In this document: piece by piece, positions 1-64,000 of the stretch | Numbering within the stretch: the stretch's first letter is position 1 | How the letters are laid out: the number at the start of each line of letters is the position of its first letter | Source: Bacteroidaceae bacterium | GTDB taxonomy: Bacteria; Bacteroidota; Bacteroidia; Bacteroidales; Bacteroidaceae | NCBI GenBank assembly: GCA_017458585.1 | Contig: JAFTAJ010000007.1 | Span: forward strand, 1-64,000 | Reading direction: 5' to 3' | Length of the DNA: 64,000 bases | Notes under the pieces: generated by a model | Told to the model about the DNA's origin: nothing | The model's database searches: none | Seen by the model: only the letters and a program-made list of their open reading frames with translations | Program-made: the position numbers and the translations under genes

Positions 1-62
1 GTAGGAGTTAGGAGTGAGGAGTTAGGAGTAAGGAGTGAGGAGTAAGGAGTTAGGAGTGAGGG
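1..62. repeat. Heptanucleotide array (GTTAGGA/GTGAGGA type)
   Basis: About eight consecutive 7-bp units vary between GTTAGGA, GTGAGGA and GTAAGGA. In the overlapping minus-strand GH10-like gene it is read in frame as a Ser/Leu/Thr/Pro-rich loop (SLLTPYS-like heptapeptides). The array may continue beyond the window. Confidence 0.85.
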
Positions 63-401
63 TGATTGGGGGGGGAGGAAGGTGCCGGTGATGCAGGGGT
101 CCATGGGCTCGATGGCGGAGGGATAGATGACGGTGCCCCTGATGCGTGTCTGGAGGACGACGGCATTGAAGTTGGCGGCCTTGAGTCGGTCGAGGATATC
201 GGTGAGTTCTTTCTTCTGCCGGTCGATGGTCTGTGGGGAGGTGGCCTTGGTGTCGGGCCAGTCGAGGTTGTTGATGGTGGTGAGCCACACGGCCCGTAGC
301 TCGCGCTTGGGGAGGTTGGTGGCTATCTGTGCACAGGTGCCTATTGTGGCCAAAAGGCAAAGTGCGAAAAGAGTGTGCTTATATAATTTACAATTGGACA
401 A
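1..401 (-). CDS. GH10-like (YngK/DUF187-type) secreted glycoside hydrolase, 5' part only
   Basis: The gene runs off the left edge; about 133 codons are visible with no stop. No ATG is in frame, so I use a TTG at 401, which gives a good signal peptide (LFALCLLATIGTCAQ). The mature start (LPKRELRAVWLTTINNLDWP, then LKAANFNAVVLQTR) is the N-terminal strand pattern of GH10-like family proteins, and the complete paralogue at 6001-7533 begins the same way (PKREFRGSWIQCVNGQFQ). These proteins are predicted to act on envelope or dietary polysaccharide; the substrate is unknown. The last visible residues (about 113-133) are translated from a 7-bp repeat array placed where the paralogue has its loop LTGQQGAAPQPYWDP. 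Family confidence is good; the start codon is tentative. Confidence 0.7.
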   Translation of the reverse strand, partial: MSNCKLYKHTLFALCLLATIGTCAQIATNLPKRELRAVWLTTINNLDWPDTKATSPQTIDRQKKELTDILDRLKAANFNAVVLQTRIRGTVIYPSAIEPMDPCITGTFLPPQSPSLLTPYSSLLTPNSSLLTP

Positions 402-480
402 TTTGCTATTTATTTGGGTTATTTAAGGGCAAAATTAGTTTTTTTTCTTGATTTTCTAATGTCATTTGGGGGAAAATGTG

Positions 481-488
481 TATTTTTG
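481..488 (+). promoter_or_regulatory. Bacteroidetes -7 element
   Basis: TATTTTTG matches the Bacteroidetes -7 consensus TAnnTTTG and lies 30 bp before the ATG of the outer-membrane protein gene. A TTTG occurs at 465-468, but its spacing is shorter than the usual -33/-7 distance, so only the -7 box is proposed. The intergenic region also separates this gene from the divergent GH10-like gene. Confidence 0.45.
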
Positions 489-517
489 GAGTCGAAAAAC
501 TTAAAAACTAAATTTAT

Positions 518-994
518 ATGAAGAAGATTGTTTTGGTAGCTTTGCTGCTGATGGGATTTGTGGCAGGCAAGGCGCAGTTTGAGGCTGGCACCAAGTATAT
601 CGGTGCCTCGGTTACTAACATGGGTTTATCCTACAGCTCTGAGGAGAAACTCCGCTTTGGCTTGGAGGCCACAGGTGGCTATTTCCTCTGGGATGACATT
701 ATGCTCAAGGCTACCGTGGGCTACAACCACAGGCCGCATGCTGATGATATCACCCTCGGACTTGGCGGTCGCTATTATTTTCAGCAGAATGGCATCTTCC
801 TCGGCACCGGTGTTGAGTATTGCCACGAGGCAAAGAGCTACAACGACCTGCGTATCCCCGTGGAGGTGGGTTATTGCTTCTACATCAACCACTATGTAAG
901 TATCGAACCCGCAGTGTACTACAGGATGTCGCTCAACGACTTCAGCGACAAGAGCACTGTGGGCCTCAAGGTGGGCTTCGGCCTCTACTTCTAA
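518..994 (+). CDS. Small outer-membrane beta-barrel protein
   Basis: 158 aa. An N-terminal signal peptide (MKKIVLVALLLMGFVAGKAQ) is followed by alternating aromatic and glycine-rich strands (LEATGGYFLW, LGLGGRYYF, IFLGTGVEYC, VEVGYCFYI), ending in GLKVGFGLYF. The terminal Phe and the strand pattern fit a small eight-stranded porin-like barrel inserted by BAM. No substrate or exact family can be named. It is the first gene of a short plus-strand run: queH starts 15 bp after its stop. Confidence 0.75.
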   Translation: MKKIVLVALLLMGFVAGKAQFEAGTKYIGASVTNMGLSYSSEEKLRFGLEATGGYFLWDDIMLKATVGYNHRPHADDITLGLGGRYYFQQNGIFLGTGVEYCHEAKSYNDLRIPVEVGYCFYINHYVSIEPAVYYRMSLNDFSDKSTVGLKVGFGLYF

Positions 995-1009
995 TAAGGG
1001 GCAGACACT

Positions 1010-1558
1010 ATGCGTCTGTTGCTACATTCCTGCTGTGCGCCGTGTTCAGCGGCTATAGTAGAGCATTTGCTGGAGAATGCGGTGGACACCACCGTGTTCT
1101 TCAGCAATTCAAATATCTATCCGCAAGACGAATACCTGCACCGCCGCGCCGAGCTGGAGCGTCATCTGCAGGTCCTCGGCGTGCCCTTTGTAGAGGATGA
1201 CTACGACCACTCCGACTGGCTGGTCTCTGTCAAGGGCCTTGAGCAGGAGCCCGAGCGCGGCAGCCGCTGCACCCAGTGTTTCCGCTTCCGCCTGCTGCGC
1301 GCCGCCCGCTATGCTGCTGACCATGGCTTTACTCACCTGGGCACAACCCTGGCCTCATCCCGATGGAAGAACATCGATCAGGTCAATGCTGCAGGTCAGT
1401 GGGCCGTGGAGCAGGTAGCATCCTTATCAGTTCCTCTTATCTTCCTGGACCGCAACTGGCGCAAGGGAGGCCTGCAGGAGCGCCGAAATCAGTTGCTACG
1501 GCAGTATGGATTTTATAATCAGCAGTACTGCGGCTGCGAGTTCAGCATGAGGGCATAG
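1010..1558 (+). CDS. queH: Epoxyqueuosine reductase QueH
   Basis: 182 aa. QueH reduces epoxyqueuosine to queuosine in the anticodon of GUN tRNAs and is the non-homologous replacement of QueG. The family signature is present in order: N-terminal LLHSCCAPC, the block FSNSNIYPQDEYLHR, W followed by GLEQEPERGSRCTQCFRFRL, then TTLASSRWKN and C-terminal YCGCEFS. The paired cysteines (CC near residue 8, CxxC near 91 and CGC near the end) are the metal/Fe-S ligands expected for DUF208. Length is normal. Confidence 0.93.
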   Translation: MRLLLHSCCAPCSAAIVEHLLENAVDTTVFFSNSNIYPQDEYLHRRAELERHLQVLGVPFVEDDYDHSDWLVSVKGLEQEPERGSRCTQCFRFRLLRAARYAADHGFTHLGTTLASSRWKNIDQVNAAGQWAVEQVASLSVPLIFLDRNWRKGGLQERRNQLLRQYGFYNQQYCGCEFSMRA

Positions 1559-1597
1559 TTACACATATATATTATCCATGCAGCAATTCATATTACC

Positions 1598-2119
1598 ATG
1601 CATCAATTCAGGGAAATGAGACGCCGTCGCCAGCAGCTATCGACAGAGGAGGCCGTCGCTATCTTGCAGAAATCTACGGCTGGGACGCTGGCGCTGTTGG
1701 GAGATAATGATTATCCATACGCAGTGCCTCTAAGTTATGTCTATCAAGATGGCAGAATATATTTCCACAGCGCACTGGCCGGCCATAAGGTTGATGCTGT
1801 CCGAAAGAATGAGAAAGCTTCGTTCTGCGTAATAGAGCAAGATGATGTCCAGCCTAAGAAATACACCACATTTTATCGCAGCGTGATAGCCTTCGGCAGA
1901 GTTCGTGTGGTGGACGACGAGGCAGAGAAAATGCGTATGGCCCGTATGCTGGGAGATCGCTACAATCCCAATGACGATGTGGCTTTGAGCAGAGAGCTGG
2001 AGAGCGGATTGTCCCGTATGCTGATGATTCGTCTTGACATTGAGCACCTTACGGGTAAACAGGCAATAGGGTTGCTGTCAAAAGGCCCAGCCGCCAAGGC
2101 AGAATCTTCTCTGTCTTAG
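1598..2119 (+). CDS. Pyridoxamine 5'-phosphate oxidase-like flavin protein (NimA-type)
   Basis: 173 aa, FMN-binding split-barrel fold. REMRRRRQQLSTEEAVAILQ, the stretch AVPLSYVYQDGRIYFHSALAGHKVDAVRKN and SFCVIEQDDVQP match the NimA/5-nitroimidazole-resistance-related family (FHSAxxGHKxD is the flavin-site motif). Such proteins reduce small substrates with FMN; many are housekeeping, so drug resistance should not be assumed. The start at 1598 is used; an internal Met seven codons on is possible. Confidence 0.8.
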   Translation: MHQFREMRRRRQQLSTEEAVAILQKSTAGTLALLGDNDYPYAVPLSYVYQDGRIYFHSALAGHKVDAVRKNEKASFCVIEQDDVQPKKYTTFYRSVIAFGRVRVVDDEAEKMRMARMLGDRYNPNDDVALSRELESGLSRMLMIRLDIEHLTGKQAIGLLSKGPAAKAESSLS

Positions 2120-2121
2120 AG

Positions 2122-2163
2122 GCCGAAATTTAATCGCGAAGAGCCGAAATTTAATCGCGCAGG
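2122..2163. repeat. Two 21-bp tandem units between convergent genes
   Basis: GCCGAAATTTAATCGCG occurs at 2122 and again at 2143, exactly 21 bp apart, immediately after the stop of the Nim-like gene. A weaker third copy (ACGCGATT) lies near 2178. The 21-bp spacing equals that of the larger arrays at 11.2 and 33.6 kb. Confidence 0.8.
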
Positions 2164-2240
2164 GACAGACCCTCTCTACGCGATTTCTTTTTGGCTCATT
2201 GCTATTCTTGGGATTTCCTTCGACAGAAACACAAATCTCC

Positions 2241-3179
2241 TTATTCCCCACTTGCCGTTGTGTTTCTTTCCCTAAGGTATTGGAGCAAGTCTTTGGGGAA
2301 GTTTGTCTCGATGATGGTAAAACCTTGGTTGATGAGCCATCCCCAACCCTCTGAGGTGCTTTTGAAGATTGAGGCGTTGTCATCGTGGCCTGCAGTGTGA
2401 AGTGGCCATGTTGCTGCCACGAAGGCGCGGCTGCCGGAAGCGAGCACATGAGGCAGAAGCCTGTAAGACTCTGTTTCGAGCGAGGCCATACGAAACTGGA
2501 ATGCTATTGGTCGTAGTTCACGCAGATATTCCTCCACATAGTCTGCAAGGTTGGGAATGCGGTCCTCAATGACGGGGCAATATACTACACTGTCGAGTGC
2601 TGTACTGAAGATGCGGCGAGCTTTGGCGTAGTCCCAGTCTAATACGAATATTGCCTCCTGCAATGCATTGTGCTGCCTGAGCACATTGAGCAGGGCGCGA
2701 ACGGTGGAACCCTCTTCTTTGCCCGGCATGTCAATGCCAGCCTTGTCAAGGTAGATAAAGGCGCGGCCTTTGGCCTCGTTGATATATTCATCCAGTGTGG
2801 GCACTCTAAACTGTGTGCTCTGTCCCCAATTGGTCTTTAGCTTCAATTTGCGTATATCAGCTAAGGACATCTCACTGATAGTGCCGCTGCCATTGGTTGT
2901 GCGGTCAACAGTGGCATCGTGCATCACAATGAAGTGTCCGTCTTGGGTGGGCCGCACATCAGTTTCAATAATGTCAGCACCAAAAAACAAGGCATTGCGA
3001 AGTCCTTGCAGGGAATTCTCCGGGGCATATTTCCAGTCACCGCGGTGTGCAACCACCCAGATATGGTCGGTCTGCGTGCGTGAACGCAGAAGTTGTATGC
3101 TGTTGCTGTCTTGTGCTATTGTTACAGACAAGCCATTGATAAGCAAAATGATAAATATATAGTACCTCTTTATTGACAT
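2241..3179 (-). CDS. Secreted glycerophosphodiester phosphodiesterase
   Basis: 312 aa. A hydrophobic N-terminus (YYIFIILLINGLSVTIAQ) is a signal peptide, so the enzyme is periplasmic or anchored. The GDPD catalytic core is clear: VAHRGDWKYAPENS, ADIIETDVRPTQDGHFIVMHDATVDRTTNG, and a late WGWLINQGFTIIETNFP. These supply the catalytic His pair and the Glu/Asp metal ligands. It hydrolyses deacylated phospholipids to glycerol-3-phosphate plus alcohol. It stands 17 bp upstream of uvrA's end and may be co-transcribed. Confidence 0.92.
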   Translation of the reverse strand: MSIKRYYIFIILLINGLSVTIAQDSNSIQLLRSRTQTDHIWVVAHRGDWKYAPENSLQGLRNALFFGADIIETDVRPTQDGHFIVMHDATVDRTTNGSGTISEMSLADIRKLKLKTNWGQSTQFRVPTLDEYINEAKGRAFIYLDKAGIDMPGKEEGSTVRALLNVLRQHNALQEAIFVLDWDYAKARRIFSTALDSVVYCPVIEDRIPNLADYVEEYLRELRPIAFQFRMASLETESYRLLPHVLASGSRAFVAATWPLHTAGHDDNASIFKSTSEGWGWLINQGFTIIETNFPKDLLQYLRERNTTASGE

Positions 3180-3196
3180 CGTGGTTTTCCTTCTTC

Positions 3197-5989
3197 TTAA
3201 CCCAGTTTCTCTCTGAGGAAACGGCCGGTGTAGCTCTGCTCACAAGCCGCTACTTGCTCGGGAGTGCCCTCCGCTACTATCTGTCCGCCCTGGTCGCCGC
3301 CTTCGGGGCCAAGGTCGATGATGTGGTCGGCACACTTGATGACCTCCATATTGTGCTCAATGATGATGATGGTGTGGCCGTGCTCTATGAGAGCCTGGAA
3401 AGCTTTGAGCAGTATGCTGATATCGTGGAAGTGCAGGCCGGTGGTCGGCTCATCAAAGATGAAAAGGGTAGGGGCGCTTTTTTCGCTGGCGAGATAGTAA
3501 GCCAGTTTTACGCGCTGGTTTTCGCCACCGCTGAGGGTAGAGGAAGGTTGTCCCAGCTTGATGTAGCCAAGTCCTACATCTTGCAGCGGCTTGATACGTC
3601 GCGCGATGGCTGTCTGTTTGTTTTCGGTGAAGAAGCGCATGGCTTCGTCCACATCCATCTCAAGTATGTCGTGAATGTTCTTGCCAGCGAAGCGCACCTC
3701 CAACACATCTTTCTTGAAGCGCTTGCCATGACACTCTTCACACTCCAGCTCTATGTCGGCCATGAACTGCATCGACACTTTTATCTTTCCCTCGCCGTTG
3801 CAGTTGTCGCAGCGGCCGCCCTCGGCATTGAAGGAGAAGGTGGCGGGACTGAAATCCATCTGTTTTGCCAGTGGTTGCTCGGCAAAGAGGCGGCGTATGA
3901 GGTCGTAGGCTTTGATATATGTGATGGGGTTGCTGCGTGATGAAGCGCCTATGCTGCTTTGGTCTACCAGCGTTACGCTCTTTATGGCATTGAGGTCGCC
4001 TTCCAGCGAGAGATACTCGCCTGGCCGTTCGCATGCCTCGTCGAGGTGGCGCTTCAGTGCGCGGTAGAGTATGTTGTTAACGAGTGTTGACTTGCCGCTG
4101 CCACTAACGCCTGTCACTACAGTCATGATGTTGAGGGGGAAGCGTATGTCGATGCCCCGCAGATTGTTGGCGCGGGCGCCCTTCACCTCTATGGAGCGAT
4201 TGCTCTTGCGACGACTCTGTGGCAGGGCTATCTTCTCCTCGCCCAGCAGAAAGCGTACGGTGTGAGACTTCTCATTCTTCACTTTCACTCCTATATCTTT
4301 CACTTCTCCTTGATAGACAATCTGTCCGCCGTTGATGCCAGCGTCGGGACCGAGGTCAATGATATAGTCGGCAGCGCGCATTATCTCCTCGTCGTGTTCC
4401 ACCACTATCACTGTGTTGCCCAGTTGCTGCAGGCGACGCAGCACACTTATGAGCTGCTGCGTGTCGCGTGAGTGGAGACCAATGCTTGGCTCGTCAAGTA
4501 TGTATAGCGAGCCCACTAGGCTGCTGCCTAGCGAGGTGGCTATGCTTATGCGCTGGCTCTCACCGCCGCTCAGTGTGTTGGCTGTGCGCCCAAGCGTGAG
4601 GTAGCCGAGGCCGATGTCCACCAACACTTGCAGACGGTTGCGTATCTCGTGCACAAGTATGGGGAAGGTGTCGTCGGGAATGGTCTTGAATATCTCGTTG
4701 AGTTTGCTGACAGGCATCTCTGTGAAGTCGGAGATAGAGTAGCCTGCAATCTTCACATATTCGGTCTCTTTCTTCAGGCGTCGCCCGTGGCATGCAGGAC
4801 AAGTGGTCTTGCCTCTGTAGTGGGAGAGCATCACGCGATACTGTATCTTGTATTGGTTAGCCTGCACCATGCGGAAGAAGGCGTCGATGCATATATCCTG
4901 CTCGTCACCCTGGCCGTGCCATAGGATGTCTTTCTGCTCTTGCGTCAGGTTGTAGTATGGCTCGAAGATAGGAAACCCTTTCGCACCCTGTTGCTCGCAG
5001 AACACTCTGCGCCATTCGCCCATCTTGTCGCCACGCCAGCACTGCACGGCGCCGTCATATACCGACAGCGTACTGTTGGGTATCACGCGTGACTCGTCAA
5101 TACCAATCAGTGAGCCAAAGCCCTCGCACTCGGGGCACGCTCCAGCGGGCGAGTTGAAAGAGAACATCGCATCGGTAGGCCTTTCAAATTGCATTCCGTC
5201 GCGCTCAAACGCAATGCTGAAAGTTCTAGACTCTTGACTCTCGCCTCTCGCCTCTCGACCCTTAACTCTTATCACACACTTCTGTGCACCCTCGTCAAAG
5301 GCTGTCTCAATGCTCTCGCGCAGTCGTGAGAGAGAGTCACTGTCGGTGTGCTTGGCCAGGCGGTCAACGAGAATGTTTATCTCGTGGCTCTCTAACTGCT
5401 GGTCGGAGTATTCATTGAGCACATCGCTTATCTCATGGGCTTCGCCGTCAATCATCACTCGCGAGAAGCCTTGCTTGAGGTCTATCTCCAGCTGCTGGCG
5501 CACGCTGCGCTCCTTGGGTACGCACAGCGGACACTCAACGGTGAACCGCTCACCTTCATTCATCTCGCTGACGTAGTTCACTACGTCCTCGATAGTGTCG
5601 CTCTTTACCTCCTCGCCGCTGATAGGCGAGATAGTCTTACCAGCCCGGGCGAACAGCATACGCAGATAGTCGTATATCTCGGTGCTGGTACCCACGGTGG
5701 AGCGCTGGCTGCGGTTGGTGGTGCGCTGCTCTATGGCTATGGCGGGCGGTATGCCGTGTATGTAGTCGCACTCGGGCTTGTGCAGACGTCCCATAAACTG
5801 GCGGGCATAGCTGGAGAGGCTCTCCACGTAGCGGCGTTGTCCGTCGGCAAATAGTGTGTCGAAAGCAAGGCTTGACTTGCCACTACCGCTCAGTCCGGTA
5901 ATGACAACAAACTTGCCTCTCGGTATTGTGACGTCGATACCTTTGAGGTTGTTGACACGTATGCCTTTCGCAACTATGTTTCCGTCCAT
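3197..5989 (-). CDS. uvrA: Excinuclease ABC subunit UvrA
   Basis: 930 aa, damage-sensing ATPase of nucleotide excision repair. Two ABC modules are seen: Walker A GLSGSGKSS near residue 32 and GVSGSGKST near 622, with signatures LSGGESQRI and LSGGENQRV. CxxC zinc pairs occur at CPACHGRR and CDNCNGEG...CEECHG. Residues about 240-253 (GREARGESQES) are encoded by a 42-bp heptanucleotide array and have no counterpart that I recognise in UvrA. The ATG at 5989 fits MDGNIVAKGIRVNNLKGIDV. It follows the GH10-like gene by 11 bp. Confidence 0.97.
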   Translation of the reverse strand: MDGNIVAKGIRVNNLKGIDVTIPRGKFVVITGLSGSGKSSLAFDTLFADGQRRYVESLSSYARQFMGRLHKPECDYIHGIPPAIAIEQRTTNRSQRSTVGTSTEIYDYLRMLFARAGKTISPISGEEVKSDTIEDVVNYVSEMNEGERFTVECPLCVPKERSVRQQLEIDLKQGFSRVMIDGEAHEISDVLNEYSDQQLESHEINILVDRLAKHTDSDSLSRLRESIETAFDEGAQKCVIRVKGREARGESQESRTFSIAFERDGMQFERPTDAMFSFNSPAGACPECEGFGSLIGIDESRVIPNSTLSVYDGAVQCWRGDKMGEWRRVFCEQQGAKGFPIFEPYYNLTQEQKDILWHGQGDEQDICIDAFFRMVQANQYKIQYRVMLSHYRGKTTCPACHGRRLKKETEYVKIAGYSISDFTEMPVSKLNEIFKTIPDDTFPILVHEIRNRLQVLVDIGLGYLTLGRTANTLSGGESQRISIATSLGSSLVGSLYILDEPSIGLHSRDTQQLISVLRRLQQLGNTVIVVEHDEEIMRAADYIIDLGPDAGINGGQIVYQGEVKDIGVKVKNEKSHTVRFLLGEEKIALPQSRRKSNRSIEVKGARANNLRGIDIRFPLNIMTVVTGVSGSGKSTLVNNILYRALKRHLDEACERPGEYLSLEGDLNAIKSVTLVDQSSIGASSRSNPITYIKAYDLIRRLFAEQPLAKQMDFSPATFSFNAEGGRCDNCNGEGKIKVSMQFMADIELECEECHGKRFKKDVLEVRFAGKNIHDILEMDVDEAMRFFTENKQTAIARRIKPLQDVGLGYIKLGQPSSTLSGGENQRVKLAYYLASEKSAPTLFIFDEPTTGLHFHDISILLKAFQALIEHGHTIIIIEHNMEVIKCADHIIDLGPEGGDQGGQIVAEGTPEQVAACEQSYTGRFLREKLG
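5230..5271. repeat. Heptanucleotide array inside uvrA (GACTCTT/GCCTCTC type)
   Basis: Six 7-bp units, 42 bp in total: GACTCTT, GACTCTC, GCCTCTC twice, GACCCTT, AACTCTT. The length is a multiple of 3, so the reading frame of uvrA is kept. Confidence 0.9.
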
Positions 5990-6000
5990 CTACTCTCGAA

Positions 6001-7533
6001 CTATCGAACTTTTCTCGGTTTGCTCTCGTTCCACATGCGGTCGAGGGCGGTAACTACGTAGGTGCAGCCTTGGTCGCTTTCGGGCACAGGCCAGTATGTC
6101 TGAGCCGTGATGGCTACTATGTTTGCGGGATTCTCGAGGCTGATGCGTTCGCCCTTGGCAAAACGATAAATGGCATAGCGCACGGCGCGCTGCATCTCGT
6201 CCTTGGTGTCCTTGGTCAGCCACACCAGCATACGGCCTTGGTCGGTAGGTATCACCTTGCCGCCCTTCACCTTCTTGGGGGCTATCTTGTCCTTAAACGG
6301 CATCGTGGGCACCAGCGCAGGGTAGCGCTGATATACTTTCTCCAGTGCGGTGAGTATGTTGCCTGTGTTGTTGGCTACGGCGGCCGAATACCATAGGCAG
6401 TTGCCCTGTATGCCCGGCAGTGTGCGCTGCAGTCGCAGCTTTTCCGGCAGCTGGTTGCTGTTGGGATTGTTGAGGTCAACGGCTTTCACGGTGCGCTCCA
6501 CGTCTTGTCCTATATAGAGCGGGCGGCCGCTACCATACTTCGACCACCAGCGTATCAGTGTGTCATAGTCGGCGGTCTTGTGGCCTATCTCCCAGTATAT
6601 CTGTGGAATGTTGTAATCCACCCATCCCTGACTCACCCATTGCAGCACGTCGGCGTAGAGGTCATCGTAGTTCTGCAGACCGCGCGTGTTGCTGCCCGGC
6701 AGTCCTGAGGACTGTTTGTTGTCCATGTCCGGACTTGGAGCGCTGAGTCCAGCATCATGCTGGTTGTGGTATATTCCAAACGGAGAAACGCCGAACTTCA
6801 CCCATGGCTTGAGGCGCTGTATCGTCTCATGGATGTCTTTTATCAGTCGGCTTACATTGTCGCGGCGCCAGTCCTGTATGCTGCTGAAGCCTGCGCCATA
6901 CTGGCGGAAGGTGTCGCCGTCAGGTATCTGCTCTCCTGCCTCGGGGTAAGGGTAGAAATAGTCGTCCATGTGCAGGCCGTCCACGTCGTAGCGCCCCACA
7001 ATGTCTGCCACCACCTGGCAGATGTATTCGCGGTTCTCAGGCACACCGGGGTTGAAGAGCAGCAGCTTGCCATAGCGGAAGAAACGCTCAGGGTTTTTGA
7101 AATACGGATGGCTGGCAGCCAACACTGCTGTACCTGCCGTCTTGGCGCGGTAGGGGTTGATCCATGCGTGCAACTCCATGCCGCGGGAATGACACTCGTC
7201 AATCATCCATTGCAGGGGGTCCCAGTAGGGTTGCGGCGCAGCGCCTTGCTGCCCGGTGAGGAAACGGCTCCACGGCTCCAGCTGGCTGGGGTAGAGCGCG
7301 TCGGCCTCAGGCCTTATCTGGAAGAAGACGGCGTTGACATTGCAGCGCTGCAGAGCGTCGAGGTGTCTGCGTAGCGTAGCCTGCATCACGTCGCGGCTCA
7401 TGCCTTGAAACTGTCCGTTCACACACTGAATCCAACTGCCTCGGAACTCTCTCTTCGGCTGGGGTACCGCGTCGGCGTAAGCCCATACGGCAATCATGCA
7501 CCAAGCGCACAGGCAAATCAAAAGTCGTTTCAT
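6001..7533 (-). CDS. GH10-like (YngK/DUF187-type) secreted glycoside hydrolase
   Basis: 510 aa with signal peptide (MKRLLICLCAWCMIAVWAYA). Family blocks: PKREFRGSWIQCVNGQFQ, VNAVFFQIRPEADALYPSQL, MELHAWINPYRAKT, YDVDGLHMDDYFYPYP and WVKFGVSPFGIY. The DxxHMDDYF segment contains the acidic residues expected at the barrel active site. After the barrel comes a C-terminal domain ending in a fibronectin-like strand set (ALDRMWNESKPRKV). It is a paralogue of the truncated gene at the left edge. The upstream region has a TTATCGTTTTCG tandem duplication (7531-7567). Confidence 0.87.
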   Translation of the reverse strand: MKRLLICLCAWCMIAVWAYADAVPQPKREFRGSWIQCVNGQFQGMSRDVMQATLRRHLDALQRCNVNAVFFQIRPEADALYPSQLEPWSRFLTGQQGAAPQPYWDPLQWMIDECHSRGMELHAWINPYRAKTAGTAVLAASHPYFKNPERFFRYGKLLLFNPGVPENREYICQVVADIVGRYDVDGLHMDDYFYPYPEAGEQIPDGDTFRQYGAGFSSIQDWRRDNVSRLIKDIHETIQRLKPWVKFGVSPFGIYHNQHDAGLSAPSPDMDNKQSSGLPGSNTRGLQNYDDLYADVLQWVSQGWVDYNIPQIYWEIGHKTADYDTLIRWWSKYGSGRPLYIGQDVERTVKAVDLNNPNSNQLPEKLRLQRTLPGIQGNCLWYSAAVANNTGNILTALEKVYQRYPALVPTMPFKDKIAPKKVKGGKVIPTDQGRMLVWLTKDTKDEMQRAVRYAIYRFAKGERISLENPANIVAITAQTYWPVPESDQGCTYVVTALDRMWNESKPRKVR

Positions 7534-7567
7534 ATAAGTTATCGTTTTCGTTATCGTTTTCGTTATT
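7531..7567. repeat. Short tandem repeat upstream of the GH10-like gene
   Basis: TTATCGTTTTCG is repeated twice and followed by a partial third copy just before the start codon of the minus-strand gene at 7533. It falls in the class of junction-located word repeats seen throughout the window. Confidence 0.7.
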
Positions 7568-7619
7568 TTTCCCGCGCGAAATTACAAAAAAATAGGAACA
7601 TGACCTAGCATATTTGGTT

Positions 7620-8387
7620 TTATTCCAGCATTAGCGTCATGCGCACAGTGTGGGGGAGGGGCGCCTTGTTGGCGATGGGCAGGAACATACCGTGACTTTC
7701 TACCCTCGACTCATGGCTCTCGACTCTCGACTCTTGCCCCGCGAAGCTGTCAAGCACCAGGTAGTCATCGCTCCCCCATACTCTCTCTGCCATCAACAGT
7801 CCATCAGGTGTGGCGTATAGTCCGCCGCCACTCATCTGGCATACAGCCAGCTGGTCGGCAAGGTCGTCGGCAGTGTGCTGCAGTGTGTAGGGTGTGGCGG
7901 CGAGGTCGCGCTGTATAGTATAAATAAGGTGTGGCGTGAGCTCCGGCAGTTGGATGTAGGCAGCCATCTGTTCTGCGCTTAGTAGCTGTTTGCGCCTGGT
8001 GGCGCAGGGGGCGTAGCCGAAGTGGCGGGCGTACCATGCTGCGGCATCGTTGTCGGCTGGTATAAGCAGGCAGTAGTCGTAGGCGTGGTCGCTGAGCCAT
8101 TGGTGTATCTGCTGCATCACACTCTTTGCGTGCCCTTGACCGCGGTATTCGGGCAGCGTGGCGAGGCCCGACACATAGCCCACGTTGAGCATTGGCTCCC
8201 CAAAGCTGGCAGTCATTTTATAGCTTAGGCACTGTGCCTGCGCCACGACGCGCCCGTCGGCCATGGCTACGAAGGTGTTTGCTGGGGAGTAGCGCCGACT
8301 GAAGTATAGCTCGATGAACTCTTCGCTATCACCGAACACCTTCTCCCATATATGGCGGCATTCCTCAATCATTGACTCAGAACTCAT
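7620..8387 (-). CDS. GNAT family acetyltransferase
   Basis: 255 aa. The acetyl-CoA site appears as VGYVSGLATLPEYRGQGHAKSVMQQI, followed by LLIPADNDAAAWYARHFGY: the usual GNAT motif A/B. A longer open frame reaches 8498, but the ATG at 8387 overlaps the stop of the upstream DUF2156 gene (ATGA), so I choose it. The C-terminal third holds a 14-residue stretch (about 217-231, QESRVESHESRVES) encoded by a 42-bp heptanucleotide array. Substrate unknown; pairing with DUF2156 is commonly seen and suggests an amino-acyl or envelope-related role (inference). Confidence 0.82.
   Translation of the reverse strand: MSSESMIEECRHIWEKVFGDSEEFIELYFSRRYSPANTFVAMADGRVVAQAQCLSYKMTASFGEPMLNVGYVSGLATLPEYRGQGHAKSVMQQIHQWLSDHAYDYCLLIPADNDAAAWYARHFGYAPCATRRKQLLSAEQMAAYIQLPELTPHLIYTIQRDLAATPYTLQHTADDLADQLAVCQMSGGGLYATPDGLLMAERVWGSDDYLVLDSFAGQESRVESHESRVESHGMFLPIANKAPLPHTVRMTLMLE
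7694..7735. repeat. Heptanucleotide array inside the GNAT gene (GACTCTC type)
   Basis: Six 7-bp units, 42 bp: GACTTTC, TACCCTC, GACTCAT, GGCTCTC, GACTCTC, GACTCTT. It is read in frame and gives a 7-residue peptide repeat (ESRVESH). Confidence 0.9.
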
Positions 8388-8408
8388 GACTCTCGACTCT
8401 TGACTAAA
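8374..8408. repeat. Heptanucleotide array across the DUF2156/GNAT junction
   Basis: Five 7-bp units (GACTCAG, AACTCAT, GACTCTC, GACTCTT, GACTAAA). It spans the overlapping stop and start codons: the array itself supplies the TGA of the DUF2156 gene and the ATG of the GNAT gene. Confidence 0.88.
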
Positions 8409-9283
8409 ATATACTTGTGCAACTTCTCTGCGGGATGATAGGTAGTCTTGGCTTGTCGCAGTCCGGGCAGTCCGAGGTCTTCCTCGCGGTTTATCCATTC
8501 ATACTGCGGAGGCAGGTGATTGACGAACTCATTGTTGATGACGGCATACGCTCCCTCGAAGGCTGTGTCGGCTTTCTCCACGCACACGTCGAAGGTGTTG
8601 CCATTGATAGGCGCACCATAGGTGAAGGCCACCAGTTGTCCATCCACATATATGGTGCCGCCCGTGGCGCTGAGCTTATGCCAGTGTTCAAAGACGTACT
8701 TTATGGTTTTGCGCTCGTTGATTTCATCATCGGTGTGGCCGAGGTCGATACCTTTGTTTATCCACGACTTGTCGAGGTCAAGGCACGCCTGCATGTCGCT
8801 CTCGTCCAGCGGTTTGTACTGGTAGTCGGGATAGTTGCGGCGAAAACGGTTGAGAAAGTTGCGCTTGCTCTGCAGTTTGTGGCCGGTGAGGGTGGCGAGG
8901 GCCTGACGCGCATAGACATAGTCGGAGTAGTCTTCCGAAAAGGTGGCGCGCAGTGTGGTGTCGGCCTCAAGATAGTAGTTGATGATGTCTGCGTTGACGC
9001 CGAAGATGCGGAGCGGGTCGCCATGCGCAGCAGCATCTTGCTCCACTACGTCCAGCAGCTCGCGCAGCATCTCGGGACGGAAACGCAGCGAGTAGGCATG
9101 GTGATTACCGTGGAGGAAACGCAGCACAACATTGCCCTTATACTGCGCTATATGCCCCTTGTAGAGGTGTTGCCAGCAACACATATTGATGATACTTGTG
9201 TCGCAGCCGTGGGGTGAAACCAAATCGCCGATGTTTCTCAAGGGGGCGCAACTCTCTGGTGTGCAGGGTTGGAAGGTAAGCAT
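8384..9283 (-). CDS. DUF2156 protein (phosphatidylglycerol lysyltransferase C-terminal-like)
   Basis: 299 aa, no membrane segments. It matches the soluble GNAT-fold domain of MprF-type lysyltransferases and DUF2156 proteins: LQSKRNFLNRFRRNYPDYQY, then LSATGGTIYVDGQLVAFTYG, FDVCVEKADTAFEGAYAVIN and WINREEDLGLPGLRQAKTTYHP, which are family hallmarks. Without the MprF flippase half, the acceptor is unclear. Its last codons and the next gene's start are made by a heptanucleotide array. Confidence 0.85.
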   Translation of the reverse strand: MLTFQPCTPESCAPLRNIGDLVSPHGCDTSIINMCCWQHLYKGHIAQYKGNVVLRFLHGNHHAYSLRFRPEMLRELLDVVEQDAAAHGDPLRIFGVNADIINYYLEADTTLRATFSEDYSDYVYARQALATLTGHKLQSKRNFLNRFRRNYPDYQYKPLDESDMQACLDLDKSWINKGIDLGHTDDEINERKTIKYVFEHWHKLSATGGTIYVDGQLVAFTYGAPINGNTFDVCVEKADTAFEGAYAVINNEFVNHLPPQYEWINREEDLGLPGLRQAKTTYHPAEKLHKYILVKSRES

Positions 9284-9313
9284 TTCTGAGTGTTTTTGCT
9301 ACTAAAAGTTGCC

Positions 9314-9336
9314 ACCTTATTTATATATTATAAGGT
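9314..9336. promoter_or_regulatory. Inverted repeat upstream of the carboxyltransferase gene
   Basis: ACCTTAT and ATAAGGT are 7-bp arms around a 9-bp AT-only loop in the divergent intergenic region, about 80 bp before the plus-strand start. It could be an operator or a short hairpin. No regulator can be assigned. Confidence 0.4.
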
Positions 9337-9385
9337 AGTAGTAAAAAATAATATGCAAAATTAGTTCTTTTTATGGAAAAATCAT

Positions 9386-9393
9386 TAACTTCG
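9386..9393 (+). promoter_or_regulatory. Bacteroidetes -7-like element
   Basis: TAACTTCG is a one-base variant of TAnnTTTG, 23 bp before the ATG at 9417. The short leader and AT-rich upstream tract fit a strong Bacteroidetes promoter. Confidence 0.45.
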
Positions 9394-9416
9394 CCCCACT
9401 AAATACTAATATTATT

Positions 9417-11075
9417 ATGCAGAAGAAGAGAATACAGTTTAGTCTTGTCTATCGAGACATGTTTCAGTCCTCCGGCAAGTTTCAGCCGCGCAAGGACCAG
9501 CTGGAGCGCGTAGCGCCTGCTATCATTGACATGGGCTGCTTTGCCCGAGTGGAAACCAACGGTGGTGCCTTTGAGCAGGTCAACCTCCTATATGGCGAGA
9601 ACCCCAACAAGGCTGTACGCGCCTTCACCGCTCCGTTCAAGAAGGTGGGCATTGAGACCCACATGCTCGACCGTGGCCTCAATGCGTTGCGCATGTTCCC
9701 CGTGCCCGCCGATGTCCGTAAACTCATGTATAAGGTGAAGCACGCTCAGGGCGTTGACATCCCGCGCATCTTCTGCGGACTCAACGACGTGCGCAACATC
9801 ATCCCCTCCATCGGCTATGCTAAGGAAGGCGGCATGAAGCCGCAGGCCACCCTCTGCATCACCAACTCGCCCATCCACACTGCCGAGTATTACTTCGGCA
9901 TCGCTGAGCAGCTCATCAAGGCCGGTGCGCCTGAGATATGCCTCAAGGATATGGCTGGCATTGGTCAGCCGGCCATGCTGGGCAAGCTGACGGGTATGAT
10001 TAAGACTAAGTATCCTGAGATTATCGTGCAGTATCACGGCCACAGTGGCCCCGGTCTCTCCATGGCCTCTATTCTGGAGATATGCAAGGCTGGCGGCGAC
10101 ATCATCGACACCGCCGTGGAGCCTCTCTCTTGGGGTAAGGTGCATCCCGATGTTATCTCCGTGCAGAGCATGCTCAAGCACGCTGGCTTTGAGGTTGCCG
10201 ACATCAATATGGACGCCTACATGGAGGTGCGCAAGCTCACTCAGGAGTTCATCGACGACTTCCTCGGCTACTTCATGAGCCCCACCAACAAGCTCATGTC
10301 CTCTCTGCTGCTGGGCTGCGGACTGCCTGGTGGCATGATGGGCTCCATGATGGCAGACCTCAAGGGTGTGGAGAGCGCCATCAACGCCAATCGCAAGAAG
10401 AAAGGTCTCGAGCCTTTCACCGAGGACCAGCTCCTCGTCCGCCTCTTCAACGAGGTGGCATACGTATGGCCTAAGGTTGGTTATCCACCACTCGTTACTC
10501 CGTTTAGCCAGTATGTTAAGAACATCGCACTCATGAACCTGCTTGCCGAGTCGATGGACAAGCCTCGCTACTCTATGATGGACCAGAGCATCTGGGGCAT
10601 GATTCTCGGCAAGAGCGGAAAGCTGCCCGGCGAGGTGGCTCCCGAGATTGTGGAGCTCGCCAAGCAGAAGGGCCTCGAGTTCACCGACGCCAATCCGCAG
10701 GACTACTATCCCGACGACCTCCCCTCGTTCATCAAGGAGATGGAGGACAATGGCTGGGAGCGCGGTCAGGACGACGAGGAACTCTTCGAGCTCGCCATGC
10801 ACCCCACGCAGTATCGCGACTACAAGAGCGGCATAGCCAAGGAGCGCTTTGAGGCAGACCTTGCCAAGGCAAAGGAAGCCAAGACTGCTGCTGCCCCCGC
10901 AGCCCCCAAGGCCGAGGCACCGAAGGCCGCCGAGCCTGCCAAGGGCAGCGACGTGAACGAAGAAGTGGCCGCAGCCATCTCCATGGCAGTGGCACAGCAC
11001 ACAGGTTGCTGCGCCGATGGCCCGCGTATCACCATCCGTCCGTACACCAGCCCTTGGGCGATGCGCAGATTTTAA
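9417..11075 (+). CDS. Biotin-dependent carboxyltransferase subunit (OadA / transcarboxylase 5S-like)
   Basis: 552 aa. The TIM barrel of the pyruvate carboxylase / oxaloacetate decarboxylase alpha family is recognisable: LVYRDMFQSSG (usually RDGHQS), LKDMAGIG with the carboxylated Lys, and YHGHSGPG providing the HxH metal ligands (usually HTHDTAG). Unlike full OadA it has no biotin site (no MKM motif). An Ala/Pro/Lys linker (about 480-510) leads to a short tail, EEVAAAISMAVAQH...TIRPYTSPWAMRRF, resembling the C-terminal tail of OadG/delta subunits. It probably transfers CO2 between oxaloacetate or methylmalonyl-CoA and a separate biotin carrier in the succinate-propionate pathway (inference). 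Confidence 0.82.
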   Translation: MQKKRIQFSLVYRDMFQSSGKFQPRKDQLERVAPAIIDMGCFARVETNGGAFEQVNLLYGENPNKAVRAFTAPFKKVGIETHMLDRGLNALRMFPVPADVRKLMYKVKHAQGVDIPRIFCGLNDVRNIIPSIGYAKEGGMKPQATLCITNSPIHTAEYYFGIAEQLIKAGAPEICLKDMAGIGQPAMLGKLTGMIKTKYPEIIVQYHGHSGPGLSMASILEICKAGGDIIDTAVEPLSWGKVHPDVISVQSMLKHAGFEVADINMDAYMEVRKLTQEFIDDFLGYFMSPTNKLMSSLLLGCGLPGGMMGSMMADLKGVESAINANRKKKGLEPFTEDQLLVRLFNEVAYVWPKVGYPPLVTPFSQYVKNIALMNLLAESMDKPRYSMMDQSIWGMILGKSGKLPGEVAPEIVELAKQKGLEFTDANPQDYYPDDLPSFIKEMEDNGWERGQDDEELFELAMHPTQYRDYKSGIAKERFEADLAKAKEAKTAAAPAAPKAEAPKAAEPAKGSDVNEEVAAAISMAVAQHTGCCADGPRITIRPYTSPWAMRRF

Positions 11076-11123
11076 GTTCCGAACGATATAAGAATCATAG
11101 TCAGTTTTGCTTATAATGACGTT

Positions 11124-11158
11124 GGAGTCCGGCCATTCGTGGTCGGGCTCCTTCTTTA
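11124..11158 (+). terminator. Rho-independent terminator after the carboxyltransferase
   Basis: GGAGTCCGGCC and GGTCGGGCTCC pair (two G-U wobbles) around ATTCGT, followed by TTCTTTATT. It lies 48 bp after the stop. Confidence 0.75.
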
Positions 11159-11757
11159 TTAGTGCGCCCCAGCGCATCGCGACCTCCCAGATACAAACGC
11201 CCATCTCCCCGCGGCAAGCACCCATCTCGCTGAGACAAAGGCCCATCTCGCAGCATCTTTCTCCGTGAAAAAATTGACAAAGGCCGAGAAGAAATCTTCA
11301 AAAAGCGAGAAGAAATAAAAAAAGAGCGTGGAAAAACAAATTGAATGCCCATTTCGTTTTAGCCGAATGCCCATTCGATTAAAAGCGAATGGGCATTCCG
11401 TTTGCGTCTTGACGCTGTTTATTTTTCTCCGCTCAGTTTTTTAAAAATTCCGCACGCTGTTTTCCGATTTCTGTACGGAGATATCTCAAATCTGCACGGA
11501 GATAATTAAAATCCGTGCGGACTTATTTCAATTCCGCACGGAAATATTCTGTGGTTGGTTGCGTTATCAATTGTCCTTTTAGATGTTTGCACGCCTCTAA
11601 TACGTACAAGTAATCCTATGAAAGAAGGCAAATAATAATAACTGATATAATGTTGTATTGCATACCAATTGTTTATGTATTAAAGCAGGAATAATGGTGT
11701 CTATGTTTTTTTAGCAAAAAAATAGTGAGGAAATACGTGTTATATTTAAAAGAATAA
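11159..11757. repeat. Non-coding stretch holding a 21-bp-phased degenerate array (about 11179-11545)
   Basis: Landmark words recur at 21-bp steps with a rare 22: CCCATCT at 11200, 11221, 11242; CGTG/CGAG-GAAA words at 11264, 11285, 11306, 11327; AATGCCCATT or AATGGGCATT at 11344, 11366, 11388; CCGC at 11429, 11450; ACGG/CGG at 11476, 11497, 11518, 11539. The centre is the AATGGGCATT palindrome group; T-rich arms run outward on both strands. Translation outward in either arm gives 7-residue repeats, a necessary result of 21-bp spacing. From 11546 to 11757 I see only AT-rich DNA. Confidence 0.8.
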
Positions 11758-11758
11758 T

Positions 11759-11766
11759 TAAATTTG
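11759..11766 (+). promoter_or_regulatory. Bacteroidetes -7 element before a possible RNA
   Basis: TAAATTTG is an exact TAnnTTTG match, but it lies 330 bp before the nearest start codon (TM2 gene, 12095). That implies a long leader or a separate RNA. Confidence 0.4.
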
Positions 11767-12020
11767 CAGCGTTTTCGGGGAGAAATCCCGAGACTAAGAA
11801 GGCGTAATTACTTCGTATCCTTTATATCGAAATCTGGAAAATTTCACGGACAAGGATAGGAAACGTAAACGTTCATTCTGTTTGTATTCTTGTGTTAAGT
11901 TATAGCTCACGCTGTAATGGTTATGCAAAATACTACAGCGTGGAACTTTCGTATTTCTGTTTATTTGTCCAAGGTCTTTCCAGAGCCCGATATAAGATAA
12001 GCAGTAATCAAGTCTCTACG
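11767..12020 (+). ncRNA. Candidate structured RNA or long 5' leader upstream of the TM2 gene
   Basis: No credible ORF is present. Three hairpins can be drawn: CGGGG/CCCG (11776-11790), TATCCTT/AAGGATA (11816-11858) and a perfect 9-bp stem CACGCTGTA/TACAGCGTG (11908-11942). A consensus -7 element lies directly upstream. A 6S-like RNA is one possibility, a riboswitch-type leader another. No family is recognised with certainty. Confidence 0.3.
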
Positions 12021-12094
12021 CTTTTTTATATATAATATGTTCAAACTATTTAAAAAGGGCCAAGTTTGGGAGACTTGTCAGGCAAAATAGAGTT

Positions 12095-12367
12095 ATGAAA
12101 AGCAAAGGAACTGCGTTGATTTTGTGTTGTATGGGCTTTGTTTGCGTTGCAGGTTTACATCGTTTTTACCTGGGTAAAGTTGGATCAGGAATACTTTATC
12201 TGTTTACTTTAGGTTTTTTCTTTATTGGTACGTTTGCAGATCTTTTTTCTATCGGAACAATGGTAGATGTTGCAAATACTCAGAAGAAGCTAAATCAGAT
12301 TGTTGACATGAGTGTTGCTACGGCAGCAAATAATATGGCAGCATCATCAGCAAGACAGAATAATTAG
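12095..12367 (+). CDS. TM2 domain membrane protein
   Basis: 90 aa. The TM2 domain is clear: a first hydrophobic segment (LILCCMGFVCVAGLHRFYLG), the GxHRFYLGKxGxG turn, and a second segment (LYLFTLGFFFIGTFADLFSI). It ends in a polar tail. TM2 proteins are inner-membrane proteins of unknown role. The base composition is more AT-rich than neighbours and codon use differs, suggesting acquisition. A strong terminator follows. Confidence 0.85.
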   Translation: MKSKGTALILCCMGFVCVAGLHRFYLGKVGSGILYLFTLGFFFIGTFADLFSIGTMVDVANTQKKLNQIVDMSVATAANNMAASSARQNN

Positions 12368-12402
12368 TTCTGTTTTTCTAAAAGTAAAGAAGATTATTAT
12401 GT

Positions 12403-12441
12403 AAACAGCAACACGATTTAATGGCGTGTTGCTGTTTTTTT
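12403..12441 (+). terminator. Rho-independent terminator after the TM2 gene
   Basis: AAACAGCAACACG pairs perfectly with CGTGTTGCTGTTT around a 9-nt loop, followed by a run of T. Confidence 0.9.
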
Positions 12442-12516
12442 ACATGATTAGTATATAAATACTTGGACTTGTTGTTGTTCTATATTATGTGGGGATAGTT
12501 TTTAATCGTCAGATTA

Positions 12517-12780
12517 TTACTCGTTGTAAATAGGGTCTTCTTCTGCAACGCATGAAATATTGTTGTCGCGAAACATCCCCTCGAAACTGAGGTCTTCGTT
12601 GATTTTCGGCCAATGTATGCCTCCATAGGACAAGTAGAAATCCTGCCGTTCTTCTTCTGTGGCATTGGCAAGACGGGGCCAATCGCTGAGAGCGTAGCTT
12701 GCAATCTGTCCGTCTTTGGTCTCAGCGTAGATATGTGTGTTATCTATCCAAACCTTTATTATCATATTCTGTCGTTTCAT
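12517..12780 (-). CDS. DUF2442 domain protein
   Basis: 87 aa. IIKVWIDNTHIYAETKDGQIASYALSDWPRLANATEEERQDF, then GGIHWPKINEDLSFEGMF, matches DUF2442 (HWPxLDEDLSxxGL-like motif). It overlaps the upstream DUF4160 gene by 4 bp (ATGA) and forms a two-gene unit with it. DUF4160/DUF2442 pairs recur in bacterial genomes and have been suggested to be toxin-antitoxin-like; function is unproven. AT-rich codon use. Confidence 0.8.
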   Translation of the reverse strand: MKRQNMIIKVWIDNTHIYAETKDGQIASYALSDWPRLANATEEERQDFYLSYGGIHWPKINEDLSFEGMFRDNNISCVAEEDPIYNE

Positions 12781-13016
12781 TTTTTTCCTTCAAAATAGTT
12801 CTTCCATCTTTCTGTTATAATCTCAACGTTCTCTTCGATTATAGATTCAATTATTGCTAACTCCTGTTTTTTGAAGCCGTGGTTATATACTTTCTCTAAT
12901 GTTTGAACATTATATTTGGCCTCGCATCTGTCTTTCAAGATGTGTACATGGATTGGCTCGTGGTCATTGGAGTAGAACATGAACCTAAAACCGAAGAAAA
13001 TAAATATTGTAGGCAT
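12777..13016 (-). CDS. DUF4160 domain protein
   Basis: 79 aa. The start MPTIFIFFGFRFMFYSNDHEPIHVHI is diagnostic of DUF4160, followed by a short acidic helix (ELAIIESIIEENVEIITERW). It is translationally coupled to the DUF2442 gene. It sits just downstream of thrA on the same strand but in AT-rich DNA, so it is probably a later insertion. Confidence 0.82.
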   Translation of the reverse strand: MPTIFIFFGFRFMFYSNDHEPIHVHILKDRCEAKYNVQTLEKVYNHGFKKQELAIIESIIEENVEIITERWKNYFEGKK

Positions 13017-13026
13017 AGTAATAGTT

Positions 13027-15495
13027 TTAGATGTTGGCCACTCGGATTATGTCGGCAAATACTCCGGCGGCGGTGACGTCGGCTCCGGCGCCGTACCCTT
13101 GGATAATCATCGGGTAGCGGTTGTAGCGCGTGGTGGTGATTAGCACCATGTTGTTGGAGTCCTCCAAATTGTAGAAGGGGTGGGTCTTGTCGATGGCGCT
13201 TAGGGCTACGGTGGCCTTACCGTTGTCTAAGCGGGCGATGAAACGCAGTTTCTTGCCCTCGGCTTCGAGTGAGCGCCGGCGGCTCTCGAAGGGAGCGTCG
13301 AGCTGCTCCATGATGCTGAGGAAGTGGTCGGCGTCGCCCTCAAAGAAGCGGGGCTCCATAAACGGCTGCAGGTCCACGTCCTCGAGATTGACGGCATATC
13401 CTGCCTCGCGTGCGAGGATGACGAGCTTGCGCACCACGTCCTTGCCGCTGAGGTCCTGACGCGGGTCGGGCTCGCTGATGCCTGCGTCCATGGCCATGCG
13501 TACGGCACGGCTGAAGGGGATTTCGGCGGAGAGCTTGTTGAAGATAAAGTTGAGGGTTCCGCTGAGCACGGCTTCTATCTTGAGTATCTCGTCGCCGCTG
13601 TCGCAGAGGTCGCTGATGGTCTTGATGATTGGCAGTCCTGCTCCGGCGTTGGTCTCGTAGAGGAACTTGACGCCTTTGTTGAGCGCGGTCTGCTTCAGTT
13701 TGGCATACTCGGGGTAGGGCGCGGAGGCGGCTATCTTGTTGGCCGCCACGACGGAGATGTTGTTGGCGAGCAGTGTCTGGTAGAGGGCTGCGACGTCAGT
13801 GTTTGCGGTGCAGTCCACGAATACGGAGTTGTAGAGGTTTTGCTCTATGAAGTCGCGGCACATCTGAGCGGAGGTGTTTTCTCTGCCTTCGGCCTCGAGC
13901 AGGGCTTCTGCGCGGTTGATGTCGATGCCGTCAGGGTTGATGATATATCGCTTGGAGTTGGCCACGCCCACTACGTTGAGCTTGAGGCGGCGCTTGTCCA
14001 TGAGCGAATCGTGCTGCTCCTGCAGCTGGGTGAGCAGGCTGCCGCCCACGGTGCCTATGCCGCAGACGAAAAGGTTGACGACCTTGTGCTGGCTGAGGAA
14101 GAAGCTGTCGTGGATTACGCTGAGAGCCTTGCGCAGGTGGCGCTTCTCCACCACTACGGAGATGTTCATCTCTTTAGCTCCCTGGGCCGAGGCTTTCACG
14201 TTGATGCCGTTGCGCCCCAGTATGCTGTAGAGGCGGCCCGCCACACCAAGCTTGTCTTTCATCTGCTCACCTACTACGGCTATGGTAGCAAGGTCGTCGA
14301 TTACCTCAATGGGATTGATGGCGCCAGTGGCAATCTCGTTTGCGAACTCTCGGGTGAAGACTTCCTGCGCCTTGAGGGCGTCGCTGTGAGTCATACACAG
14401 CGAGGTTCCTGTCTCGGAGGAGGTCTGCGCCACCATGAAGGTGCTGATGCCGTTGTCGGCGAGAATGGTGAAGAAGCGACGGTTGATGCCGACAACGCCG
14501 ACCATGTTCATACCACTGATATTGACAATGCTTGTGTCGTTGATGGAGGTGAGTCCCTTTACGCCGATGTCATCTACATTTGCCCATTGCCCATTGCCCA
14601 TTGCCGATTGAACTCTCGACGTCGCCTCGCTGATAATGCTACCCTTGAGATCGGGGTGGAAGGTGTTCTTCACATAGATGGGTATCATCTTGGCGCAGAC
14701 GGGGAAGATGGTGGGTGGATAAATCACCTTTGCACCGAAGTTGCAGAGCTCAGTGGCCTCGCTGTAGGTGAGGCGCTCAATGGTGTAAGCGGAGGGGATG
14801 ATGTGTGGGTCTGCGGTCATGAAGCCATCCACATCGGTCCATATCTCCAGCACATCGGCATCAAGGGCGGCAGCTATGATGGCTGCGGTGTAGTCGGAGC
14901 CTCCGCGTCCGAGGGTGGTGGTGTCGCCGGTGTGGAGGTCGCTGGCGATAAAGCCTGGCACTATGGCTACGGCACGCTCGTGGGCGAAGGTCTCTTGTAT
15001 CTTGGTGTTGCTGGCAGCGAAGTCGACGGCTTTGTCTTGCTTGCTGTCGGTGAAGATAAACTGGCGGGAGTCGTAGAGGGTGGCGTTGTCAATGAACTGC
15101 TGTACTATCAGCGAGCTGCAGCGCTCGCCATAGCTGAGGATGGCATCTTCGGTCTTGGGCGTGACATCCTTAATGAGATAGACGCCACGCAGGATGCTCG
15201 ACAGCTCGTCAAGCAGGCTGCCTACCTGTTGCTTCAAGGCTGTGCGTGCCACGCTGTCAGCGATGATGGTGTCGATGTAGCTGCTGTGGAAGTCAATGAT
15301 GTCGCGGAGCAGATCTGTGTAGCCAGCGTCGCCTTTGACTGCCAGTTGGGTGACCTTGACCAGGTTGTTGGTAACGGTCTTAAGGGCGGAGACAACCACA
15401 ATGACTGGCGTGGGCTCGGCCTCTACGATGGTCTTTATGTTACGGATGCCTTCTACGGTACCTACTGAGGTGCCTCCAAATTTCAGTACTTTCAT
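13027..15495 (-). CDS. thrA: Bifunctional aspartokinase / homoserine dehydrogenase
   Basis: 822 aa. The N-terminal aspartokinase (KFGGTSVGT, then GRGGSDYTAAIIAAAL and EIWTDVDGFMTADP) is followed by two ACT domains (about 320-460). The C-terminal homoserine dehydrogenase begins VNLFVCGIGTVGGSL and includes KGVKFLYETNAGAGLPII and LSGTLNFIFN. It makes aspartyl-phosphate and homoserine for Thr, Met and Lys synthesis; the ACT domains imply threonine feedback. Residues about 293-305 (SAMGNGQWANV) come from a heptanucleotide array before the first ACT region. It follows the ThiE-like gene by 7 bp. Confidence 0.96.
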   Translation of the reverse strand: MKVLKFGGTSVGTVEGIRNIKTIVEAEPTPVIVVVSALKTVTNNLVKVTQLAVKGDAGYTDLLRDIIDFHSSYIDTIIADSVARTALKQQVGSLLDELSSILRGVYLIKDVTPKTEDAILSYGERCSSLIVQQFIDNATLYDSRQFIFTDSKQDKAVDFAASNTKIQETFAHERAVAIVPGFIASDLHTGDTTTLGRGGSDYTAAIIAAALDADVLEIWTDVDGFMTADPHIIPSAYTIERLTYSEATELCNFGAKVIYPPTIFPVCAKMIPIYVKNTFHPDLKGSIISEATSRVQSAMGNGQWANVDDIGVKGLTSINDTSIVNISGMNMVGVVGINRRFFTILADNGISTFMVAQTSSETGTSLCMTHSDALKAQEVFTREFANEIATGAINPIEVIDDLATIAVVGEQMKDKLGVAGRLYSILGRNGINVKASAQGAKEMNISVVVEKRHLRKALSVIHDSFFLSQHKVVNLFVCGIGTVGGSLLTQLQEQHDSLMDKRRLKLNVVGVANSKRYIINPDGIDINRAEALLEAEGRENTSAQMCRDFIEQNLYNSVFVDCTANTDVAALYQTLLANNISVVAANKIAASAPYPEYAKLKQTALNKGVKFLYETNAGAGLPIIKTISDLCDSGDEILKIEAVLSGTLNFIFNKLSAEIPFSRAVRMAMDAGISEPDPRQDLSGKDVVRKLVILAREAGYAVNLEDVDLQPFMEPRFFEGDADHFLSIMEQLDAPFESRRRSLEAEGKKLRFIARLDNGKATVALSAIDKTHPFYNLEDSNNMVLITTTRYNRYPMIIQGYGAGADVTAAGVFADIIRVANI
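14581..14615. repeat. Heptanucleotide array inside thrA (TGCCCAT type)
   Basis: TGCCCAT three times, TGCCGAT, then TGAACTC: five 7-bp units in frame in the linker between the kinase and ACT domains. Confidence 0.88.
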
Positions 15496-15502
15496 GTTTG
15501 GT

Positions 15503-16060
15503 TTACTGTTTATGGTTTTGATATTGCTTCAATCGCTCCACAGGGTTGTCGCTCTGCCAGATGTCACCGAGGATGGCTACTCCGCCGAAGCCGAGGGCAA
15601 GGGCCTTATGTGCATTGTCGGGGGTGATGCCACCAAGGGCCACTACATGCTCATCGATGATGCCGTCGCTATGGGCTTGGCGCAACTCTTCATCGGTGAA
15701 GGCGGCGTGATATCCCTGCTTGGAAATGCTGTCGAAGATGGGGGAGAGAAATATGTAAGAGTTGATAGTTGAGAGTTTAGAGTTTATAGTGAGTTGCTGT
15801 TTTTTCTTGCGCACTTCCTCGAGAGTATGGCAGGAGTGGAGATCGTGGTCGTGCATCACTATGCGGTCGCGGAACGATGCGTCTATCTGCGCAACGAGGG
15901 CATCCACCTGTTCTGCTGTGGCGTGTGGCTTGCGCAGATGAAGGATGGGTAGTCCTGCGGTGAAGAGGGCGTTGATAATGTCAGCCTCTCCGCTGAAGAA
16001 CTCTGGTTTAGTGAGCAGTATTGTACGACTATTGAACATTGAGCATTGAGCGTTGAACAT
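15503..16060 (-). CDS. ThiE/TenI-like thiamine phosphate synthase family protein
   Basis: 185 aa. A small TIM barrel of the ThiE/TenI family: ILHLRKPHATAEQV, IVMHDHDLH, FLSPIFDSISKQGY and VVALGGITPDNAHKALALGFGGVAIL. It is the second ThiE-like gene in the operon and lacks several phosphate-site residues of ThiE, so TenI-like activity is possible. The start region is made of an ATTGAAC array shared with the 3' end of thiH (32-bp overlap), and residues about 88-102 (KKQQLTINSKLSTINS) come from a second array. Confidence 0.75.
   Translation of the reverse strand: MFNAQCSMFNSRTILLTKPEFFSGEADIINALFTAGLPILHLRKPHATAEQVDALVAQIDASFRDRIVMHDHDLHSCHTLEEVRKKKQQLTINSKLSTINSYIFLSPIFDSISKQGYHAAFTDEELRQAHSDGIIDEHVVALGGITPDNAHKALALGFGGVAILGDIWQSDNPVERLKQYQNHKQ
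15753..15794. repeat. Heptanucleotide array inside the ThiE/TenI-like gene (AGTTGAT/AGTTTAG type)
   Basis: Units AGTTGAT, AGTTGAG, AGTTTAG, AGTTTAT and AGTGAGT run from 15760, with a degenerate unit before. It encodes a low-complexity loop between barrel strands. Confidence 0.8.
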
Positions 16061-17180
16061 TATTGGAGTCGAAACTTGCGTCCCAGTCTTTCCATACGGG
16101 TGTCACTCCTCGTTGCATCAGGGCGTCACGAATGTCAGCGGCGCTACGATTGTCGTTGACGGAGAATTGGTCGAGCGCCTCGGGATAGGTGTAGTAGCCT
16201 CCAGGCTGAGTGCGACTGTCGGCACTCATGGTGGTGACTCCCAGCCCCGCCATGTTGTCGCGTATGAAGGCTGGCTCGCGGGTGGAGTAGGAGATATCGA
16301 CGTCGTGGTCGAAGATGCGCATGGCGAAGGTGACCTGTGCTAGCTGGCGATCGCTCATCACGCAGTTGGGCTGGAATCCCTGGTTTTCTGCAGGTCGCAT
16401 GCGCGGGAAGTTGATGCTATAGCGGGTGCGCCAGTAGTTGCGCTGCAGATAGCGCAGATGGTGCGCCATCATGGTGATGTCAGTGCGCCATTCTTGCTCC
16501 AGACCGATGAGCACGCCCATGCCGATGGAGTGCACTCTCGCTTGTCCCATGCGGTCGAAGCCGTTGACGCGCCACTCAAAGCGCGACTTCATCCCGCGTG
16601 GATGGTAGATATTGTAGTTGGCGCGGTGGTAGGTCTCTTGGAAGCAGATTACCCCATTCATGCCGCAGTGGGCAAGGGTGCGATAGTCTTCGCTGCTGAG
16701 GGGCTGCACCTCAATCTTGACATTGCTGAAATATCGCTTGGCTATCTCCACAGCCTTGCTGAGGTATGGCACACCGGCCTTGGCGGGATTCTCGCCGGTG
16801 ACGAGCAGTATATTCTCAAAGGGGGCGATGCGCTTGATAGCTTTGAACTCGTCTTCTATCTGCTCTGGGGTGAGTATGACGCGAGCCATGGGATTCTCCC
16901 TATGGAAAGCGCAGTATATGCAGCTGTTGGTGCAGCTATTGGTAATATAGAGAGGAATGAACATCGACACAGTGCGGCCGAAGCGCTCCTCAGTGTAATG
17001 TTTCGACAGCTGGGCCATCTGCTCGAGATAGGGCTCGGCAGCGGGTGAGATGAGAGCCATGAAGTCCTCTACGTCGCAGCGCTCCTTGCCGAGGGCGCGA
17101 CGCACGTCAGTGTCGGTCATGGCATTGATGCGATGGGTGGTTTCCTCCCAACTTATCTTATCTAAAATGTCTGAGAACAT
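16029..17180 (-). CDS. thiH: 2-iminoacetate synthase ThiH
   Basis: 383 aa. Radical SAM enzyme that cleaves tyrosine to dehydroglycine for the thiazole ring. The cluster motif CTNSCIYC places Cys83, Cys87 and Cys90; VTGENPAKAGVPYL and GLEQEWRTDITMMAHHLRYL are typical. The last residues (SNNVQRSMLNVQ) are encoded by a heptanucleotide array, so the C-terminal tail has been rewritten. It starts 7 bp after the thiG stop. Confidence 0.95.
   Translation of the reverse strand: MFSDILDKISWEETTHRINAMTDTDVRRALGKERCDVEDFMALISPAAEPYLEQMAQLSKHYTEERFGRTVSMFIPLYITNSCTNSCIYCAFHRENPMARVILTPEQIEDEFKAIKRIAPFENILLVTGENPAKAGVPYLSKAVEIAKRYFSNVKIEVQPLSSEDYRTLAHCGMNGVICFQETYHRANYNIYHPRGMKSRFEWRVNGFDRMGQARVHSIGMGVLIGLEQEWRTDITMMAHHLRYLQRNYWRTRYSINFPRMRPAENQGFQPNCVMSDRQLAQVTFAMRIFDHDVDISYSTREPAFIRDNMAGLGVTTMSADSRTQPGGYYTYPEALDQFSVNDNRSAADIRDALMQRGVTPVWKDWDASFDSNNVQRSMLNVQ
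16031..16058. repeat. Heptanucleotide array at the thiH/thiE-like junction (ATTGAAC type)
   Basis: Four 7-bp units: ATTGAAC, ATTGAGC, ATTGAGC, GTTGAAC. It forms both the 3' end of thiH and the first codons of the next gene, in different frames. Confidence 0.88.
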
Positions 17181-17186
17181 GTGTCC

Positions 17187-17960
17187 TTATGCTAGGAATT
17201 GGGTTAATGGAGAACTGGCCTTAGCTTCAAAGGTGGCGGAGCCCACAGCGAGTCCTGCCTCGTAGGCGCGACGCCCTGCTATCACGGCTTCCTTAAAGGC
17301 TATGGCCATCTCTACGGGATTGGCAGCCACTGAAATAGCGGTGTTGACAAGGCATGCGTCTGCACCCATCTCCATAGCTTCGGCAGCGTGGCTGGGAGCG
17401 CCTAGGCCAGCGTCGATGACCACAGGCACAGAGGCTTCCTCAATGATTATCTGCAAGAAATCGCGGGTACGCAGACCACGATTGGTGCCTATAGGGGCAG
17501 CCAGCGGCATCACGGCGGCAGCACCTGCCTCTGCCAACTGCTTGCACAGCGTGGGGTCAGCCTGGCAATATGGCAGCACGATGAAGCCCATCTTTACCAG
17601 CTGCTCTGTAGCCTTGAGCGTCTCCACTGAGTCAGGGAGCAGGTAGCGTGGGTCTGGGTGTATCTCCAGTTTCAACCATGGCGTCTGAAAAGCCTCTCTG
17701 GCCATCTGTGCAGCAAACACGGCCTCCTCGGCATCGCGCACACCACTTGTGTTGGGCAGCAGCTGGATACGAGGATTGTTGATGTGAGCCATGAAATCGT
17801 CTTGCTCATCGCCGAGCTCTACGCGCTTCATGGCCAGCGTGACCATATCGGTGCCGCTGGCCTCGATGGCGGCGGTCATCAGTTGGTTAGAACCAAATTT
17901 GCCTGTGCCCAAGAAAAGGCGTGAATCAAATTCTTTGTTTGATATTATGAGTTTGTCCAT
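17187..17960 (-). CDS. thiG: Thiazole synthase ThiG
   Basis: 257 aa. Forms the thiazole phosphate from deoxyxylulose phosphate, dehydroglycine and ThiS-thiocarboxylate. The N-terminus [61 protein letters not shown] and [20 protein letters not shown] are all ThiG blocks. The frame opens at 17975, but the Met at 17960 follows directly after the thiE stop and is preferred. Confidence 0.96.
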
Positions 17961-17961
17961 A

Positions 17962-18627
17962 TTATATCTGTACATTATTCATTTTAACAACTATGTCCTG
18001 CATTGCTCTGACGGGGTCGTCAGATTGCAGAATGGTGCCCGAGAGGGCTATGCCGCTAACGCCGGTGGCCATAATGGCGTCAATGTCGTTGGCTGTGATG
18101 CCACCGATGGCTACGATTGGCACACGGATGAGCTCTTCGTCAAGGTGGTGCACAATGGCGCGGTAGCCGTCAAGACCGAGGGTGGGGGCGAGATTCTGTT
18201 TCGTCTCGGTGAATCGAAAGGGTCCGCACCCAATATAATCGGCGCTCTGGCGGTAGTGGCTCGCAGCCTGAGCGGCAGTGTTGGCTGTGCCGCCAATCAG
18301 ATATTCCTCGCCCAATAGCTGGCGTGCCTCGCGGATGGGCATGTCAGTGATGCCAAGGTGTACGCCGTCGGCCTTCAGTTCTTTAACCAGCTCCACATGG
18401 TCATCGATAATCATGGTGGCGTCGGCGCGGTTGCACATCAGGCGCAGTTCGCGTCCCACCTTGAGTATTTCATCGGCATCGGCATCTTTCATCCTAAGCT
18501 GCACCCACCGACAACCGCCCTCCAAAGCCATTGCCGCACCATCGAGCACGCTATAGCGCTCGGTCTTGTGTGTTATAAACTGCAGCCGGCCGCGATAGTT
18601 AATTGTTGGACATGGAATATTGGACAT
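17962..18627 (-). CDS. thiE: Thiamine phosphate synthase ThiE
   Basis: 221 aa. Couples HMP-PP to thiazole phosphate. [38 protein letters not shown] and [15 protein letters not shown] are canonical, as is the C-terminal [26 protein letters not shown]. The first eight or so codons (MSNIPCPTI) are supplied by a heptanucleotide array, so the true N-terminus may be newly formed. Next gene thiG starts within 2 bp of its stop. Confidence 0.94.
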
Positions 18628-18632
18628 TGAAC
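18605..18632. repeat. Heptanucleotide array at the start of thiE (ATTGGAC type)
   Basis: Units GTTGGAC, ATGGAAT, ATTGGAC, ATTGAAC. The array contains the thiE start codon on the minus strand. Confidence 0.82.
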
Positions 18633-18654
18633 CTATTGCCTTTTAATCTTTCTT

Positions 18655-18852
18655 TCATCCTCCGCTGAAGGCTCTAAGGATGGTTATCTTCTGATTTTCT
18701 TGAAGTGTGAAGGTAGCCCACTCGCTGCGCGGCACCATCTTATTGTCCACGGCGATAGCAACTCCGCTTGCGGGCAGCGCGTGCTGCTCTGCCAGTTGTG
18801 CCAGTGTGTCGGCTGTTGTTTCGCAGGTTGTGTTATTTACTGTAAGTGTCAT
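18655..18852 (-). CDS. thiS: Sulfur carrier protein ThiS
   Basis: 65 aa ubiquitin-like sulfur carrier, ending in the required GG (LRAFSGG), on which the thiocarboxylate is built. The start overlaps the 3' end of glpB by 20 bp. The gene heads the thiamine block thiS-E-G-H. No thiF, thiC or TPP riboswitch is seen in this window. Confidence 0.94.
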   Translation of the reverse strand: MTLTVNNTTCETTADTLAQLAEQHALPASGVAIAVDNKMVPRSEWATFTLQENQKITILRAFSGG

Positions 18853-20119
18853 TGTTTGCTATGTTTTTGTCTATCTCCTCTGCTACGGCAAGGGCAGTAA
18901 GCATTGATACTCCTGTGCCATCGCTTTGGTGATGGGTGTTGTGGCCGCTGAGCAGCGAACCAATGGCGTAGAGATTGCTGACAGGCTGTCCGTTTTTGAA
19001 TGGATGTAATATGCTGTCGGTGTGCACGCCGTAGGTCATGAACGGCTGAGGCTCGAAGAAGGAGCCTGTGGCCTTGCTGCTGAGTTCCTTTATGTTTGCA
19101 TCTATGTCAAGACCGAAGATTGGCTCTGCTACCTTGCGATAGTCTGCCACGAGGCCGTGGCTCTGGAAGGAGCCCGTGGCGATGATGTAGCTGTGGGCTT
19201 CCATTGTTTCGGAATAGCCTGTGGCGATGCTGACTATCTTGTTGTCGCGCAAGGTGCCGGCTGTGACCTTGGCATCGTGTAAGATCGTGCCGCCGAGCTG
19301 CGTGAAGTGGTTGCGTAGCTGTGTCTGCAAGCGCACTCCCAGCAGGGAGGGGGGCAGGGTGGCGATGACATAGACGGGGTGACTGACCATGCTGCGCAGT
19401 TGTTGCAGCGCGGTGTCATTGGTAAGACCGAAGACTGCGGGTAGCAGTATCATCTGCTCTGACGGGTTGCTACTATTGCTGCATGCTGCGCTGATGGCTT
19501 CTGCAAAGGCGCGCAGTGTCTCGTCGTTGTCCATCATGCGCGCTATGGTTGTGGCGCGTGTCTCGTATTGGCTACTGCGACGTGCTTGCGTTGTCTTGAT
19601 TGGCAGGGTGCAGATGGTGGTCTGCACGCCCATCTGATCCAGGCCTGCACGAATAAATTCAATGGGGAAGTCAAGGAAGCCTGCTATGTTGATTATCAAG
19701 GCTTGTGTTGATGGCAGGGTGCAGCCGTCGTCGGAGGTGAGACAATCATCGAGGGTTAGCCATACAGGCTTGAGCACGCCCATTGGTGTGATGCGCCAGT
19801 GGTTGGCGGTGGCATCACCCTTGAGCGAGATGCCTGCTTCGCGGAGGATGCCCTGAGCCTCTTGTGCCAGCGCGGCTACCCGCTCAGCGCCTATTTTGCT
19901 ATAGGGATGGGTGGCAGGGAGGTCGGCAATGGCTTCCAGAGGATGGGTGATGGGATGGTCTTCGCTGTCATAGCCGAAGAGCTCCAAGGATCCGGAGAAG
20001 GTGTTGAGTGTGGAGGGGCCGGATGTGGCAATAGTCACGCGCCTCCCTTTTCGTTGCAGAGCAATGCCTGCTGTCAAGCCGCTAAGGCCACCTCCTATGA
20101 TGATTATATCGTTTGGCAT
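18833..20119 (-). CDS. glpB: Anaerobic glycerol-3-phosphate dehydrogenase subunit B
   Basis: 428 aa flavoprotein. The N-terminal dinucleotide fold DIIIIGGGLSGLTAGIALQRKG is followed by GlpB features: NTFSGSLELFGYD, the block RITPMGVLKPVWLTLDDC, and the late GVHTDSILHPFKNGQPVSNLYAIGSLLSGHNTHHQ. It partners GlpA, normally together with the Fe-S membrane anchor GlpC, which is not found beside it. Oxidises glycerol-3-phosphate to DHAP with electrons to quinone. Confidence 0.9.
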   Translation of the reverse strand: MPNDIIIIGGGLSGLTAGIALQRKGRRVTIATSGPSTLNTFSGSLELFGYDSEDHPITHPLEAIADLPATHPYSKIGAERVAALAQEAQGILREAGISLKGDATANHWRITPMGVLKPVWLTLDDCLTSDDGCTLPSTQALIINIAGFLDFPIEFIRAGLDQMGVQTTICTLPIKTTQARRSSQYETRATTIARMMDNDETLRAFAEAISAACSNSSNPSEQMILLPAVFGLTNDTALQQLRSMVSHPVYVIATLPPSLLGVRLQTQLRNHFTQLGGTILHDAKVTAGTLRDNKIVSIATGYSETMEAHSYIIATGSFQSHGLVADYRKVAEPIFGLDIDANIKELSSKATGSFFEPQPFMTYGVHTDSILHPFKNGQPVSNLYAIGSLLSGHNTHHQSDGTGVSMLTALAVAEEIDKNIANNDTYSK

Positions 20120-20176
20120 GCAGTATGTGGAATGTGAGTGTGGAATATGAATATTAAATGAGAGTGTGAAACGTGG

Positions 20177-21715
20177 TTAGGAGCGAGGAATCTTATCCAG
20201 TCCGCATAGTCCCTTGTAAACGCTTGCCATATATTGCGCATCGGCAAGGGTGGTGCCCCATGTTATGGGATAGATGCCTTTCCAGCGCTCATTGACAAAG
20301 TCTGCTAGGTCGCGCCCACATTCTGCGATGGTCTTACCACCTGCCGAGCTCATAAGGCGTGCGGCTCTCAGGGCACAGTAACGGCCAGGACATTTGCCCA
20401 TGCCCATGCGTGTGCGACGGCGAAGCTGTGTGAGCGTGGCGACCTCGCCACTGACTATGAGTTCCCTTATCTCTCCAACAGTTACTTTCTCACATTCGCA
20501 GAGATACAGGGAGTCGGGGGTGAGGAGTGAGGAGCGGGAGGTGAGGAGTGAGGAGTGAGTCGAGGGGCGAGTGGCGAGAGGGATTACGGCCGTCTCGCAC
20601 CGGCGCTTCACGTTGAGTTTGCTGCACACGATATCGGTTGCTTTTTCTGCCATCAGGCGGTAGGTCATGAGTTTGCCGCCTGTGATGGTGATAAAGCCGG
20701 CGAGGCCATCGCGTTGCTCATGGTCGAGGCATACGATGCCGCGACTGATGCCACGCCCTGCTTCTTCATCATCTTCTGCCACCAACGGGCGCACTCCAGC
20801 ATAGGCGCGAAGGATGCGGGTGGAGGAGAGTATGGGCACGAGCTTGGTGCCTTCACGGAGCAGGGTAGCTATCTCCCGGGGGGTGACGCGCACATCGTCG
20901 CACTCGCCGAGCGGCACGCGGTCGGACGTGGAGCCAAGGATTGTGACGTCGCCATCGGGCACGAGTATGTCGCCGTTTGCTGCCTTGTGGCAACGGTTGA
21001 TGACCATCTTATTGACGCGGTTGGCAAAGATGAGCAATGCTCCCTTGCTGGGAAACATCTTTATCTCTACGCCCGCCATGCGTGCTATGCCGGCGCTCCA
21101 GATGCCGGCGGCATTGACGGTTATCTTGCCCCGTATCTCAAATTGCTGCCCGTTATGAGTGTTGCGCACCTTAACGCCCTCTACGCGGTTGCCTTGGGTG
21201 ATGAGACCGGTGACTTCGTGGTAGGTGAGTATGTCGGCGCCATGCATACGGGCATCAAGCTCATTGGCTCTGACGAGGCGGAAGGGGTCAACGGAGCCGT
21301 CGGGTACACGCACTGCCCCTGTCAGGGCGGGGTTGACGGTGGGCTCTATACGCTTGGCTTCCTCGGGGTCGATTATCTCTGCGGGGATGCCGCAGCTACG
21401 ACAGGCCTCGACCAATTGGTATTGATAGCCCAGGTCGTCTTCGGGCAGCGAGATGAAGAGGCCGTCGTGCTCTTCCACGCAATGGCTGGCTATACGACGC
21501 AGGATGAGGTTCTCGCGAATACACTCGGCGGCAGAATCGGGGTCATTCACTGCATAGCGTGCGCCGCTGTGGAGCAGTCCGTGGTTGCGCCCCGTGGCTC
21601 CAGTGGCAAAGTCGCTGCGCTCAAGCAGCAGTGTCTTAAGGCCTCGCATGGCACAGTCGCGTGCCGTGCCTACGCCGGTGATGCCTCCACCTATAATAAT
21701 TACATCGTATTCCAT
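20177..21715 (-). CDS. glpA: Anaerobic glycerol-3-phosphate dehydrogenase subunit A
   Basis: 512 aa. N-terminal FAD site DVIIIGGGITGVGTARDCAM, then LLERSDFATGATGRNHGLLHSGARY and VNAAGIWSAGI, as in GlpA/GlpD. The C-terminus has a BFD-like [2Fe-2S] domain, CECEKVTVGEIREL...MGKCPGRYC. Between these, residues about 379-399 (PSTHSSLLTSRSSLLTPDS) are encoded by a 63-bp in-frame heptanucleotide array sitting in the inter-domain linker. glpB follows after 57 bp containing more short repeats. Confidence 0.93.
   Translation of the reverse strand: MEYDVIIIGGGITGVGTARDCAMRGLKTLLLERSDFATGATGRNHGLLHSGARYAVNDPDSAAECIRENLILRRIASHCVEEHDGLFISLPEDDLGYQYQLVEACRSCGIPAEIIDPEEAKRIEPTVNPALTGAVRVPDGSVDPFRLVRANELDARMHGADILTYHEVTGLITQGNRVEGVKVRNTHNGQQFEIRGKITVNAAGIWSAGIARMAGVEIKMFPSKGALLIFANRVNKMVINRCHKAANGDILVPDGDVTILGSTSDRVPLGECDDVRVTPREIATLLREGTKLVPILSSTRILRAYAGVRPLVAEDDEEAGRGISRGIVCLDHEQRDGLAGFITITGGKLMTYRLMAEKATDIVCSKLNVKRRCETAVIPLATRPSTHSSLLTSRSSLLTPDSLYLCECEKVTVGEIRELIVSGEVATLTQLRRRTRMGMGKCPGRYCALRAARLMSSAGGKTIAECGRDLADFVNERWKGIYPITWGTTLADAQYMASVYKGLCGLDKIPRS
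20518..20580. repeat. Heptanucleotide array inside glpA (GAGTGAG type)
   Basis: Nine 7-bp units (63 bp), for example GAGTGAG, GAGCGGG, AGGTGAG, GAGTGAG twice, TCGAGGG, GCGAGTG, GCGAGAG. One further degenerate unit may precede it. In frame on the minus strand. Confidence 0.88.
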
Positions 21716-21716
21716 T

Positions 21717-21751
21717 GTGAGTCAGGAGTTAGGAATGAGGAGTTAAGAGTT
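21717..21751. repeat. Heptanucleotide array upstream of glpA (AGGAGTT type)
   Basis: Units GTGAGTC, AGGAGTT, AGGAATG, AGGAGTT, AAGAGTT fill the gap between the esterase stop and the glpA start. Confidence 0.8.
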
Positions 21752-21754
21752 TTT

Positions 21755-22609
21755 CTATTCTCCGAAATGGCTGGTTGCGAACGGCAGGCTGGTGTAGAGT
21801 GCGCTCTTCCAGTAGGTCCAGTTGTGGATGCCGTCGCGAACGCGCAGTTCTGCTTTTATTCGCTTGTAGCGCATAATGATGTATAGGCGTTGTGACTGGT
21901 CAAGCAGGAAATCGTCGTCACCGATGTCGAAGAACCAATGGATGGTGCGTAGCTTCTCAAGGGTTTGATCGTCAGCATTCTCCATGAAGCGGATGGCAGA
22001 GTTCTCCTGTACAGCTTTAATGACATAGTATAGCTTGTTGATCTCGGCCTCCTGGAGATTGTCGCTGTTGTCGAGCCATGCACTCATGGCGTAGCAGGAG
22101 GAGAACATGTCGGGGTGCTTCTGGCTATAGACGGTGCTACCGCCGCCGCCCATCGACAGTCCGCTTATGGCGCGATGTGACTTGTCGCCATAGATGTGAT
22201 ACTTGGCCTCTACATAGGGCACGAGTTCGGTAAAGAAGAATTCTTCGTAGTTGTGGCCTGGCATATTGAAGTAACCATTCCACGTGTTGCGTGTGTCGGG
22301 TCCTCCGGCGTTTGGCATGATTATGACCATGGGGCAGATCTTGCCTTCTCCCAGGAGCTCGTCGGCTACCTCACCGAGCTGGGCATTGTTGTTCCAAGCG
22401 CGGTAGGTGTCGCTTAGGCCGTGCAGGAGATAAAGCACGGGATAACGGGTGGTGCCGCTATCATCGAACGATGCAGGGGTATAGACATTGTATGTCACCC
22501 ATTCGCCCAGCACTGTGCTGTAGATGCTGTCGGTCTTGACTGTGGCCATTGTGTTGATGCATGTAGCAAGCATCAGCATGGCAAAAATGTTGCAAAGAGT
22601 TTTTTTCAT
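21755..22609 (-). CDS. Secreted esterase of the EstD/FrmB alpha/beta-hydrolase family
   Basis: 284 aa with a signal peptide. Family blocks are RYPVLYLLHGLSDTYRAWNNN, MVIIMPNAGG, and YFNMPGHNYEEFFFTELVPYVEAKY. The nucleophile elbow is GLSMGGGGS, the Asp region FFDIGDDDFLLDQS, and the His HNWTYWKSAL. This family includes feruloyl/acetyl-xylan esterases and S-formylglutathione hydrolases; the signal peptide favours a carbohydrate-ester role (inference). Confidence 0.87.
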   Translation of the reverse strand: MKKTLCNIFAMLMLATCINTMATVKTDSIYSTVLGEWVTYNVYTPASFDDSGTTRYPVLYLLHGLSDTYRAWNNNAQLGEVADELLGEGKICPMVIIMPNAGGPDTRNTWNGYFNMPGHNYEEFFFTELVPYVEAKYHIYGDKSHRAISGLSMGGGGSTVYSQKHPDMFSSCYAMSAWLDNSDNLQEAEINKLYYVIKAVQENSAIRFMENADDQTLEKLRTIHWFFDIGDDDFLLDQSQRLYIIMRYKRIKAELRVRDGIHNWTYWKSALYTSLPFATSHFGE

Positions 22610-22623
22610 TGTTATTTAGTTTT

Positions 22624-25600
22624 TTATTTGCGCAGTATTTTCTTTCTGTCTTTGATGAAGATACTAGGGGGTTGATGAGTTGACGAGTTGGAGTCTGAAA
22701 CCTTCCTGCCGTGAAGGTCGTAGATATTTGAGGTTTGAGAGTGCTCAGTGCCAACTTCTTGTATCGCGCTGACGGGATTGTCGAAGTCAAAGGTGTAGGT
22801 GTCGAGTTCTGGCAGTCCTTCTGCGAAAAGGATGTAGGCTTTGTTCTCGGCAACGCTTGTGGCGACGGGCGAAGTCTTTATGATGGCTTTGTTGGACGAG
22901 GTCTTAAGGGTGTAGCATGTGCCCTTGGGGAGTCCGGTCTTCTTGAGGCAGGTGCCGATGAGTATGTTGGCACCGTCGTAAGGCTCGGCTTGTCGGCCTC
23001 CCACGCCAAGGGTGACGGTGGCGTATGGAGTGCCGAGGAGCACGACGGGTGTGGCATGAGGTATGGTGTCGTGGAGTTGCATGAGCTTGATTACTCCGTC
23101 GGCATCCACGTGATCAGCGATATAGGCGGTGACGTCATCTGATGGGTAGGTGTCGAAGTCCACATACATCAGCGCTACGCCGGCAGCATTGAGTTTGACC
23201 TCATAGGTGTCAGCGGGTTTCAGCTTCCACAGCACTCCGTCGGCAGTGTTGCGCTGAACTGACACATAGCTGGTCTTGCTGCTGATGGTGTAGGGCTGAT
23301 AGCTGGCCTGTGAGATGTAGTAGTTGCCCTCGGTGGCTTGCGACAGCTGGTATGCAAACGATTTATCGGCTGCGATGATGCGCAGGTTGCCTGTGTTGTC
23401 GATTGACTGCATGTCGAAGCCTTGCTGCTGTGAGTAGAAGCGGTAGCCAGAGCTGGCAGCTGGAAGAGTCCATATCTGTGAGCCGCTGGTCTTTGTCTGC
23501 GCTGTGACAGTGAGCCATGGCGCTTCTGCGGTGAGGCATTTAGCTTCGCCGTCGTCTTGGTCGGCTGGCATGATGTAGTAGGAGTGACTGTCGTCTATCT
23601 CCACATATTTGGCATTGTCAAGCGCTTGCTCAAGAGTGGCGAGGTCTGCCTCTGCCACATTGCCGTCATTGTAGAGTGCCTCGATGTTAGCTTTCTCTGT
23701 CTTATCTGCAAGACTGCCTACTATGCCGTCTTCCAAGGCGAGTATTCTACCGGCGCGCTCAACGCTTGCCTGAAGTCGTGGGCTGCGCGTGGCGTCTGCA
23801 ATAAGACTGAGTGTGGCGCGATTCTCGGGACGGAGGTAGTAGTTGTTGTAGAGATAGAAGCGTGTGCTGGTAATCCTTGATGCAAGACTGACAGGTTGGT
23901 TAGCTGTGGGGTCTGAGAGCACGCCTTTGCCGTTGGAGGCGGCATCGTCTTTGTCGTTGCAGAGGAAATAGAACTGCGACCCCATACCGTTGAGGTTGAG
24001 GGCGTAGGGCTCTGTGCTGAGTGTGACTGCTCCGCCCTTGAGGCAGAGGTATTGCTTGCTACCTATGTTATAAATATAGTATGTGTCGGTATATTTCTCG
24101 GATGAGAGTATCTGCCAGTTATTGTATGCGTCGGTCACGTCGGCTTTAGCTGTATACGCAGTCTGAGCGCCGTCGGCAGTTGCCTCTTTCACGGTGAGAG
24201 TGCCTTGAGGGGTGGCGCAGAGATAGCCGCGCCCTAATGCGCCCATAATCATGTAGGCATTGTCGGCAGCTACGTGAGCCTTCTGTGCCACTCTGCCGTA
24301 TTTGAGCAATGTGCCGTTGAAGGCCAGTTCCTTTAGGGCTATGCTGAGTGCGTCGGCATCGTCGCATGTGCCGTTGGCATATACCTCCTTCAGGTTTGCG
24401 AGGTCATCGGTGGCATAATAGTTAAAAGTGTTCTCCTTATCTATATACTCCTGCGCCAGTTGCTTGAGGGCGTCAAGGTCATAGTCGCCCTTGAACACAA
24501 TATTGTGGAGCTGAATGTAGTTGCCGTTGACATGGTCGTAGAATACGAGCCTTATGTGTTTTGTTTTTACGGTGTGGGGCAAAGTTACCTCGCAGTTGTT
24601 GTGATTGTGCATATAGATGCTGTCGGCAGCGAGTTCCCAGTTTTTTCCATCGTCGGAGGTGTATACATCTACGAGGCGGCACCTGTTTGCTGCCGAGGTG
24701 GCAATGAATGAACTCACAACATGGTCTTGCTGTGCGTGGAAGTCAATGGTGTGGGTTTCGCCGGTGGCATACCAATGGCTGTTTTTGTCGTTGTCAAGAG
24801 CGTGGGAGGGGTTGACACCATCGGAGGAAGTGGCTGTCCAGTCGGTCTTGGGGTATTCAGGACAACTCTTGTTGATGCCTTGGTTGATGTAATAGCGGTT
24901 GGAGAGCTTGAGGGCGGAGTCAATGCGGGTGTTGAGTCGGTCGAGATTGATGGTATCTACGCATGTCTTGTCAGTGAGTAGCGAGGTGTAGTGCGCGCTG
25001 TCGTAGTGTACGTTGTAGCCTCCGTATTCCAAGAAGAAGGTGTTGTCCATGGTGCCCGAAGCGCCGTGACTGGCCTCCGATTTGGGGCGCTCGGCGGTGT
25101 AGCAGGGAAAGAAGTTGACATAGTTGCGGTTATACCACTCGCCGCTGGCAGCGGAGCGCATGAAAGCATGGCGATAGTTGACGCGGTGTTTGCCCCAGCC
25201 CTCGTTGCCGCCGAAGTTTTCGATGAAGCTGTACCATCCGCCGATGAGCTGGTTGATAAACGCAGCGCGAATGGATGCCATATACTGCCACTCGGGCCAG
25301 TTGTCCATCTTGTACCATGCGGTCATGATGGTATTTTCGGCCTCAGCGATGGAGTCGTTGCCGAATCTGTCTTTCATGGTAATCCTTACGTTCTCAGGGC
25401 GCACATTGAGCAGGAACTGCACCCAGTGGTCGGGCTGCCAGTACCATGCCTTGTCCATAAACATTACCGAGCCGGTGGAGCCTTCGCCACCACCGTGGCC
25501 TGACACTCCCTCGTGGTTGTAGTCAAACACTTCGGCCTGCATGTATTCGGGCAGGTCGGGGTCTTCGTCGGTGTTGCCGTTGTCCCACACGGAGAAGAGC

Positions 25601-26325
25601 ACACGGCGATTGAAGTCGGTGCCGTCGTTGATGCGTCCGTTGGTCTGGAATCCCATATAGCTGTTGAGTGCGCCGATGGTCATGAAGTAGTCGCATGGAT
25701 GCTGATGCTCGCTGAGTACCATGCCCTCCACGTATGCCCAGTCGTAGGCATTGCCGGCGGGAGCCAGGGGGTCGGTGGTGCCGAAGTCGAAGAGATGGCT
25801 GCCTGTGCCGCCCATATTGGACATAGTGGTGACGGGTAGGGCATTTTCTCTTTGTATGAGGAAATAGTTAATATTGCTGACATTTGATGGCTTGTCAACG
25901 GTAAACTCCACGCGGTAGTATTCGTCGGCGGGAATGTTGATGGGGCCGAAAGCTTCGATGGTTGTTTTCTCTTTCTTGTAAACAGTGGTAGTGATAGTGT
26001 TTTCGTAGATAATGTCGCCGGTATTGACACGAATAATCTTTATGCCGAAGACAGGCGGACGCATATAAGCTGGCGTATAGACGAGGTCGGCACGGATACG
26101 CCCTGGGGCAATGCGCCAATAATATACGATGGTGGCGCCGTTAGAGGACCACCCGTTGAGAATCCTATAGTCGGAATTGCTGACGGTGTATTTGTCGCCC
26201 AGTTGCTCGTAGCGGTGGCTCGCCCACATGGTGTCGATTTTCGCTTGCCAGGTTTGTGCGAAAAGTTCATTGAATACAGAGCATTGAACACAGAACAATA
26301 GTAATATCAGAAGCAACTTTTTCAT
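22624..26325 (-). CDS. Large secreted DUF3472/discoidin protein with T9SS-like C-terminal signal
   Basis: 1233 aa with signal peptide. The N-terminal half (about 30-440) resembles DUF5077/DUF3472 (WWRIAPGRIR-like and YFLIQRENALP segments, DWAYVEGMVLSEHQHPCDYF). About 510-640 is an F5/8 type C (discoidin) domain: SHALDNDKNSHWYATGETHTIDF, VDVYTSDDGKNWE, KTKHIRLVFYD. A long Thr/Ala-rich region follows. The end, IYDLHGRKV...IFIKDRKKILRK, is a Bacteroidales type-A C-terminal sorting signal, so it is probably exported by T9SS to the surface. Residues about 1209-1218 within that signal come from a heptanucleotide array. Probably glycan-binding; the substrate is unknown. Confidence 0.8.
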   Translation of the reverse strand: MKKLLLILLLFCVQCSVFNELFAQTWQAKIDTMWASHRYEQLGDKYTVSNSDYRILNGWSSNGATIVYYWRIAPGRIRADLVYTPAYMRPPVFGIKIIRVNTGDIIYENTITTTVYKKEKTTIEAFGPINIPADEYYRVEFTVDKPSNVSNINYFLIQRENALPVTTMSNMGGTGSHLFDFGTTDPLAPAGNAYDWAYVEGMVLSEHQHPCDYFMTIGALNSYMGFQTNGRINDGTDFNRRVLFSVWDNGNTDEDPDLPEYMQAEVFDYNHEGVSGHGGGEGSTGSVMFMDKAWYWQPDHWVQFLLNVRPENVRITMKDRFGNDSIAEAENTIMTAWYKMDNWPEWQYMASIRAAFINQLIGGWYSFIENFGGNEGWGKHRVNYRHAFMRSAASGEWYNRNYVNFFPCYTAERPKSEASHGASGTMDNTFFLEYGGYNVHYDSAHYTSLLTDKTCVDTINLDRLNTRIDSALKLSNRYYINQGINKSCPEYPKTDWTATSSDGVNPSHALDNDKNSHWYATGETHTIDFHAQQDHVVSSFIATSAANRCRLVDVYTSDDGKNWELAADSIYMHNHNNCEVTLPHTVKTKHIRLVFYDHVNGNYIQLHNIVFKGDYDLDALKQLAQEYIDKENTFNYYATDDLANLKEVYANGTCDDADALSIALKELAFNGTLLKYGRVAQKAHVAADNAYMIMGALGRGYLCATPQGTLTVKEATADGAQTAYTAKADVTDAYNNWQILSSEKYTDTYYIYNIGSKQYLCLKGGAVTLSTEPYALNLNGMGSQFYFLCNDKDDAASNGKGVLSDPTANQPVSLASRITSTRFYLYNNYYLRPENRATLSLIADATRSPRLQASVERAGRILALEDGIVGSLADKTEKANIEALYNDGNVAEADLATLEQALDNAKYVEIDDSHSYYIMPADQDDGEAKCLTAEAPWLTVTAQTKTSGSQIWTLPAASSGYRFYSQQQGFDMQSIDNTGNLRIIAADKSFAYQLSQATEGNYYISQASYQPYTISSKTSYVSVQRNTADGVLWKLKPADTYEVKLNAAGVALMYVDFDTYPSDDVTAYIADHVDADGVIKLMQLHDTIPHATPVVLLGTPYATVTLGVGGRQAEPYDGANILIGTCLKKTGLPKGTCYTLKTSSNKAIIKTSPVATSVAENKAYILFAEGLPELDTYTFDFDNPVSAIQEVGTEHSQTSNIYDLHGRKVSDSNSSTHQPPSIFIKDRKKILRK
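22671..22698. repeat. Heptanucleotide array in the C-terminal sorting signal (AGTTGAC type)
   Basis: Units GTTGATG, AGTTGAC, GAGTTGG, AGTCTGA, read in frame as a Ser/Thr/Pro loop between the two conserved halves of the sorting signal. Confidence 0.7.
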
Positions 26326-26367
26326 AATAAAAATTATTAGTCTTTAATCTATAACTTGCTACTTTTA

Positions 26368-27120
26368 TCAATCTTGTGTAAGCATTGTTTCCATTTCGTC
26401 GGGCGTTACCTTAAGTTGGAACTTGCCGTTGTGTGCTATGGAGATATTGCCTGTTTCTTCCGACACGATGATGGCGAGTGCATCGCTTTTCTCCACAATG
26501 CCGAGGGCCGCGCGGTGGCGCAGTCCCAGACTCTTGGGTATGTCGCTGTCGTGGCTCACGGGTAGTATGCAGCCGGCGGCTACTATGCGGCCGTCGCGTA
26601 TAATCATCGCGCCGTCGTGGAGCGGGGAGTTCTTGAAGAAGATATTCTGGATAAGGCTGTTGTTTACCTTGGCGTCGATTTCCTCGCCTGAGCTGATATA
26701 CTCGCCCAGTCCTACAGCGCGCTCCATCACTATGAGGGCGCCCACCTTATCGTCGCTCATCTTCTTGCATGCCAGCACGATGGGCATGATATCTTGGTGG
26801 CTCATCTGCTGACGGTGCTTCTTACCAAAGAGGCGGAAGATGCTTGAGCGGCGTGTGCCGATGGTGGAGAAGAAACGGCGTATCTCCTCCTGAAACACTA
26901 CGACGAGGGCAATCAGTCCGATGCTGACCACCTTGTCGAAGATGGTGCCGAGCAGACGCATGTTGAACACCTGCGACACCACTATCCATGCGATGATGAA
27001 GATAATGACGCCCGTAAAGATGTTGGCGGCGTAGGAGCGCTTCATCAGCTTGTAGATATAGAACAGCAGCAGCGCGACGAGGATAATGTCGATGATATCC
27101 TTAATGCCTATCGTTATCAT
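26368..27120 (-). CDS. cdaA: Diadenylate cyclase CdaA
   Basis: 250 aa. Three N-terminal membrane segments (DIILVALLLFYIYKLM; NIFTGVIIFIIAWIVV; VVSIGLIALVVVFQEEIRRF) precede a DAC domain with the two catalytic motifs DGAMIIRDGRIVAAGCILPVS and LGLRHRAALGI. It makes cyclic di-AMP for osmotic and cell-wall control. It overlaps folP by 20 bp, an arrangement I recognise as common in Bacteroidales. Confidence 0.95.
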   Translation of the reverse strand: MITIGIKDIIDIILVALLLFYIYKLMKRSYAANIFTGVIIFIIAWIVVSQVFNMRLLGTIFDKVVSIGLIALVVVFQEEIRRFFSTIGTRRSSIFRLFGKKHRQQMSHQDIMPIVLACKKMSDDKVGALIVMERAVGLGEYISSGEEIDAKVNNSLIQNIFFKNSPLHDGAMIIRDGRIVAAGCILPVSHDSDIPKSLGLRHRAALGIVEKSDALAIIVSEETGNISIAHNGKFQLKVTPDEMETMLTQD

Positions 27121-27946
27121 ATTGCTTGTATTTGTTATATATTTTGATTGTCTCTACGCATTGTCTCACATCGTGCACGCGGAGGATGTTGGCCCCGTGT
27201 ATCAGCGCGAGCATGTTGAGGGCCGTTGTTCCGTTGAGGGCTTCTTGCGGCGTGGTGCCGAGCAGTCGGTAGATCATGCTCTTGCGCGACACTCCCACCA
27301 GCAGGGGGCACTGCAGCTCGTGCAGTTCTTCCAGGTGTGCCATGAGCTGATAGTTGTGGTCGAGCGTCTTGGCGAAGCCAAAGCCCGGGTCGATGATTAT
27401 ATCATTCACTCCCATGTCGTGCAGGCGGTTGACACGCTCGCTGAAGTAGAGTATGAGTGTCTCCATGAGGTCGTCATAGTGGGGCTCGTCCTGCATGGTC
27501 TGCGGAGTGCCCTGCATGTGCATCAGTATGTAGGGCACATGCAGCGCGGCCACGGTGTGAAACATCTGCGGGTCGAACTGTCCGCCGGAGATATCGTTGA
27601 CAATGGCTACACCATACTCCTCCACGCACATTTTTGCCACATCGGCGCGGAAGGTATCGACAGAGAGCGCAGCTTCGGGCACAGCCTTGGTGATAGCCTC
27701 CAGTCCCAGTCGCAGACGTTTCATCTCCTCCTTGGCGCTCACCTCGTCAGCCCCGGGGCGCGAGGAGTAGGCCCCCACATCAATGATGTCGGCACCGTCC
27801 GTAATCATCTGGCGCACCTTCTCCGCCACCTCATCCTCGCCAGCCATGCGGCTCTCGGCATAGAATGAGTCGGGCGTCACATTGATGATGCCCATCGTCC
27901 TCGGTGTGGCGAGGTCTAGAAGTCTGCCGTTGATGTTAATTAACAT
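27101..27946 (-). CDS. folP: Dihydropteroate synthase
   Basis: 281 aa. Joins pABA to the pterin pyrophosphate in folate synthesis. MGIINVTPDSF, DIIDVGAYSSRPGADEVS, AIVNDISGGQFD and DIIIDPGFGFAKTLDHNYQLM are the conserved blocks. The Met at 27946 is preferred over the one at 27961, because it is the family's usual start and reduces the overlap with the FKBP gene. Confidence 0.95.
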   Translation of the reverse strand: MLININGRLLDLATPRTMGIINVTPDSFYAESRMAGEDEVAEKVRQMITDGADIIDVGAYSSRPGADEVSAKEEMKRLRLGLEAITKAVPEAALSVDTFRADVAKMCVEEYGVAIVNDISGGQFDPQMFHTVAALHVPYILMHMQGTPQTMQDEPHYDDLMETLILYFSERVNRLHDMGVNDIIIDPGFGFAKTLDHNYQLMAHLEELHELQCPLLVGVSRKSMIYRLLGTTPQEALNGTTALNMLALIHGANILRVHDVRQCVETIKIYNKYKQYDNDRH

Positions 27947-27951
27947 ATTCT

Positions 27952-28623
27952 CTAGTTCCAATTCGGCAGGCTGGCCCCTGCACGGGCATACTGCACCAGC
28001 TCCACGTCAAACACGAGGGTGGAGTAGGGCGGCACATCGGTGCGGTTGGCATTCTTGTAGCCCAGCTCCTGCGGAATATAGATGCGCCACTTGTCGCCGA
28101 TATGCATGTGCTGCACCGCGGTAGCGAAGCCGCGCGTGAGCTCTGACACGGGGAAGGCAGAGGGTGTGGCGGTGGCGTGGTCAAATATCTTGTCCATCAG
28201 CATGGACTGTCCGCTGTGGTCAAACATCTTGCCGTCGGGGTGCTGCGTGGTAGGCATCAGGCGTCCGGCATAGAAGACCCTCACCTTGTCGGTGGAGAGC
28301 GGACATCCGCTACCGGTGCCGCGCTCCAGCACCTCTACGAAGATAGAGTCGTGAGCCGTGTTGTTGCTGGCCGACTCGCTGCGGGAGTAGCTGAGATAGG
28401 TGAGCCAGTCGCTATGGCTCTGCCAGTCGTCGCTGTAGAGCCTCTTGGCGGCAGCAATCTTGCTGAGAGCATTGCTGCGTATGGAGGCGAAGTATTCCTC
28501 ATTGCGCTCGCGCCAGTTGGCAAACTCGTTGTCGGAGCTGTTGTCATCGCTCTCGCTGCATGAAGTGAAAAACGGTGCGGCACACAGCAGTAGGCCGATA
28601 ATTATAATAAGGTGGCGTTTCAT
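27952..28623 (-). CDS. FKBP-type peptidyl-prolyl isomerase lipoprotein
   Basis: 223 aa. A lipobox (FTSC, Cys about 22) makes it a lipoprotein. The C-terminal FKBP domain shows VRVFYAGRLM, VSELTRGFATAVQHMHIGDKWRIYIPQELGY and YSTLVFDVELV. The middle (about 35-90) is a helical spacer. It assists folding of secreted proteins in the periplasm or at the membrane. It lies at the head of the folP-cdaA unit. Confidence 0.9.
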   Translation of the reverse strand: MKRHLIIIIGLLLCAAPFFTSCSESDDNSSDNEFANWRERNEEYFASIRSNALSKIAAAKRLYSDDWQSHSDWLTYLSYSRSESASNNTAHDSIFVEVLERGTGSGCPLSTDKVRVFYAGRLMPTTQHPDGKMFDHSGQSMLMDKIFDHATATPSAFPVSELTRGFATAVQHMHIGDKWRIYIPQELGYKNANRTDVPPYSTLVFDVELVQYARAGASLPNWN

Positions 28624-28678
28624 TTTTGAAATATGAGATTTGAAATTTGAAAGTTATCTCTAATTGATAACCGATAAC

Positions 28679-30220
28679 CTATAACCTTTTAAGCAACGAG
28701 GTGAGGCTTACCTGCTCCTCTATAATGGCGCGCAGTTCGTTGATATTCACTCGGCGCTGCTCCATGGTGTCGCGGTCGCGCAGGGTGACGGTGTTGTCAT
28801 TGAGTGTGTCGTGGTCTACGGTGATGCAGTAGGGCGTGCCTATGGCATCCTGACGGCGATAGCGCTTGCCGATGGTGTCCTTCTCCTCATACTTGCAGTT
28901 GAAGTGGAACTTCAGCTCCTGCATAATCTCCTGCGCCTTTTCGGGCAGGCCGTCTTTCTTAACCAGCGGCAGCACGGCAAGTTTTACGGGCGCCAGGGCT
29001 GCTGGCAGGTGGAGCACGGTGCGCACATCGCCGCCCTCGAGCTGCTCCTCTTCGTAGGAGTGGCACATGATGCTGAGAAACATGCGGTCCACGCCGATGG
29101 AGGTCTCGATTACGTAGGGAGTGTAGCTCTGATTGTCCTCGGGGTCAAAGTATTCAATCTTCTTGCCTGAATATTTGGCGTGCTGCTTAAGGTCGAAGTC
29201 GGTGCGGCTGTGAATGCCTTCCACCTCCTTGAATCCAAACGGCATGCGGAACTCGATGTCGGTGGCAGCATTGGCGTAGTGGGCCAGTTTCTCGTGGTCG
29301 TGGAAACGGTAATTCTCCGCGCCAAAGCCGAGAGCCTGATGCCAAGCCATGCGCGTCTGCTTCCAGGTGTTGAACCACTCCATCTCTGTGCCGGGCTTTA
29401 CGAAGAACTGCATCTCCATCTGCTCAAACTCCCTCATGCGGAAGATAAACTGGCGTGCTACTATCTCGTTTCTGAACGCCTTGCCTATCTGCGCGATGCC
29501 AAACGGCAGTTTCATGCGTCCCGTCTTCTGCACGTTGAGGTAATTCACAAAGATACCCTGGGCAGTCTCAGGACGCAGGTAGATAGTGGAAGCACCATCG
29601 GCGGTGGAGCCCATCTCGGTCTTGAACATAAGGTTAAACTGGCGCACATCCGTCCAGTTGCGGGTGCCGCTGATGGGGCAGACAATCTCTTCGTCCACGA
29701 TAATCTGCTTCAGCTCCTCCAGGTCCATGGCCTCCATAGCCTTGGCGTAGCGGGCGTGGAGGGCGTCGCGCTTGGCAACTATCTCCAGCACTCGGCCGTT
29801 GGTGCTGACGAACTGCGCCTCGTCGAAGGCGTCACCAAAGCGCTTGCGACCCTTGGCCACTTCCTTCTCAATCTTCTCTTCGTACTTGGCTATCTGGTCT
29901 TCTATCAGCACATCGGCACGATAGCGCTTCTTGGAGTCGCGGTTGTCGATGAGGGGGTCGTTGAATGCGTCAACATGGCCGCTGGCCTTCCATACGGTGG
30001 GGTGCATAAATACTGCTGCGTCGATGCCCACGATATTGTCGTGGAGCAGCACCATCGACTTCCACCAGTAGTTTTTTATATTGTTCTTGAGCTCTACGCC
30101 GTTCTGGCCGTAGTCATAGACTGCGCCGAGGCCGTCGTAGATATCGCTGGAGGGAAATACAAAGCCGTACTCCTTGCAGTGGGAGACGATTTTCTTGAAA
30201 ACATCTTCTTGTTGTGCCAT
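28679..30220 (-). CDS. glyS: Glycyl-tRNA synthetase (alpha2 class II type)
   Basis: 513 aa single-chain enzyme of the archaeal/eukaryal-like type rather than the alpha2beta2 form. Class II motifs are seen: RPETAQGIFVNYLNV (motif 1/2 region), FGIAQIGKAFRNEI, FRMREFEQMEMQFF, and motif 3 VIETSIGVDRMFL. A C-terminal anticodon-binding domain starts near AALAPVKLAVLPLV. Short AT-rich word repeats flank the gene on both sides. Confidence 0.97.
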   Translation of the reverse strand: MAQQEDVFKKIVSHCKEYGFVFPSSDIYDGLGAVYDYGQNGVELKNNIKNYWWKSMVLLHDNIVGIDAAVFMHPTVWKASGHVDAFNDPLIDNRDSKKRYRADVLIEDQIAKYEEKIEKEVAKGRKRFGDAFDEAQFVSTNGRVLEIVAKRDALHARYAKAMEAMDLEELKQIIVDEEIVCPISGTRNWTDVRQFNLMFKTEMGSTADGASTIYLRPETAQGIFVNYLNVQKTGRMKLPFGIAQIGKAFRNEIVARQFIFRMREFEQMEMQFFVKPGTEMEWFNTWKQTRMAWHQALGFGAENYRFHDHEKLAHYANAATDIEFRMPFGFKEVEGIHSRTDFDLKQHAKYSGKKIEYFDPEDNQSYTPYVIETSIGVDRMFLSIMCHSYEEEQLEGGDVRTVLHLPAALAPVKLAVLPLVKKDGLPEKAQEIMQELKFHFNCKYEEKDTIGKRYRRQDAIGTPYCITVDHDTLNDNTVTLRDRDTMEQRRVNINELRAIIEEQVSLTSLLKRL

Positions 30221-30245
30221 AATGAATTTTACTATTTTACGATTA

Positions 30246-32264
30246 CTATTTACTATTGTTAAGGAATTTCAGGAACTTATCTACGTCGGTATCGTAGCTG
30301 TAGGGTGGGGCGAGAGGCTCGCCGTCGGGTGAGCATATCACGTAGAACGGCTGCACATTGGCGCCAAAACGCTTACGCTGCAGGTAGCTCCATTTGTCGC
30401 CCACGGTGCGCAGCGTGGTGATGTGATTGTATTCGTTTACCTTGATGTGCTCCGGCAGAGGAGTCTTGTCGTCCACGAAGAGTGAGATGAGCACGAAGTC
30501 CTCCCTCAGCCGCTTGGCCACATCGGGGTCGTTCCATACATTCATCTCCATCTCGCGACAGTTGACGCAGCCGAAGCCCGTGAAGTCCAGCAGCACCGGC
30601 TTGCCCACAGCCTTGGCATGAGCCATACCTTGTTCGTAATTGGTGAACTGAGCCTCCACCACCTCGCCAAAGAGGCGGATATGCTGTGTCTGCATGGGCG
30701 GAGCGAAAGCGCTGATGGCCTTGAGCGGTTTGCCCAGCACGCCCGGCACCATATATGCGGCAAAGGCGAAGCAGATAACGGCAAGCACAGTCTTGAAGAC
30801 ATTGCGCTTGGGCTTCGCGCCCTCGTCAATGGGCAGCCGCAGCACGCCCAGCAGATAGAGTCCGAGCAGCACAGCCAGCACAATCCAGATAATTAGGAAG
30901 AGCTCGCGGCTGAGCAGATGCCAGCCGTAGGCCATGTCGGCAACGCTGACAAACTTCAGCGCGAAGCCCACCTCCACAAAGCCCAGCACCACCTTGAGCG
31001 TGTTCATCCAGCTGCCGCTCTTGGGAGCCTTCTTCAGCAGGGTGGGGAACATGGCAAACAGCGTGAAGGGCAGAGCCAGCGCGATGGCGAAACCTAGCAT
31101 GCATACCAGCGGGCCCAGCAGATTGTTAGTGGTGCTCACCTCCACCAGCATGAAGCCGATGATGGGGCCCGTGCACGAGAAGCTGACCAGCGCCAGGGTG
31201 AACGCCATGATGAAGATGCTCAGCAGGCCGGTTGTCGTCTCGGCCTTGCGGTCGGCCTTGTTGCTCCACGACGAGGGCAACTGCAGCTCAAAGAATCCCA
31301 TGAAACTGAGGCCGAACACTATCAGCAACAGCGCAAAGAAGATATTGACCACGGCGTTGGTGGACAGCGCGTTGGCAGCGTTGGCGCCAAACAGCAGCGA
31401 AGCCACAGCACCGAGAGCCATATAAATCACGACAATGCTGATGCCGTAGATGATGGCATCCTTTATGCCGCGCTTCTTATTCTCGCTGCGCTTGAGGAAG
31501 AAGCTCACCGTCATGGGGATGATGGGCCACACGCAGGGCGTAAGCACAGCTATCAGGCCGCCGACGAATCCCATGAGAAAGAGCCAAAATAGACCCCCCT
31601 TCTGTCCCCCCTCTATGGGGGAATCGCTATGTGCAGAGGTGTCTTCGAGCATCGCTTTAATCTCCGCAGTCTTGCTACTCCATAGGGCGGAGTCGGAAGC
31701 CTGCTCCTCAATTCTTAAACTGTCGACTCCTTGAACTTTCGAACTGTCGGCCTCTTCGACTTTCGCACTCTCAGACTCTTGGCTCTCAACACTCGACTCT
31801 TGACTCTCGGCTATCGCACCATCAAACTCCACCTCCACACTCGTGGGTGGCATGCAGTTGCGGTCGTTGCAGGCACCATACTCCAGATAGCCCTTCAGGC
31901 TGTATTCCGGCTCGGTGATGGCCAGGCGTTGCACGAACGTGCAGCTATTTTCAAAGTAGCTAAGCTCGGCATTAAAGAGTTGGTCGAATTTCCGTATGGG
32001 CTGACCTACTGCGCGCAACTTGCCAATGGGCTTCAGGCCCTTCGACTCGTCGATATTGAAGCTCGCGGCGGTGGGGCCTGCGTCGCCCACGTCAGTGGAA
32101 TAGACGTGCCAACCCGGGTCAATGGTCCCCTTGAAGGTTACGACCACCTCCTTGTCGTCCACCACCTTATGGCTGACGGCAAACTTGGCGGGCTCGGCCC
32201 ATTGCGCGAGCGCACAGCTTGCTATCAGCAGTAGCGTCAGTATAGTTGTAATGTATCTTTTCAT
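30246..32264 (-). CDS. dsbD: Thiol:disulfide interchange protein DsbD
   Basis: 672 aa. After a signal peptide comes the periplasmic alpha domain (EYGACNDRNCMPPTSVEVEF with its cysteine pair). Eight hydrophobic segments of the CcdA-like core follow (about 225-510), then a C-terminal thioredoxin domain with the active-site CVNC (GFGCVNCREMEMNVW). It carries reducing power from cytoplasmic thioredoxin to periplasmic proteins. The alpha-to-core linker (about 150-222) is built of an in-frame 7/8-bp word array (SQESSVESQESE...) followed by a C-run/G-run hairpin insert (SPIEGGQKGG). Confidence 0.94.
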   Translation of the reverse strand: MKRYITTILTLLLIASCALAQWAEPAKFAVSHKVVDDKEVVVTFKGTIDPGWHVYSTDVGDAGPTAASFNIDESKGLKPIGKLRAVGQPIRKFDQLFNAELSYFENSCTFVQRLAITEPEYSLKGYLEYGACNDRNCMPPTSVEVEFDGAIAESQESSVESQESESAKVEEADSSKVQGVDSLRIEEQASDSALWSSKTAEIKAMLEDTSAHSDSPIEGGQKGGLFWLFLMGFVGGLIAVLTPCVWPIIPMTVSFFLKRSENKKRGIKDAIIYGISIVVIYMALGAVASLLFGANAANALSTNAVVNIFFALLLIVFGLSFMGFFELQLPSSWSNKADRKAETTTGLLSIFIMAFTLALVSFSCTGPIIGFMLVEVSTTNNLLGPLVCMLGFAIALALPFTLFAMFPTLLKKAPKSGSWMNTLKVVLGFVEVGFALKFVSVADMAYGWHLLSRELFLIIWIVLAVLLGLYLLGVLRLPIDEGAKPKRNVFKTVLAVICFAFAAYMVPGVLGKPLKAISAFAPPMQTQHIRLFGEVVEAQFTNYEQGMAHAKAVGKPVLLDFTGFGCVNCREMEMNVWNDPDVAKRLREDFVLISLFVDDKTPLPEHIKVNEYNHITTLRTVGDKWSYLQRKRFGANVQPFYVICSPDGEPLAPPYSYDTDVDKFLKFLNNSK
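31597..31632. repeat. C-run/G-run hairpin repeat inside dsbD
   Basis: CCCCCCT, CTGTCCCCCC, then CTCTATGGGGG: a GC-rich hairpin read in frame as EGGQKGG-like residues. It is related to sequences at 35349, 37150, 42453 and 54403. Confidence 0.7.
31733..31812. repeat. Degenerate 7/8-bp word array inside dsbD (GACTCTC type)
   Basis: About ten units of the ACTCTCG/ACTTTCG type with 7-9-bp spacing; it codes for an acidic Ser/Glu/Val-rich linker. Confidence 0.85.
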
Positions 32265-32978
32265 TTATAATTTCTTAAACAATGTAAATGGTAGTGCCTT
32301 ATACAGTATGGCAATCAGCCGCCATCGTTTAGTAATATAGGCTTTACCTTTGCCCCTGCGGATGGCATTGCAGATCTGCTTGGCCGCTTTCTCCACGGGC
32401 ATCACCCAGAAAAGGCCGTCACCTTGTGCCATAGCAGTGTCCACAAAACCGGGACGTAAGTCGGTGATGCGGATTTTGTTGCCATTCTTGTATGCTTTCT
32501 TGCGCAGCGCTTCCAGATAATTGATTTGAAAGGCCTTGGTGGCGCTGTACGCTGGAGCCAGAGCCTCTCCGCGCAGTCCGCCTACGGAGGAAATGCTGGC
32601 CAGTCGGCCCTTGCCCTGCTCGCTGAGCAGGTTGTATAGCATATCCACCACGAAAGTCCAACCCATTACATTAGTGTCAAGGGTAGGCTGCTCCTTAGCG
32701 TAGTCAAGCTCGCGGTTAATCTGTCCCGTGCCAGCACAGACGATGGCAATGTCCACCTTCTGCATCTTAGTCCACAGTTCGAGGATAGCAACCTTAATCT
32801 CATCCTGCTTGGTCACGTCGGCCACCTTGGCTGTGGCATTGTTGGGGAAGGCAGCCACCAGTTCGTCAAGCAAATGCTTGCGTCTGCCGATGATACCTAC
32901 ATGGTTCCCCTCTTTCGCATACTTCTCAAAAAGAGCTTTGCCAATTCCTGACGTTGCGCCAACGATGATAATGTTCAT
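32265..32978 (-). CDS. Short-chain dehydrogenase/reductase
   Basis: 237 aa, classical SDR. The NAD(P) site is IIVGATSGIGKALF; catalytic residues are in ASISSVGGLRG and YSATKAFQ (YxxxK), followed by RPGFVDTAMA. A basic residue after the first strand (IIGRRKHLL) suggests NADP. A hydrophobic C-terminus may touch the membrane. It abuts dsbD directly (1 bp). Substrate unknown. Confidence 0.9.
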   Translation of the reverse strand: MNIIIVGATSGIGKALFEKYAKEGNHVGIIGRRKHLLDELVAAFPNNATAKVADVTKQDEIKVAILELWTKMQKVDIAIVCAGTGQINRELDYAKEQPTLDTNVMGWTFVVDMLYNLLSEQGKGRLASISSVGGLRGEALAPAYSATKAFQINYLEALRKKAYKNGNKIRITDLRPGFVDTAMAQGDGLFWVMPVEKAAKQICNAIRRGKGKAYITKRWRLIAILYKALPFTLFKKL

Positions 32979-33036
32979 ATTTTAGTTTTGCCGTATTTTT
33001 TACAGGGAGAGAATAAGATAATGGTTTGTGGCAATT

Positions 33037-33324
33037 TTATTTTCCCAGCAGTTCAGAATGACTGCCGGTGTTGAGCATAATTAAAACAAGCTCTTGTTCG
33101 TATTGTTTCCAGATAAGCAACCAGTCTGGCCGGATATGGCACTCCCACTGACCTTCGCGGTCTCCGTAAAGACGGTGAGCACGATACCTTTCTTCAAGGG
33201 TATTGCCATTAAGCAATTTGGCAATAACGGCCCAAAGCTCGTCAAGTGGAAGGCCGCGTTTCTTGCATCTCTTCAGGTCGCGCTTAAACTGACCAGTGAC
33301 GCGTAGTTCGTACTTTGTATTCAT
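33037..33324 (-). CDS. YafQ-family mRNA interferase toxin
   Basis: 95 aa RelE-superfamily toxin. The end is diagnostic: HRLYGDREGQWECHIRPDWLLIWK, then LIMLNTGSHSELLGK, matching YafQ (ECHI-PDWLL, GSHSELF), with the catalytic His residues present. It cleaves ribosome-bound mRNA in characterised relatives. It overlaps the upstream antitoxin gene by 4 bp (ATGA), the normal antitoxin-first order. Confidence 0.92.
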   Translation of the reverse strand: MNTKYELRVTGQFKRDLKRCKKRGLPLDELWAVIAKLLNGNTLEERYRAHRLYGDREGQWECHIRPDWLLIWKQYEQELVLIMLNTGSHSELLGK

Positions 33325-33578
33325 CCCTCGATTTCTTTCTTCAAGTCATCAAGACTTTCATACTTATACACACGCCCTTCAGCCAAGTCACGCATTGACT
33401 GCTCATAGGGCGTGAGTTTAGTTCGCTTTGGGAGAGTAACCTTTGTCACTCCTTTCATCATTCCGATGGCCTTCTTCAGGTCTTTGGCAAATGATGCGTT
33501 CTCCAGCTCAATAAGCATTTGAGTGGGAGCAAGTGAAACAGTGTTTGTCTTCATTTTCATAATATTTTTCGTTTTCAA
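33321..33578 (-). CDS. Antitoxin of the YafQ-type pair
   Basis: 85 aa. No clear family match, but the size, position and coupling to the toxin gene identify it. The N-terminus has a strand-like MKTNTVSLAP segment and a helix (AKDLKKAIGMMKGV). The C-terminus (AEGRVYKYESLDDLKKEI) resembles the toxin-wrapping tails of RelB/DinJ antitoxins. Internal Mets at residues 7 and 9 are alternative starts. Confidence 0.75.
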   Translation of the reverse strand: MKTKNIMKMKTNTVSLAPTQMLIELENASFAKDLKKAIGMMKGVTKVTLPKRTKLTPYEQSMRDLAEGRVYKYESLDDLKKEIEG

Positions 33579-34010
33579 TCTGCGAAGTTACGACAATTTG
33601 GCGGAAATAAGGGGCAAAGGAAGGGATTTTTTCACGCGTGCGCGAAAAATATTTGTTCGTGCAAACATTATTATATATTGTGAAGAACTCAAAATAGTAC
33701 GAGCAAAAATAAAAAAATAGCGAGGGTAAATGAAAAAAAACCGAGCGGATGAAAACAAAACCCGAGCGGAGGAAAATTTGATGCCCATCGCATTTAATTT
33801 TTGTGGGCATCAATTTTGATTTTCATGGGCATCGCGTTTCAGTCTTCGCGCGTTTTTTCTTCATGAGAAGGCTATTTGTCTGCGTCTTCTCGCTATTTGT
33901 TCTTTTCAGCACGCAACAAAAACTCCGGCCCGCGCTTCGCAGCGCAGGCCGGAGAGCCTTTAGTCATGCATGCTCAATACATAAATCGTGTGAAAAAAGA
34001 TTTATTCTTC
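33579..34010. repeat. Non-coding stretch with 21-bp-phased divergent array (33637-33905)
   Basis: Words recur at exactly 21 bp: CGTG at 33637 and 33658; CGAG at 33700, 33721, 33742, 33763; CCCATCG at 33784; GGGCATC at 33805 and 33827; GCTATTTGT at 33871 and 33892. The GATGCCCATC/GATGGGCATC group is the centre of symmetry. The left arm read on the minus strand and the right arm read on the plus strand are both T-rich with CTCG/TCGCG pulses. A terminator (33916-33956) lies at the right end. Architecture matches the array at 11.2-11.5 kb. Confidence 0.82.
33916..33956 (-). terminator. Rho-independent terminator of the secreted-protein gene
   Basis: Reading the minus strand: CTCCGGCC + TGCGCT, loop, AGCGC + GGGCCGGAG, then TTTTTGTT. 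This is a strong GC hairpin with a U-tract, about 60 bp after the stop at 34011. Confidence 0.9.
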
Positions 34011-34949
34011 TTAGTGTATTTGTCTGACTAGATTCTGTATTTTGTCGGTGGTTTTCTGCGCCTCTTTGTGGAGCTTGCGCAGGCGTTTGTTGATATGGCG
34101 TCGCTCACCGGGATTGTAATGATTGTCTTTGTACTGTTGCTCCAAGGTATTGATTTGGTCTTGCTGCATTTCCAGCAGTTGCTTGTAGGCATGGAGCTGA
34201 CGCTCAACTTTGCCATTTACGCTGCCTGCATAGTTAGAGGGAAAGTAGTCATTGAGGTTTTTTCTTACCGTGATGCTTTTGATTTGTTTGTTGGGGAACT
34301 GCGATAGTTTTTCGGTTATGTCGCTGACGAGGCAGGTGTCAACGGCGAGGCTGCTTGGGAGATTAGACACAATGCCGTCTTCTCCGAAGAACATCTTGAA
34401 GGGATCTGATTTCTGTGCGTTTTTCTCCACGAGGTCGGGGCGCAGGGACGTGATGAGGAAGATTTTGCCTTTAACCTTGTCGCCGAATGCCTGCCACTGT
34501 ACGCCGCAGAAGTCGCGCAGCGTGGGGTTGTCGTTATTCTTGACATTGATGTAGTAGAAGCCTTGGTCAAGGCTCTCGCGCGTTAGGATATTCTCGCTGG
34601 GTTTGTCGCCAGTATAGGTGTGGAATTTGGTTCCTTGCCCTGGCTCATAGACTCCAAACTGGAAGCCGAGGTCTTTGTCCTTTATGAAGGCCTCTTTTGT
34701 GTCTGCCATTATGCCCAGACCGTTGGGGCACTCGAAGGGAAAGATGATGACTACGGACTCGATGGCGTTGTCAACGCCGCTGCGCTTCTCGGTGATGGAC
34801 TTCTTTTCTTTGATGCCGTAAGCATTCTCGATTCTTTCGATGGCGTTAAGCACGTTGGTGGGCGGAATGGACGGCGCTTCGTCGATTGGTGTTGCGTAGC
34901 AGCCCAGTGTAGCTGCGAGGAGTGCGATTGTCAGGATTTTTGTTTTCAT
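34011..34949 (-). CDS. Secreted protein of unknown function, third gene of a sigma-factor operon
   Basis: 312 aa. A signal peptide (MKTKILTIALLAATLGCYA) is followed by a compact domain (about 45-230; SGVDNAIESVVIIFPFECPN, FCGVQWQAFGDKVKGKIFLIT). The end is a basic, predicted coiled-coil helix (about 240-312; KQLLEMQQDQINTLEQQYKD, RHINKRLRKLHKEAQKTTDK). I do not recognise the family. It follows the anti-sigma-like and ECF sigma genes by 18 bp, so it is probably a periplasmic partner or target of that signalling system (inference). Confidence 0.7.
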   Translation of the reverse strand: MKTKILTIALLAATLGCYATPIDEAPSIPPTNVLNAIERIENAYGIKEKKSITEKRSGVDNAIESVVIIFPFECPNGLGIMADTKEAFIKDKDLGFQFGVYEPGQGTKFHTYTGDKPSENILTRESLDQGFYYINVKNNDNPTLRDFCGVQWQAFGDKVKGKIFLITSLRPDLVEKNAQKSDPFKMFFGEDGIVSNLPSSLAVDTCLVSDITEKLSQFPNKQIKSITVRKNLNDYFPSNYAGSVNGKVERQLHAYKQLLEMQQDQINTLEQQYKDNHYNPGERRHINKRLRKLHKEAQKTTDKIQNLVRQIH

Positions 34950-34967
34950 AATTTTATGTTTTAAGTG

Positions 34968-35795
34968 TTAATTACTTGCGAGGAACTGTTCCAGTCGTCG
35001 GAGATTGTGGCGCGATATTTCCACGTCGTTCTGTATCTCCGCGATGAGGCGCTGCTTGTAGAGGGCATGGAGTTTCTGTATGTCCTCCTCGGTGTAGAGC
35101 AGGTTCTGCGGATTGGTGATGGGCATGTCTGTTTCGCTATATACTACCATCTGAGGTTCTGGTTCTGTGGGCTCTGGCTCGGTGTTAGCTGCGAGGAGAT
35201 TGGGGATGGGGGCATCGTTTTCTTCATACACTATTTTGTCGGTAGGAGGTTCTTCCTCTATATTAGTGGAGGTACCAAGGATGTTTTTTCGTTTGCTCAC
35301 AGGTTTTGCTTCTGCTATTTGATTTGCTGGAGTTGTGGCAACTGATTCTCCCCCTAAGTTAGGGGGAGTGCCGGCAGGGGCGGCGAGGGGGTATGTGGTT
35401 TGTTTGTGTTCAGTCTCTGTCTTTGCAATATTCTGATGCTTGGCATCTTTCCAGAGCACTCCACTTCCAATGATGAAGAGTATGGCAGCGCATGCGGCTG
35501 CTGCGTAGAGCCAATACATCTTTATGACCTTGTGCCTGGGCACTGCTGGCTCAGCGGTGAGCGCTGCCAGCTCGCTGTCCGTAAGTTCGTAGGCATCAGT
35601 CTGGAAGCTGAGGAAGAGCTCGCGGTAGGGCTGCCATTCCTCGGGCACGCTCTCGGCGCTCTGGAAATATTCGGCCAGCGTCTGCTCCTCGGCCTCAGTG
35701 GTCTGGGCGTTGAGGAAGCGCTCTATCAGTTGGCTTATTTTATCATTGACCATTGACCATTGACCATTGACCATTGACGGTTGTGACTTATTCAT
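34968..35795 (-). CDS. Putative anti-sigma factor / membrane regulator
   Basis: 275 aa. A cytoplasmic N-terminal helical domain (about 20-90: ISQLIERFLNAQTTEAEEQTLAEYFQS) is followed by one membrane segment (MYWLYAAAACAAILFIIGSGVLW, about 95-117) and an extracytoplasmic Pro/Glu-rich region. Topology and position next to an ECF sigma gene suggest an anti-sigma factor. The first residues (QPSMVNGQWSMVN) are translated from a perfect 5-unit heptanucleotide array, and residues about 134-149 (PAGTPPNLGGES) from a C-run/G-run hairpin. Confidence 0.7.
   Translation of the reverse strand: MNKSQPSMVNGQWSMVNDKISQLIERFLNAQTTEAEEQTLAEYFQSAESVPEEWQPYRELFLSFQTDAYELTDSELAALTAEPAVPRHKVIKMYWLYAAAACAAILFIIGSGVLWKDAKHQNIAKTETEHKQTTYPLAAPAGTPPNLGGESVATTPANQIAEAKPVSKRKNILGTSTNIEEEPPTDKIVYEENDAPIPNLLAANTEPEPTEPEPQMVVYSETDMPITNPQNLLYTEEDIQKLHALYKQRLIAEIQNDVEISRHNLRRLEQFLASN
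35349..35392. repeat. C-run/G-run hairpin repeat in the anti-sigma-like gene
   Basis: CCCCCTAAGTTAGGGGG is a near-perfect hairpin followed by G/C-rich DNA (GCAGGGGCGG, GAGGGGG); it is in frame in the periplasmic part. Confidence 0.75.
35744..35778. repeat. Perfect heptanucleotide array (CATTGAC x5) at the start of the anti-sigma-like gene
   Basis: CATTGAC is repeated five times without mismatch, the cleanest array in the window; it encodes residues about 6-17. Perfect identity suggests recent expansion. Confidence 0.95.
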
Positions 35796-35798
35796 TAT

Positions 35799-36311
35799 TC
35801 AGAGAGATTTTATTTGGTTTACAAGCTGTTGGCGTATTCGGCTTATGCGTATCCTCACTGCCGTCTCGGTGATGCCGAGCATGAGGGCGATTTGTGAGTA
35901 GGAGAGTTGGTCGATGTTTCGCATCTTGAGGAGCGTGCGGTTGGCGACTGGCATGTGGGAGATGATGTTGTCTATGTGCTGTTGTCGCTCAAGGGCTTCC
36001 AGCTGCGTGTCGGGGCCGTGTGTCTCGATGGGCACTTCGTGGATGTCGATGGGTACTGTCTGCCGTCGTTTCTGCTCGTTGAGTATGTTGAGCGCTGTGT
36101 TGCGGACGGCGGTGAGTGCGTATTTGGAGAAATCGTCGGCGTTGTCGATGCGCGCTCTTGCGCTCCACAGTTTCATGAGCACCTCTTGCACGGCGTCCTC
36201 TGCGTCCTCCGCTGCCGACAGGTATTGCCTGGCTGTCAGCAGTAGGGTGGGGCGTTGTGCCTGTGCGAAGTCTATGAACTGTTGTTGGGTCATCCGCGGA
36301 GTGTGTTTCAC
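35799..36311 (-). CDS. ECF-family RNA polymerase sigma factor
   Basis: 170 aa. Region 2 (DAEDAVQEVLMKLWSARARI, then FSKYALTAVRNTALNIL) and region 4 (LKMRNIDQLSYSQIALMLGITETAVRIRISRIRQQL) are both present. It directs transcription in response to an envelope signal, presumably held in check by the product of the next gene (3 bp downstream). The second Met (residue 7) is an alternative start. Confidence 0.95.
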   Translation of the reverse strand: MKHTPRMTQQQFIDFAQAQRPTLLLTARQYLSAAEDAEDAVQEVLMKLWSARARIDNADDFSKYALTAVRNTALNILNEQKRRQTVPIDIHEVPIETHGPDTQLEALERQQHIDNIISHMPVANRTLLKMRNIDQLSYSQIALMLGITETAVRIRISRIRQQLVNQIKSL

Positions 36312-36399
36312 CTATATAACAAACAGAGTGGCGCTTTGTTTCATGAAAAAGGCCACTTTTTTTCGAATCGGGGAGAAAAAATGTGTTTTTCCTTAATTT

Positions 36400-37275
36400 T
36401 TAGAAAGCCACGTAGGGTTTCAGGCGCATGAAATCGCTGTCGCTGAAGGCCGTGTAGGTCTTCAGGTCGCTGAGGCTGTGCAGGGCGCCGTAGGTCTTGC
36501 GATAATTCATTATGGCACTCACCTGCTCGAAGTTGAGATAGGGATGCCTGAGCAGCTGACCGAAGGTGCTGGTATTGATGGGGAGTTTCCTTATCGCTGC
36601 CTCGCCGAGAGTGAACCACCGCGCGATGTTCTCTGGCAAGCCTTCTATCTCCGCCAACTGACCGAGGCTCACGAATCCGCCGAGGCGTTCGCGGTATCTC
36701 ACAATCTTGGCGCTGTAGTATTGGCCTATGCCGGGAATGCGTCTCAGCTCGGTGGTGTCAGAAGTGTTGAGAGCCACTGTCTCGCCACGATGGAGCTTGG
36801 AGGGATAGGTGCCGCCCTGTTGCTCCTGTTCTTTGGGCAGAGTCTCTTCTCGGTGAGTGGAGGTAGAGGGGAGAGGGGGCGTGGTGGTATTCCTCCCTTT
36901 AATATATATATAAGGTAGGAGACGGCGGTAGTCGCTGTCGCCGAGGGTGTAGATGCGGGCGAGGTCCTGCGGACGGCGGAAGATGCCGCCCGCTCTGCGA
37001 TAGTGGATAATGGCGCGGGCCACGCGCGGACGGAGTCCCAGCTCTACAAATGTGGCGGAGTCAGCGGTGTTGGGATCGAAAGGAAAGGGCTCAGAAGAGC
37101 CGCCCTCGTTCCTCTCTGCTGTAGGGCTGGGAGTTGACGCCGTGTCCTGCTGACTGCTCTCCCCTTTCTTGGGGTGCGGGGAGGGGGTCCTGAAAATCCA
37201 CACTCCGACATTGAGCAGAAGCAGTGCCCCCACTATGATAATGATTGCTTTACGGTCGTTGCGAGTGAGCCTCAT
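36400..37275 (-). CDS. Membrane-anchored helix-hairpin-helix (ComEA-like) protein
   Basis: 291 aa. One N-terminal membrane segment (IIIIVGALLLLNVGVWIF), a Ser/Pro/Thr linker, then three HhH units: FDPNTADSATFVELGLRPRVARAIIHYR, DTTELRRIPGIGQYYSAKIVRYRERLGGF, and INTSTFGQLLRHPYLNFEQVSAIMNYRKTYG. Related proteins bind DNA outside the cytoplasm, as ComEA does in uptake. Residues about 28-42 come from a C-run/G-run hairpin. It ends next to the sigma gene but is separated by about 90 bp. Confidence 0.85.
   Translation of the reverse strand: MRLTRNDRKAIIIIVGALLLLNVGVWIFRTPSPHPKKGESSQQDTASTPSPTAERNEGGSSEPFPFDPNTADSATFVELGLRPRVARAIIHYRRAGGIFRRPQDLARIYTLGDSDYRRLLPYIYIKGRNTTTPPLPSTSTHREETLPKEQEQQGGTYPSKLHRGETVALNTSDTTELRRIPGIGQYYSAKIVRYRERLGGFVSLGQLAEIEGLPENIARWFTLGEAAIRKLPINTSTFGQLLRHPYLNFEQVSAIMNYRKTYGALHSLSDLKTYTAFSDSDFMRLKPYVAF
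37150..37190. repeat. C-run/G-run hairpin repeat in the HhH gene
   Basis: CTCTCCCCTTTCTTGGGGTG followed by GGGGAGGGGG; it encodes PHPKKGESSQQ-like linker residues. Confidence 0.65.
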
Positions 37276-37278
37276 GCC

Positions 37279-39675
37279 CTAAAACTCAAAGAGTACTTTG
37301 AAATTGAATGCGCGACCTGTGAGATAGTTTGGCACGGCGTACTGATTGTTGGTGATGTCGGTCACCCAATAGTAGGAGCTGACATTATTGATGTCGAATA
37401 CGTTGAGCATGTCTGCCTCAAGCCATATATCCTTGATGGAGTGGCGACTGGTGCGCCGCTCGGGGTTGAGCAGGCGGTAGCTCATGCCTATATCTGCACG
37501 GCGATAGGAGGGGGCGCGGAAGCTGTTCTTCTCTATGCCGCTGTGAGGCGGACCAAACGGCAGGCCTCCGGCAAGGGCTCCCTTGAGTGTGAGCTTCCAG
37601 CGCGTGGAGCCGGGGAAAAAGTCTGTGAAGAAGAGCGACAGATTGTAGCGCTGGTCGGTGGGCAGCGGCAGAGAGAGGCCGCGGTATTTCTGCTTGGCTG
37701 ACATCAGCGAGAGGGTAATCCATGAGTCTGCGCCAGGCACAAACTCGCCGAAGAGTTTGAAGTCTACGCCCACGGCATGGCCCTTGGCGAGGTTCTCGCC
37801 GTAATAAACGATGCGAAGATTGTTGACATTATAGGGAATGAGGTTGTCGAGTATCTTGTAGTAGGCCTCTGCCGAGAAGCGGAAGGGACGTTCGGCCATA
37901 CGGAACTGATAGTCCATGCCGAGCAGGAAGTGGATGGAGCGCTGCGACTTGATATTCTTGTTGAGCACCACTCGTGTGTTGCCGGCGGTGGTGACGGTGT
38001 CGCGCAGCTCCTTGTAGAAGGGCGACTGATAGTAAACGCCCGTGGCGAGGCGGAAGGTGAAGTTGTCGTTGGCGGCAGGGATAAATCCGAGAGAGGCACG
38101 CGGCGAGACGAGTGTCTCTCCGTTCCAGCTGTTGTGGGTGAGGCGAAGGCCGTAGTTGAGGTTGAAGATGCCGGCCTTGTTGTTGAAGCGGAAGTTGTCT
38201 TGCAGATAACTCTCTAGGCGGGTGCTATTTACCTTGGTCTTGGCGCGCAGGTTGTAGATAAGCTGCAGAGCGTCAAGGGAGTGGGGCATCGAGTAGCCCG
38301 ACGAGTCGCGCATTTCCCACTCGGCGGAGTTTTCCTTGATGCGCTCACTGCGCAGGGTGATGCCTGCGGCGATATTATGCTTGCGGATGGCTGTGCGCAG
38401 CAGCAGAGCAGTGGAGGCCACGCGGGCGGTGAGGAAGTTGCGGGCGTGCTCCAGATATGTGCCCACGCCGAGCTGCTGCTGGGCTGTGACATCGTCAAGC
38501 CAGTACTGGCCTTGGATGTCGTAGGTCTCCTCCTCCTTGGTGGAGTAGGTGGAGCTGAGCCATTGCAGCGAGGTCTTGGCGTTAAACTTATGGGTGAGGC
38601 CGAAGGAGGCAAAATAGGTGTTGAAAAGGTCCTTCTCCTTGCCATCGAAGTAAACCTTAAATTTCTTGACATCCTGCATGGTGCCGAAGGATGTCTCGCG
38701 GTCGGAGGGCTTGAAGGAGTAGCGGTTGTAAGAGATATTGCCGATGAAGTCAAGCGTCCAGTGCTTGGTGGGCGACCACGAGGTGTAGTTCTGATAATCG
38801 ATGAAGCTGGGGCTGTATTCGCCCTTGGTGTCACCGCCGCTTATGAGATGCTTGGTGGTCTTGTAGCGCAGGCCGTTCATCATGGAGAACTTCTCATTGC
38901 CGAAGCCCACATAGGCGTCGCCGCCCATCAAGCTGAGTCCCACGGAGCCTTCGAGGTGCTCGGGACGTTTGTAGGTGATGTCCAGCACGGACGACATCTT
39001 GTCGCCGTAGCGCGCTGGGAAGCCTCCGGCGGAGAAGTCGATGTCGGCAACCATGTTGCTGTTGATAATTGACAAGCCCTCCTGCTGGCCTGAGCGCACC
39101 AGCATGGGACGGAATATCTCCACGCCGTTGAGATAGACGCAGTTCTCGTCGAAGCTGCCGCCGCGGACATTATACTGCGAGGAGAGCTCGTTGTGGGTGC
39201 TCACGCCCATCTGGGTGGCTATTATCTCCTCCACGCCGTTGCCTGTGGTGGAGGGCATGTTGCGCGTGTAGCCGCTCTTGATGTGCTGCACGAGGTCGGT
39301 CTGTCGGCGCATGGCGGTGATGCCAGCCTCACCGAGCATGTAGGACATGGTGGAGATCTTCATATCGTAGCGCAGCGAGTCGCTCTGTGGCGGGGCGATA
39401 AAGAATTTCTTGGTGCGGTAGCCTACGGCCATGCAGGTGATGAAGAGTGAGTCGGTGCGGGTGCAGCGCAGGCTGTAGCCGCCGTCCAGTCCTGACACAG
39501 CGAAGGCTCCCTGCCGCTCCACGATGACGGAGGCGAACTCTACGGGGTTGTCGTATTCGTCCACCACCTTGCCGTAGAGTTTGAAGCGCTGCTGTGCCAT
39601 GGCGCTGAGGCTTAGCAGCGCGAGCAGCAGCGCGAGTATGGCTGTCTTATTTGGGGTTCGTTGATTCACTTTCAA
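37279..39675 (-). CDS. TonB-dependent outer-membrane receptor
   Basis: 798 aa. Signal peptide, then a carboxypeptidase-regulatory-like N-terminal domain (KLYGKVVDEYDNPVEFASVIVERQ). Next is the plug (QHIKSGYTRNMPSTTGNGVEEIIATQMGVSTHNELSSQYNVRGGSFDENCVYLNGVEIFRP), then a beta-barrel ending in a C-terminal aromatic (FNFKVLFEF). No SusD-like partner is adjacent, so the substrate (metal complex, vitamin or glycan) cannot be told. Ends 4 bp before the HhH gene starts. Confidence 0.92.
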   Translation of the reverse strand: MKVNQRTPNKTAILALLLALLSLSAMAQQRFKLYGKVVDEYDNPVEFASVIVERQGAFAVSGLDGGYSLRCTRTDSLFITCMAVGYRTKKFFIAPPQSDSLRYDMKISTMSYMLGEAGITAMRRQTDLVQHIKSGYTRNMPSTTGNGVEEIIATQMGVSTHNELSSQYNVRGGSFDENCVYLNGVEIFRPMLVRSGQQEGLSIINSNMVADIDFSAGGFPARYGDKMSSVLDITYKRPEHLEGSVGLSLMGGDAYVGFGNEKFSMMNGLRYKTTKHLISGGDTKGEYSPSFIDYQNYTSWSPTKHWTLDFIGNISYNRYSFKPSDRETSFGTMQDVKKFKVYFDGKEKDLFNTYFASFGLTHKFNAKTSLQWLSSTYSTKEEETYDIQGQYWLDDVTAQQQLGVGTYLEHARNFLTARVASTALLLRTAIRKHNIAAGITLRSERIKENSAEWEMRDSSGYSMPHSLDALQLIYNLRAKTKVNSTRLESYLQDNFRFNNKAGIFNLNYGLRLTHNSWNGETLVSPRASLGFIPAANDNFTFRLATGVYYQSPFYKELRDTVTTAGNTRVVLNKNIKSQRSIHFLLGMDYQFRMAERPFRFSAEAYYKILDNLIPYNVNNLRIVYYGENLAKGHAVGVDFKLFGEFVPGADSWITLSLMSAKQKYRGLSLPLPTDQRYNLSLFFTDFFPGSTRWKLTLKGALAGGLPFGPPHSGIEKNSFRAPSYRRADIGMSYRLLNPERRTSRHSIKDIWLEADMLNVFDINNVSSYYWVTDITNNQYAVPNYLTGRAFNFKVLFEF

Positions 39676-39694
39676 TTTTCAATTTTTCAATATT

Positions 39695-40372
39695 TCAATC
39701 CTTCAAAAGGTCGGGTCTTAGCTTTTTGGTGCGCTCAAGCATCTGGTTGAGCTCCCACTCCTTGATGTTGGCCTCGTGGCCGCTGAGCAGGATGTCGGGC
39801 ACGCGCCATCCCTTATAATCGGCAGGGCGCGTATAGACGGGGGCCGACAGCATATTGTCTTGAAAGCAGTCGGACAGCGCGCTCTGCTCGTCGCCGATGA
39901 CGCCTGGTATCACTCTCACCACAGCGTCAGCCATTACTGCGGCAGCCAGCTCGCCGCCAGTCAGCACATAATCGCCGATGCTTATCTCGCGAGTGATGAG
40001 ATGTTCGCGGATGCGGTGGTCGATGCCCTTGTAGTGGCCGCAGAGAATGATGATATTCTCCTTGAGCGAGAGCTCGTTGGCAACCGCTTGGGTAAATTGT
40101 TCGCCGTCAGGCGAGGTATAGATAACCTCGTCGTAGTCGCGCTCAGCATTGAGGGCTGCTATGCAGTCGTCGATGGGCTGGCACTGCATCACCATGCCGG
40201 CAAATCCACCAAAGGGATAGTCGTCCACGCGACGATGCTTGTCCTTGGTGTAGTCGCGCAGATTATGCACATGTATCTCGGCGAGGCCCTTGCTCTGGGC
40301 ACGCCCGAGGATAGACTGGTTAGTAAACGGCTCCAGCATTTCGGGGAGCACAGTGATGATATCGATACGCAT
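39695..40372 (-). CDS. trmD: tRNA (guanine-N1-)-methyltransferase TrmD
   Basis: 225 aa. Methylates G37 in tRNAs. The trefoil-knot SAM site is seen in [18 protein letters not shown] and [30 protein letters not shown], with the C-terminal [17 protein letters not shown]. Downstream on the same strand is the TonB receptor, separated by a short CAATTTTCAAT-type word array. Divergent to ligA. Confidence 0.97.
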
Positions 40373-40420
40373 ATCTGAAAAATATAACGCAAAAAAGCAC
40401 CATTTATTATAAATAAATAG

Positions 40421-40428
40421 TAATTTTG
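40421..40428 (+). promoter_or_regulatory. Bacteroidetes -7 element upstream of ligA
   Basis: TAATTTTG is an exact TAnnTTTG match, 22 bp before the ligA start in the short divergent gap with trmD. Confidence 0.55.
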
Positions 40429-40450
40429 CACTATTAAAAACTCACCCGCA

Positions 40451-42550
40451 ATGACTGACCGAGAACAGATACTTGCACTGCGCAGCGAGCTCCATCAGCA
40501 CAATTATAACTACTATGTCAAGAATGCGCCCACCATCAGTGACCGCGAGTTTGACGAGAAGATGCATCTGCTCATGCAGCTTGAGGAGCGTCACCCTGAA
40601 CTCTACGATGCCAACTCGCCCTCGCAGCGTGTGGGCAGCGACCTCAACCACGAGTTCACACAGGTGCGCCATCGCTACCCGATGCTCTCGCTGGCTAACA
40701 CCTACAACCGCGATGACGTGCAGGCTTTCTACGACCGCGTGAGTCAGGGCTTGGGCGGAGAGGCATTTGAAGTGTGCTGTGAGCTGAAGTTTGACGGCCT
40801 GTCTATCTCGCTCATCTATGAGCACGGCCAACTGGTGAGAGCTGTCACCCGTGGTGACGGCGAGCAGGGCGATGATGTTACGGCTAATGTGAAGACTATC
40901 CGCTCTATCCCCCTTGTGCTGCATGGCGGCGACTGGCCCGACAGCTTTGAGATACGGGGTGAGGTGCTTATGCCGTGGCAGAGTTTTGAGGACCTTAACC
41001 GTCAGCGCGAGCAAGCTGAGGAGCCGCTGTTTGCCAACCCTCGCAACGCTGCCAGTGGTACGCTCAAGAGCAAGAACTCTGCAGTGGTGGCGCAGCGCAA
41101 GCTCGATGCCTATTTCTACTATCTGCTTGGCACGGAGTTGCCCACCGACAACCACTATGACAACCTGCAGCGCGTTGCTTCGTGGGGCTTTAAGGTGTCG
41201 GAAGCTATGCGTACCGTCGGCACCCTTGAGGAGGTGATGAATTACATCGATTATTGGGATCACGAGCGCAGCCATCTGCCTGTGGCCACCGATGGTATTG
41301 TGCTAAAAGTCAATTCCGTTGAGCAGCAGCAGCGTCTCGGTTACACTGCCAAGACTCCGCGCTGGGCTATAGCCTATAAGTTTCAGGCTGAGCGTGCGTT
41401 GACACGCCTCAACGAGGTTACCTACCAGGTGGGGCGCACCGGAGCCATCACGCCTGTGGCCAATATGAAGCCTGTGCTCCTCAGCGGCACTATCGTGAAG
41501 CGTGCCTCGCTCCACAACGAAGACTATATCCGTGCCCTCGACCTCCATATCGGTGATATGGTCTATGTGGAGAAAGCGGGCGAGATAATACCACAGGTGG
41601 TGGGGAAAGAGACTGATGGATCTGGAATCTCTGTTTCCTTCCCCGATACTTGCCCTGAATGTGGCACGCCATTGGTGCGCTATGAAGGCGAAGCGGCCCA
41701 TTACTGTCCTAACGACTCCGCTTGTCCGCCGCAGATAAAGGGCAGGATAGAGCATTTCATATCGCGCGACGCTATGAACATCGATTCACTTGGCCCGGAG
41801 ACGGTGGCCGACTATTACGAGCGCGGATTGATACATAATGTGGCTGATCTCTATGAACTTACCGTGGCTGACATCACTGGCGGCAACACAAGCCGTGAGC
41901 GTTCCGCCCAGCGAGTGGTGGACGGCATCTCCGCCAGTAAGTCGGTGCCCTTTGAGCGCGTGCTCTATGCCCTCGGCATACGCTTTGTGGGCAAGGTGAC
42001 TGCCAAGCAGATTGCCCGCCATTTTGGTAGCCTCGACAAACTGCTCAATAGTACTTCTGAAGAATTGCTTGCCGTGGATGGCGTGGGTGAGGTAATTGCG
42101 CAGTCTGTAAAATCCTACTTTGAGCAACCCATAAATATGGAGATAGTCAATCGCCTTCGCGCCTACGGCCTGCAGTTTGAAAGACCAAACGACCAAATGA
42201 CCAAACGACCAAACGACCAAATTGCAGGCAAGTCCATCGTTATCAGCGGTACGTTTGCCCACCATAGTCGCGAGGAGTATAAGGAGATTATCGAGTCCTG
42301 CGGAGGCAAGAACGTCAGCAGCATATCCTCCAAGACTTCCTTCATCCTCGCCGGCGACAACATGGGGCCCTCCAAGCAGGAGAAGGCGCAGCAGCTCGGC
42401 ATACCCCTTGTCAGCGAGGCTGAGTTCCTAGACATAATAGGGGAGACAGACCCACTCTCTGCCCCTTCCTCTATGGAGGGGAGTGCTCGCGGAGATGCGC
42501 AGAAGGGAGCAGACAATTCCGCCCCACAGCAATTAACTCTCTTTGATTGA
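40451..42550 (+). CDS. ligA: NAD-dependent DNA ligase LigA
   Basis: 699 aa. Order of domains: Ia, adenylation with active Lys in [15 protein letters not shown] (near residue 115), OB fold, Cys4 zinc finger (CPECGTPL...CPNDSACPP), HhH repeats ([15 protein letters not shown]) and BRCT ([27 protein letters not shown]). Two additions are visible. Residues about 577-590 ([13 protein letters not shown]), just before BRCT, are made by an in-frame 8-bp word array. The C-terminal 30 residues contain a C-run/G-run-derived linker and end in QLTLFD, which resembles a beta-clamp-binding motif. Confidence 0.97.
42181..42222. repeat. In-frame word array inside ligA (GACCAAAC type)
   Basis: Five 8-bp units (GACCAAAC or GACCAAAT). 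With two flanking bases the block is 42 bp, which keeps the reading frame. It lies in the HhH-BRCT linker. Confidence 0.9.
42453..42510. repeat. C-run/G-run hairpin repeat near the ligA 3' end
   Basis: GCCCCTTCCTCTATGGAGGGG forms a hairpin and is followed by a G-rich tail. In frame as [16 protein letters not shown]. Confidence 0.7.
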
Positions 42551-42557
42551 TATAATT

Positions 42558-43727
42558 ATGAAGAAGGCATTATTATTCCTTGTCTTTTGTGCTATGTTTC
42601 TGATTGTTGGCGCACAAAAGCGTGTTTATATCCCCAAGGATTTGCGTGGCATAGACCTTAACGACAGCACCTCCAAGTGGAGCTGGCACAACTCAGTGCA
42701 GACCGACGACGTGGTGTTTTTCTGGGAGGGATCTTTCGGTCACGATCCTGCCAAAGCTCCTAACCTTAAGGGTAAGCCCATGACGTTTGACCTTGACAAT
42801 GTGGTGAGGCGTGTGCAGTATTTCTATGATTTTTATCGCGACAGTCTGCATTTCCTCAGCACTCCCAGCAACGCCGACAGCCTCAAGATGATGGTGATGA
42901 TTAACTATTCACTTGAAGGCACAGCCTATGGCGGTGATTATGATGGTCGCATCGGTGCCCTGTGGGTGGCGCCCAATCGCATACAGGATCGTCATCTCAA
43001 CTGCCTGGCTCATGAGTTGGGCCACTCCTTTCAGCGACAGATAATCTCCGATGGCGCTGGCGAGGCATGGGGTGGCAGCGGTTTCTTTGAGATGGCTTCG
43101 CAGTGGATGCTTTGGCAGGTCAATCCCGACTGGCCAACGGAGGAGAACTATCATCTGCAGGCTTTCCGCAAGGCTACCCACAAAGCATTTCTCTCACCCG
43201 AAAATATCTATCGTTCACCATACGTGCTGGAGTATTGGGCAGAGAAGCATGGGCGTGCCCACATCGCGCAGCTCTTCCGTGAGGGTAAGCGAGGGGAAGA
43301 CCCTGCCATGACTTATATGCGTCTTAACGGACTCACGCAGCAGCAGTTCTGCGACGAACTATTCGATTGCTACAGCCGTCTGCTTAATTTCGATTTCAGT
43401 CATGCCTACAGTCAGACGCGGCGCCATGCTTGTACCTTCAACACTCCGCTCGATACGATTTCTGCAGGTCATTACCGTATCCCTGCCGACTGTCAGCCGG
43501 AGCCGTACGGATTTAATGCCATCAAGATTGGTAAGTCGCAGAAAGCAAAGATAAAAAACATCCGTGCCCCCAAAGGTCACTCTCTGCGCTGGGCGATAGT
43601 TGATGAGCCGACATGTCGGTATCTGCTCGTGATGAACCAACCCGAGCGTCACTCCAGGCTGTCACACCGCAGAGCAGGGACGGATGCCCTCCCCACTATC
43701 AGCTACGAGATAATAGTAGAAGAATAA
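42558..43727 (+). CDS. Secreted zincin-like metalloprotease family protein
   Basis: 389 aa from the ATG at 42558 (the upstream Met at 42543 lacks a signal peptide). Signal peptide (KKALLFLVFCAMFLIVGA). A zinc-peptidase motif HELGHSFQ occurs near residue 158, after NCLAHELGH and before GAGEAWGGSGFFEMASQWM; this resembles the DUF6055 family. A C-terminal beta-sandwich-like part follows. Substrate unknown. It starts 7 bp after ligA and ends at a bidirectional terminator. Confidence 0.75.
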   Translation: MKKALLFLVFCAMFLIVGAQKRVYIPKDLRGIDLNDSTSKWSWHNSVQTDDVVFFWEGSFGHDPAKAPNLKGKPMTFDLDNVVRRVQYFYDFYRDSLHFLSTPSNADSLKMMVMINYSLEGTAYGGDYDGRIGALWVAPNRIQDRHLNCLAHELGHSFQRQIISDGAGEAWGGSGFFEMASQWMLWQVNPDWPTEENYHLQAFRKATHKAFLSPENIYRSPYVLEYWAEKHGRAHIAQLFREGKRGEDPAMTYMRLNGLTQQQFCDELFDCYSRLLNFDFSHAYSQTRRHACTFNTPLDTISAGHYRIPADCQPEPYGFNAIKIGKSQKAKIKNIRAPKGHSLRWAIVDEPTCRYLLVMNQPERHSRLSHRRAGTDALPTISYEIIVEE

Positions 43728-43730
43728 TAG

Positions 43731-43767
43731 CAACAAACCACTTCGGCTGAAGTGGTTTGTTGTTTTA
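43731..43767. terminator. Bidirectional terminator between convergent genes
   Basis: A perfect 14-bp stem CAACAAACCACTTC / GAAGTGGTTTGTTG around the tetraloop GGCT, with T-rich sequence after and A-rich before, serves the zincin gene (plus) and the M48 gene (minus). Confidence 0.93.
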
Positions 43768-43770
43768 TTG

Positions 43771-44688
43771 CTACTTCTTTTTAGTAGTGGTTTTCTTGGT
43801 GGTTGTAGTCTTTTTCTTTGTAGTCGTAGTCTTCTTTTTTGTTGTGGTTGTCTTCTTGGCTACGGGCTGTGGTGCAGGAGGAGTGTAGTACTTGAGTGCT
43901 TCTGGCATCTCCTTCTGTAGTGCAGCGATGCGCTTCTCATCGGAGGGGTGGTCGCTGAAGAACTCGCTCTTCTTATTGCCTCCGAGCTGTGCCATGCGCT
44001 GCCAGAAGGGGATGGCCTGCTGTGGGTCGTAGCCAGCCATGGCAGCGAAGATGAGTCCGAGATGGTCAGCCTCTGTCTCGTTGTCGCGCGAGTATTTGAG
44101 GTTGGCGAAGTTGAATCCTGCACTGGCTACTGAGGTAAGGACGCTGCTGACGGCGCTACTGCCGGTGGCTGTGCCGACCACTGCTCCGCCTATCTTGGTG
44201 GCGTACTGCTGGCGCATCTGCTTGGAGAGTTGCTCTGCAGAGTGCTTGGCTACGGCGTGGGCTATCTCATGGCCGAGGACTATGGCCAGGCTGGCCTCGT
44301 TCTGGGTGACGGGTAGAAGGCCCTCATAAACTACTATCTTGCCGCCGGGCATGCAGAAAGCGTTGACCTGGTTGTCGGCCACGAGGTTAAACTCCCACTG
44401 GAAGTTCTTTATCTCATTGGCGTAGCCGTTGTTGGTGAGAAATGTCTCTACGGCAGTGGCTAGCTTCTGGCCTACGTGCTTAACCAGCATAGTGTTGTTT
44501 TGGTCGGTGGAGGCCTTGGCACCCTTCATGTACTCCTGATACTGCTGGGTACTGAGGCTTAAGATCTGCTCGTCGCTAACGAGCAGGCGTGTCTTGCGCC
44601 CTGTGATGGGCACTGTGTTGGTGGTGCCGCAGGCTACGGTGAGTAGCGTCAGGGCGGCAAAGAAAAGAAGTCTGAATGTCTTTTTCAT
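43771..44688 (-). CDS. M48-family metalloprotease lipoprotein (LoiP/YggG-like)
   Basis: 305 aa. Lipobox LTVAC near residue 20. The HExxH motif is VLGHEIAHAVAKHSAEQL, preceded by NAFCMPGGKIVVYEGLL, with the third zinc ligand in NETEADHLGLIFAAMAGYDP. This is the LoiP/BepA-like group that handles outer-membrane protein quality control. The last 30 residues are a Lys/Thr repeat of 7-residue period (KKTTTTK), encoded by a diverged 21-bp repeat: an unusual basic tail. Confidence 0.92.
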   Translation of the reverse strand: MKKTFRLLFFAALTLLTVACGTTNTVPITGRKTRLLVSDEQILSLSTQQYQEYMKGAKASTDQNNTMLVKHVGQKLATAVETFLTNNGYANEIKNFQWEFNLVADNQVNAFCMPGGKIVVYEGLLPVTQNEASLAIVLGHEIAHAVAKHSAEQLSKQMRQQYATKIGGAVVGTATGSSAVSSVLTSVASAGFNFANLKYSRDNETEADHLGLIFAAMAGYDPQQAIPFWQRMAQLGGNKKSEFFSDHPSDEKRIAALQKEMPEALKYYTPPAPQPVAKKTTTTKKKTTTTKKKTTTTKKTTTKKK

Positions 44689-44748
44689 GTCTTTATATTG
44701 TTATAAGGTTATTATGTCTGTGTGTGTTTCTGGTGGCAAATTTACAGA

Positions 44749-45654
44749 TTATTTATTAAAGTGTAGGTCTTTTATTACTTTTTTTGTGAGTTTGTCGGCT
44801 CCGAGCATGTTTAGGTGGTCGGCGTCGTAGAAATCAGCGGCGGCAAAGGCTGTGTCGGCCCAGTAGTCGTGGTAGCTGATGGACGGGTGGCGACTGAGTA
44901 TGCGCTGAAGGGTGCTGTCGTTGATGGCTATCTGGCGGTCGTAGCAGTGTTGGCGGAACGACGGACTGACGGGCGTGGTTATGAGTATCAGTCTCACTGA
45001 GTGGTTGTCGCACCATGTGGCTATACTGTCGAGCATGGCGGTGTTGAAGGCCAGTGAGTGGGTGTGGCGATAGGTGTTTTCCTCCGCTCGTTGCGGGCCG
45101 TTGTCCTTACCTTGCGTCAGCAGCGAGGTGTGGGCGTAGGTGGTGCCGAAGCCGAGGCTGTCCCACTTGAGTTGTGCCGGGCGCCATAGGCTGGTGAGCT
45201 TTTCTTTGAACGATGCCATGTGCAGGCACTCCAAGCCGTATAGTGAGAGTGGCGAGTGGATGTCGTAGTCCATATAGAGACGGTAGCGCACAGCCCAATA
45301 GTGTAGTCGCGGCTCTGCCTCGAGGTCTTCAAAGAGCGACTGGTAGCTGAAGGGCAGCACCACGGTCTTGAGGTGTGGCAGCGGGTAGTGGGTGAGCTGA
45401 TACCAGTCGTAGCGGTAGGGCTGCGTTGGCTGGGCGAGGTTGAAGGCATGGCTGCCCAGCTGGTTGGGATCGATACCGTAGAAGCAATGGCTGCTGCCCA
45501 GGATGAGTGTCTCCACCTCGGTGGAGTGGGCGAGCATCCACTGATGCTTGTAGCGTGCCGGATTGGGAATGGAACGCACATAAGCTTCTCCTGCCGCTAT
45601 CAGTGTCAGGATGATGAGTGAGAAGATGAGTATTTTATGAATGAAAGGTTTCAA
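44749..45654 (-). CDS. SGNH/DltD-like partner of the MBOAT acyltransferase
   Basis: 301 aa from a TTG three bases after the MBOAT stop; the frame stays open further upstream, but that part is antisense-like translation of the MBOAT gene. One N-terminal membrane segment (ILIFSLIILTLIAAGEAYV). SGNH features: LILGSSHCFYGIDP (block I Ser) and FYDADHLNMLGADKLT (Asp/His block). Such proteins complete O-acylation of envelope polymers together with a DltB-type MBOAT protein, the adjacent gene. Confidence 0.82.
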   Translation of the reverse strand: MKPFIHKILIFSLIILTLIAAGEAYVRSIPNPARYKHQWMLAHSTEVETLILGSSHCFYGIDPNQLGSHAFNLAQPTQPYRYDWYQLTHYPLPHLKTVVLPFSYQSLFEDLEAEPRLHYWAVRYRLYMDYDIHSPLSLYGLECLHMASFKEKLTSLWRPAQLKWDSLGFGTTYAHTSLLTQGKDNGPQRAEENTYRHTHSLAFNTAMLDSIATWCDNHSVRLILITTPVSPSFRQHCYDRQIAINDSTLQRILSRHPSISYHDYWADTAFAAADFYDADHLNMLGADKLTKKVIKDLHFNK

Positions 45655-45656
45655 TG

Positions 45657-47108
45657 TCAGAATTGGAAATAGATGAACTGCACTTGCTGTCCGCCAAACA
45701 TCAGGCAGGCGAGGAATAATATTATATATATGGCGTAGCGCACGCCCTGCAGTCGCCAGATGCCGCGGTCGGCAAACTGGAAGGGATGGGCGTGGTTGCG
45801 TGTAAGCCATTCGATGGTGAACAGCACTACGATGTATAGCAGCGGCATGCGTGACACGGTGGTGGCCAGGCCGCCCTCCATACTGAACATGCGGCCGAAG
45901 TAGCGGAAGCCGTCGCCCACGGTGGGATTGCGGAAGAACACCTGGCTGAGGATGAACACCACTATGGTGATCAGCCAGTTGATGAATGTTGGCAGATATT
46001 TGGTCAGGGGTTTGGTGGTGACGTTGAAGAATCCGTTCCATGTGCCCCAGGCAATGAAGCTCCAGTTGGGGCCGTGCCACAGTCCGCTGAGCATGTAGAG
46101 TACAAAGACGTTGAAGTAGTGTCTGACGGCGCTGCAGCGGCTACCGCCGAGGGGGAAATAGACATAGTCGCGTAGCCAGCTCATCAGAGTCATGTGCCAG
46201 CGGCGCCAGAACTCGCGAATGGTGGTGGCGAAGAATGGCTTGTTGAAGTTGGTGGAGAGGCGTATGCCGAAGAGACGGGCAGTACCGATGGCCATGTCGG
46301 AGTAGCCTGAGAAGTCGCAATATACCTGCACGGTGAAGGCTAGCAGTCCCACCACGAGGTCTGCCGAGCCGAGCCCCTGGTAATTGGCGAAGGCATAGTC
46401 GGCCACGGGGGCGCAGTTGTCGGCGATGAGCATCTTCTTCATCAGTCCCCAGAGGAAGAGGCGCATGCCGTCCACGGCGTCGTCATATACAAATTTGCGT
46501 GTCCTCGAGAACTGCGGCAGCAGATTGGCTCCGCGCTCTATGGGGCCTGCCACGAGCTGGGGGAAGAAGCACACGAAGCTGAGGAAGTGGCGCAGATTGG
46601 CGGCGGGCTTGAGTTGGCCGCGGTAGATGTCCACCACATAGGCGGTGAGCTGGAAGGTGTAGAAGCTGATGCCTATGGGCAGTATGAGGCGTAGGGTGGG
46701 GATGTCGGCGTTGATATGCAGCAGGCTGAACAGCGCGGCCAGATTGTCGGCAAAGAAGTTGAAGTATTTGAACACTCCGAGTATGCCGATATTGATCAGT
46801 ATCGCAGTGAGCAGCCATCCGTAGCCCGGCCGCCGTTTCCTCTCCTTTCTCCCTATCTCCTTACTCCTAATCTCCTTACTCCTTACTCCTAATCTCCTTA
46901 CTCCTTCTCTCCTAATCTTGTTCCCGATATAATAGTTTACCACACAGGTAGCTATCATGAGCAGCAGGAATCGCCAGTCCCACCAGCCGTAGAAGAAGAA
47001 GCTCGCAGCAATAATAAGTGTGTTCTGCCAGCGCAGTGAGCGCAGGCTCCAGTAGAGTGCGAATACTATGGGCAGAAACAGCAGGAAAGCCAGCGAGTTG
47101 AAGAGCAT
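45657..47108 (-). CDS. MBOAT-family O-acyltransferase (DltB/AlgI-like)
   Basis: 483 aa, about ten membrane segments. Family hallmarks: LPIVFALYWSLRSLRW, LPIGISFYTFQLTAYVVDIYRG, FVCFFPQLVAGPIERG, ANFNKPFFATTIREFWRRWHMTLMSWLRDYVYFPLGG-like, and the catalytic His in YMLSGLWHGPNWSFIAWG. It moves acyl groups across the inner membrane. Residues about 65-89 (RREGVRRLGVRSKEIRSKE), in a cytoplasmic-type basic loop, are encoded by a long 7/8-bp array. Confidence 0.93.
   Translation of the reverse strand: MLFNSLAFLLFLPIVFALYWSLRSLRWQNTLIIAASFFFYGWWDWRFLLLMIATCVVNYYIGNKIRREGVRRLGVRSKEIRSKEIGRKERKRRPGYGWLLTAILINIGILGVFKYFNFFADNLAALFSLLHINADIPTLRLILPIGISFYTFQLTAYVVDIYRGQLKPAANLRHFLSFVCFFPQLVAGPIERGANLLPQFSRTRKFVYDDAVDGMRLFLWGLMKKMLIADNCAPVADYAFANYQGLGSADLVVGLLAFTVQVYCDFSGYSDMAIGTARLFGIRLSTNFNKPFFATTIREFWRRWHMTLMSWLRDYVYFPLGGSRCSAVRHYFNVFVLYMLSGLWHGPNWSFIAWGTWNGFFNVTTKPLTKYLPTFINWLITIVVFILSQVFFRNPTVGDGFRYFGRMFSMEGGLATTVSRMPLLYIVVLFTIEWLTRNHAHPFQFADRGIWRLQGVRYAIYIILFLACLMFGGQQVQFIYFQF
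46841..46913. repeat. 7/8-bp word array inside the MBOAT gene (TACTCCT/AATCTCCT type)
   Basis: About ten units alternating TACTCCT, AATCTCCT and TCTCCTT. It encodes an Arg/Lys/Glu-rich loop in frame. Confidence 0.9.
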
Positions 47109-47112
47109 GGTG

Positions 47113-47838
47113 CTATTGTTTGGGCAGGGCTGAGTCGATGGCTTCGTAGGAGAGCTGCGAGAGCGCCTTTATGTTGTCGGCACCTTGTCCCTGCGGCATG
47201 ATGGGGGTATGGATGGTGAGCCGCATGGGGTGGTAGTTGACGAAGTTGAAGCCTTTGGTTCGCGGCAGCACCTGGAAGGAGCCGTCGATGGTGATGGGCG
47301 CCACGGGCATCTGCAGTTCGTCGGCGAGGAAGAAGGCTCCCTTGCTGAAGTGGCGCATCTGGCCGTCGAAGGTGCGTGAGCCTTCGGGAAACACCATCAG
47401 CGACATGCCGCGCTGCAGGGTGCGGCGGGCATCCTTCAGTGTCTGCTTGGCGCCGTGCTGCGAGCCGCGATCCACAAATATGAAGCGTGCGGCCTGGCAG
47501 GCTTGGCCTACGAAGGGAATCTTTTTGAGCGACTTCTTCATCATCCATTTGAAGTTGCGGCGCAGAAAGCCGTAGATGAGGAAGATGTCCATCGCTCCTT
47601 GGTGATTGGCCACAAAGACGTAGGAGGTGTTGTCGGCCAGGTTCTCGCGCCCTTCCACCTTGATGGGCAGCAGCAGCAGTCGGCATGTGAGCCAGCTCCA
47701 TATCTTGCCCGGGTAGTAGCCCCAGAAGCGTGAGCCGCCCAATGCGCAGCCTATGATGGTCACCAGTGCTGTCAGTATGGTGATGACAAGAAATATCGGC
47801 AGAAATATTACCAGTTGGTATATTTTGTAGAAAAACAT
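47113..47838 (-). CDS. plsC: 1-acyl-sn-glycerol-3-phosphate acyltransferase
   Basis: 241 aa. An N-terminal membrane anchor (LVIFLPIFLVITILTALVTIIG) precedes the catalytic NHQGAMD (NHxxxxD), the block FVDRGS, and FPEGSRTFDGQ, then VAPITIDGS. It makes phosphatidic acid from lysophosphatidic acid. It starts the plsC-MBOAT-SGNH set, so it may act on the same acyl supply or simply in lipid synthesis. Confidence 0.93.
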   Translation of the reverse strand: MFFYKIYQLVIFLPIFLVITILTALVTIIGCALGGSRFWGYYPGKIWSWLTCRLLLLPIKVEGRENLADNTSYVFVANHQGAMDIFLIYGFLRRNFKWMMKKSLKKIPFVGQACQAARFIFVDRGSQHGAKQTLKDARRTLQRGMSLMVFPEGSRTFDGQMRHFSKGAFFLADELQMPVAPITIDGSFQVLPRTKGFNFVNYHPMRLTIHTPIMPQGQGADNIKALSQLSYEAIDSALPKQ

Positions 47839-47867
47839 AGTGAATGTGAATGTTTAACTTTCAACTT

Positions 47868-49043
47868 TTAATTTTTAACTTTCAAAGTAATCACACACAC
47901 CTCGCTCCACGCTCCGAAGCGGAAGGGCACGGCGCCGAGTCCGAGGCCTATGCTTACCACAATGCTGCGGTCGCCCTCGTAGTACTGGCCGCCCCATTCC
48001 TTATACACCCATGAGGCGGGGCTCCATCCTGCGAGCTTGAACTGCATGCCGTGGGTGTGTCCGGCGAGGGTGAGCTGTGCGTCGGTCTCGCTCAGCACGT
48101 TGCGGCGCCAGTGGCTGGGATCGTGAGTCATCATTATCTTGAAGTTGGCATTTGTTGGCAGTCCCTTCATGGCTTTGGGAATATCGGCCAGCTGTGGGAA
48201 TGGCGGTTTGCCATCGTTCTCCACTCCGATGAGGGCAATCTGTGCGCTGTCTTTCTCTATTATGGCATTCTCGTTGCGCATCACATGCCAGCCGCACTCT
48301 TTCTCCAGCTTCACCAGCTGCTCTATGTCGGCCAGCTGCTCGTCTCTCTCCGCAAAGTTGCGATAGACGGCGTAGTCGTGGTTGCCCAGGATGGAATACA
48401 CTCCGTAGGGTGCAGTGAGTCTCTTGAGCTGCTGCACGAAGGGTAGTGCCTCTCGCGACTCCAGGTTCACCAGGTCGCCGGTGAAGAGGATGATGTCGCC
48501 CTTCTGCTCCAGCGTCTTGTTGATGAGTTCGCTCACTCGGGCTGTGTCAGCGCCGTAGGTGCCGAGGTGCAGGTCGGAGATGTGTACGATGCGGAATCCG
48601 TCAAACGCCTCCGGCAGCTCTTTGCTGGCGAAGGTGTACTCCTTTACCTCGATGCGTTTGTTACCGATAAAATATGCCATAATAGTGATTATTAAGCTGA
48701 TAGCCGCCAGACCGATGCCAACTCCGGTCATGGTGCGTCTCAGGAAAGAGTTTCTTTTAGTCAGTGTGGCCAGCAGGCCGCCGATGCACAGTCCCAGCTG
48801 TGCGAAACTCACTCCCAGCAACAGGTGGAAGAAGAGGCGTGTCAGCCACTCCGGTCGTCCTGTCTGGAAGCCGCAGGATATGTACCACAGTGTTCCCGCG
48901 GCCAATGTGGCCGTCATGCTCCACAGGACTATGCGCCATCGCCTCATCGCGGGCTTGCGACGGAGGTATCTGAAGTGCAGGTACAGTGCGGGCAGCACCA
49001 GCAGCAACAGCAGTACGGCGGCTATTCTGAGGAAGAAGAACAC
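47868..49043 (-). CDS. Membrane-anchored metallophosphoesterase
   Basis: 391 aa. Four hydrophobic segments (about 1-150), then a calcineurin-like phosphoesterase: DLHLGTYGAD, FTGDLVNLESREALP, YSILGNHDYA, MMTHDP and LAGHTHGMQF. This order of DxH, GDxx, GNHD/E and GHTH is the metal site of YkuE/UDP-diacylglucosamine-hydrolase-like proteins. The role may be lipid or cell-wall-precursor phosphate hydrolysis. It is flanked by word arrays (ATGGTTA type upstream, AACTTTC type downstream). Confidence 0.9.
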   Translation of the reverse strand: MFFFLRIAAVLLLLLVLPALYLHFRYLRRKPAMRRWRIVLWSMTATLAAGTLWYISCGFQTGRPEWLTRLFFHLLLGVSFAQLGLCIGGLLATLTKRNSFLRRTMTGVGIGLAAISLIITIMAYFIGNKRIEVKEYTFASKELPEAFDGFRIVHISDLHLGTYGADTARVSELINKTLEQKGDIILFTGDLVNLESREALPFVQQLKRLTAPYGVYSILGNHDYAVYRNFAERDEQLADIEQLVKLEKECGWHVMRNENAIIEKDSAQIALIGVENDGKPPFPQLADIPKAMKGLPTNANFKIMMTHDPSHWRRNVLSETDAQLTLAGHTHGMQFKLAGWSPASWVYKEWGGQYYEGDRSIVVSIGLGLGAVPFRFGAWSEVCVITLKVKN

Positions 49044-49048
49044 TTTGA

Positions 49049-49076
49049 ATGGTTAATGCTTAATGATTAATGGTTA
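49049..49076. repeat. Heptanucleotide array (ATGGTTA type) at a gene junction
   Basis: Units ATGGTTA, ATGCTTA, ATGATTA, ATGGTTA (28 bp). It contains the stop codon of the MetH-reactivation gene on the minus strand. Confidence 0.85.
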
Positions 49077-49888
49077 ACGAATTTATTCATTTCGTTGGGT
49101 GTCATCTTGCGGCGTTGGGCGTAGTCCTCCGCTTGCTGTGCGTCGATGGGCCCTACGGCGAAGTAGCGGCTCTTGGGGTGAGCTATCATCAGTCCGCTCA
49201 CCGAGGCGTGGGGCCTCATGGCACCGTTCTCGGTCAGGGTGATGCCCATCTCGCTCATGCCTATCAGCTTGTCGAGCAGGAAGTTGAGGCTCTGGTCGGG
49301 CAGCGAGGGGTAGCCTACTGCGGGGCGTATGCCGCTGTTTTTCTCTTGTATCATCTCGCTGATGGTCAGCTGCTCGTCGGCGGCGTAGCCCCAGATGGTG
49401 GTGCGCACCTCCTGGTGCAGTCGGCAGGCGGCTGCCTCGGCCAGTCGGTCGCAGAGCGTCTGTGCCATCATGTGCAGGTAGGCGTCGTGGCCCCATTTGG
49501 CGTCGGGGTCGTAGCCCACCGTGGTGGCAAACACGCCCACCGTGTCTTGGGCGCCCTGCTCGCCCCACGGCTTGACGAAGTCCGCCAGGCATAGGTTGGG
49601 ACCGCCGTCCACTGCGTGTTGCTGCCGCAGGCAGGGTAGGGTTGTGGTCTGCCCTCCAGCGGTGACTAGGACTATGTCGTCGCCCTGTGCCCCTGCGCTG
49701 AAGAGGCCTACGCGCCCCTTGGCTATCGGCTCACCGTTCTCCTCCAGCGTCTGCAACATCTGCATGCCCTCCTCCTTGAGAGCCTTCGCCTCGCCGGAGC
49801 GGGAGGGCACTGCCCATGTGTGGAAGAAGTATGCCCAGTCGATGTAGGGCAACAGCTCCGTGGCGGTATATCGTCGTTCAGTGACCAT
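49067..49888 (-). CDS. Standalone MetH reactivation (AdoMet-binding) domain protein
   Basis: 273 aa. It matches only the C-terminal reactivation domain of cobalamin-dependent methionine synthase: TATELLPYIDWAYFFHTW, VGVFATTVG, LAEAAACRLHQEVRTTIWGYAADE, and the AdoMet site GIRPAVGYPSLPDQSL, then GAMRPHASVSGLMIAHPKSRYFAVG. It should reductively reactivate B12 in a MetH encoded elsewhere. The frame opens at 49930, but the Met at 49888 (MVTERRYTATEL) is preferred; it overlaps pyrC by 11 bp. Confidence 0.9.
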   Translation of the reverse strand: MVTERRYTATELLPYIDWAYFFHTWAVPSRSGEAKALKEEGMQMLQTLEENGEPIAKGRVGLFSAGAQGDDIVLVTAGGQTTTLPCLRQQHAVDGGPNLCLADFVKPWGEQGAQDTVGVFATTVGYDPDAKWGHDAYLHMMAQTLCDRLAEAAACRLHQEVRTTIWGYAADEQLTISEMIQEKNSGIRPAVGYPSLPDQSLNFLLDKLIGMSEMGITLTENGAMRPHASVSGLMIAHPKSRYFAVGPIDAQQAEDYAQRRKMTPNEMNKFVNH

Positions 49889-51203
49889 GACTGAAGAGTA
49901 TCTGTTGTGCGGCCCTCTGTGTGTCGTCAATGCCGTGGGCGTGGTGGTATATCGTGATGCCGTTGCAGATGGTCTGTTCCACCTGCCATCGGGTCTGCCC
50001 TCCGACGTAGGGAGTCCATCCGCACTTGCTTAGCACCTCGCTGTCGCTGATGGTGTGCGGCTCGTCCAGGTGGCGCACTATGGCCATGTCGGCCTTCATG
50101 CCCGGGCGCAGGAAGCCGCGCTTCTGCACCCCGAACAGCTTCGCGGGGTTGTGGCACATCAGCCCTGCCACGCGCTCAATGCTCAGCCATCCCTCGTCGG
50201 CCAGCTGCAGCATCATGACCAGTGAGAACTGCACCGACGGCATGCCCGAGGCGGCCTTCAGTGCGCCGCCCTCCTTGTCGGCCGGCAGGTGAGGGGCGTG
50301 GTCGGTGGCCACGCTGTATATCCTTCCGTCGGCCAGAGCCTGGCGCAGAGCCAGCCTGTCGGCCTCCGTCTTAATGGCGGGGTTGCACTTTATGCGAGCG
50401 CCCAGTCGGGCGTAGTCCTTGTCGCAGAAGGTGAGGTAGCTCACGCATGTCTCGGCCTTCACGTTGCCGCGCGACAGGGAGATAAGTGGTATCTCCTTTC
50501 CCGTCGAAACGTGGGCCACCAGCAGCTGCGTGCCGTGCCTCTCGGCCAGTGCTATGGCCTTGCGTGTGGAGCTGAGGCACACCTCCTCGTCGCGGATGAC
50601 GGAGTGGTATTCCACTCCCACACTCTCACCCTCACACTCACTTCTCACCCTTTCTGCGTTGCGCTCTATCAGTGCCGAGTCCTCGCAGTGTGCCACTATT
50701 GGCAGATGACGCTCAGCCGCCAGGGCGAAGATGCCGTCAAGCGTTTCGTCGTCATCCACCAGCATGTTGCCCGTCGAGGCACCCATAAACAGCTTGATGC
50801 CGGGCACCGATGCGGTGTCGATGGCTTGCAGCTCAGGGGCATTGTCGTTGGTGGCGCCGATGAAGCATCCGTAGTTGACGATGCTCTTCTCTGCCGCCAG
50901 CGCCAGCTTGTCATGCAGAGCCTCTATCGTTGTTGTCTGCGGTGTCGTGTTGGGCATGTCAAAGAATGAGGTCACTCCGCCAGCTGCTGCCGCGCGGCTC
51001 TCGCTGGCCATGTCGCCCTTGTGCGTCATTCCTGGCTCGCGCAGGTGTACGTGCTCGTCAATCACCCCGGGCAGGATGAAAGGCTCGCCCTCCATGGGAG
51101 CCTCGCGCGTCACCGCCACCTCCACGATAGAGTCGCCCTCTGTCGTTACGGAGCCGTAGCGCACGCGCCCCTCGTTGACAATATTTCCGGTGAAAGACCT
51201 CAA
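49878..51203 (-). CDS. pyrC: Dihydroorotase (class I PyrC)
   Basis: 441 aa. Third step of pyrimidine synthesis. Metal ligands are in the HVHLREPG motif (near residue 52), the carbamylated-Lys region GIKLFMGASTGNML, IVAHCED and the late VATDHAPH. Residues about 184-196 (ERVRSECEGESVGVE) are encoded by a 5-unit CACTCTC-type array in a surface loop. The last 11 bp overlap the MetH-reactivation gene. Confidence 0.95.
   Translation of the reverse strand: MRSFTGNIVNEGRVRYGSVTTEGDSIVEVAVTREAPMEGEPFILPGVIDEHVHLREPGMTHKGDMASESRAAAAGGVTSFFDMPNTTPQTTTIEALHDKLALAAEKSIVNYGCFIGATNDNAPELQAIDTASVPGIKLFMGASTGNMLVDDDETLDGIFALAAERHLPIVAHCEDSALIERNAERVRSECEGESVGVEYHSVIRDEEVCLSSTRKAIALAERHGTQLLVAHVSTGKEIPLISLSRGNVKAETCVSYLTFCDKDYARLGARIKCNPAIKTEADRLALRQALADGRIYSVATDHAPHLPADKEGGALKAASGMPSVQFSLVMMLQLADEGWLSIERVAGLMCHNPAKLFGVQKRGFLRPGMKADMAIVRHLDEPHTISDSEVLSKCGWTPYVGGQTRWQVEQTICNGITIYHHAHGIDDTQRAAQQILFSHGH
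50615..50649. repeat. Heptanucleotide array inside pyrC (CTCCCAC/ACTCTCA type)
   Basis: Five 7-bp units, CTCCCAC, ACTCTCA, CCCTCAC, ACTCACT, TCTCACC, in frame. Confidence 0.82.
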
Positions 51204-51230
51204 TTTTCAATCCTTCAATTTTTTAATCCT

Positions 51231-51992
51231 TCAATCCTTCAATTTTTCACTTCTCCTCTTAAACTTCCCCCTGATGCTGTCCCACTTCAGGCGGATGACG
51301 CCAAACATGGCCTCGCCGAAGATGCCGCCGCTCATCTTGCTGGTGCCCAGCTGACGGTTGACGAACACCACCGACACCTCCTTAATCTTGAAGCCCAGCT
51401 TATAGGCCGTGAACTTCATCTCAATCTGGAAGGCGTAGCCCTTGAAGCGTATCTTGTCGAGGTCGATGGCCTCCAGCACCTCGCGGCGGTAGCATTTGAA
51501 GCCCGCCGTGGTGTCGTGAATCTTCATACCCGTGATCAGTCGCACATACTTGCTGGCGAAGTAGCTCATCAGCACGCGCCCCATGGGCCAGTTCACCACG
51601 TTGACGCCGCTCACGTAGCGGCTGCCGATGGCCAGGTCGTAACCCTCGTCGTTGCAGGCGGCGTAGAGGCGGGGCACGTCGGCGGGGCTGTGGCTGAAGT
51701 CAGCGTCCATCTCAAAGACATACCTGTACTGCGGCCGCTCCAGCGCCCATTTGAAGCCCGCTATGTAGGCTGTGCCGAGCCCCAGCTTGCCGCTGCGCTC
51801 TATCAGGTGCAGGTGCCCTTGGAAGGGGGGCACGCCCTGCATCTCCTTAACTATGTCGGCGGTGCCGTCGGGCGAGCCATCGTCGATGATGAGGATGTCA
51901 TACGAGCCCTCCAACTCAAACACCGCGGTGATGATGTTGCGGATATTCTCCTGCTCGTTGTACGTGGGGATGATGATAATACTGTCAGCCAT
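51231..51992 (-). CDS. Polyprenol-phosphate mannosyltransferase-like GT2
   Basis: 253 aa, single-domain GT-A fold. IIIIPTYNEQENIRNII, DILIIDDGSPDGTADIV, KLGLGTAYIAGFKWALE, VFEMDADFSHSP (DxD) and SRYVSGVNVVNWPMGRVLMSYFASKY are the DPM1-like blocks. It loads mannose or glucose onto undecaprenyl phosphate. It precedes pyrC on the same strand, separated by a CAATTTTTCAAT-type word array that also forms its last codons. Confidence 0.93.
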   Translation of the reverse strand: MADSIIIIPTYNEQENIRNIITAVFELEGSYDILIIDDGSPDGTADIVKEMQGVPPFQGHLHLIERSGKLGLGTAYIAGFKWALERPQYRYVFEMDADFSHSPADVPRLYAACNDEGYDLAIGSRYVSGVNVVNWPMGRVLMSYFASKYVRLITGMKIHDTTAGFKCYRREVLEAIDLDKIRFKGYAFQIEMKFTAYKLGFKIKEVSVVFVNRQLGTSKMSGGIFGEAMFGVIRLKWDSIRGKFKRRSEKLKD

Positions 51993-52605
51993 GTGAGAAC
52001 TTCAATTTTTCAATCTTTCAATATTTCAATCTTAAAAGAGTCTTTACTTTTAACTGCAAAGATACACTCTTTTTTCAAAAGAGAGGGTCTTTTCAACCTT
52101 TTTTAATATAAATCACTCAACTTTGGAGGGAGGCTTTACTAAAATTTGACGATTCAACGATTTGACGCGTCAAATTTGCAACGCTACCTGCGTTCGCATA
52201 TTTTCTTAATACGCGGGTAAATTTATTAAACGCGATGTCATTGAAACGAAACCTTAACTCCCAGAAAATAAGTCCGTTCGCGTTTAGACAAAGTCCGAAG
52301 TGCGAGCTCGCACTTTGGGCTTTGTTGAAATCATTTCAGGGCAAAATCGGATTAAGTACTTGACGTTTTGACGTCAAAACGCGTCAAATATTTTTTATAT
52401 CTGTTTTTTTTTGCATAAGAATTGCATAAGTTGCTGATTATTAGCGTTTATTTTTTGAACAAAATTATTTCTATATATAAATAATATATATATAAATAAT
52501 TCATATAAGAAAGCTATCGCGAGGGGGAGATGCCCTTCCCCATAATTTGACGTCAAATCGTTGAATCGTCAAATTTTTTTGACGGATTAGCTCTTCTGGG
52601 TGAGT
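51993..52605. repeat. Non-coding stretch holding a 437-bp TIR-bounded element (52141-52577)
   Basis: Left end 52141-52176 and right end 52544-52577 are inverted copies, AAAATTTGACGATTCAACGA then TTTGACG(CG)TCAAATT, identical except for a 2-bp CG in the left arm. Inside are a palindrome TTTTGACGTCAAAA flanked by TTGACG/CGTCAA (52360-52387), an 18-bp perfect palindrome AAGTGCGAGCTCGCACTT (52298-52315), a direct repeat TTGCATAAG, and an AT-only tract (52470-52500). No ORF and no clear target-site duplication are seen. It could be a MITE-like element or a dyad-rich control region. Confidence 0.8.
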
Positions 52606-54123
52606 TTATCCGCAATGGAAGAACTTTTCCACGAGCTGCCGTATTGCTTCGGGGTTGTTGTCGACATCCTGGCGCAGCGTGGCGTCGTCATAGGCTCGTA
52701 GCTGGGCGATGATGCCGTCTATCACGGCTGGCGAGAATACTCCGCGCCCCTCAAAGACTGCGCGCTGGCGTTGCAGGCAATCGGCAGAGGCTACGCAGCT
52801 GTCGGGCAGTTGGTCCAAGGCGGCCAGACGGTCGGCATGCTCAGCAGAGTGGATATTGACGTTCACATAGGTGCGGTCAGCCAGGGCGAGGGCGTTGTCC
52901 ATCTCAAAACCATGACGGCATGCCACACACAGTCCCGCCAGTAGCTGGTAGAGGTCTGCACTGCCGTCCGGCGAACGCATCTCCACGGTCTGCTTCTGGG
53001 AGGTGAGTGTTTCGAGGCTAGGGGTGTGGGTCTGTTCCAGAGGGTTCGCCACGGCGGCCATATCCACACCGGCTGCCCACCCGAGGGGCACGCGCACCAA
53101 TACGGAGCGGTTGTGATCGCCCCAGCATACGTTGGTCGGTGCTTCCTGGTGAGGCACGAGGCGGAAGTAGCTGATGGGGTTTTTGTTGCCAAAGGCTGTG
53201 ATGGCCGGTGCCACGTCCATCATGCCGGCTATCATGCGGCGGGCGCTCTCGCTGAGCGCACCATCTGCCAGCATCTGGTTGTGACCGTCTTTCATGATTC
53301 GCATGTGGATATGCAGTCCCGAGCCGGCCTTGCCAGTGGTTATCTTGGGTGCGAAGGTGACATCGTAGCCCAGCTGATAGCCTAGATTGCGTATCATCCA
53401 CTTGGCTATCATCAACTGGTCGGCTGCCTGCTCTACGGGTGCGGGCAGGAATTCTATCTCGTTCTGTTCGTAGTTCTTACCGTTGAGCGAGAAGTTGCCC
53501 ACCTCGGAGTGGCCGTACTTGATTTGTCCGCCCGCCTGGGCGATATAGTGCATGCAGCATGTGCGGAAGTCGTTGGCCTTGGCGTAGGGGGCCGATTCAT
53601 GGTAGCCTCGCTGGTCCTGAGCCGGAAAGACACCCTCGTCATCGCTGATGACGTAATACTCCAACTCACCCATGGCCTGAAACTCCATGTCTGTGACATC
53701 GCGGAAGGCCTGTGCTGCCTTTCTCAGGGTGTATTCGGGCGACGACTCCAGCGGATGGCCGTCTTTGTCGAAGTAGGAGCACAAGAGCGCCACGGTGGGA
53801 TTTTCGGCAAAGGGGTCGAGGAATGCGGTGCGGTAGCGGGGTATGACGTAGAGGTCGCTGGAGCCGGCCTGTATGAAGGGGAAGAGGCTGCTGCCATCGA
53901 CGCGCTCACCGAGGGTGAGTATGTTGTCGAGATAACTGAGGTCATTGATGACGAAGTTGAGTGTCTTCAGTCTGCCATCGCCCGCAGGATACATGAAGTT
54001 GACCATGCGGATGTCGTTTTTCACAATGTAGTCGATAATGTCTGCCTTGGTGAAATCGGCAGAGGGCTTCCCCAAAAATGCTACTATGGGGTTGGCATTG
54101 AGTGTGAGGTAATCGTTATTCAT
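52606..54123 (-). CDS. glnA: Glutamine synthetase (type I-like)
   Basis: 505 aa. Beta-grasp N-terminus (NDIRMVNFMYPAGDGRLKTLNFVI), then catalytic blocks DPFAENPTVALLCSYF, GELEYYVI, NEIEFLPAPVEQAADQLMIAKW, KITTGKAGSGLHIHMRI and ISYFRLVPHQEAPTNVCWGDHNRSVLVRVP. The region where adenylylated type I enzymes have NLYxLP lacks that Tyr motif, so regulation by adenylylation is unlikely. The 505-aa length is closer to type I than the roughly 730-aa type III enzymes. A single gene between an unusual intergenic element and tRNA-His. Confidence 0.93.
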   Translation of the reverse strand: MNNDYLTLNANPIVAFLGKPSADFTKADIIDYIVKNDIRMVNFMYPAGDGRLKTLNFVINDLSYLDNILTLGERVDGSSLFPFIQAGSSDLYVIPRYRTAFLDPFAENPTVALLCSYFDKDGHPLESSPEYTLRKAAQAFRDVTDMEFQAMGELEYYVISDDEGVFPAQDQRGYHESAPYAKANDFRTCCMHYIAQAGGQIKYGHSEVGNFSLNGKNYEQNEIEFLPAPVEQAADQLMIAKWMIRNLGYQLGYDVTFAPKITTGKAGSGLHIHMRIMKDGHNQMLADGALSESARRMIAGMMDVAPAITAFGNKNPISYFRLVPHQEAPTNVCWGDHNRSVLVRVPLGWAAGVDMAAVANPLEQTHTPSLETLTSQKQTVEMRSPDGSADLYQLLAGLCVACRHGFEMDNALALADRTYVNVNIHSAEHADRLAALDQLPDSCVASADCLQRQRAVFEGRGVFSPAVIDGIIAQLRAYDDATLRQDVDNNPEAIRQLVEKFFHCG

Positions 54124-54281
54124 ATCATGGATTTTTTGCGGTTACAAATTTAGAGATTTTTCCGCAAAACTATTTTTGTTTGTACATAAAATTGCGCTAT
54201 GGTTCGATTTTTTCGGCTGGAGAAAATGAATTTCGCCGATTGTGCATCAAAAGAAGGGGGATTGTAGAATTACGCAAAGAG

Positions 54282-54313
54282 AAATCCCCGCAGTCTTTGT
54301 GCTGCGGGGATTT
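54282..54313. terminator. Hairpin terminator downstream of tRNA-His
   Basis: AAATCCCCGCAG / CTGCGGGGATTT, 12-bp perfect stem with an 8-nt loop and T-rich ends on both strands; it suits termination of the minus-strand tRNA transcript. Confidence 0.85.
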
Positions 54314-54318
54314 TCTGT

Positions 54319-54396
54319 TGGGGTGCCTAGTCGGACTCGAACCGACGACATTCAGAACCACAATCTGACGCTCTAACCAACTGAACTATAGGCACC
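54319..54396 (-). tRNA. tRNA-His (anticodon GTG)
   Basis: Read on the minus strand, the cloverleaf is complete. Extra G-1 pairs with C73 (the histidine identity element), followed by acceptor GTGCCTA/TAGGCAC. The D arm has AGTTCAGTTGG, the anticodon stem is TCAGA/TCTGA with loop TTGTGGT, and the T arm is GTCGG/CCGAC around TTCGAGT. CCA is encoded. No mismatches in any stem. Confidence 0.97.
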
Positions 54397-54402
54397 ATGT
54401 TG

Positions 54403-54433
54403 GACCCCCTCTTATCCCCCTCTAGGGGGAAGA
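54403..54433. repeat. C-run/G-run hairpin repeat beside tRNA-His
   Basis: ACCCCCTCTTATCCCCCTCT followed by AGGGGGAAG. This is the only intergenic member of the family that also occurs in dsbD, ligA, the anti-sigma-like gene and the HhH gene. Confidence 0.7.
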
Positions 54434-54497
54434 TTAGACATAGGGTCTATTTTTCGGGGTGCAAAATTACGTGTTTTTTCGTAAGCTGCAAAGAAAA

Positions 54498-55373
54498 TCA
54501 AAAGATTTTTTTCTGCGAGGCCAGCAATGTGTTGCTCATCAGGGTGCAGATGGTCATGGGACCTACGCCGCCCGGCACGGGGGTGATATATGAACAGTGG
54601 GGCGCTACCTCGTCGAACTTGACATCGCCGCAGAGGCGGAAGCCTTTCTTGCGCGTGGGATCGGGCACGCGCGTAGTACCTACATCTATTATTACTGCGC
54701 CCTCCTTCACCATGTCGGCGGTGACGAACTCGGGCTGCCCGATGGCGGCGATGATGATGTCGGCCTGACGGCACTCGTCCTTGAGAGTGACGGAGCGGCT
54801 GTGGCACACGGTGACGGTGGCGTCGCCATACTGCTTCTGCATCATGAGCTGCGCCATGGGCTTGCCCACGATATTGCTGCGACCGAGGATGACGCACTTC
54901 TTGCCCGAGGTGGGTATCTCATAGCGCTTGAGCAGCTCAAGGATGCCCTTGGGCGTGGCGGAGATGAAGCAGGGCAGGCCGATGGCCATGCGCCCCACAT
55001 TGATGGGGTGGAAACCGTCCACGTCCTTGCGGTAGTCGATGGCCTCGATGACTTTCTGCTCGTCGATATGGCGCGGCAGGGGCAGCTGCACGATGAAGCC
55101 GTCGATGTCGGCGTCGTTGTTGAGCTTGTCAACCTCGTGGAGGAGCTGCTCCTCGGTGATGTCGTCCTCAAAGCGCAGCAGGGTGGAGGTGAAGCCGCAC
55201 TCCTTGCATGCGAGCACTTTGTTGGCTACATAGGTCTCGCTGCCGCCGTCGTGGCCAACGAGGATGGCGGCCAAGTGGGGGCGCTTGCCGCCGCGGGCCA
55301 CGATGTCGGCCACTTGCTCAGCTATCTCGGCCTTGATGGTGGCGGCTGTCTGTTTTCCGTCGATAAGTATCAT
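54498..55373 (-). CDS. folD: Methylenetetrahydrofolate dehydrogenase/cyclohydrolase FolD
   Basis: 291 aa. Interconverts methylene-, methenyl- and formyl-THF. [14 protein letters not shown] (catalytic Lys), [54 protein letters not shown] and [15 protein letters not shown] are the family blocks. It follows ffh; short AT-word repeats lie in the 30-bp gap. Confidence 0.97.
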
Positions 55374-55405
55374 TGAAATTTACAATTTTACGATTTACTA
55401 GTTAT

Positions 55406-56749
55406 TTACGCTTTTCCCATATTCCGCATGGCGGCGAGGCCTTTCATCTTGCTGCCGAAGCCCGGGGCGTTGACCATGCGCATCATCTTGCGGGTCTGGT
55501 CAAACTGCTTGAGCATCTTGTTGACTTCCTGCAGGGTGTTGCCGGAGCCGCGTGCTATGCGGGCACGGCGGCTGGAGTCTATCTTGTCTGGGTTGGCTCG
55601 CTCGAAGGGTGTCATGGAGCCGATGATGGCTTCTATCTGCTTGAAGGCGTCGTTGTCGATATCGACATCCTTGAGGGCCTTGCCCACACCGGGTATCATG
55701 GCGGCGAGGTCCTTGATGTTGCCCATCTTCTTGATCTGGCGTATCTGGGAGAGGAAGTCGTTGAAGTCGAACTTGTTTTGCGCGAGCTTCTTGCTTATCT
55801 TGCGAGCCTCCTGCTCGTCGTACACCTGCTGGGCACGCTCCACCAGCGACACGACATCGCCCATGCCGAGGATGCGGTTGGCCATGCGGTCGGGGTGGAA
55901 GACATCGAAGGCGTCCATCTTCTCGCCCGTACCGATAAACTTGATGGGCTTGCCCACCACGCTGCGGATGGACACGGCGGCGCCACCGCGTGTGTCGCCG
56001 TCGAGCTTGGTCATCACGATGCCGGTGTAGTCGAGGCGCTCGTTAAACTCGCGGGCGGTGTTGACGGCATCCTGTCCGGTCATGGAGTCAACGACGAAGA
56101 GTGTCTCGTCGGGAGTGACGGCCTGCTTGATGGCGGCTATCTCCTGCATCATCTGCTCGTCGATGGCCAGACGGCCGGCGGTGTCGATGATGACGAGGTT
56201 GTACTCCTCTTGCTTGGCATGGCGCACGGCGTTGCGGGCTATAGCGACGGGGTCGTTGTTGCCGGGCTCGGTATAGACGGGCACTCCTATCTGCTCACCG
56301 ACCACCTGCAGTTGATTGATGGCTGCGGGACGATAAACATCGCAGGCCACCAGCAGGGGCTTCTTGCCGAGCTTGGTCTTCTGCCAATTGGCGAGCTTGC
56401 CGGAGAAGGTGGTCTTGCCGGAGCCTTGCAGGCCCGACATAAGTATTATGCTCGGGCGCGAGTGGAGCTGCAGCTCGGAGGTCTCGCTGCCCATGAGGGT
56501 GATGAGCTCGTCGTGGACTATCTTGATGAGCAGCTCGCCGGGACGGACGGCGGTGAGCACGTTCTGACCCATAACCTTTTGTTTAACTTCGTCGGTAAAC
56601 TGCTTGGCTACCTTATAGTTAACGTCGGCATCGGAGAGGGCTTTGCGTATCTCCTTGACGGTCTCGGCAACGTTGATTTCAGTGATGCGGCCTTGGCCCT
56701 TGAGTACCTTGAACGAGCGTTCGAGTTTTTCGCTTAGATTTTCAAACAT
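55406..56749 (-). CDS. ffh: Signal recognition particle protein Ffh
   Basis: 447 aa from the ATG at 56749 (MFENLSEKLERSFKVLKG); the longer frame from 56827 starts at a TTG and adds no family-like sequence. N-domain, then the GTPase with GLQGSGKTTFSGKLA, DVYRPAAINQL, IDTAGRLAID, TKLDGDTRGGAA and GTGEKMDAF. The C-terminal M-domain is methionine-rich (KKMGNIKDLAAMIPGVG, RKMMRMVNAPGFGSKMKGLAAM) and binds 4.5S RNA and signal peptides. Confidence 0.97.
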   Translation of the reverse strand: MFENLSEKLERSFKVLKGQGRITEINVAETVKEIRKALSDADVNYKVAKQFTDEVKQKVMGQNVLTAVRPGELLIKIVHDELITLMGSETSELQLHSRPSIILMSGLQGSGKTTFSGKLANWQKTKLGKKPLLVACDVYRPAAINQLQVVGEQIGVPVYTEPGNNDPVAIARNAVRHAKQEEYNLVIIDTAGRLAIDEQMMQEIAAIKQAVTPDETLFVVDSMTGQDAVNTAREFNERLDYTGIVMTKLDGDTRGGAAVSIRSVVGKPIKFIGTGEKMDAFDVFHPDRMANRILGMGDVVSLVERAQQVYDEQEARKISKKLAQNKFDFNDFLSQIRQIKKMGNIKDLAAMIPGVGKALKDVDIDNDAFKQIEAIIGSMTPFERANPDKIDSSRRARIARGSGNTLQEVNKMLKQFDQTRKMMRMVNAPGFGSKMKGLAAMRNMGKA

Positions 56750-56945
56750 GTTTTTTAAAGTAGTTATCGCTTGGCGGCGCGAAGTTAGCAAAAAAAAATG
56801 AATTAGCCTGCTTGTTAGGGAGGGCAAAAAACTTTTTCGGCTTATATATGTTTGAGTGTCAGCGACATTTAATGTTTTTTGATACTTGTAAACAATAAAT
56901 AACGAATAAGGGAGTTATTATTAAAAATAATACGCGACAGGAGAT

Positions 56946-58043
56946 ATGGATTTGCTGAGCATCATAGTACCGGTGATTGTCAGTGCGATTCTAACGGCAT
57001 TGATGGTGCCCCTGATTATCCGCCTGTCGCTGAAGAAGAAACTGTGTGACACTGTTGACGAACGTACTGTCCACTCAGGCGAAGTGCCGAGGCTGGGAGG
57101 CAGTGCGTTTATTTTATCTGTCTTGGTGGCGCTGGTTGTGGCGGTGCTGATGTCTGACAGCGAGGAGATAAGGTGTTGCCTGACGGTCTGGAGCGGCTGG
57201 GTGCAGTACTGGGCGCTGATTGCCGCTGCGCTGATTATCTACTTCTCGGGCATCTGGGACGACATCAGGCACATGGGCTACAAGATGAAGTTCGTGTTTC
57301 AGTTGTTGAGCGCACTGCTGATTGTGGTGGTGGGCAACTTCTGGCTCAACGATCTGTGTGGCCTCTTTGGCATCGGGGCTCTGTCGCCCTGGGTGGGCAA
57401 GCCGCTGTCGGTGCTGTTGGTGGTGTATATCATCAACGCTTTCAACCTTATTGACGGCATTGACGGTCTGGCGTCGGCTTTGGGCTTCATCGCCACGGCG
57501 GTGATAGGTGCTGTGTTCCTGATGACGGGGCAGCATATCATGGCTGTGCTGTCGTTTGCGCTGGCGGTGTCGCTGGCGGTGTTCTTCTGCTTCAACAAGT
57601 TTGGCAGCACGCGCAACCACACGAAGATATTCATGGGTGACGGCGGTAGCCAGACAATGGGACTGATTATCGCCTTCCTTGTGATATTCATGTCGATGCG
57701 CAAGGGCGGCGAGGCATACAGTGCGGTGCAGTGGCCGGTGGTAGCGTTCTGCCTGATTATCATACCGTGTTTCGACGCGGTGAGGGTGATGGCGGGCCGC
57801 ATAAGGAGGGGCGTGAATCCTTTCCTGCCTGATCAGACGCATATCCACCATAAGCTGCTGCGCATGGGGTGCAGTGCCACTCGCACCCTCGTGACGATAG
57901 TGCTGCTCGACGTAGCGCTGGTGGTGCTTAACATAGTGCTGGCAGTGGCCGACATCGGGCTGGACAGCCGTGTGAAGATTAACCTTATCCTGGCGCTCGA
58001 CCTGCTGATATGGTGGGGAGTGTTGAGGAGATTGAAGAGTTGA
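56946..58043 (+). CDS. Polytopic undecaprenyl-phosphate phosphoglycosyltransferase (WecA-like)
   Basis: 365 aa, about ten membrane segments. All catalytic motifs of the WecA/MraY superfamily are intact: HSGEVPRLGG, the Asp pair GIWDDIRH (D105-D106), NAFNLIDGIDGLAS, FMGDGGSQ (D232) and HIHHKLL (H299-H302). It transfers a HexNAc-1-phosphate to undecaprenyl phosphate, starting a surface glycan. First gene of the glycan cluster; the GT2 gene starts 3 bp after its stop. Confidence 0.94.
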   Translation: MDLLSIIVPVIVSAILTALMVPLIIRLSLKKKLCDTVDERTVHSGEVPRLGGSAFILSVLVALVVAVLMSDSEEIRCCLTVWSGWVQYWALIAAALIIYFSGIWDDIRHMGYKMKFVFQLLSALLIVVVGNFWLNDLCGLFGIGALSPWVGKPLSVLLVVYIINAFNLIDGIDGLASALGFIATAVIGAVFLMTGQHIMAVLSFALAVSLAVFFCFNKFGSTRNHTKIFMGDGGSQTMGLIIAFLVIFMSMRKGGEAYSAVQWPVVAFCLIIIPCFDAVRVMAGRIRRGVNPFLPDQTHIHHKLLRMGCSATRTLVTIVLLDVALVVLNIVLAVADIGLDSRVKINLILALDLLIWWGVLRRLKS

Positions 58044-58046
58044 GTT

Positions 58047-58832
58047 ATGAAGATTTCGATTATAACCACTACATACAACAGCGGAGGCACAGTGGAGGAC
58101 ACGTTCCGCAGTGTGCTGGCGCAGACTCATAAGGACATTGAGTATATTGTGGTTGACGGAGCCAGCTCTGACAACTCGCTCGATATCATCAAGGAGTATG
58201 AGCCGCAGTTTGGAGGCCGTATGCGATGGATGAGCGAGAAAGACAACGGAGTGTATGACGCAATGAACAAGGGCATCCGCATGGCTACCGGCGATGTGAT
58301 AGGATTTCTTAACTCTGATGACTTCTACTACGACGAACACGTGCTTGAGGAGGTGAACCGCGCAATGGAGGGCCAGCCTGTGGACTGTGTGTATGGCGAC
58401 CTGAAGTTTGTTAAGGCTGACGACATAACGCATGTGGTGAGGGTATGGAAAGGCTCGCAGTATAAGAAGGGCGCTTTCTTGCGAGGATGGCATCCGGCGC
58501 ACCCCACATTCTATGCCCGCCGCGAGTGCTACGAGCGTCTGGGCGTATTCAACACTAAGTTCCCTGTGTCGGCTGACTTCGACCTGATGCTACGCTTCAT
58601 CGAGGTGGCCGGACTGAGCAATCGATACATACACCGTTACTTCGTAAACATGCGAATGGGCGGCGAGAGCACCGGCAGCCTGCGCAATATCATACGTGGC
58701 AACCTCGGCATCAAGCGCGCCCTGCAAGAAAACGGCTATTCGCAGTCGGGGCTTATCGTGCTGCGACGATTGCTGCCCAAAGTATGGGCCACGATGCAGG
58801 GCAAGCTGCGGCTGGCGAGGATTGAACATTGA
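58047..58832 (+). CDS. GT2-family glycosyltransferase (WcaA-like)
   Basis: 261 aa. GT-A fold: ISIITTTYNSGGTVEDTFRSVLAQTHKDIEYIVVDGASSDNS, then KDNGVYDAMNKGIRMATGDVIGFLNSDDFY (DxD-like NSDD), and HPTFYARRECYERLG. It probably adds the second sugar of the glycan. The C-terminal residues (RIEH) run into a 42-bp ATTGACC array that occupies the gap to the next gene. Confidence 0.92.
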   Translation: MKISIITTTYNSGGTVEDTFRSVLAQTHKDIEYIVVDGASSDNSLDIIKEYEPQFGGRMRWMSEKDNGVYDAMNKGIRMATGDVIGFLNSDDFYYDEHVLEEVNRAMEGQPVDCVYGDLKFVKADDITHVVRVWKGSQYKKGAFLRGWHPAHPTFYARRECYERLGVFNTKFPVSADFDLMLRFIEVAGLSNRYIHRYFVNMRMGGESTGSLRNIIRGNLGIKRALQENGYSQSGLIVLRRLLPKVWATMQGKLRLARIEH

Positions 58833-58862
58833 CCATTGACTATTGACTATTGACCATTGAAC
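58821..58862. repeat. Heptanucleotide array between the GT2 and fusion genes (ATTGACC/ATTGACT type)
   Basis: Six 7-bp units: ATTGAAC, ATTGACC, ATTGACT, ATTGACT, ATTGACC, ATTGAAC. The order is symmetric (1-2-3-3-2-1). It contains the GT2 stop codon and ends 5 bp before the next ATG. Confidence 0.93.
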
Positions 58863-58867
58863 ATTAT

Positions 58868-60709
58868 ATGGATTTTTCTACTATTCTGCTGAAGATATCA
58901 CCATTCTTTATTTCATTTGTGTTGGGACTGCTTATCATTCCCAATCTGCGGCTGACGGCCTCGAAGAAAAAGAACTTCCTACCCGACAGTGCCGACAACT
59001 TGAAGAATGGTGTGATGATAGGTGGAATAGCTTTCTTCCCCATCATACTGATTGCATTGTGCACCAGCATAGCGCTGCCGTATCTGTTTCAGATAGCGGA
59101 ACTGCGCGTCAGGGTGGAGCCTGCAGCGATGCGTATCATGCAGCTCATCGTGGGATGCTCGATATTGTTTATCGCCGGACTGAAGGACGACCTTAACGGT
59201 ACCGGCGGTTTTGTGAAGGTAACCACGCTGTTCATTGCCGCCATGATGTTCCCCGCTACGGGACTGTGGATAGACAACCTGCATGGTCTGTTTGGCATCC
59301 AAGAGTTGTCGCCCTACATCGGCATACCGCTATCCGTGCTACTGGTATGCTATATCACTGAGGCGTTCAGTCTGCTCGACGGCATCGACGGACTGAGCAG
59401 TGGGGTAGGCACTATCATTGTGTTCACCTTCCTCTTATTCAGTATTTGGTACGACTCTACGCTTATCAGTTTTGTAGCCGCCGCCACATTGGGCGTGGCC
59501 ATACCCATGTGTTTTAGGTCTTTCTTCTCGAGCAACTGGGGCAATACGCTGATGGGCAACTCGGGAGCCTATGTGCTGGGCTATATAGTCAGCTACCACA
59601 CCATTGGCCTGAGCCACAGCGAGCGTATGCCGGAGGGCATGCTCATGATATGCCTCGGTGCGCTATTTGTGCCGATGCTCGATATCATCCGCGTGATCAG
59701 TAGTCGTGTGAGGGACAACCGTACGCTGGACCGCCCCGACCGCAACCAGTTTAACCACAAGCTGTTGCGTACCGGTATGCCGCGACGGATGATAGGCGTG
59801 ACCATAGCGGGGTTGATAGGTATGTTTGTGGTGATGAACACCTACGGGGTGCTCTCTCACTGGAATCCCACCATCATGCTGTTGCTCGATGTGGCGCTGT
59901 GGATTACTATCCATCTGGTGCTCAACTATTTCATCCACGAACATCAAAGGAAAGGATTCTACAGAGAGTGGGAGAAAGCCTACGGCGAAGACTCCTGGTA
60001 TGCCAACCTGCCCCATGAAACACTCAAGCGTAAGGTGCAGACCTACGGCGACATGAATCTGCCGCCCGACAAGGTGCTGGAGGACAATATCGCCTTCATA
60101 CCCGACGGCATGAACGGCTTGGAGCGCCATGTTAAGCGAGGCATGGATTTGGTGATATCTTTCATATGCCTCATCGTGTTCTCACCGCTGATGCTGCTGA
60201 GCTACATACTGATAAAGATTGACGACGGTGGCCCCGCCATCTTCAAGCAGGAGAGGGTGGGTAGGTTCGGACATCCATTTTATATATATAAGTTCCGCTC
60301 CATGCGACAGGATGCCGAGACACAGGGCCCTGCTCTGAGCCACGCCAACGGCGACAACGACCCGCGCCTGACAAAGGTGGGCAAGTTCCTCAGGGCGCAT
60401 CATCTGGACGAGCTGCCCCAGCTCTGGAACGTGTTTGTGGGCGACATAGCGTTTGTGGGCTACCGTCCGGAGCGACATTTCTATATCGCACAGATAATGA
60501 AGGAAGACCCGCGCTACGCATTCCTCTATCAGATACGCCCCGGCGTCACCTCCTACGCCACTCTCTACAACGGCTACACCGACACTATGGAGAAGATGCT
60601 GCGACGACTGGAGCTGGACCTCTACTACCTTAAGCATCGCTCGCTGTGGTTTGATGTCAAGATATTGGGACTGACGTTCCTGAGCATCATATTTGGAAAG
60701 AAGTTTTAG
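58868..60709 (+). CDS. Fusion of a WecA/MraY-like module and a monotopic sugar-phosphate transferase
   Basis: 613 aa from the ATG at 58868. Residues 1-340 resemble the polytopic transferase encoded at 56946: Asp pair GLKDDLNGTG (D107-D108), AFSLLDGIDGLSSG, about ten membrane segments. Several catalytic positions are altered: FMGD is LMGN (N231), HIHH is QFNH (294-297), NAFN is EAFS, and the VPRLGG motif is VMIGG. After a soluble linker (about 340-420) comes a complete WcaJ/WbaP-type catalytic domain with KRGMDLVISF, FKQERVGRFGHPFYIYKFRSM, the catalytic dyad D514-E515 in HHLDELPQLWNV, and VGYRPE. It probably loads sugar-1-phosphate onto undecaprenyl phosphate, with the N-terminal half a non-catalytic module (inference). 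Confidence 0.88.
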   Translation: MDFSTILLKISPFFISFVLGLLIIPNLRLTASKKKNFLPDSADNLKNGVMIGGIAFFPIILIALCTSIALPYLFQIAELRVRVEPAAMRIMQLIVGCSILFIAGLKDDLNGTGGFVKVTTLFIAAMMFPATGLWIDNLHGLFGIQELSPYIGIPLSVLLVCYITEAFSLLDGIDGLSSGVGTIIVFTFLLFSIWYDSTLISFVAAATLGVAIPMCFRSFFSSNWGNTLMGNSGAYVLGYIVSYHTIGLSHSERMPEGMLMICLGALFVPMLDIIRVISSRVRDNRTLDRPDRNQFNHKLLRTGMPRRMIGVTIAGLIGMFVVMNTYGVLSHWNPTIMLLLDVALWITIHLVLNYFIHEHQRKGFYREWEKAYGEDSWYANLPHETLKRKVQTYGDMNLPPDKVLEDNIAFIPDGMNGLERHVKRGMDLVISFICLIVFSPLMLLSYILIKIDDGGPAIFKQERVGRFGHPFYIYKFRSMRQDAETQGPALSHANGDNDPRLTKVGKFLRAHHLDELPQLWNVFVGDIAFVGYRPERHFYIAQIMKEDPRYAFLYQIRPGVTSYATLYNGYTDTMEKMLRRLELDLYYLKHRSLWFDVKILGLTFLSIIFGKKF

Positions 60710-60710
60710 A

Positions 60711-60738
60711 CATTGAATATTGAACATTGAACATGAAA
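60711..60738. repeat. Heptanucleotide array (CATTGAA type) after the fusion gene
   Basis: Units CATTGAA, TATTGAA, CATTGAA, CATGAAA start 2 bp after the stop codon and lie between the fusion gene and the permease. Confidence 0.82.
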
Positions 60739-60772
60739 TATTTTAATTATAAACCTTAAACTTTAATTATTT

Positions 60773-62056
60773 ATGGCTACTAACAACAATGCTATCTACG
60801 ATGCCCGTACGCTGGGCAAGCCCCGCATGGCGCTGCTTGGATTGCAGCACATGTTCGCCATGTTCGGTGCAACTGTTCTCGTTCCCCTGATTACAGGACT
60901 AAGCGTTTCGACTACCTTGCTATTCGCCGGTATTGGAACGCTTATTTTCCATTTCATCGCAAAGTGGAAAGTGCCTGCATTCCTCGGTTCTTCCTTCGCA
61001 TTCCTTGCCGGATACGCCACCGTAACCCAGATGGGTATGGACAAAGGTTTCTCGCAGACCCTCTCCCTCGACTATGCCAGCATCGGCATCTGTGCAGCCG
61101 CGCTCATCTATTTTGTTGTGGCAGCACTCATCAAAGCCTTTGGTCTCAAGAAAGTGTTGCGCTACTTCCCGCCAGTGGTGATTGGCCCGATTATTATTGC
61201 CATCGGTCTGTGTCTGTCAGGTACCGCCCTGAAGAGTTGCACCTCCGACTGGACGATTGCCCTCTTGGCTGTGACAGTGGTGGTAGTGGCTACCATTTGG
61301 GGCCGTGGACTACTCAGTATCATTCCCATCCTTCTGGGTGTGATAGTTTCCTATGTGGCGGCAGCCTGTATGGGTGATGTTGACTTCAGCGCCCTGAACG
61401 ACGCAGCCTGGATTGGCCTGCCCATCTCCCGCGAGACCACAGTGCTGGCAGTGTTTGACAATCCCGACTATGGTCTGATCATATCGAGCATCGTGGCTAT
61501 CATGCCTCTCGCAATAGCTACTGTGATGGAGCACATCGGCGATATCAGCGCCATCTCCTCCACCGTCAACAAGGACTATCTGGCAGATCCCGGATTGCAC
61601 CGCACTCTTACCGGCGACGGTGTGGCCACCTTCGTGGCAGCACTGTTTGGCGCTCCCGCCAACACCACTTATGGTGAGAACACCGGCGTGCTCAACATCA
61701 CCCGCGTGTTTGACCCCCGCGTAATCCGCCTGGCAGCCATCTTCGCCATCATCCTCGCTTTCTGCCCCAAGTTTGCAATGCTTATCCAACTGATGCCCGC
61801 CGCCACCATCGGTGGTATCTCACTACTTCTTTACGGTATGATAGTAGCTGTGGGTGTGCGCAACATGATTGAGGCTAAGGTTGACCTCGGCAAGTCACAC
61901 AACCTCGTAGTGGTAGCTCTTATCCTGGTGCTTGCCACTGGTATTACCTACGGCCTTGACGGCGGCATCGACTTTGGTCCCGTACGCCTCTCCGGTATTG
62001 CCATTGCTGCCATCGTTGGTGTGATACTTAATGCGATATTCCCGAAAGATGAGTAA
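60773..62056 (+). CDS. uraA: Uracil permease (NCS2/UraA family)
   Basis: 427 aa, 12-14 membrane segments. GLQHMFAMFGATVLVPLITGLSVSTTLLFAGIGTL is the family start; SSFAFLAGYAT, VVIGPIIIAIGLCLSG, VMEHIGDISAISSTVNKDYL (substrate-site Glu), and PANTTYGENTGVLNITRVFDPRVIRLAA follow. It imports uracil by proton symport and is followed within 2 bp by upp, completing a salvage unit. Confidence 0.95.
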   Translation: MATNNNAIYDARTLGKPRMALLGLQHMFAMFGATVLVPLITGLSVSTTLLFAGIGTLIFHFIAKWKVPAFLGSSFAFLAGYATVTQMGMDKGFSQTLSLDYASIGICAAALIYFVVAALIKAFGLKKVLRYFPPVVIGPIIIAIGLCLSGTALKSCTSDWTIALLAVTVVVVATIWGRGLLSIIPILLGVIVSYVAAACMGDVDFSALNDAAWIGLPISRETTVLAVFDNPDYGLIISSIVAIMPLAIATVMEHIGDISAISSTVNKDYLADPGLHRTLTGDGVATFVAALFGAPANTTYGENTGVLNITRVFDPRVIRLAAIFAIILAFCPKFAMLIQLMPAATIGGISLLLYGMIVAVGVRNMIEAKVDLGKSHNLVVVALILVLATGITYGLDGGIDFGPVRLSGIAIAAIVGVILNAIFPKDE

Positions 62057-62058
62057 CT

Positions 62059-62718
62059 ATGGTAGTTTATGACCTCGGAGCCCGCAACACGGTGCTCAAC
62101 CAATATATCTCCGAGCTGCGCGATGTGCAGGTGCAGACCGACCGCATGCGTTTTCGCCGCAATGTGCAGCGCATAGGTCACGTGATGGCTTACGAGATAA
62201 GCAAGACCCTGCGCTACGAGACGATAGAGGTGCAGACACCACTGGCTATGGCCACCGCGTCCATACCCGTCGATGATATCGTGATAGGCACTGTCTTTCG
62301 TGCAGGGCTGCCCTTCCATCAGGGCTTCCTTGATATCTTCGACAAGGCCGGCAATGCCTTTCTGTCAGCCTACCGCTACTACACCGACCGCGAGTGCCAC
62401 AATATCGACGTGCACATCGAGTATATAGCAGCTCCCGCTCTCGACGGATGCACCTTCATACTCGTTGACCCCATGCTTGCCACCGGCGAGAGTATGTCGT
62501 TGGCATACAAGGCTTTCCTCACCAAGGGCAAGCCCGGCCGCCTCATCATGGCTAGCGTGATAGCAGCGCAGGAAGGCATCGAATACCTGCAACGGCTGTT
62601 CCCCTCCGACGAGGTGGAGCTCTACTGTGCAGCCATCGATCCTGAGCTCAACGAGCGCCGCTATATAGTGCCTGGTTTGGGCGATGCAGGCGATTTGATG
62701 TACGGAGACAAGATATAG
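62059..62718 (+). CDS. upp: Uracil phosphoribosyltransferase
   Basis: 219 aa. Converts uracil and PRPP to UMP. ETIEVQTPLAMATASIPVDDIVIGTVFRAGLPFHQGFLD and the PRPP loop FILVDPMLATGESMSLAYKAF are seen; the C-terminus IVPGLGDAGDLMYGDKI matches the uracil-binding end (PGLGDAGDRxxGT). It closes the uraA-upp unit before a terminator. Confidence 0.95.
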   Translation: MVVYDLGARNTVLNQYISELRDVQVQTDRMRFRRNVQRIGHVMAYEISKTLRYETIEVQTPLAMATASIPVDDIVIGTVFRAGLPFHQGFLDIFDKAGNAFLSAYRYYTDRECHNIDVHIEYIAAPALDGCTFILVDPMLATGESMSLAYKAFLTKGKPGRLIMASVIAAQEGIEYLQRLFPSDEVELYCAAIDPELNERRYIVPGLGDAGDLMYGDKI

Positions 62719-62747
62719 AATGTAATGTATTGACTCGCGTACTGATT

Positions 62748-62789
62748 CACGCGCCCTGAACTGTGAGAAAGTTTGGGGCGCGTGTTTTT
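62748..62789 (+). terminator. Rho-independent terminator after upp
   Basis: CACGCGCCC / GGGCGCGTG, 9-bp stem with a 19-nt loop, followed by TTTTTG. Confidence 0.88.
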
Positions 62790-62899
62790 GTAAGCAAAAA
62801 AGGGGGCGGCAGATGTTAATGTTACTTAATTTTTTATATATAAGGTGTATTTGGGCATAAAGTAAGGGGAATAGAGCATCTCGTTTGGATTTTTTTTGG

Positions 62900-62907
62900 T
62901 AATTTCG
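62900..62907 (+). promoter_or_regulatory. Bacteroidetes -7-like element before the efflux adaptor
   Basis: TAATTTCG is one base from TAnnTTTG, 47 bp before the ATG at 62955; the leader is purine-rich. No operator for a drug-responsive regulator is visible. Confidence 0.4.
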
Positions 62908-62954
62908 CGGCGCGAATGAAATAATAACAAAACAAACAATAACCAACAACCAAA

Positions 62955-64000
62955 ATGAAAAAGCTTTTTAGTGTCAGTTCTGCTGTAATGGTGCTTGCCA
63001 GCGCAATGATGTTGGTCAGCTGTGGTAAGCAGGGCGGCCAACAGCCTCAGTCGAACGAGTTTGCAGTGAGGACGGTGACTACCGACTCGCCCGAGTTGAA
63101 CTATACTTATCCTGCCACCATCAAGGGCAAGCAGGATGTAGAGATACGTCCCCGTGTATCGGGCAACATCGTGAGAGTGTGTGTTGACGAGGGTGCCAAC
63201 GTGAGGGTAGGGCAGACGCTGTTTGTGATTGACGATGTCACTTACCGCGAGGCTGTCAACCAGGCCAGCGCTTCCGTCAACCAGGCCAACGCGTCGCTCA
63301 ATCAGGCTAATGCGGCTCTCGCTACTGCTACGCTTACATATGAAAACAAGCAGCAGCTGAAGCAGAAGAATATCATTGGCGACTATGAGTTTCAGACGGC
63401 TGTCAATGCTATGAAGCAGGCTGAGGCTGCTGTGGCCACTGCCAAGGCTGGCGTGGTGTCGGCGCAGGCTGCCCTTACGGCTGCCCGCCAGAATCTGTCG
63501 TATTGTTATGTTAAGAGTCCCGCCAACGGCGTAGTGGGCTCCATCCCCTTCCGTGTAGGCGCACTGGTGAGTGGGTCGAGTGTTGAGCCGCTTACCACTG
63601 TGTCTAACATCGATGAGATGTATGTATATTTCTCGATGACCGAGCAGCAGATGCTTGACATGACTCGCACCTCCGGTGACAGCAAGACAATACTGGCATC
63701 GATGCCTGCCGTGCAACTGCAGTTGGCCGACGGCTCGCTGTATGACCGTCCCGGCAAGGTGAGCACCATCAGTGGTGTGATTGACCAGAAGACAGGCTCT
63801 GTGGCTGTACGCGCCGATTTCCCCAACCCGCAGCATCTGCTCAAGACGGGCGGCTCGGGCAAGATATTGGTGCCCTATGTAGCTAAAGATGTGATAGTCA
63901 TCCCGCAGAGCGCCACGGTAGAGGTGCAGGATCAGAAGTTTGTGTACACCGTGGGCAAGGACAACAAGGTGAGCTACACCGTGGTGCAGGTGGCTGATGT
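62955..64000 (+). CDS. RND efflux periplasmic adaptor (AcrA/MexA-like), truncated by the window edge
   Basis: 348 codons visible, open at the right edge. Lipobox LVSC (Cys about 24). Then comes the lipoyl/barrel-sandwich hybrid half (VEIRPRVSGNIVRVCVDEGANVRVGQTLFVIDD). A Gln/Ala-rich alpha-hairpin (about 100-170) is repetitive: NQASASVNQANASLNQANAA. The second lipoyl half is YVKSPANGVVGSIPFRVGALVSGSS, followed by the beta-barrel domain. It links an RND pump with an outer-membrane channel, which should follow downstream. Confidence 0.93.
   Translation, partial: MKKLFSVSSAVMVLASAMMLVSCGKQGGQQPQSNEFAVRTVTTDSPELNYTYPATIKGKQDVEIRPRVSGNIVRVCVDEGANVRVGQTLFVIDDVTYREAVNQASASVNQANASLNQANAALATATLTYENKQQLKQKNIIGDYEFQTAVNAMKQAEAAVATAKAGVVSAQAALTAARQNLSYCYVKSPANGVVGSIPFRVGALVSGSSVEPLTTVSNIDEMYVYFSMTEQQMLDMTRTSGDSKTILASMPAVQLQLADGSLYDRPGKVSTISGVIDQKTGSVAVRADFPNPQHLLKTGGSGKILVPYVAKDVIVIPQSATVEVQDQKFVYTVGKDNKVSYTVVQVAD

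Follow-up and report, generated by a model that had tools for sequence, protein, structure and literature searches.

21-bp-phased palindromic arrays in a Bacteroidaceae genome and their association with genes for HU/IHF-related proteins

Introduction

The nearest published element that we found in the open-access literature searched is BrickBuilt of Porphyromonas gingivalis, an intergenic MITE/minisatellite with 19 copies in ATCC 33277 (PMC4596501). BrickBuilt resembles the arrays described here in being intergenic and multi-copy, in having tandem units that are lost or gained whole, and in occurring in the same phylum, but it has a period of 23, one conserved unit, and a leader and tail with inverted ends (PMC4596501). 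In the sections of that paper bearing on it, BrickBuilt is without drifting words, mirror-image arms or a link to an HU gene (PMC4596501). REP/BIME elements are intergenic palindromic repeats, some of which lie between convergent genes. The arrays are likewise intergenic palindromes, some of them at convergent gene pairs, but REP/BIME elements are not known to have a 21-bp phase or a cognate gene adjoining the array. Plasmid partition centromeres and iterons are autoregulated multi-site systems present at one or a few loci per replicon. The arrays share with them repeated, helically spaced sites before the gene of the system's own DNA-binding protein, but differ in numbering dozens (an extrapolated figure) and in forming several parallel word classes per chromosome.

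On the protein side, HU is normally seen as a nearly sequence-blind packing protein, and IHF sites are single, short and degenerate. The candidate binders of our arrays are homologs of these DNABII proteins, as judged by PF18291, TIGR01201 and a PDB profile match to IHF. Unlike IHF sites, the arrays have many phased units and paralog-specific words, and unlike IHF and HU, most candidate binders carry a C-terminal, winged-helix-like extension. Clades of the HU-HIG group (PF18291) were reportedly described in silico in 2017. In the open-access literature that we searched, there was no description of such arrays, and the term HU-HIG brought no relevant paper. Here we analyse one such array, array A, in a 64,000-nucleotide stretch of a Bacteroidaceae genome (GCA_017458585.1, contig JAFTAJ010000007.1, positions 1 to 64,000; hereafter the window), together with its relatives elsewhere.

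Results

A first-pass annotation, made from the sequence alone, had described positions 11179–11545 as about 17 periods of 21 bp in which the repeated word drifts, and had named as refutation a lag-21 identity no higher than in dinucleotide-matched shuffles. The phase survived this test. Lag-21 identity was 0.509, twice the 0.255 averaged over 300 shuffles that preserved dinucleotide content (z 10.2), with z scores of 7.6 at lag 42 and 4.6 at lag 63; apart from these three, no lag from 5 to 69 exceeded a z of 4. The drifting word and the number of periods also held when the sequence was written in lines of 21 bp, giving about 17 units from approximately 11194 to 11550, with steps of 22 bp in the core. 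Raw lag-21 identity as high as that of array A also occurs in nine of 2014 other-family windows 367 bp long (the maximum, 1.0, being an exact repeat), yet a multi-lag scanner found no array of this kind there.

None of the parts of array A is assigned a strand. The distal left arm (11194–11256), delimited by the 21-bp layout and supported by the whole-array lag-21 z score, has three units with CCCATCT, and the proximal left arm (11257–11340) has four units with CGTG/CGAG and an A-rich spacer. In the core (11341–11403), three TGCCCA/TGGGCA near-palindromes follow one another at 22-bp steps; they carry the word that we call class 1, and their TGSSCA motifs start at 11346, 11368 and 11390. The proximal right arm (11404–11466) is a T-rich mirror of the proximal left arm, and the distal right arm (11467–11550) has four units around CCGNACGG or its complement, written more generally as C(C/T)G(C/T)ACGG. 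The exact core pattern TGSSCA-N16-TGSSCA-N16-TGSSCA occurs at exactly two places in the window, 11346–11395 and 33782–33831, with 0.00 expected in shuffles.

The annotation had also claimed symmetry around AATGGGCATT. A dyad is indeed present: array A is 68% identical to its own reverse complement over 11260–11481, and a 16-bp inverted repeat occupies 11365–11398 in the core. Because the outer words (CCCATCT on the left, CCGCACGG on the right) are not mirror images, however, the symmetry is confined to the inner part. The further claim that each word lies on the same face of the DNA, 21 bp being two helical turns, is a matter of geometry only and is unmeasured. The claim that no ordinary tandem repeat explains the locus held, and a minisatellite with one unit was rejected: Tandem Repeats Finder returned only three separate period-21 pieces with differing consensus (11184–11253, 11285–11328 and 11475–11548; scores 53–78). 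A CRISPR array was also rejected, since the array is made up of whole 21-bp units whose words change from one end to the other, and not of near-identical repeats separated by unrelated spacers. So was a coding explanation, as the minus-strand ORF at 11101–11352 leaves part of the array uncovered, and steps of 22 bp would break any frame. Tandem Repeats Finder also reported repeats of a different kind, with periods of 15–39, at 43774–43857 and 46841–46918 of the window; these lie outside the array family.

The second core match belongs to array B (about 33620–33930, no strand), which has the architecture and class-1 core of array A, with three TGSSCA units at 22-bp steps in its core (33782–33831). 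Terminator-like hairpins abut both arrays. The first (11124–11151, plus strand; 12 pairs, 8 of them G-C, and a T-rich tail) follows the upstream carboxylase gene and lies directly upstream of array A; the second, resembling an intrinsic terminator (33923–33954, minus strand), abuts array B. About one such hairpin per region of this size is expected by chance for arrays A and B alike (array A region, 1 found versus 1.0 expected in shuffles). Downstream of array A lies a gene for a 90-aa TM2-domain protein (12095–12367, plus strand; PF05154, E = 8e-14), a candidate target. Downstream of array B lies a YafQ-type toxin gene (33037–33324, minus strand; PF15738, E = 2.2e-30), preceded by a small ORF without a Pfam match (33321–33578, minus strand); the two together (33037–33578) are a candidate target.

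The first-pass annotation had missed that these arrays belong to a genome-wide family with several word classes. BLAST with array B found seven further loci in the same genome at E ≤ 1e-7, plus weaker ones. A sequence-only core model (R1), trained on 11 sequences of which ten, array A among them, came from this genome, recovered those ten training loci and one variant on contig C11. Applied to 19 genomes of the genus, this one included, R1 also picked out 12 places in G009, of which one had served for training, no fewer than three strong places in G013, and a variant word in G001. A second scan set the lag pair 21/22 against other lags in the noncoding part of sampled stretches. It gave 19 matches at lag pair 21 in 483 kb of this genome (window included; some arrays give two), 12 in 331 kb from other genomes of the genus (a sample partly chosen for known arrays, in G001, G009 and G013), and 8 in 440 kb of G023, which belongs to a different genus within the family. 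In 205 kb from other families (twelve samples), there was no array at any lag. Best lags in the family genomes cluster at 20–22 and 41–45, with scattered others in this genome. Extrapolating from the sampled stretches, we estimate that this genome holds several dozen arrays.

These arrays share a general anatomy, namely a core of three to five near-palindromes at 22-bp steps and mirror-image flanking arms at 21-bp steps. Their words differ by class: TGCCCA defines class 1, TTCTTAGCTAAGAA class 2, and TCGGCCGA or TCTTCGCCGAGA types class 3, with others in other genomes. For array B, an orthologous array is found in both G013 (L073) and G009 (L074), and for five further loci in one or both of these close relatives. 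When arrays of relatives are aligned, gaps of 21 or 42 bp open within them, alongside gaps of other lengths; L084 and L097, the most similar of the pairs that differ by a gap (94% identity), are exactly one 21-bp gap apart. The exact 21/22-bp phase, the unit-wise gain and loss between relatives, and the existence of several word classes are all directly shown. The whole-unit differences may reflect selection on phase, which is possible but no more than that, as repeat slippage could give the same result.

Arrays also occur as near-copies. Two unrelated loci of this genome with differing flanks, L202 (4493–4848) and L212 (15276–15632), carry arrays that are 88% identical over 357 bp, so that whole arrays can evidently be copied within a genome. 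A 343-bp array segment precedes a short HU-HIG gene in G009 (L242, 2018–2359) and lies elsewhere in this genome (L211, 6528–6868); the HU-HIG orthologue here (L218) is without it. Together, the near-copies and the segment found at different places in two close species indicate that arrays can spread.

A scan of named genomes by DNA pattern extended class-1-like phased palindromes to more distant Bacteroidota (L131, 2783–2867; L126, 4615–4680; L127, 830–930; L134, 6109–6150; L135, 1150–1190). A match in Vreelandella (L132) has no array around it and looks like chance. Two of the distant matches, in Breznakibacter xylanolyticus (L131) and HGW-Bacteroidetes-4 (L135), were picked by DNA pattern alone and lie directly in front of HU-HIG genes, as does the class-1 array on contig C42 of this genome (L217). 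All meet HU-HIG membership (PF18291 scores of 84.3 bits for L131, 90.4 for L135 and 65.2 for L119/L217; curated cut-off 26.2). At L126, L127 and L134, no HU-HIG gene is among the nearest ORFs listed.

We then asked how often arrays lie upstream of HU-HIG genes. An initial survey of six genomes at a score of 0.2 found an array upstream of 18 of 38 HU-HIG genes versus 9 of 611 control genes. Two gene sets were then scored by a fixed criterion (450 bp upstream, score 0.15, best lag 20–22), with HU-HIG proteins counted as extended if they had 55 aa or more of C-terminal extension and did not exceed 280 aa in total length. In the first set, an array was present upstream of 22/29 extended HU-HIG genes, 3/36 other HU-HIG matches and 16/615 ordinary genes (extended versus ordinary, p = 8e-25). 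This set contains orthologs (L217/L233/L234 and L220/L252), so the count of 22 is not fully independent, and seven of the 29 extended genes have no array by the criterion. A hold-out set, built from 27 further genomes of the family by taking the best HU-HIG locus of each, gave the same picture, with an array at 6 of 10 extended genes versus none of the 17 remaining HU-HIG genes (p = 7e-4). No array was present at any of 26 HU genes taken from other families of the class (28 loci were given, 2 of which were dropped for short upstream sequence); these were nearly all ordinary HU, full-length HU-HIG being rare outside the family in that draw. L242, noted above, is a short HU-HIG gene with an array, which sits on the segment mobile between close species. 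Arrays are thus strongly associated with HU-HIG genes bearing a winged-helix-like C-terminal extension.

That resemblance to a winged helix rests on profile similarity. Searched against structures, the N-terminal part of the protein profile matches IHF/HU (E = 1.2e-10) and the C-terminal part a transcription regulator (PDB 2d1h, E = 3e-4), and the extension of L245 matches HTH_11 above the cut-off. The candidate binders also match TIGR01201. Structure prediction of short HU-HIG proteins (A3, two sequences) reached a pLDDT of 41 and was not used. This genome has 13 PF18291 matches, 11 of them marked above the cut-off; G060, another genome of the family, shows a striking expansion to 29 matches, many of which score nearly alike and lie in frames of about 140 aa.

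The five HU-HIG genes of this genome with arrays (L217, L219, L220, L221 and L224) have five different upstream words. Of 26 other arrays in the genome, 15 match one of these HU-upstream arrays with a local score of at least 60, against a null maximum of 32 (eight match L217, three L219, three L221 and one L220). The pairing of word and paralog is therefore shown for 15 of 26 arrays. The remaining 11, array A included, cannot be assigned to a paralog of this genome by local score: array A scores at best 26 (L224), and 24 to L217, and so does not exceed the null maximum of 30. Its class-1 assignment rests on the core pattern and on a model that it helped to train. Across 24 gene–array pairs, protein similarity and array similarity are correlated (rho 0.32, permutation p = 5e-4); for pairs from different genomes only, the correlation is weak (rho 0.16). 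Among 18 extended proteins, it is carried by the HU part (partial correlation 0.22) and not by the winged-helix-like C-terminal part (0.02). The sequence TAACTTTG, which we take to be the Bacteroidota-type −7 element, lies inside the array in L219, L221 and L238, and just beyond it in L217. Autoregulation is the natural reading of arrays in a gene's own promoter, inferred from position, and is not a result.

At loci without HU genes, placement differs by class. All nine class-1 arrays lie upstream of at least one gene and none between convergent genes, whereas five of six class-3 arrays lie between convergent genes (5/6 versus 0/9, Fisher p = 0.002). Class-1 neighbours include genes for lysyl- and leucyl-tRNA synthetase, QueC, MraZ, an acyltransferase, the YafQ toxin operon (array B) and the TM2-domain protein (array A). 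The class-3 arrays of this genome examined include L199, L202, L206, L208 and L212; class-3 neighbours were checked by Pfam, and one flanking ORF, in L202, had no match. Longest-ORF calls proved misleading at two loci: at L116 they suggested an orientation other than that of the downstream gene, a plus-strand MraZ, and at L197 an antisense ORF overlies the HU-HIG gene. Since class 1 lies upstream of genes and class 3 mostly between convergent ones, the classes likely do different work.

Discussion

Our results favour a model in which an HU-HIG protein, a relative of HU and IHF, docks on duplex DNA at the many sites of array A, and in which such arrays are autoregulated and paralog-specific. 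We consider this model likely, although binding is inferred and there are no binding, footprint or expression data. The suggestion in the first-pass annotation that a nucleoid protein might be involved, to be sought by ChIP, gains support from the link between arrays and HU/IHF-like genes; here too, binding remains an inference. The cognate paralog of array A is most probably L217, which is proposed because an array with the class-1 word lies in its own promoter region; the alignment of array A to the L217 array falls below the null maximum, and binding by L217 is inferred.

In mechanistic terms, the dimer of each paralog would bind its own word, nucleating on the core palindromes, and further dimers would line up outward across the arms on the same helix face. 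Such an assembly would cover 200–400 bp; both the binding and the cooperativity are inferred. At the paralog's own promoter, the resulting nucleoprotein block would repress the paralog, giving autoregulation, a repression guessed from position. Elsewhere, it may act as a regulatory or insulating block that marks operon boundaries, with insulation likewise inferred.

The strongest alternative is that another regulator, which also controls HU-HIG genes, binds the arrays and HU-HIG does not. In its favour, HU-HIG binding has not been shown, many loci without HU genes carry arrays, and 11 of 26 arrays are unmatched to a paralog of the genome. However, the words differ from one HU-HIG paralog to the next, whereas one common regulator would give one word, and word similarity tracks protein similarity. 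We therefore regard this alternative as unlikely. LytTR and AraC-type regulators have direct-repeat sites spaced about 21 bp apart; these candidates were set aside once the HU-HIG link emerged, without a test of those families.

A second possibility is that the arrays are mobile or selfish minisatellites, MITE-like in the manner of BrickBuilt, that arose by spread and slippage and have no protein-binding role. The gain and loss of whole units between relatives, the near-identity of the L202 and L212 arrays, and the occurrence of the 343-bp segment at different places in close species would all fit. Nonetheless, the arrays have no fixed ends, since their distal arms differ between loci; the period stays at 21/22 while the words differ completely across classes; words persist where spacers diverge, as judged by eye; and arrays are associated with extended HU-HIG genes. 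This explanation is thus very unlikely. A BrickBuilt-type MITE in particular was rejected because the period is 21/22 and not 23, and because arrays of the same class within this genome match in the core and inner arms only.

A structured RNA, in which a transcript of the array folds into a long hairpin, can be all but ruled out. Folding energies are low (z −5.7 for array A and −3.9 for array B), and outer core units covary slightly (0.743 versus 0.679, p = 0.004), but low folding energy follows from the dyad alone. In a comparison of 17 class-1 arrays, the two arms of one array mirror each other no better than arms of different arrays do (identity 0.466 versus 0.480, p = 0.82); gapped arm scores in the same arrays are about 11 versus a shuffled baseline of 4.8. 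The lack of covariation between the arms of an array argues for recognition of a dyad in duplex DNA and not for a hairpin RNA. Rfam, searched at the gathering score over the window and seven array loci, returned only tRNA and no match at array A. Intrinsic curvature from phased A-tracts, with no particular protein reader, is virtually excluded as well: A/T content does have a period of 20.5–21 and a weaker peak near 10.5–11, but the classes keep specific palindromic words that curvature alone would not need.

The docking model, which we prefer, also admits a bolder form, in which several orthogonal nucleoid-protein layers operate side by side in Bacteroidaceae. Every HU-HIG paralog with the extension would have a private, 21-bp-phased palindromic code, an autoregulating array before its gene and its own intergenic blocks; certain codes would be used at promoters, others where convergent genes end. 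We think that this form is as likely to be wrong as right.

Arrays and proteins form predicted pairs, which makes the docking model directly testable, and orthogonal protein–array pairs might be of use as tools. If the model is true, HU relatives with their own words and long phased arrays would add a new layer to chromosome organisation and gene control in bacteria that abound in the gut and rumen. The HU-HIG family would thereby gain a function.

Follow-up and report, generated by a model that had tools for sequence, protein, structure and literature searches.

Introduction

The polytopic and monotopic phosphoglycosyltransferases (PGTs) are two unrelated superfamilies that are normally alternative ways of starting a glycan. 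The polytopic PGTs (PF00953) include WecA, TarO and MraY, and their active-site positions are referred here to DPAGT1 and MraY. The lipid phosphate is contacted by K125 in DPAGT1, which guides it, and by D117 in MraY, and a uridine pocket is formed by K70, N255, F262 and D196. The Mg ligands of DPAGT1 are N185 and D252; the D252N variant is 5-fold more active, and mutants of the DD pair, which is structural in that enzyme, retain at least 10% activity (PMC6218659).

Among the monotopic PGTs, the large enzymes WbaP and WcaJ carry an N-terminal membrane module, a 4TM bundle with the PF13727 DUF placed between it and the PGT domain, and the 4TM+DUF region of WbaP has been linked to dimerisation and to UMP inhibition. 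In the Bi-PGT class a functional domain is placed on the N- or C-terminal end of the monotopic core, as in gonococcal PglB with its aminotransferase. A polytopic-monotopic PGT fusion was not described in the literature searched, a body that left most subscription papers and bioRxiv preprints outside its scope. Here, such a fusion is analysed from a 64,000-nucleotide stretch of Bacteroidaceae DNA (the window).

Results

A single reading frame joins two PGT folds

The gene at 58868..60709 (+) encodes 613 residues in which a polytopic-PGT-like domain, a linker and a monotopic PGT follow one another, as judged from the open reading frame, Pfam matches, orthologues and a structural model. The original prediction had proposed this architecture, with a first half devoid of canonical catalysis standing where ordinary large PGTs have their 4TM+DUF module. 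Translation and alignment confirmed the frame, the coordinates and all residues that it quoted, and the proposal itself held. A chance frame, a frameshift or a chimeric contig can be excluded, as the fusion is one unbroken frame in 16 full-length sequences, that of the window included, and in partial ones.

PF00953 matched residues 92-246 of the fusion with 61.7 bits, and PF02397 matched residues 423-608 with 197 bits (cut-off 27 in each case). No 4TM bundle was found in the protein, and PF13727 was absent from it at E 0.001; the same domain was detected on a control large PGT (L068:8618-9973). An AF2 model built from a 100-row alignment reached a pLDDT of 86.6 and a pTM of 0.81, and an earlier model from 16 sequences (pLDDT 56.5) was set aside. 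The model contains 11 long N-terminal helices, the last of which extends into a cytoplasmic helix and linker that lead into the monotopic domain. In model comparisons the N-terminal half matched MraY (Z 28.5 over 292 residues) and DPAGT1 (Z 28.1), and the C-terminal half matched PglC (Z 20.1), bearing out the two folds originally assigned.

The WecA/MraY-fold domain (residues 1-355; 58868..59932 (+)) was delimited by the PF00953 match, the structural match and the model helices. As shown by the predicted structure and the alignment, this half keeps the fold and the 11-helix topology of its superfamily; by analogy with the known topology of WecA, 11 helices would place the C-terminal enzyme in the cytoplasm, its required side. 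The linker (residues 356-412; 59933..60103 (+)), assigned from alignment and model, begins as the cytoplasmic continuation of TM11 and has W368, Y372, G373, W377 and A379 as conserved residues, with a tail of the form YG(T/D)M.LP.

The small monotopic PGT domain (residues 413-613; 60104..60706 (+)), identified by PF02397 and the PglC match, shows 81% mean identity among the fusions, and its catalytic Asp-Glu pair, D514-E515 (60407..60412 (+)), is invariant in the 16 aligned rows. On this conservation, the monotopic half is almost certainly active. The domain has GYRPER where small PGTs usually have GPRPER, a feature common to the congeners G002 and G005.

The operon runs from an intact WecA-type polytopic PGT (56946..58043 (+); PF00953, 114.7 bits) through a WcaE-like GT2 glycosyltransferase (58047..58832 (+)), immediately upstream of the fusion, to the fusion itself. 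The uracil/xanthine permease that follows downstream (60773..62056 (+)) is probably outside the glycan function. The WecA-type gene has every motif, and the 825 bp originally reported between it and the fusion is the correct length; that account omitted the GT2 gene, a conserved neighbour, which fills the gap.

The polytopic active site has been remodelled

In the window protein the DD motif is retained in the alignment within K106-D107-D108 (59183..59191 (+)), as is DGIDG (171-175). E165-A-F-S168 (59360..59371 (+)) stands for NAFN, with N165 replaced by Glu and N168, the counterpart of DPAGT1 Mg ligand N185, by Ser. N231 (59558..59560 (+)), within LMGN, stands where MGD has its Mg-ligand Asp, equivalent to DPAGT1 D252, and QFNH at 294-297 (59747..59758 (+)) replaces HIHH, its final His being present in all full-length fusions. 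VMIGG is found where intact enzymes have PRLGG. The changes N168S, D231N, QFNH and E165 set the protein outside the canonical WecA/MraY enzymes.

The generality of these changes was assessed at 50 columns with conservation of 95% or more among 42 intact standalone proteins, which were compared with the 16 full-length fusions. Fewer than 20% of the fusions retain the conserved residue at 18 of the 50, and the columns lost in all 16 include N165, N218, F228, R50 and H294 (the register of N218 is uncertain by one residue, and there is no Asn in either register). The Mg ligands N168 and D231 occur together in no fusion. Position 231 is Asn in most fusions, Ser in one and Asp in two, and it drifts, since one of the Asp-bearing proteins (L071) nests inside the Asn clade. 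In another clade (L072-L075) DD has become ND. D108, K117 (equivalent to DPAGT1 K125), D171 and H297 are invariant across the full-length fusions, and D174 of the uridine pocket is retained in 94%. When mapped on DPAGT1 and MraY, the lost positions fall mostly on the donor side (Mg ligands, uridine pocket and HxHH), the losses including the equivalents of MraY N255 and F262.

New residues have become fixed at the same time. K106, E165, Q294, W224 and T227 are conserved at 94-100% in the fusions; K106, invariant there, is never the major residue in intact WecA. Moreover, dN/dS across the polytopic half is 0.036-0.093 with several pairs that were saturated at synonymous sites left out, which rules out a decaying pseudo-domain. 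Because new conserved residues and strong purifying selection coincide, this half is, on its sequence, remodelled and not decaying. The description of the first half as merely altered was thus right as to the residues and missed their replacements, of which K106, E165 and Q294 were found conserved when the domain pair was sought across relatives, as had been proposed.

Not every change bears equally on activity. The exchange of FMGD for LMGN had been read as one sign of inactivity, and N231 alone is insufficient for this because the corresponding substitution raised DPAGT1 activity; the joint losses do sustain the reading, and the case for inactivity would depend on the combined absence of N168, N165, HxHH, N218, F228 and R50. 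The ND of L072-L075 is discounted as proof, given the residual activity of DPAGT1 DD mutants, and conservation of DD in the other fusions may only reflect folding, because the pair is structural in DPAGT1. Homologues with the full active-site set in the N-terminal half, which the original prediction had named as evidence for a real bifunctional enzyme, were looked for, and none was present among all homologues found. The polytopic half is thus very likely no canonical PGT, as far as sequence can tell.

The remodelled site could nonetheless act in new ways, given that E165 and K106 introduce new charges at the old site. A true bifunctional enzyme, in which a rewired site (E165/K106/Q294) transfers or hydrolyses a different lipid-linked substrate, would account for the near-complete conservation of the replacement residues, and E165 and N231 recur in another family (L131/L095), where an independently degenerate WecA neighbours a small monotopic PGT, suggesting convergence. 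This reading appears improbable, however: the donor pocket is gone, position 231 varies between Asp, Asn and Ser, one clade has exchanged DD for ND, and the half has been lost from G005 and is cut short in G276 (see below). Sensing of uridine nucleotides in the manner of WbaP is also disfavoured, as the Asn and Phe of the uridine pocket are gone in all full-length fusions. Lipid handling is favoured over nucleotide sensing because the acceptor side is kept and the donor side lost.

The fusion arose once and is not a copy of its neighbour

The fusion was found in 18 species-level MAGs of Bacteroidaceae/Prevotella, with 45-97% identity: that of the window, G007, G009, G013 (split over two contigs), G016, G186, G318, L064-L069 and L071-L075. 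The named carrier records are Bacteroidaceae, Prevotellaceae or Bacteroidales MAGs, many of them from rumen. In G276 (L086:7036-8067) the polytopic half is cut to its last part, the monotopic domain is intact and an unrelated gene adjoins. No further full fusion was found in 393 genomes of the order and 395 of the phylum (788 in total, a few shared between the draws), where the best three candidates per genome were scored and the phylum draw was held to a strict E-value. Long frames with WecA matches turned out to be WecA-GT4, WecA-WecG-like and WecA-GT2 fusions, not PGT-PGT fusions. In these an intact WecA-type PGT is joined to a GT4-type enzyme (L077-L080, approximately 770 aa), a WecG/TagA-like enzyme (L081, 636 aa) or a GT2 (L083, 630 aa), the GT4 and WecG/TagA labels of L077-L081 being assigned by eye from sequence.

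All 17 fused polytopic halves included in the tree group in a single clade (support 100/99), and the fusion has one origin. The standalone proteins closest to them are three WecA copies with partial alterations, from another genus (L136, L142 and L143; 98/89), a sister relation that carries a long-branch warning. Each of these copies, marked by NAIPMLDDVDG or NTxSMLDDxDG, lies directly before or overlaps an intact WecA (L136:9448-12424, L142:8097-10344, L143:7845-10419; in L143 the intact gene is split over two frames), and the tandem pairs are candidate polytopic PGT heterodimers.

The intact WecA at 56946 was considered as a recent duplication source of the fused domain and rejected. It does share the operon, as originally pointed out, and it is neither parent nor recent duplicate: because it falls in a distant clade of the tree, its position beside the fusion is later or separate in origin. 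Intact WecA adjoins the fusion only among the closest relatives in the window's own clade, and crosstalk between the two copies, which had been suggested, cannot be taken as a general feature. Throughout the window's main clade the fusion is immediately preceded by the GT2 gene, except in L068, where a large PGT is found; G186, outside that clade, also has a large PGT upstream.

An intact WecA could still act as a partner from elsewhere in the genome. A search of 16 fusion genomes turned up, besides MraY and the fusion, a definite or probable additional PF00953 protein of WecA or related type in 15, and those WecA-type proteins that were read have intact motifs. In G009 no separate PF00953 protein was found, perhaps because of loss at a contig end, and G793 gave only MraY-type and fusion matches, an observation from a MAG that is not firm. 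The remodelled half might thus heterodimerise with intact WecA, coordinating or restraining the two initiating routes in their competition for Und-P. Polytopic PGTs form dimers, the standalone proteins most closely related to the fused domain are encoded next to, or overlapping, an intact WecA gene, and the two genes share an operon in the window's clade. On the other hand, WecA is common in the family regardless, it is unlinked to the fusion in other clades and apparently missing from G793, and the relation to the tandem copies is subject to the long-branch warning. Such a partnership is considered rather unlikely.

Probable deletion of the polytopic half in a congener

The congener G005 has at locus L006 a 486-aa fusion of a GT2 to a monotopic PGT. 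Its monotopic domain nests within the fusion clade (100/97), its GT2 nests among those preceding fusions in the GT2 tree, and the junction holds a linker tail (FGTMGIPSD...DFI versus YGTMGLPSD...AFI) with a local score of 36, whereas no unfused monotopic PGT scored above 22. These lines of evidence are each moderate and are in agreement; most likely the polytopic half was removed, joining the GT2 to the monotopic enzyme. Because this half could be deleted, it would be accessory to the monotopic reaction, and the module originally envisaged would not be obligatory. A further swap of the N-terminal module was seen in G305 (L145:757-2655), where a monotopic PGT of this kind is preceded, within one 633-aa frame, by a fused GT4-type glycosyltransferase.

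The secondary loss in G005, and the fact that small PGTs function without such a domain, would also suit an inert membrane anchor or assembly relic, retained only for folding and membrane insertion. Anchoring would require neither so low a dN/dS nor the specific polar residues that are newly invariant where the active site used to be, and this explanation is judged unlikely.

Genomic context points to exopolysaccharide initiation

At the related loci L067, L069 and L072-L075 the fusion lies in Wzx/Wzy-type clusters with a flippase, an EpsG-type polymerase, Wzz and glycosyltransferases. The window locus has no such cluster, its operon being WecA, GT2 and fusion only; in the window genome, which is 92.5% complete, Wza and Wzx are on another contig. 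The fusion carries the only PF02397 domain in that genome, as it does in three congeners, and since the genome has Wza and Wzx, the fusion is the likely initiator of that polysaccharide.

Discussion

The fusion protein resembles each of the described systems in part. With WecA, TarO and MraY it shares the fold, the order of 11 TM helices, DD, K117, the DGxDG Asp and the last His of HxHH; it differs from them in the joint loss of the Mg ligands, NAxN, HxHH, the uridine-pocket Asn and Phe and the PRLGG Arg, and in the attached monotopic PGT. Like a Bi-PGT it has a small monotopic core with an extra domain at one end, whereas here that domain is a membrane domain with the PGT fold of the other superfamily and apparently non-catalytic. 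As in WbaP and WcaJ, an N-terminal membrane module accessory to catalysis precedes the monotopic PGT, but it has the 11-TM polytopic-PGT fold in place of PF13727 and the 4TM bundle.

Other arrangements of monotopic PGTs were encountered. Three genomes of one genus have two adjacent, overlapping small monotopic PGT genes that belong to clearly distinct subtypes and both encode Asp-Glu (L146:2313-3511, L147:2493-3727, L148:2098-3272). In L093:414-1505 and L094:364-1389 a monotopic PGT has an N-terminal domain of approximately 150 aa of no recognised kind, and a short frame just upstream in L133 resembles a second copy of that domain.

Overall, we consider it reasonably probable that the protein is a Bi-PGT-type monotopic PGT that primes an exopolysaccharide, with a polytopic pseudoenzyme as a membrane, lipid-carrier or dimerisation module. 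The gene would provide the initiating enzyme of a Wzx/Wzy-style exopolysaccharide, its monotopic half moving sugar-1-phosphate from a UDP-sugar to Und-P. The polytopic half would no longer perform PGT chemistry and would instead dimerise and/or hold or sense Und-P beside the monotopic active site, substituting for the 4TM+DUF module of WbaP and WcaJ in a useful but accessory way. That it is an accessory membrane module in the broad sense is likely; specific binding of Und-P, suggested by the residues kept, is a more tentative proposal that may well prove wrong.

Another family of the order offers a possible parallel. At L131:4976-7564 (G508:C4) a small monotopic PGT is directly followed by a degenerate WecA-GT2 fusion with ECIN, MGN and no HxHH. 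This WecA carries E165 and N231 and falls in a different clade of the tree on a very long branch. It may be an independent pseudo-polytopic/monotopic pair, and one genome thus hints at convergence. It is conceivable, if doubtful, that polytopic PGT domains repeatedly became Und-P-handling partners of monotopic PGTs, losing the UDP-sugar site, exchanging the first Asn of NAxN for Glu, and feeding or gating the carrier, through one fusion event in the window gene and a second, separate event that gave the GT2-fused neighbour in L131.

Here a member of one PGT superfamily would have been incorporated into an enzyme of the other as a non-canonical module. This bears on the role of the extra domain in large monotopic PGTs and on the rationing of scarce Und-P, and the fusion, together with a close relative that most likely underwent a natural domain deletion, would constitute a matched pair for probing both questions.
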